The notes below the pieces were generated by a model. That model was given only the letters and a program-made list of their open reading frames with translations. It was not told where the DNA came from and did no database searches. From Gammaproteobacteria bacterium (GTDB lineage: Bacteria > Pseudomonadota > Gammaproteobacteria > Steroidobacterales > Steroidobacteraceae), in NCBI GenBank assembly GCA_020846815.1, contig JADLDF010000129.1, forward strand, positions 1-11,842: a stretch of 11,842 nucleotides of DNA, in the 5' to 3' direction. The translations under genes were made by a program, and so were the position numbers. The first letter of the stretch is position 1. Every line of letters starts with the position of its first letter. Below are positions 1 to 11,842 of the stretch, piece after piece.

Positions 1-138
1 CGCCGTGCGCTCGACGGTGCGGCGTGGCAGCGCCTCTCGGCCTGCGTCGACAGCGTGCTGGCGGTGCCGGTGCCGACCATCGAAACTGTCGGTGGCGGTG
101 GCGTGCGCTGCATGCTCGCCGAGATCGGCTCGGGCTGA
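1..138 (+). CDS. C-terminal fragment of an arginine deiminase/amidinotransferase-superfamily hydrolase (CtlX-like)
   Basis: Only the last 45 residues are in the window; the 5' end lies off the left edge. The fragment contains PTIETVGGGGVRCMLAEI followed by the stop. A glycine run followed by [VS]RC close to the C-terminus is the nucleophile motif of the guanidino-group-modifying superfamily (arginine deiminase, dimethylargininase, CtlX citrulline hydrolase). The cysteine at fragment residue 37 would be the catalytic nucleophile. The wording of the motif is closest to what I remember for CtlX-type proteins, but substrate cannot be judged from a tail. It runs in the same direction as plsY, 219 bases upstream of it. 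Its last 28 bases are the first copy of a decayed tandem repeat that continues beyond the stop codon. Confidence 0.6.
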   Translation, partial: RRALDGAAWQRLSACVDSVLAVPVPTIETVGGGGVRCMLAEIGSG

Positions 139-300
139 AGCACGTCGTATGCACGGCCACAGCGAGCGCGAGCCCTATGCTCGCCGAGGTCGGCGCGGGC
201 CGAAACGATTCTGTGCACGGTCGCGGTGGGCGTGAGCGGCAGGCTCGTTGCCGTCGGCGCGGGCGGAAACGCCCGCCGTGCCCGGCAGCCGTGAAGGCGT
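111..300. repeat. Three decayed tandem copies (about 65-bp period) starting in the 3' end of the hydrolase gene
   Basis: Copy 1 starts at 111 (ATGCTCGCCGAGATCGGC), copy 2 at 176 (ATGCTCGCCGAGGTCGGC), and a weaker copy 3 near 243 (GCTCGTTGCCGTCGGCGCGG). A second anchor, TGCACGG, recurs at 150 and 214 and as TGCCCGG at 279, again 64-65 bases apart. Copy 1 overlaps the coding end; its stop codon TGA is CGA in copy 2. The extra copies lie in the gap before plsY and do not form a convincing ORF. The alignment was made by eye, so the outer limit is approximate. Confidence 0.6.
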
Positions 301-319
301 TGCCTGGCTTCGCCAGGCA
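301..319. repeat. Perfect 8-bp hairpin with TTC loop upstream of plsY
   Basis: TGCCTGGC, loop TTC, GCCAGGCA is a perfect stem. It sits 39 bases before the plsY start and 162 bases after the upstream stop. No T-run follows it, so it is not a canonical intrinsic terminator. It could act in the plsY leader, end upstream transcripts with the help of Rho, or be a REP-like element. Confidence 0.4.
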
Positions 320-357
320 GGCGCGGCCGCGCGCGACTCGTTAAGCTTGCGAGCACG

Positions 358-1035
358 ATGGACCTGCTCCTGCGCCTGCTCGGCGCCTATCTCCTCGGCT
401 CGATCAATGGTGCGCTCGTCGTCGGCCGGCTGGCCGGCGGCGTCGACATCCGCACCCAGGGCAGCGGCAATGCCGGCGGCACGAATGCGCTGCGCACCCA
501 GGGCGCGAAATTCGCGCTCGCCGTGATCGTCATCGACATCCTCAAGGGCTGGCTGGCGGCCGTCTGGCTCGGCACGCTGCCGCTGCCGGCGCTGGCGCCG
601 TCCGCGCCGGCGAGCGCAGCGGCGACGCTCGCCTGGTCGCCCGCGGCCTGCGCGTTCGCCGCGATCCTCGGCCACGTCTGGCCGGTGTTCCACGGCTTTC
701 GCGGTGGCAAGGGCGTCGCCACCCTGGTCGGCGCCGTCGCGGGCCTCGTGCCGGGCCAGCTCGCGGCGGTGCTCGGCGTCTGGCTGGTCATGATGCTGCT
801 GTTCGGCTTCGTGGGCCTCGCCTCGATCGTCGCCGTCGCGGCGCTGCCGGTGCTGGTGCTGCTGCGTCCGCCGTCCGGCGGTGCCGTGCTGCCGCTGGTG
901 GCCTTCGGCGTCGCCTGCGCAGTGCTCGTCGCCTGGACCCATCGCGGCAACCTGCGGCGCATGCGCGCCGGCACCGAGCCGCGCTCGCGACGCCTGTGGC
1001 TGCTCGGGCGGTTGCGCAGCGGAACGCGGACGTGA
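358..1035 (+). CDS. plsY: Glycerol-3-phosphate acyltransferase PlsY
   Basis: PlsY is an inner-membrane enzyme that transfers an acyl group from acyl-phosphate to glycerol-3-phosphate, the first committed step of phospholipid synthesis. The 225-residue protein shows the family motifs: LLGSINGAL (12-20), the glycine-rich phosphate motif GSGNAGGTNALR (35-46), DILKGWLA (60-67), and GHVWPVFHGFRGGKGVAT (105-122). Hydrophobic segments near 5-25, 50-75, 95-115, 125-150 and 155-195 fit a multi-pass membrane protein. It is slightly longer than the usual roughly 200 residues because of an Ala/Pro-rich loop (75-92) and a basic C-terminal tail. The ATG at 358 begins the conserved N-terminus; no strong Shine-Dalgarno is visible. 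The stop overlaps the GTG start of birA. Confidence 0.96.
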   Translation: MDLLLRLLGAYLLGSINGALVVGRLAGGVDIRTQGSGNAGGTNALRTQGAKFALAVIVIDILKGWLAAVWLGTLPLPALAPSAPASAAATLAWSPAACAFAAILGHVWPVFHGFRGGKGVATLVGAVAGLVPGQLAAVLGVWLVMMLLFGFVGLASIVAVAALPVLVLLRPPSGGAVLPLVAFGVACAVLVAWTHRGNLRRMRAGTEPRSRRLWLLGRLRSGTRT

Positions 1036-2075
1036 GCGGCGCGGAATCGGGCCTGGGCGACGACGGTACGTCGCCGGCCGCGCCGCCGGCGCAGCGCACG
1101 TTCGCGGCGCTGGCCGACGGCGAGCTGCATTCCGGCGAGTCTCTGGCCGCGGCCGCGGGCGTCACGCGCAGCGCCGTCTGGAAGTCGATCGAGGCGCTGC
1201 GCGAGCTCGGCCTGCGGATCGAGGCCGGCACCCATCGCGGCTACCGGCTCGCGCATCCGAGCGAAGCGCTGGATGCCGCGGCGATCCGCCGCACCGTCGA
1301 CCCGGCATTGCAGCCGGCGCTGCGCACGCTCGAAGTCGAGTGGACGCTGCCCTCGAGCAATGCCGCGCTGCTCGCGCGCACGCCGCCGCTGCCCGGCGCC
1401 TGCGACGTGCTGTTCGTCGAACACCAGACCGCGGGCCGCGGCCGCCGTGGCCGCAGCTGGCTCGCGCCGCTCGGTGGGAGCCTCGCACTGTCGCTGGCCG
1501 CGAGCTTCGACCCGCTGCCGCGCGATCTCGCCTCACTGTCGCTGGTCGTCGGCCTCTGCACGCTGCGTGCGCTGGCGCGCCGCGATGCCCGCGGCCTGCG
1601 GCTCAAGTGGCCGAACGATCTCGTCACCGCGGCCGGCAAGGTCGGTGGCATCCTCATCGAGCTGCGCGCCGAGGCGGGCGGGCCGGCCCAGGTCGTGATC
1701 GGAGTCGGGCTGAACCTGCGGCTCGACGCCGACGTGCAGGCCGCGGTCGCCGCGACCGGCACTTCGGCCGTGGACCTCGCCTCGACGGGCGTCGATCCTG
1801 CGGCGCGCAACGCCATCGCCGGCGCGCTTGTCGACGAATACCTGCGCGGCATCGCCCGCTTCAGCGCCGAGGGTTTCGCGCCGTTCGCCGCCGAATGGGC
1901 AGCGGCCGATGCGCTGCGCGACCTGCCGGTGCGCATCAGCGGCGCAGGCGCGGATCTCGCCGGCATCGCCCGCGGCATCGATGCCGCAGGTGCGCTGCGC
2001 CTCGAGCTTGCCGACGGACGGATCCTGCCCGTCGTCTCCGGCGAGGTTTCGGTGCGAGCGGCGGGCGCGGCATGA
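1032..2075 (+). CDS. birA: Bifunctional biotin-[acetyl-CoA-carboxylase] ligase / biotin operon repressor BirA
   Basis: BirA activates biotin as biotinyl-AMP, transfers it to the biotin carrier protein of acetyl-CoA carboxylase, and can repress biotin synthesis genes. From the GTG at 1032 the protein has 347 residues. An N-terminal winged helix-turn-helix lies at about 24-75 (GVTRSAVWKSIEALRELG, then GYRL). The catalytic core carries GRGRRGRSW (135-143), KWPNDL (192-197), KVGGILIE (203-210) and GVGLN (224-228). A C-terminal SH3-like domain ends in SGEVSVR. The HTH suggests it keeps the repressor function, unlike single-domain ligases. GTG 1032 is preferred because it overlaps the plsY stop as GTGA; an in-frame GTG at 996 would add 12 residues inside plsY. 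The stop overlaps the coaX start as ATGA. Confidence 0.95.
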   Translation: MSGAESGLGDDGTSPAAPPAQRTFAALADGELHSGESLAAAAGVTRSAVWKSIEALRELGLRIEAGTHRGYRLAHPSEALDAAAIRRTVDPALQPALRTLEVEWTLPSSNAALLARTPPLPGACDVLFVEHQTAGRGRRGRSWLAPLGGSLALSLAASFDPLPRDLASLSLVVGLCTLRALARRDARGLRLKWPNDLVTAAGKVGGILIELRAEAGGPAQVVIGVGLNLRLDADVQAAVAATGTSAVDLASTGVDPAARNAIAGALVDEYLRGIARFSAEGFAPFAAEWAAADALRDLPVRISGAGADLAGIARGIDAAGALRLELADGRILPVVSGEVSVRAAGAA

Positions 2076-2845
2076 GCACGCGTCTGCTCATCGACGTCGG
2101 CAACACGCGCATCAAGTGGGTGCGGCTGCGCGGCGGGCGGCTCGGGCGCATGCAGGCCGCGGTGCACGACGGCTGGCGTGCCGCCGACTACCGGCGTGCG
2201 CTCGGGACTGCGCTGCGCGGCGTCGCGGCCGTCGACGTCGTCAGCGTCGCCGGCGAGCGCGCCGATCGTGAGCTGACGCGGGCGATCGTCGCGCACTGTG
2301 GCCTCGCGCCGCGCTTCGTCGCCACGACGCGCAGCGCCGCCGGCGTCGCCAACGGCTATCGCGAGGTCTGGCGGCTCGGCGTCGACCGCTGGGTCGCCGC
2401 GATCGGTGGCTGGCATGCGTCGGCGCGCCGCGGCCGCCCGGTCTGCGTCGTCGACGTCGGCACCGCGACCACGATCGATCTGGTCGATGCGCACGGCCGG
2501 CACCGGGGCGGCGCGATCGTCCCGGGCCCGGCGCTGATGGTGTCGAGCCTGTTGCACGGCACACGCGGCATCCAGCGCCGCGCGGCCGGCGCCGATGCCG
2601 CCGTGCCGCGCACGCCGTTCGCGCGCTCGACCCGTGCGGCGCTGGAGGCGGGCGCGCACCACGCCGTGGCCGCGCTGGTCGATCGCGCCGCCGCCGCGGC
2701 GCGCCGGCTCACCGGCCGCAGGCCGCTGCTGTTGCTGACCGGTGGCGCCGCACCGGCCGTCGCGCGCCACGTGGCGAGCCCGCATTCCGTAGTTCCCGAC
2801 CTGGTCCTGCGCGGTCTCGCCGCACTGGCCGATCCACTGCCCTAG
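2072..2845 (+). CDS. coaX: Type III pantothenate kinase CoaX
   Basis: CoaX phosphorylates pantothenate using ATP, the first step of coenzyme A synthesis, in the cytosol. The 257-residue length is normal for the type III (CoaX) family of the ASKHA fold. Visible motifs are the phosphate loop DVGNTRIKW (8-16), GVDRW (103-107), DVGTATTID (128-136), GGAIVPG (146-152) and TGG (223-225). The ATG at 2072 overlaps the birA TGA in an ATGA, implying translational coupling. Pairing with birA is common in gammaproteobacteria, where either coaX or the unrelated coaA follows birA. Its TAG stop lies inside the TAGAAT box placed just before the next gene. Confidence 0.95.
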   Translation: MSTRLLIDVGNTRIKWVRLRGGRLGRMQAAVHDGWRAADYRRALGTALRGVAAVDVVSVAGERADRELTRAIVAHCGLAPRFVATTRSAAGVANGYREVWRLGVDRWVAAIGGWHASARRGRPVCVVDVGTATTIDLVDAHGRHRGGAIVPGPALMVSSLLHGTRGIQRRAAGADAAVPRTPFARSTRAALEAGAHHAVAALVDRAAAAARRLTGRRPLLLLTGGAAPAVARHVASPHSVVPDLVLRGLAALADPLP

Positions 2846-2848
2846 AAT
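2843..2848 (+). promoter_or_regulatory. Candidate -10 box (TAGAAT) for the SPOR-domain gene
   Basis: TAGAAT matches the sigma-70 -10 consensus at five of six positions. It is formed by the coaX stop codon plus the next three bases. Only eight bases separate it from the ATG at 2857, so a transcript starting here would be leaderless or nearly so. No good -35 box is visible 16-18 bases upstream. The same box occurs before the tRNA gene at 3712. Confidence 0.35.
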
Positions 2849-2856
2849 CGCCGCCC

Positions 2857-3714
2857 ATGCGCATCGCATTCCTCGGGCTCCTGCTCGCCAATCTGGTTGC
2901 TTTCGGCTGGTCGCAGTGGCTCGCACCCAGCCCGGCATCCTCCCCACCTGCCGCCAGGCCGTCGGGTCCCGGCCCGGCCCGCATCCTGCTGGCGAACGAG
3001 CGGCCGGCAGCTTCGCCCGCGGTCGTGACGACACCCGACGTGACTGACATCACCGCCACGACTACGGCGTCAGCCACGACCAAGGTTGCTGCTGCGACCC
3101 ACGTCGTGGCGGCCAGCGTCGCTGCGGCCGGCTCCGCCGGCGTCGCGGGTACTGCGCCAGCCAGTCTGTCTGCCGCGCCGACCGCCGCAGGTCTCGCGAT
3201 TGCGGTCCTGGCGACGCCGTCGGCGGCTGTCGCCCGCCGCTGCGCTTCGATGGGGCCGTTCAGCGACGCCGAGGGGCTCGCGCAGGCCACGGCGATGCTG
3301 CAGCAGGACGGCTATGCGCCGCGGCAGCGCGCTGCGAACGGCGCCGTGGTCGACAGCTACATGGTCGTGATCCGCCGGCTCCGGAACGAGGCCGACCAGG
3401 CGCGCGTCGTCGCCCGCCTGAATCGCGGCGGGCTCGACGACGCCTTCGCGATCCCGAAGCTCGACGACGGCCACGCGGTTTCGGTCGGCCTGTTCAGCCA
3501 GGCACGACGCGCCGAGCGCCGCGCGCTGGCCGTCGGCAAGATGGGCTTCAAGGCCGAGATCGTCGAGCGCACGCGACCGGACAAGGTCTACTGGCTCGAC
3601 TTCGATCTCAAGACGCCGGCCGCGGGCAGCGCCGACCCGTTCGCGGCCGGCAGTGCCGATGCCGCGCAGAAGTGGCAGGTCGTGGCGTGTCCGGCCCCCG
3701 CAGCCCTCGGCTAG
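2857..3714 (+). CDS. SPOR-domain envelope protein
   Basis: The 285-residue protein starts with a short N-terminal hydrophobic anchor (about 1-18, MRIAFLGLLLANLVAFGW). A long low-complexity Ala/Thr/Pro/Ser linker (about 22-125) follows, then a folded C-terminal part with SPOR-like features (about 127-240). That part includes RRCASMGPF, a strand VVDSYMVVI (164-172), and VSVGLFSQARRAERRA (208-223) as the second half of the repeat. SPOR domains bind denuded glycan strands at the division septum, so a periplasmic, membrane-tethered role in envelope or division is inferred. A SPOR gene after coaX and before a tRNA gene is a recurring gammaproteobacterial arrangement. The C-terminus has a short internal repeat (AAGSADPFAAGSADAA). 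No Shine-Dalgarno precedes the ATG. Confidence 0.8.
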   Translation: MRIAFLGLLLANLVAFGWSQWLAPSPASSPPAARPSGPGPARILLANERPAASPAVVTTPDVTDITATTTASATTKVAAATHVVAASVAAAGSAGVAGTAPASLSAAPTAAGLAIAVLATPSAAVARRCASMGPFSDAEGLAQATAMLQQDGYAPRQRAANGAVVDSYMVVIRRLRNEADQARVVARLNRGGLDDAFAIPKLDDGHAVSVGLFSQARRAERRALAVGKMGFKAEIVERTRPDKVYWLDFDLKTPAAGSADPFAAGSADAAQKWQVVACPAPAALG

Positions 3715-3717
3715 AAT
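3712..3717 (+). promoter_or_regulatory. Candidate -10 box (TAGAAT) for tRNA-Thr
   Basis: TAGAAT lies 13 bases before the first base of the mature tRNA, a reasonable position for a tRNA promoter -10 element. As at 2843, the stop codon of the preceding gene is the TAG of the box. No convincing -35 element is visible at 16-18 bases. Readthrough from the SPOR gene is an alternative. Confidence 0.4.
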
Positions 3718-3730
3718 CCGCGTCAGGCTC

Positions 3731-3805
3731 GCCGGGTTAGCACAGCGGTAGTGCAGCGGTTTTGTAAACCGTTGGTCGGGGGTTCGAGTCCCTCACCCGG
3801 CACCA
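3731..3805 (+). tRNA. tRNA-Thr (anticodon TGT), CCA encoded
   Basis: The acceptor stem GCCGGGT (3731-3737) pairs with ACCCGGC (3795-3801), followed by discriminator A and an encoded CCA (3803-3805). The anticodon stem GCGGT/ACCGT (one G-T wobble) encloses the loop TTTGTAA, with anticodon TGT at 3763-3765, reading ACN-family threonine codons. The T arm has GGGGG, loop TTCGAGT and CCCTC. In E. coli the tRNA-Thr(TGT) gene thrU also lies just downstream of birA-coaA, so position supports the identity. Confidence 0.95.
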
Positions 3806-3813
3806 TCCAGAGC

Positions 3814-3846
3814 CATCCTAAGGCCTGACACATCCAAGGCCTGAAA
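3814..3846. repeat. Short tandem repeat just downstream of the tRNA
   Basis: CATCCTAAGGCCTGACA (3814-3830) is followed at once by CATCCAAGGCCTGAAA (3831-3846), differing by one deleted base and one substitution. CCATCC also occurs twice just before (3803-3808 and 3813-3818). The rest of the gap up to the PilZ stop at 3921 shows no clear terminator with a T-run and no ORF I would defend. Confidence 0.5.
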
Positions 3847-3920
3847 GACAAAGAAGGCTCAGCTACCCGCCGGCTCTCTGGAAGACAGGGACGCGCGCCT
3901 GGTGGAGCGCGGCCGGAGCC

Positions 3921-4238
3921 TCAGCGATGGCCTTGGGAATACGCGTCCATCATCAGCCCGGTGCCGCCGCGCGACACGTGGGCGACGATCGCGGTGCGTC
4001 GGTGGATCTTGGTGATGGTGCCGAGGTTGATCGCGAACGACAGTTCGACCTGCTGGCCCTTGCGCAGCCCGAGATTCGCGGTCTGGATGAAGACGCCGGT
4101 GGCGCTGAGGTTGACGGCGCGGCAGAGCTTCTTACGCCCGCCGGGGATGGTGATGTACACGGTGGTGCGCGCGCGATGACGCGTGTGCAGGCGACGCTCC
4201 ACGTGCAGGGCCTCGTTCGACGGCGTGTTCTTGTTCAT
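3921..4238 (-). CDS. Small PilZ-domain protein
   Basis: The 105-residue protein is essentially one PilZ domain, which in many members binds cyclic di-GMP. The arginine motif is present as RRLHTRHRAR (15-24, with RxxxR spacing) and the second motif as NLSATG (43-48), matching [D/N]xSxxG. The later strands (VELSF, AIVAHVSRGGTGLMM) fit the beta-barrel. Both ligand motifs are intact, so cyclic di-GMP binding is plausible but not proven. The ATG at 4238 has a strong purine-rich ribosome site, AAGGGGGAG, immediately upstream. It is transcribed away from the tRNA and lies 62 bases downstream of the nuclease-family gene on the same strand, but probably has its own promoter. Single-domain PilZ proteins often act on pili or flagella; two pilin genes lie about 2 kb away. 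Confidence 0.88.
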   Translation of the reverse strand: MNKNTPSNEALHVERRLHTRHRARTTVYITIPGGRKKLCRAVNLSATGVFIQTANLGLRKGQQVELSFAINLGTITKIHRRTAIVAHVSRGGTGLMMDAYSQGHR

Positions 4239-4260
4239 CGACTCCCCCTTGGGCGAATCG

Positions 4261-4288
4261 ATTATGCCGTGCCTCGCGTGGCCGTCAC
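4261..4288 (-). promoter_or_regulatory. Candidate sigma-70 promoter of the PilZ gene
   Basis: On the minus strand the -35-like box GTGACG (4288-4283) and the -10 box CATAAT (4266-4261, five of six matches) are 16 bases apart. They end 22 bases before the PilZ start codon, leaving room for the AAGGGGGAG ribosome site. The boxes lie entirely in the 62-bp gap after the upstream gene. Confidence 0.45.
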
Positions 4289-4300
4289 CGGAGAGTCAAC

Positions 4301-5305
4301 TTAATCAGTGTCGGACTGTGGCAGCGCGAGATCCACGGCCACCGGGCAATGATCCGTCAACTTGTGACGCAGCGCCTCGCGCGGCTCGAAGGTGATGCGA
4401 CGGAACGAGCCCGGCACGCGTCTTGCCGCGAGCGTGCGCGACAGCAGGATGTGGTCGATGTAGCCGTTGAAGTTCTGGCCGGGGTGGCAGTTCACGAAGC
4501 GCCCGCTCTCGGCGGCGTTCACGAGATCCGCCTCGGGCGGGTCGCCGTCGTCGATCTCGGCCCAGAGGCTGCGCGGCTCGCCGGCCGCGTTGCGGGCCGG
4601 CCCCGGATCGCGCAGCAGCTCGCGGTTGAAGTCGCCGAGCACCGCGAACGGACGCCCGGCCGCGGCCTGGGCGTCGACCCAGCCCTCGAGGGCCGGCAGC
4701 TGACGCGCCAGGACCGCGCACTGCTCGCGGGGTGAATCGAGCGTGCGGCGGCCGCAGCCCGACTTGAGGTGCACGGCCAGCAGGCGGATCTCGCGCGCCG
4801 TGCCCGGGAAGAGCACGAGCTCGGCGCCGCGGCGCACCCGGCCCTGCAGTGCGAGCCCGGTGAGATCCGGGCCGCAGCGAAAGGGCAGGCCTTCGCGCAC
4901 GGCGAAACCGAGGTTCTGCACGCCCGGGGCGCCGGTGAAGCAGAAGCGGTGGCGCGGGAACACGCGGCGCGCGGCCGCGGGCCCGTCGACCTCCTGCATC
5001 GCGACGACGTCGGCATCGAGCTCGCGCGCGTAGCGGGCGAGGGCCTCGAAGTCCGCCGTGGAGCGCTCGAGCTTCGCGGCGACGTCGCAGGGAATGCTGC
5101 GCCGGCGGCTGCCGGGCGACGCGCCCTGGGGCACGCAGCTGCGCTTCAGTGCGAGGAAGCTCTCGGGGGCGACCAGCCATTCGAGGTTCCAGGTGGCGAG
5201 GCGCAGCGTGGCCGGGGCGCGCACGCCGGATTCCGCACCAGGGCCCGGGGATGCGTGGCAGCTCGCGGCGAGCAGGGCGGCCAGACAGGCGAAAGCCAGT
5301 TTCAT
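4301..5305 (-). CDS. Exported endonuclease/exonuclease/phosphatase-family enzyme
   Basis: The 334-residue protein has the conserved residues of the EEP (DNase I/exonuclease III-like) fold: ATWNLEW with N40, MQEVDG with E105 (metal ligand), VHLKSGC with H179, GDFNREL with D225 and N227, GYIDHI with D284, and TDHCPVAVDL with D318 and H319. The N-terminus (about 1-15) is a signal sequence. LLAASC could be a lipobox with C16 lipidated, although Ala at -3 is less usual; cleavage by signal peptidase I is the alternative. Many further cysteines (57, 73, 122, 144, 184, 196, 273, 320) suit an oxidising periplasm. Substrate is unknown: extracellular DNA, phospholipid head groups and phosphodiesters are all handled by this superfamily. 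No Shine-Dalgarno precedes the ATG. Confidence 0.85.
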   Translation of the reverse strand: MKLAFACLAALLAASCHASPGPGAESGVRAPATLRLATWNLEWLVAPESFLALKRSCVPQGASPGSRRRSIPCDVAAKLERSTADFEALARYARELDADVVAMQEVDGPAAARRVFPRHRFCFTGAPGVQNLGFAVREGLPFRCGPDLTGLALQGRVRRGAELVLFPGTAREIRLLAVHLKSGCGRRTLDSPREQCAVLARQLPALEGWVDAQAAAGRPFAVLGDFNRELLRDPGPARNAAGEPRSLWAEIDDGDPPEADLVNAAESGRFVNCHPGQNFNGYIDHILLSRTLAARRVPGSFRRITFEPREALRHKLTDHCPVAVDLALPQSDTD

Positions 5306-5311
5306 GGCGGC

Positions 5312-5340
5312 ATTGTCCCGGTCGTTTCACGGGCCGGCAA
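5312..5340 (-). promoter_or_regulatory. Weak candidate promoter of the EEP-family gene
   Basis: On the minus strand TTGCCG (5340-5335) and GACAAT (5317-5312) are spaced by 17 bases, each matching four of six consensus positions. The -10 ends six bases before the ATG, so the mRNA would be leaderless. This agrees with the absence of a ribosome site. In DNA this GC-rich such boxes can occur by chance. Confidence 0.25.
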
Positions 5341-5395
5341 TCGCCTCATGCCGCGCGTACGCCCGGATTCTCCCGCGTGATTAAATAGGTTGATC

Positions 5396-5444
5396 AAATG
5401 GATCGGATTTATTTTCTCGGAGAGAAAATAAATCCGATCCATTT
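5396..5444. repeat. Perfect 23-bp inverted repeat with 3-nt loop in the divergent intergenic region
   Basis: The left arm 5396-5418 (begins AAATGGATCGGATTT) is the exact reverse complement of the right arm 5422-5444 (ends AAATCCGATCCATTT), with loop GGA at 5419-5421. I checked all 23 pairs. GC content of each arm is about 30% (7 of 23), against roughly 70% in the surroundings. A smaller palindrome, TTGATCAA, touches its left edge at 5390-5397. The element ends 21 bases before the racemase-like ATG, leaving the ribosome site GAGGAAA outside the stem. It may be an operator for the divergent genes, an mRNA leader hairpin, or the trace of a small mobile palindrome. Confidence 0.95.
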
Positions 5445-5465
5445 CAAATCCACGAGGAAACGCTC

Positions 5466-6215
5466 ATGGGCCTGGATGTGCTGGGTTATCGCCGCCTGTT
5501 CGGCGTGCTGGGGCCGTCGACCAATACGACCGTGCAGCCCGACTACGACGACATGCGGCCGCCGGGCGTCACCAACCACTACAGCCGCATCTACACGCCG
5601 AATGCCAAGGCGATCAGCAACGAGACCTTCTACGCCGGCACGATGAAGATCTCCGAGGGCGTGCTCGACGCCGTGCGCAGCGTCATGACCTGCGAGCCGG
5701 ACTATCTCGTCATGGGCATGTCGGCGATCACCTTCTACGGCGGCGCCAGGGGCGCCGACGAGTTCGTCGACAAGGTCGAGAAGGAAGCGGGCGTCAGGGT
5801 GTCGGTGGGCTCGCATTCCTGCGCTGCGGCGCTCGAGGCCTATGGCGGGGTCAAGCGCATCGCCTTCCTGTCGCCGTACTACCCCGTGGCCAACGCCGAG
5901 GTGCGTCGTTACTTCCAGGACATGGGCTTCGAGACCGTGCGCGACGTGCCCATGCAGGCGCCGTCGTGGACCGGCATCGCGCAGATCACCGAGGCGCGCT
6001 GCCGCGAGGTGCTGCGCCAGCTCGAGGGCCCGGACGTCGACGCGATCGTGCAGGTCGGCACGAACCTCTCGATGGTGCGCCTTGCCGCCGCCGCCGAGCT
6101 CTGGCTCGGCAAGCCGGTGATCGCGATCAACACCGCGACCTACTGGCACGCGCTGCGCGCCAACGGCATCCAGGACAGGATCCCGGGCTTCGGCCGGCTG
6201 CTCGCCGAGCTCTGA
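5466..6215 (+). CDS. Maleate isomerase/arylmalonate decarboxylase-like protein (Asp/Glu racemase superfamily) lacking both catalytic cysteines
   Basis: The 249-residue protein has the length and layout of the maleate cis-trans isomerase/arylmalonate decarboxylase branch. It has the N-terminal GVLGPSTNTTVQPDYD (13-28), MGMSAITFYGG (83-93) where the first catalytic Cys normally lies, SPYYP (136-140), QVGTNLSM (196-203) where the second lies, and GKPVIAINTATYW (215-227). By eye alignment both cysteine positions are glycine (G84, G198). Arylmalonate decarboxylase also has Gly at the first site but keeps the second Cys. Remaining cysteines (76, 119, 179) are elsewhere. The reaction is therefore unknown; a lyase or isomerase acting on small carboxylic acids is only an inference. 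The ATG at 5466 follows a good ribosome site (GAGGAAA, 5454-5460). The gene stands alone behind the palindrome at 5396-5444. Confidence 0.8.
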   Translation: MGLDVLGYRRLFGVLGPSTNTTVQPDYDDMRPPGVTNHYSRIYTPNAKAISNETFYAGTMKISEGVLDAVRSVMTCEPDYLVMGMSAITFYGGARGADEFVDKVEKEAGVRVSVGSHSCAAALEAYGGVKRIAFLSPYYPVANAEVRRYFQDMGFETVRDVPMQAPSWTGIAQITEARCREVLRQLEGPDVDAIVQVGTNLSMVRLAAAAELWLGKPVIAINTATYWHALRANGIQDRIPGFGRLLAEL

Positions 6216-6228
6216 GACTGCGCCGGCC

Positions 6229-6257
6229 GCGGGCCCGGGGTGCTGCGCCCGGCCCGC
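6229..6257. terminator. GC-rich hairpin between convergent genes, possible terminator
   Basis: GCGGG-C-CCGGG (6229-6239) pairs with CCCGG-CCCGC (6248-6257), giving two 5-bp stems with one bulged C and an 8-nt loop. It begins 13 bases after the racemase-like stop and lies in the gap before the convergent pilin gene. No T-run is present on either side, so intrinsic termination would be weak; the position is the main argument. Confidence 0.35.
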
Positions 6258-6280
6258 CGGCGCTGCCGTGCCCCATGCGG

Positions 6281-6388
6281 CGCGGTTGCCGATGGCCTCG
6301 CTCAGCGATTCCAGCTCGAGGTCGCCGAGCGGGTCGCGCACGCGTGCCTGACGCGCGGTTGCCGGCGGCCTTGCTCAGCGGTTCCAGC
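6281..6388. repeat. 35-bp direct repeat copying the 3' end of the pilin gene
   Basis: Bases 6281-6315 and 6354-6388 both read CGCGGTTGCCG/A..GGCCT.GCTCAGCG.TTCCAGC and match at 31 of 35 positions, with starts 73 bases apart. The right copy spans the last codons and stop of the PilE-type gene on the minus strand; the left copy is in the intergenic gap. The four differences do not fall at third codon positions, so this is not a conserved coding remnant. Confidence 0.6.
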
Positions 6389-6839
6389 AGTGCTGCGCGT
6401 CCCGGGTCGCTCCGCCGGCGACGCCACGCTCGTTGCGGTTGTCGAGCGTCAGCGTCCGGCATTCCGCGTCCTCGGTCTGGCCGGCCTGCGGCACGGCGTG
6501 CAGCACGAAGCTGCCGGCCGTCAGCGTCGGCGCCTGGATCTGGTAGCGGCCCTCGGCCAGCGTCCGCGGCAGCTCCTGCGCCGCCGCGCAATCCTCGTCG
6601 TCGTAGGCGTTGAAGCGCGTGAAGCAGCGCTCCAGCGCGCCGGCGGTCGCGAGCAGCGCGCTTTTCGCCTCGGTGCGCTGTGCGCGGATCACGTAAGAGC
6701 GATAGCTCGGTATCGCGATCGCGGCGAGGATGCCGACCACGACCATCGCGATCAGCAGCTCCATCAGCGTCACGCCGCGCTGATGCGCGCGCACGCGCGG
6801 CGCCGGCGGCGCGGGTTCCGCCACTGCGATATGCGTCAT
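6375..6839 (-). CDS. pilE: Type IV pilin, PilE-like
   Basis: The 154-residue protein has a class III (prepilin) signal. After the 22-residue leader ending in QRG, the mature protein begins VTLMELLIAMVVVGILAA, with Glu at +5 and the usual hydrophobic alpha-1 helix; cleavage and methylation by PilD are expected. The head domain has two cysteine pairs by position, C72/C84 and C127/C151, and ends in HCWNR, resembling PilE-type minor pilins. The leader is long for this class; an in-frame GTG at codon 16 would shorten it to seven residues. The start is 25 bases after the FimT-like stop, so the two form an operon. A GAGG lies four bases before the ATG. A pseudopilin of a type II secretion system is a less likely alternative. 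Confidence 0.85.
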   Translation of the reverse strand: MTHIAVAEPAPPAPRVRAHQRGVTLMELLIAMVVVGILAAIAIPSYRSYVIRAQRTEAKSALLATAGALERCFTRFNAYDDEDCAAAQELPRTLAEGRYQIQAPTLTAGSFVLHAVPQAGQTEDAECRTLTLDNRNERGVAGGATRDAQHCWNR

Positions 6840-6864
6840 CGTGCCTCGGCAGGCGTCGTCGACA

Positions 6865-7419
6865 TCAGGGACAGTCTATCCGGTCGTGACGGATGGAACC
6901 GAGGCCGTTGAGCTGGATCTGGCGCGCGCCCGGCTCGCCGCTGCGGCAGGACGTCGAATAGACGAGGTAGGACCGGGTGGCAGCGGTGGGTCGCACCAGG
7001 CCGGTCGCGGTGAACGTGGCCCACGCGGCGCTCGCACCAGTGCCGGTGCCGGTGATCGCGACGCTGGCGTCGCCGGGGCCGTGCCAGAGGCGCAGGATCT
7101 CCTCGCCATTCTGGCGCGTGCCGTCGCCATCGGCATCGAGGAACGCGAACCAGCCGTTCGGCCAGGCGGAGGCATCGGCGCAGGTGGTGGCGCTCGAGCT
7201 GGGGCAGACGGTGACCAGGGCGGCGCGCCGGATCGCCTCGCTGCGACCGTAGTTGAGGGCGGTGACCAGGTCGTTCTGGGTGGCGATCACGCGAGTGCTG
7301 CGGCCGTATTCCTGGAACGACGGCACGGCGAGGCCGACCAGGATGCCCGCGATGGCGATGCCGACCATGAGCTCGAACAGCGTGAAGCCGGATGCCGCGG
7401 GTTTCGTGAGCCCTCTCAT
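6865..7419 (-). CDS. fimT: GspH/FimT-family minor pseudopilin
   Basis: From the ATG at 7419 the protein has 184 residues: an 11-residue leader MRGLTKPAASG and mature FTLFELMVGIAIAGILVGLAVP with Glu at +5, the prepilin peptidase signature. After the N-terminal helix comes a GspH/FimT-type head with DLVTALNYGRSEAIRR (50-65), a Cys pair 72/80, WPNGWFAFLDADGDG (86-100), Cys 158/183, and the typical closing GSIRHDRIDCP. The reading frame continues upstream to 7587, but the short leader makes 7419 the natural start; no clear ribosome site is visible. It is the first gene of a two-gene minus-strand unit with pilE. In other gammaproteobacteria fimT usually heads a longer minor-pilin cluster. Confidence 0.85.
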   Translation of the reverse strand: MRGLTKPAASGFTLFELMVGIAIAGILVGLAVPSFQEYGRSTRVIATQNDLVTALNYGRSEAIRRAALVTVCPSSSATTCADASAWPNGWFAFLDADGDGTRQNGEEILRLWHGPGDASVAITGTGTGASAAWATFTATGLVRPTAATRSYLVYSTSCRSGEPGARQIQLNGLGSIRHDRIDCP

Positions 7420-7530
7420 GGGCGGCGATGATGCGGGCGGTGCCGCGATCGTTGCGCAGCGCCCGACGAGCGGGGCCGGCGGGCCGATCACCGGCACTCT
7501 CACGTGATGCACTTCTCGGCGCCGCTGCGA

Positions 7531-7536
7531 CATAAT
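7531..7536 (+). promoter_or_regulatory. Candidate -10 box (CATAAT) of the methyltransferase-LemA-M48 operon
   Basis: CATAAT matches TATAAT at five of six positions and lies 71 bases before the methyltransferase ATG, in the 188-bp gap between divergent genes. A -35 element 17 bases upstream would be TGCACT, a poor match. The leader that follows contains no obvious riboswitch or hairpin. Confidence 0.3.
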
Positions 7537-7607
7537 CGACCGGCTCAGGAGTGGCGGGCCGGTCCGGCCCGGTGGCCGAAGTCTCAAGGTGGTCGAGGAG
7601 TCTCCCC

Positions 7608-8795
7608 ATGCTCGAACTCAAGCACGACCTGAAGCTCGCCAAGACCCGCGACGAAAAAGCCCGCATGAACTTCGTCTCCGGGCTGCGCAGCTACGTCCTC
7701 AACGACATGGCCAATGGCATGCGCGCCGTCTGGGATGCGCAGGTGGAGCCCGGCTTCCGCCGCACGAACAGGCGCAGCCCCAAGGACGGCCCGGAGGTGC
7801 ACCGGGCCATCAGGCCGAACGAGTACTTCAAGTTCTATTCGAGCCTGCGCGTGACGGCGCAGGACATGGTCTGGCAGTCGGTGTTCCCGCCGCTCGATCG
7901 GCAGCGCGGCGCGCTCAAGAACAAGGCCGGCGAGCTCAGCCGGCGCACGCGCCTCGGCTCGCTGAAGCTGCAGCCCCGCTTCGAGGTGCCGCGCACCGTG
8001 TCCGCGATCGACGTGCACCTCATGGCCGGCAACTACGACGGCGAGTACGACACCGACGACCTGGCCGCCGGCGCGCTCTACGACAACGGCCTCGCGGTGT
8101 TCTCGTTCGGCCTCATGGGCCAGAACCTCGACGACATCGGCCAGTCGATCGCGGGCTTCATCCGGCGCAAGTACCCGGACTTCCACCCGCGCAAGATCCT
8201 CGATCTCGGCTGCACGATCGGCCACAACACCGGCGCCTGGAAGGATCACTTCCCCGAGGCCGAGGTGCACGGCATCGACGTCGCGGCGCCCTGCCTGCGC
8301 TATGGCCATGCCCGCGCCCAGGCCCAGGGCCGCGCGATCCACTTCCACCAGATGAATGCCGAGCAGCTGGATTTCCCGGACGCGAGCTTCGACGTGGTGT
8401 TCTCGTCGATGTTCCTGCACGAAGTGCCGCGCAAAGGCATCGAGAAGATCTTCGCCGAGGCACGGCGCGTGCTGAAGCCGGGCGGGCTGATGCTGCACAT
8501 GGAGCTGCCGCCGAACTCGCAGCTCTCACCTTATGATGCGTTCTATCTCGACTGGGATTCGTTCTACAACAACGAGCCGTTCTACAAGCCCTTCCGCGAC
8601 CTGAAGCCCGAGGAGCTCTGCCGGCGCGCCGGCTTCGACCCGAAGAAATACCTGCAGTTCGTGATACCGTCGGTCGGCTGGTATGGCGAGCAGGTCTGGT
8701 CCGAAGCGGTCGAGCGCCAGGACGACGTCGACAGCGACAAGACCGGCCGTCTCACCGACGGCGTGCGCTGGTACTGCTTCGGCGCCTGGAAGTGA
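7608..8795 (+). CDS. Class I SAM-dependent methyltransferase with an N-terminal extension of unknown function
   Basis: From the ATG at 7608 (ribosome site GAGGAG at 7595-7600) the protein has 395 residues. Residues about 1-190 match no domain I recognise. The C-terminal part is a class I methyltransferase: motif I ILDLGCTIGHNTG (197-209), acidic end of strand 2 GIDVA (222-226), DASFDVVFSSMFLHEVP (258-274), and the post-motif ARRVLKPGGLMLHME (285-299). The GCTIG form of the glycine loop is slightly atypical. The substrate is unknown; small-molecule methyltransferases are often built this way. The N-terminal part, rich in aromatic and charged residues (NEYFKFYSSLRVTAQDMVWQS), could bind substrate. 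It starts the operon containing a small basic protein, LemA and an M48 protease; the next ORF begins 36 bases after its stop. Confidence 0.85.
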   Translation: MLELKHDLKLAKTRDEKARMNFVSGLRSYVLNDMANGMRAVWDAQVEPGFRRTNRRSPKDGPEVHRAIRPNEYFKFYSSLRVTAQDMVWQSVFPPLDRQRGALKNKAGELSRRTRLGSLKLQPRFEVPRTVSAIDVHLMAGNYDGEYDTDDLAAGALYDNGLAVFSFGLMGQNLDDIGQSIAGFIRRKYPDFHPRKILDLGCTIGHNTGAWKDHFPEAEVHGIDVAAPCLRYGHARAQAQGRAIHFHQMNAEQLDFPDASFDVVFSSMFLHEVPRKGIEKIFAEARRVLKPGGLMLHMELPPNSQLSPYDAFYLDWDSFYNNEPFYKPFRDLKPEELCRRAGFDPKKYLQFVIPSVGWYGEQVWSEAVERQDDVDSDKTGRLTDGVRWYCFGAWK

Positions 8796-8840
8796 GCGGA
8801 ACGCCTGGATAGATGAGCGGAGCGAGACTCGATGAGTGAA
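8792..8840 (+). repeat. Three start-codon-like imperfect repeats at the junction before the small basic protein
   Basis: GTGAGCGGAACG (8792), ATGAGCGGAGCG (8813) and ATGAGTGAAGCG (8832) are near copies spaced 21 and 19 bases. The first overlaps the methyltransferase stop codon and the third is the chosen start of the next gene. Each begins with a possible start codon: the first opens a 6-codon and the second an 8-codon mini-ORF, so only 8832 leads into a real gene. Confidence 0.5.
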
Positions 8841-9251
8841 GCGGGCAGCAGCAAACGTCCCCTGCGGCGCACCATCCGCGGCGGCCGGCCGTTCTTCTTC
8901 GCGGACAGCGCGATCGACAAGGTCCTGAACATGGTCCTGACGCTCGGCAGCGAGGTCTGGGCGCTGCGCGAGCGGCTCGCGGCCGTCGAGGCGCTGCAGC
9001 TGCAGCGCGGCCAGCTCGGCGAAGGCGAAGTGGACGGCTACGAGTTCACGGCCGAGCAGGAGGCGCGTCTCGCAGCCGATCGCAAGGAGTTCATCGACAA
9101 CCTGTTCCGCGTGCTGCAGGAACAGGTGCAGAATGCCGCAGCCGGAGCCCGAAGCACGAGGGCTTCGAAAGCAACGGCCTCCAGGGCGACAGCTTCGAAA
9201 GCGATGAAGAACAAACCTCGGAGCGGCGCCAGGCCGCGGAGTCGCGCATGA
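8832..9251 (+). CDS. Unrecognised small protein with coiled-coil-like core and basic repetitive tail
   Basis: I do not recognise this 139-residue protein. Residues 1-25 are basic (SSKRPLRRTIRGGRPFFF). Residues about 26-100 look helical and partly amphipathic, with two possible coiled-coil stretches (SEVWALRERLAAVEALQLQ and EQEARLAADRKEFIDNLF). Residues about 103-139 form a Lys/Arg/Ala/Ser/Thr tail (RASKATASRATASKAMKNK) reminiscent of histone H1-like or AlgP-like nucleic-acid-binding tails. At DNA level the tail contains GCTTCGAAAGC at 9162 and again at 9192, exactly ten codons apart. No signal peptide is visible. GGAG at 8819-8822 may serve as ribosome site. Its stop overlaps the LemA start as ATGA, so it is a genuine operon member rather than a spurious ORF. 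Confidence 0.7.
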   Translation: MSEAGSSKRPLRRTIRGGRPFFFADSAIDKVLNMVLTLGSEVWALRERLAAVEALQLQRGQLGEGEVDGYEFTAEQEARLAADRKEFIDNLFRVLQEQVQNAAAGARSTRASKATASRATASKAMKNKPRSGARPRSRA

Positions 9252-9832
9252 CACTGTTCATCCTGCTGCTGCTGGCCGCACTGGTCCTGGTGGTGATCTC
9301 GGGCTACAACCGCCTGGTCGCCGGCCGCAATGCCTACAAGAACGCCTTTGCCCAGATCGACGTGCAGCTCACGCGGCGCTACGACCTGATCCCGAACCTC
9401 GTCGAGGTCGCCCGCAAGTACCTCGCGCACGAGCGCGAGACGCTGGAAGCCGTGATCCGCGCGCGCAACTCGGCGCTCGAGGGGCTGAAGCTCGCCGCGG
9501 GCGCGCCGGGCAGCCCGGCCGCGATGCAGGCGCTCGAGGGCGCGGAGGCACAGCTCGGCACTGCGATGGGCCGCCTGTTCGCGGTCGCGGAGGCCTACCC
9601 CGAGCTCAAGGCGAACACCACGATGATGCAGCTCAGCGAGGAGCTGACCTCGACCGAGAACAAGGTCGCGTTCTCGCGCCAGGCTTACAACGACGCGGTG
9701 ATGCACTACAACAATCAGCGCGAGATGTTTCCGAGCAATCTCGTCGCCGGCCTGTTCTCGTTCGAGGCGGCGCGGCTGCTCGACATCTCGCGGCCCGAGG
9801 TGCGCGAAGCGCCCAAGGTTTCTTTCGGCTGA
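9248..9832 (+). CDS. lemA: LemA family membrane protein
   Basis: The 194-residue protein starts with a transmembrane helix (about 3-18), presumably leaving the rest outside the cytoplasm. The family signatures follow: YNRLVAGRNAYKNAFAQIDV (20-39), RRYDLIPNLVE (43-53), HERETLEAV (61-69), then a helical body and NNQREMFPSNLVAGLF (155-170) near the C-terminus. It ends in APKVSFG, which resembles the common LemA ending, so the ORF looks complete. The function of LemA proteins is not well settled; they frequently sit next to M48 metalloproteases and are thought to act with them at the membrane. Here the start overlaps the previous stop by four bases, and the M48 gene begins 172 bases downstream. 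Confidence 0.93.
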   Translation: MTLFILLLLAALVLVVISGYNRLVAGRNAYKNAFAQIDVQLTRRYDLIPNLVEVARKYLAHERETLEAVIRARNSALEGLKLAAGAPGSPAAMQALEGAEAQLGTAMGRLFAVAEAYPELKANTTMMQLSEELTSTENKVAFSRQAYNDAVMHYNNQREMFPSNLVAGLFSFEAARLLDISRPEVREAPKVSFG

Positions 9833-9846
9833 GATCGCCGGCTGGC

Positions 9847-10008
9847 ATGCGCGGTCTCCTGCCGGCCATGGCCCCGGCCACGACGAGCGCGACGGTCACT
9901 GCTACGGCCACGGCGACCGCAACGGCCACGCCGATGGCCACAGCCACGACCGTCGTGCCTGATCGCCGGCGTTCACCGGCCGGGGCCGTCGCTTCCCGCA
10001 TGCCATGA
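9847..10008 (+). other. Small 53-codon ORF overlapping the M48 start (possible leader peptide)
   Basis: An ATG at 9847 opens a 53-residue ORF (MRGLLPAMAPATTSATV...) rich in alternating Thr-Ala from the hexanucleotide tract. Its TGA overlaps the M48 ATG as ATGA (10005-10008), the same junction type as elsewhere in these operons. No convincing ribosome site precedes it, and the peptide is low complexity. It may be a translational-coupling leader or an accident of the repeat. Another frame of the same tract is His-rich (GHGDRNGHADGHSHD) but has no start codon. Confidence 0.25.
9892..9951. repeat. Degenerate hexanucleotide tract (ACGGCC-like, ten units)
   Basis: Ten consecutive six-base units resembling ACGGCC (for example ACGGCC at 9904 and 9922, ACGGCG at 9910, ATGGCC at 9934, ACAGCC at 9940) fill the gap between LemA and the M48 gene. 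The copies are diverged, so the tract is probably old and not actively slipping. GATCGCCGGC flanks the region as a 10-bp direct repeat at 9833 and 9961. Confidence 0.65.
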
Positions 10009-11842
10009 ACTTCTACGAGCGCCAGGCGGCTGCGCGTCGCAGCTCCCGCTGGCTGCTGCTGGCCTTCACGATCGCCGTGACGCTGGTCGTCGCCGTGCTG
10101 AGCTGGGCGGTGCTGCTGGTGCTCGGTTTCGACGATCCGCGGCCCGTCGCGGAGCTCGCCCGTGACGAGCCCGCGCTGGCGCTGTCCACGGCGCTGTTCT
10201 GGCTGCTGATCATCATGGGCGCGAGCACCTGGCGCAGCCTGAGCCTGCGCGACGGTGGCGGGGTCGTGGCACGTGCGCTCGGCGGCACGCGCGTCGATCG
10301 CACGACCAGCGACCCCGACCTGCGACGGCTGCGCAACGTCGTCGAAGAGATGGCGATCGCCTCCGGCGTGCCGGTGCCCGAGATCTACGTGCTCGACCGC
10401 GAAGTCGCGATCAACGCGTTCGCCGCGGGCCATGCGCCGGCGAACGCGGCGATCGCAGTCACGCGCGGCACCTTGACGCGGCTCGATCGCGAAGAGCTGC
10501 AGGGCGTGATCGCGCACGAGTTCAGCCACATCCTCAATGGCGACATGCGGCTGAACCTGCGGCTGATCGGCTGGCTGTTCGGCCTGCTGGTCATCGCGCT
10601 GCTCGGGCGGATGCTGCTGCGCGTCGCACCCGAAAGCGACGACCGGCGCGGTGGACTGTTCCTGATCGTGATCGGCGCCGCACTGTTCCTGCTCGGCTCA
10701 CTCGGACGCGGGCTCGGCCGGCTGATCCAGGCGGCCGTGTCGCGCCAGCGCGAGCGCCTGGCCGATGCGTCGGCGGTGCAGTTCACGCGCAACCCCGCTG
10801 GCCTCAAGGGCGCGCTGCTGAAGATCGCCGCGCTGCCGGTGGCCGGCCGGCTCGGGACTGCGCACGCCGACGAGGTCGCGCACATGCTGTTCGTGCCGGG
10901 TCTGGCGACGCTGTTCGCGACCCATCCACCGCTCGCCGAGCGCGTCGCCACGCTCGATCCGGCGATCCGGCCGGAGCGGTTCGACGAAGTCGCCGCCGCC
11001 TACCAGCGCGCCTGGGAGCGCAGCCGTCCGCCCGCGGAGGCGGCGCGCCCCGCGGCGGCGCCCATGGCCGCGGCGCAGCGCCTCGAGGCCCTGCTCGTGC
11101 CCGCGATCGCCACCGAGGTCGCGGACTCGGTCGGCAACCCGGACACGGTGCAGATCGCCCAGGCCCATGCATTGCGGCTCGCGCTGCCGTCCGGGTTCAC
11201 CGCGGCTTCGGAATCGCCCGAGCGCTCGCGTGCGCTGCTGCTCGCGACATTGCTGTCGCGCACGCGGGCCGAAGCGGCGGCGCAGGGCGCGGCGATCGGG
11301 GCCGCGCTCGGTGCGGACGTAGCGTCGGCGGTGGAGGCCGCGGCGGATCTCGCGGGCACGCTGCCGCGGCTGCTGCGGCTGCCGGCGGTCTGCGACCTGT
11401 TCCCGACGCTGCGGCGCCTGCCGCGCGCGGAGCGCGTGCGCCTGGCGGGCCTGGTGCAGCGGCTCGCCGCCGTCGATCACGAGATCGACGTCTACGAGTT
11501 CTGCCTGCACCGGCTGGTCTACAACTCGCTGGTCGATCAGCTCGATGCGCGCGAGGCCCACGGCGGCGGCGCGCTCGGCACCTCGTTCGCCGCCGTCGGA
11601 ATCCTCTTTTCGGTGCTCGCGACCCACGGCAGCTCGGGCGATCCCGCCGCGGCCTTCGCGGCCGGCGTGGCGCATGCGCTGCCCGGAGCGCGGCGTCCGG
11701 TGCTGGAAGTCCCGGGCGACTGGCCGCGGCGGCTGTGGACCGCGCTGACGCGGCTCGAAGCCCTGCATCCGCAGGCCAAGCGCACGCTGGTCGAGGCGCT
11801 GGTGGTCACGATCTCCCACGACCAGCAGCTCACGGTCGCCGA
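10005..11842 (+). CDS. Membrane-bound M48 (HtpX-like) zinc metalloprotease, 3' end outside the window
   Basis: The 612 residues present include two hydrophobic segments near 17-41 and 60-73, then the protease domain. The zinc motif HEFSH is at 171-175 in GVIAHEFSHILNGD, the probable third ligand E250 lies in SRQRERLADASAVQF, and THPPLAERVATL is at 307-318. Two more membrane segments lie at about 187-203 and 217-235. The HtpX-like core is followed by a long C-terminal extension (about 320 onward), alanine-rich and helical. Its end (LVEALVVTISHDQQLTVA) resembles a TerB-like tail seen in LemA-associated M48 proteins; this is from memory. The reading frame is open at 11842. The ATG at 10005 has an in-frame stop at 9960 upstream and no clear ribosome site. 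A role in membrane protein turnover with LemA is inferred. Confidence 0.93.
   Translation, partial: MNFYERQAAARRSSRWLLLAFTIAVTLVVAVLSWAVLLVLGFDDPRPVAELARDEPALALSTALFWLLIIMGASTWRSLSLRDGGGVVARALGGTRVDRTTSDPDLRRLRNVVEEMAIASGVPVPEIYVLDREVAINAFAAGHAPANAAIAVTRGTLTRLDREELQGVIAHEFSHILNGDMRLNLRLIGWLFGLLVIALLGRMLLRVAPESDDRRGGLFLIVIGAALFLLGSLGRGLGRLIQAAVSRQRERLADASAVQFTRNPAGLKGALLKIAALPVAGRLGTAHADEVAHMLFVPGLATLFATHPPLAERVATLDPAIRPERFDEVAAAYQRAWERSRPPAEAARPAAAPMAAAQRLEALLVPAIATEVADSVGNPDTVQIAQAHALRLALPSGFTAASESPERSRALLLATLLSRTRAEAAAQGAAIGAALGADVASAVEAAADLAGTLPRLLRLPAVCDLFPTLRRLPRAERVRLAGLVQRLAAVDHEIDVYEFCLHRLVYNSLVDQLDAREAHGGGALGTSFAAVGILFSVLATHGSSGDPAAAFAAGVAHALPGARRPVLEVPGDWPRRLWTALTRLEALHPQAKRTLVEALVVTISHDQQLTVA

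Follow-up and report, generated by a model that had tools for sequence, protein, structure and literature searches.

What is a perfect, AT-rich palindrome doing between two divergent genes in GC-rich gammaproteobacterial DNA? The initial annotation of this locus, made from the letters alone, had offered three answers: an operator, a leader hairpin controlling the downstream gene, or a MITE-like or foldback remnant. We compared the locus with its orthologs and its arms with the genomes of relatives, and conclude that the palindrome is very probably a diverged, non-autonomous REP-like mobile repeat, a putative inverted pair of TIR units of the type that bracket TIRYT-type Y1 (HUH) genes. The features of the window (the whole stretch of 11,842 nt that was analyzed) on which the argument turns are as follows.

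4301–5305, minus strand: divergent endonuclease/exonuclease/phosphatase-family gene (PF03372, 45.9 bits, cut-off 24.5)
5378–5391, plus strand: putative promoter region, the site of the orthologs' extended −10-like TGnTAnnnT, which reads TGATTAAATAGGTT in the window
5390–5397, no strand: short palindrome TTGATCAA, overlapping the left arm by 2 nt, without demonstrated role
5396–5444, no strand: perfect palindrome of 49 nt, defined by arm pairing, an apparent inverted pair of TIR-like units
5396–5416, plus strand: left arm, TIR-like unit AAATGGATCGGATTTATTTTC, matching the relatives' unit at all but 2 of 21 positions
5419–5421, no strand: 3-nt loop, GGA
5424–5444, minus strand: right arm, TIR-like unit, exact inverted copy of the left arm
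5454–5459, plus strand: ribosome site GAGGAA, outside the palindrome stem
5466–6215, plus strand: Amdase-family gene (arylmalonate-decarboxylase-like, earlier called racemase-like; PF17645, 54.3 bits, cut-off 25.9)

The palindrome itself was as previously described. Its 23-nt arms (5396–5418 and 5422–5444) are 100% complementary with 3 nt between them, and its 49 nt have a GC content of 33%, while 50-nt windows outside it range over 60–84% upstream and 62–70% downstream. It lies in the 160-nt gap between the endonuclease/phosphatase-like gene and the Amdase-family gene, and the ribosome site follows on its 3' side, ahead of the ATG at 5466. The second palindrome reported to adjoin it is indeed present but shares two bases with the left arm. 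As RNA, a 100-nt stretch containing the palindrome had a predicted fold of −42.5 kcal/mol (z = −7.17), which none of 200 shuffles equaled. In 1.2 Mb comprising the window and the fetched loci, perfect inverted repeats (loop of at most 12 nt) exceeded this arm length only once, with 30-nt arms in locus L065. The palindrome is thus far beyond chance. Its 19-nt inner arm had no copy in the 11.8-kb window besides the two arms at up to 3 mismatches, and neither GTAG nor GTGG is present in 5390–5450. Most of the element lies between copies of a direct repeat, TCAAAT; we claim no target duplication, because this repeat overlaps the arm.

Two other readings of the hairpin were discarded. A search for intrinsic terminators (a GC-rich stem followed by a T run) in 5250–5500 found none, which rules out a terminator. 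As for a known RNA family, Rfam 15 gave nine matches with E ≤ 1 in 5200–5700, all below gathering scores, and the seven that cover the palindrome are all miRNA models. The Amdase-family protein did not reach the NCBIfam cut-off for either arylmalonate decarboxylase or EutA. Further downstream, a pair of minor-pilin-like genes (ComP/N_methyl and GspH/N_methyl; 6375–7587, minus strand) sits between the Amdase-like gene and a methyltransferase gene in the window. The match to the methyltransferase region begins at most about 40 nt past the Amdase match in nine relatives (L001–L003, L005–L008, L010 and L011).

The comparison of orthologous gaps that the initial annotation had proposed was then carried out. 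Scanning species genomes with the Amdase-like protein yielded 80 loci, the best of 454 relatives, and further loci came from two sets of relatives (148 and 196 genomes). The divergent gene pair was present in 27 fetched loci, of which 12 were repeats of the same places and were removed, leaving 15 distinct loci. All 15 lack the palindrome. Within the last 160 nt before the gene, none of these orthologs has a perfect inverted repeat longer than 6 bp (loop of at most 12 nt), against 23 bp in the window; likewise, no inverted repeat of at least 10 bp was found in the 300 nt upstream of the gene in the 29 loci checked among the best 80 of 454. The nearest ortholog is locus L084 in genome G019, with 92% identity in the Amdase-like protein (residues 1–161), 80% in the endonuclease and 83% at the DNA level over 2 kb. 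Its intergenic gap is 117 nt, 43 nt shorter than the 160 nt of the window, and both flanks of the palindrome align closely.

The same gaps provide indications of a promoter. An extended −10-like TGnTAnnnT precedes the start codon in 13 of the 15 orthologs, from which we infer a promoter that adjoins the window palindrome or lies shortly upstream of it. The window is without this motif, and scanning 5250–5500 for the sigma-70 consensus gave no match. The window's TGATTAAATAGGTT resembles TGATAGGTT of L108 with extra bases inside; a change of the promoter may have accompanied the palindrome's arrival. In L002, L003 and L101, the TGCTAGCCT motif starts only 16 nt before the ATG of the Amdase-like gene, suggesting a leaderless or nearly leaderless mRNA there.

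Where, then, did the arms come from? An initial search used 19 nt of the arm and covered 13 relatives, G019 not among them; its 3 matches at 3 mismatches against 1 for the control are at chance level, a point against a mobile repeat. The arm search in relatives that had been recommended earlier gave a different picture with the 23-nt arm: at up to 3 mismatches it matched six places in 4 of 396 relatives of G019, and its reversed control matched none. Five of the six matches read AAAGGGGTC[AG]GAT[TC]TATTTTCT; the sixth (in G115), without family context, looks like chance. From the relatives' unit, AAAGGGG[AT]C[AG]GATTTATTTTC, the window arm differs at 2 of 21 positions, and both departures are identical in both arms. 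None of 200,000 shuffles of the arm came within 3 mismatches of this unit, and the best of 1,289 AT-rich 23-mers from the fetched loci had 7.

In ten genomes, copies of GGGGTCRGATTTATTTTC with up to 2 mismatches numbered about 142 in G019, 27 in G096, 9 in G036 and 3 in G121, and none were found in the remaining six; the reversed control gave a single match, in G121. A single contig of more than 4.6 Mb carries all the G036 unit and Y1 matches. Many dispersed genomic copies had been named beforehand as the mark of a mobile repeat; the genome in which the approximately 142 copies were counted is that of the nearest relative. Weighing against this reading, the exact variant of the window, at up to 1 mismatch, occurs in none of 369 genomes of the class and is not among the 23-nt arm matches.

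Genes for Y1 transposases (Y1_Tnp, PF01797) were found in four of the ten genomes: one each in G019 and G096, six in G036 and two in G055. The Y1 frame of G019 (L198, minus strand) runs from a likely start near 2991 to a stop at 2248; units at 2238 and 2264 overlap the 3' end of the gene, and units at 3037 and 3108 lie beyond its 5' end. Similarly, the G096 gene (L183:1177–1869) is flanked by a unit at 1167, which overlaps the gene end, and another at 1958, and one of the six G036 genes (L180:1183–1875) lies between units at 1102 and 1955. The units at the gene ends are the variants dispersed in the respective genomes: GGTGTCAGGTTTATTTT(C/T) in G096, with the C form in 21 of 27 units, and GGGGACAGATCTATTTT(C/T) in G036, with it in all nine. 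The pairing of units and transposases is incomplete, which again speaks against a mobile repeat: G121 has units and no Y1 gene that we found, and G055 has Y1 genes and no such units. The Y1 proteins of G019, G096 and G036 score above the PF01797 cut-off and contain, by eye, HVH together with YVELNP, YVDLNP and YVDQNP, respectively, in agreement with the class 2 TnpA-Y1 signature of a HUH motif plus Y---NP given in PMC6006769. Against the NCBIfam model for REP-associated tyrosine transposases (NF047646, cut-off 80) they reach 65.8, 72.4 and 73.3 bits. No C-terminal HTH or DnaA_C-like domain, a mark of TIRYT subclass 2.1, was found in the three proteins, nor any second Pfam domain at E ≤ 1.

A mobile repeat of this kind agrees with a published class of REP-like repeats, TIRtron/TIRYT. 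In the account of Di Nocera et al. (2013; PMC3733652), TIRtrons are RAYT-like TIRYT genes that have long terminal inverted repeats on either side, distinct in origin from GTAG REPs; the motif GGGGWSAS is common to some of these TIRs, not all, and some form moderately abundant dispersed families, as dimers or clusters. Quentin et al. (2018; PMC6006769) place 20 of 26 TIRYT in subclass 2.1. The short inverted units of the relatives likewise bracket a Y1 gene and are dispersed, many of them in dimers or clusters, and their heads GGGGACAG and GGGGTCAG fit GGGGWSAS, whereas GGGGACGG and GGTGTCAG do not. As in an inverted dimer, the window has two facing units with 100% complementarity. However, its head, TGGATCGG in both arms, departs from GGGGWSAS, which counts against the assignment, and the Y1 bracketing is that of the relatives G019, G096 and G036. 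REPs and REPIN–RAYT systems resemble it in being intergenic, hairpin-folding inverted pairs tied to Y1 transposases, mostly outside divergent gaps (PMC3733652). They differ in that the window element is without the GTAG tag, a single unit is not a hairpin alone, and the relatives' Y1 proteins lie below the NCBIfam REP-associated cut-off. Elsewhere, six 15-nt pieces of the unit had a sole match in the open literature, on a chloroplast protein as judged by its listing, and PMC2817692 holds nothing on TIRYT.

The gene context is a further point against a mobile repeat. REPs are reported mainly between convergent and same-direction genes (PMC3733652), and gene directions around 23 G019 stretches, a rough estimate from third-position GC rather than annotation, were convergent in 15 and the same in 8. 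None was divergent, unlike the gap that holds the window element.

The family in G019 has a striking architecture. Forty stretches were picked by hand, leaning to inverted pairs, and 39 went into a palindrome scan. It gave 24 palindromes with arms of at least 18 nt; one, in L223, is an unrelated GC-rich hairpin beside the repeat and was dropped, leaving 23 palindromes at the repeat with arms of 18–72 nt. Of their arm positions, 1078 of 1084 pair, 17 of the 23 are perfect, and nine contain two units per arm around an inner stem. Long, near-perfect nested palindromes with arms up to 72 nt are found among L199–L230 (for example L210:288–436 and L216:283–426). In L223, symmetry extends over about 25 nt of the flanks outside two facing units but not to the inner part, as though unrelated DNA had come to fill an outer palindrome. 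These palindromes differ from TIRtrons as described in the accounts compared, where such long, partly nested and often perfect forms do not figure.

Facing units, counted without selection for pairing, occur in 29 of the 39 stretches, as 38 pairs, and are identical in 31 of these, compared with 0.21 expected if units were drawn independently. It thus seems that the two arms are copied jointly or one from the other. Five of the seven differing pairs are far apart (at least 29 nt) and outside any palindrome found; the ten stretches without a facing pair have single or same-direction units, and three are at contig ends. Arm identity averaged 0.995 within 20 of the 23 palindromes. The units agreed in 27 of 27 cases, and across the same 20 palindromes 320 of 331 left-arm differences between copies were mirrored in the right arm, counts that are partly built in because the palindromes were selected for pairing, the latter also taking all pairs of copies, which are not independent. 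Outside G019, G096 has two distinct perfect palindromes (36- and 37-nt arms) in six loci, G036 has one (24-nt arms) in five and G121 none in three, in a scan of the middle of each locus that can miss units near contig ends. The window element, with the same two departures in both arms, shares this habit of matching arms. The paired changes of the G019 family show that arms change together; they are not evidence that the Amdase-like gene needs a hairpin.

Taken together, the MITE-like remnant emerges as the best supported of the earlier options, with 15 of 15 orthologous sites empty and some 142 units in G019, where they flank a Y1 gene. We propose that, once the window and G019 lineages had parted, a copy or a precursor of it entered the leader of the Amdase-like gene, mobilized by a Y1 transposase that would act from elsewhere in the genome. 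The arms would stay identical by being copied as a unit or from each other; this could come about by template switching, by foldback copying tied to the transposase, or by the spread of whole copies once paired changes had arisen. A bolder version of the model, which we regard as rather doubtful, is that the repeats are self-perfecting palindromes: a HUH nick at a unit would free a 3' end that folds back and copies the inverted partner, as in rolling-hairpin replication. Arms would then be rewritten from each other while copies diverge, new palindromes would nest in old ones, and the window element would represent a lineage in which the recognition head has shifted, simultaneously in the two arms, from GGGG[AT]C to TGGATC, perhaps along with a transposase of its own.

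For the host gene, the element would have a physical consequence. If transcription begins within the left arm or shortly ahead of it, a hairpin of 21–23 bp would form near the 5' end of the leader. The mRNA of the Amdase-like gene probably carries such a hairpin; since it leaves the ribosome site free, any effect it may have would be exerted through the stability of the message, or through cleavage by RNase III, rather than through access of ribosomes. The element is most likely a passenger, for which a benefit to the host is not needed.

The first rival to this mobile repeat is that the hairpin was made in place, when a replication template switch copied the native leader in reverse complement with no mobile repeat involved. 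Template switches are reported to create perfect stems and paired changes in one event (PMC8794818), and such an event could keep arms identical, including the two departures from the relatives' unit that both arms of the window share. By itself, however, it offers no account of a unit shared across a genome and placed around transposase genes: the match of the arm to the dispersed G019 unit at transposase-gene ends would be left unexplained, and the leader of the ortholog has no such AT-rich 23-mer to copy. We therefore consider an origin in place improbable.

Placed between divergent genes and beside a presumed promoter, the palindrome would suit as a symmetric operator, bound by a dimeric regulator of both genes or of the Amdase-like gene. 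Against it, the arm is part of a repeat family that is dispersed in the nearest relative, and the orthologous divergent pairs have no inverted repeat longer than 6 bp at this place. The gene-specific operator suggested by the initial annotation lacks support, since the palindrome is missing from all 15 loci that share this gene pair, and we judge it very unlikely.

Slightly less credible still is a leader hairpin under selection to control the Amdase-like gene. The stable fold just before a free ribosome site, with a presumed promoter just upstream, is what such a hairpin would look like. Conservation at the locus cannot be demonstrated, however, because the palindrome is present in this one sequence only, and the match to the repeat family explains it without selection. 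Of the earlier leader-hairpin proposal, the hairpin itself stands as a likely physical consequence; the compensatory changes that had been named as its sign have no counterpart at this locus, where no ortholog carries the palindrome. The palindrome could have been taken over for a function after its arrival.

Foldbacks are a known type of assembly artefact, but that explanation is as hard to credit as the last one, as both flanks continue into conserved genes in conserved order, the same type of palindrome recurs within contigs of G019 and G036, and a match to the repeat of a relative is not what one would expect of an artefact.

We also sought a plasmid or phage origin and rejected it: a 90-nt query gave seven weak matches in 72,556 plasmid records and 19 in 50,697 phage records, none covering more than 80% of it. 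In viral contigs, the full arm and the central palindrome pattern had no matches, and two shorter unit patterns matched eight and two contigs. These ten are read as chance, being single units without an inverted partner in DNA of 32–42% GC; no Y1 gene was found in the five of the ten matched records that were searched.

What appeared to be a private operator is thus most likely a mobile repeat, and the close ortholog with an empty site provides a presence/absence pair for the arrival of such an element in a 5' leader. G019 has a sizeable set of palindromes, long, nested and almost perfect, around one Y1 transposase gene. TIRtrons are little studied, and this set makes it testable how HUH enzymes make palindromes, keep them perfect and move them.
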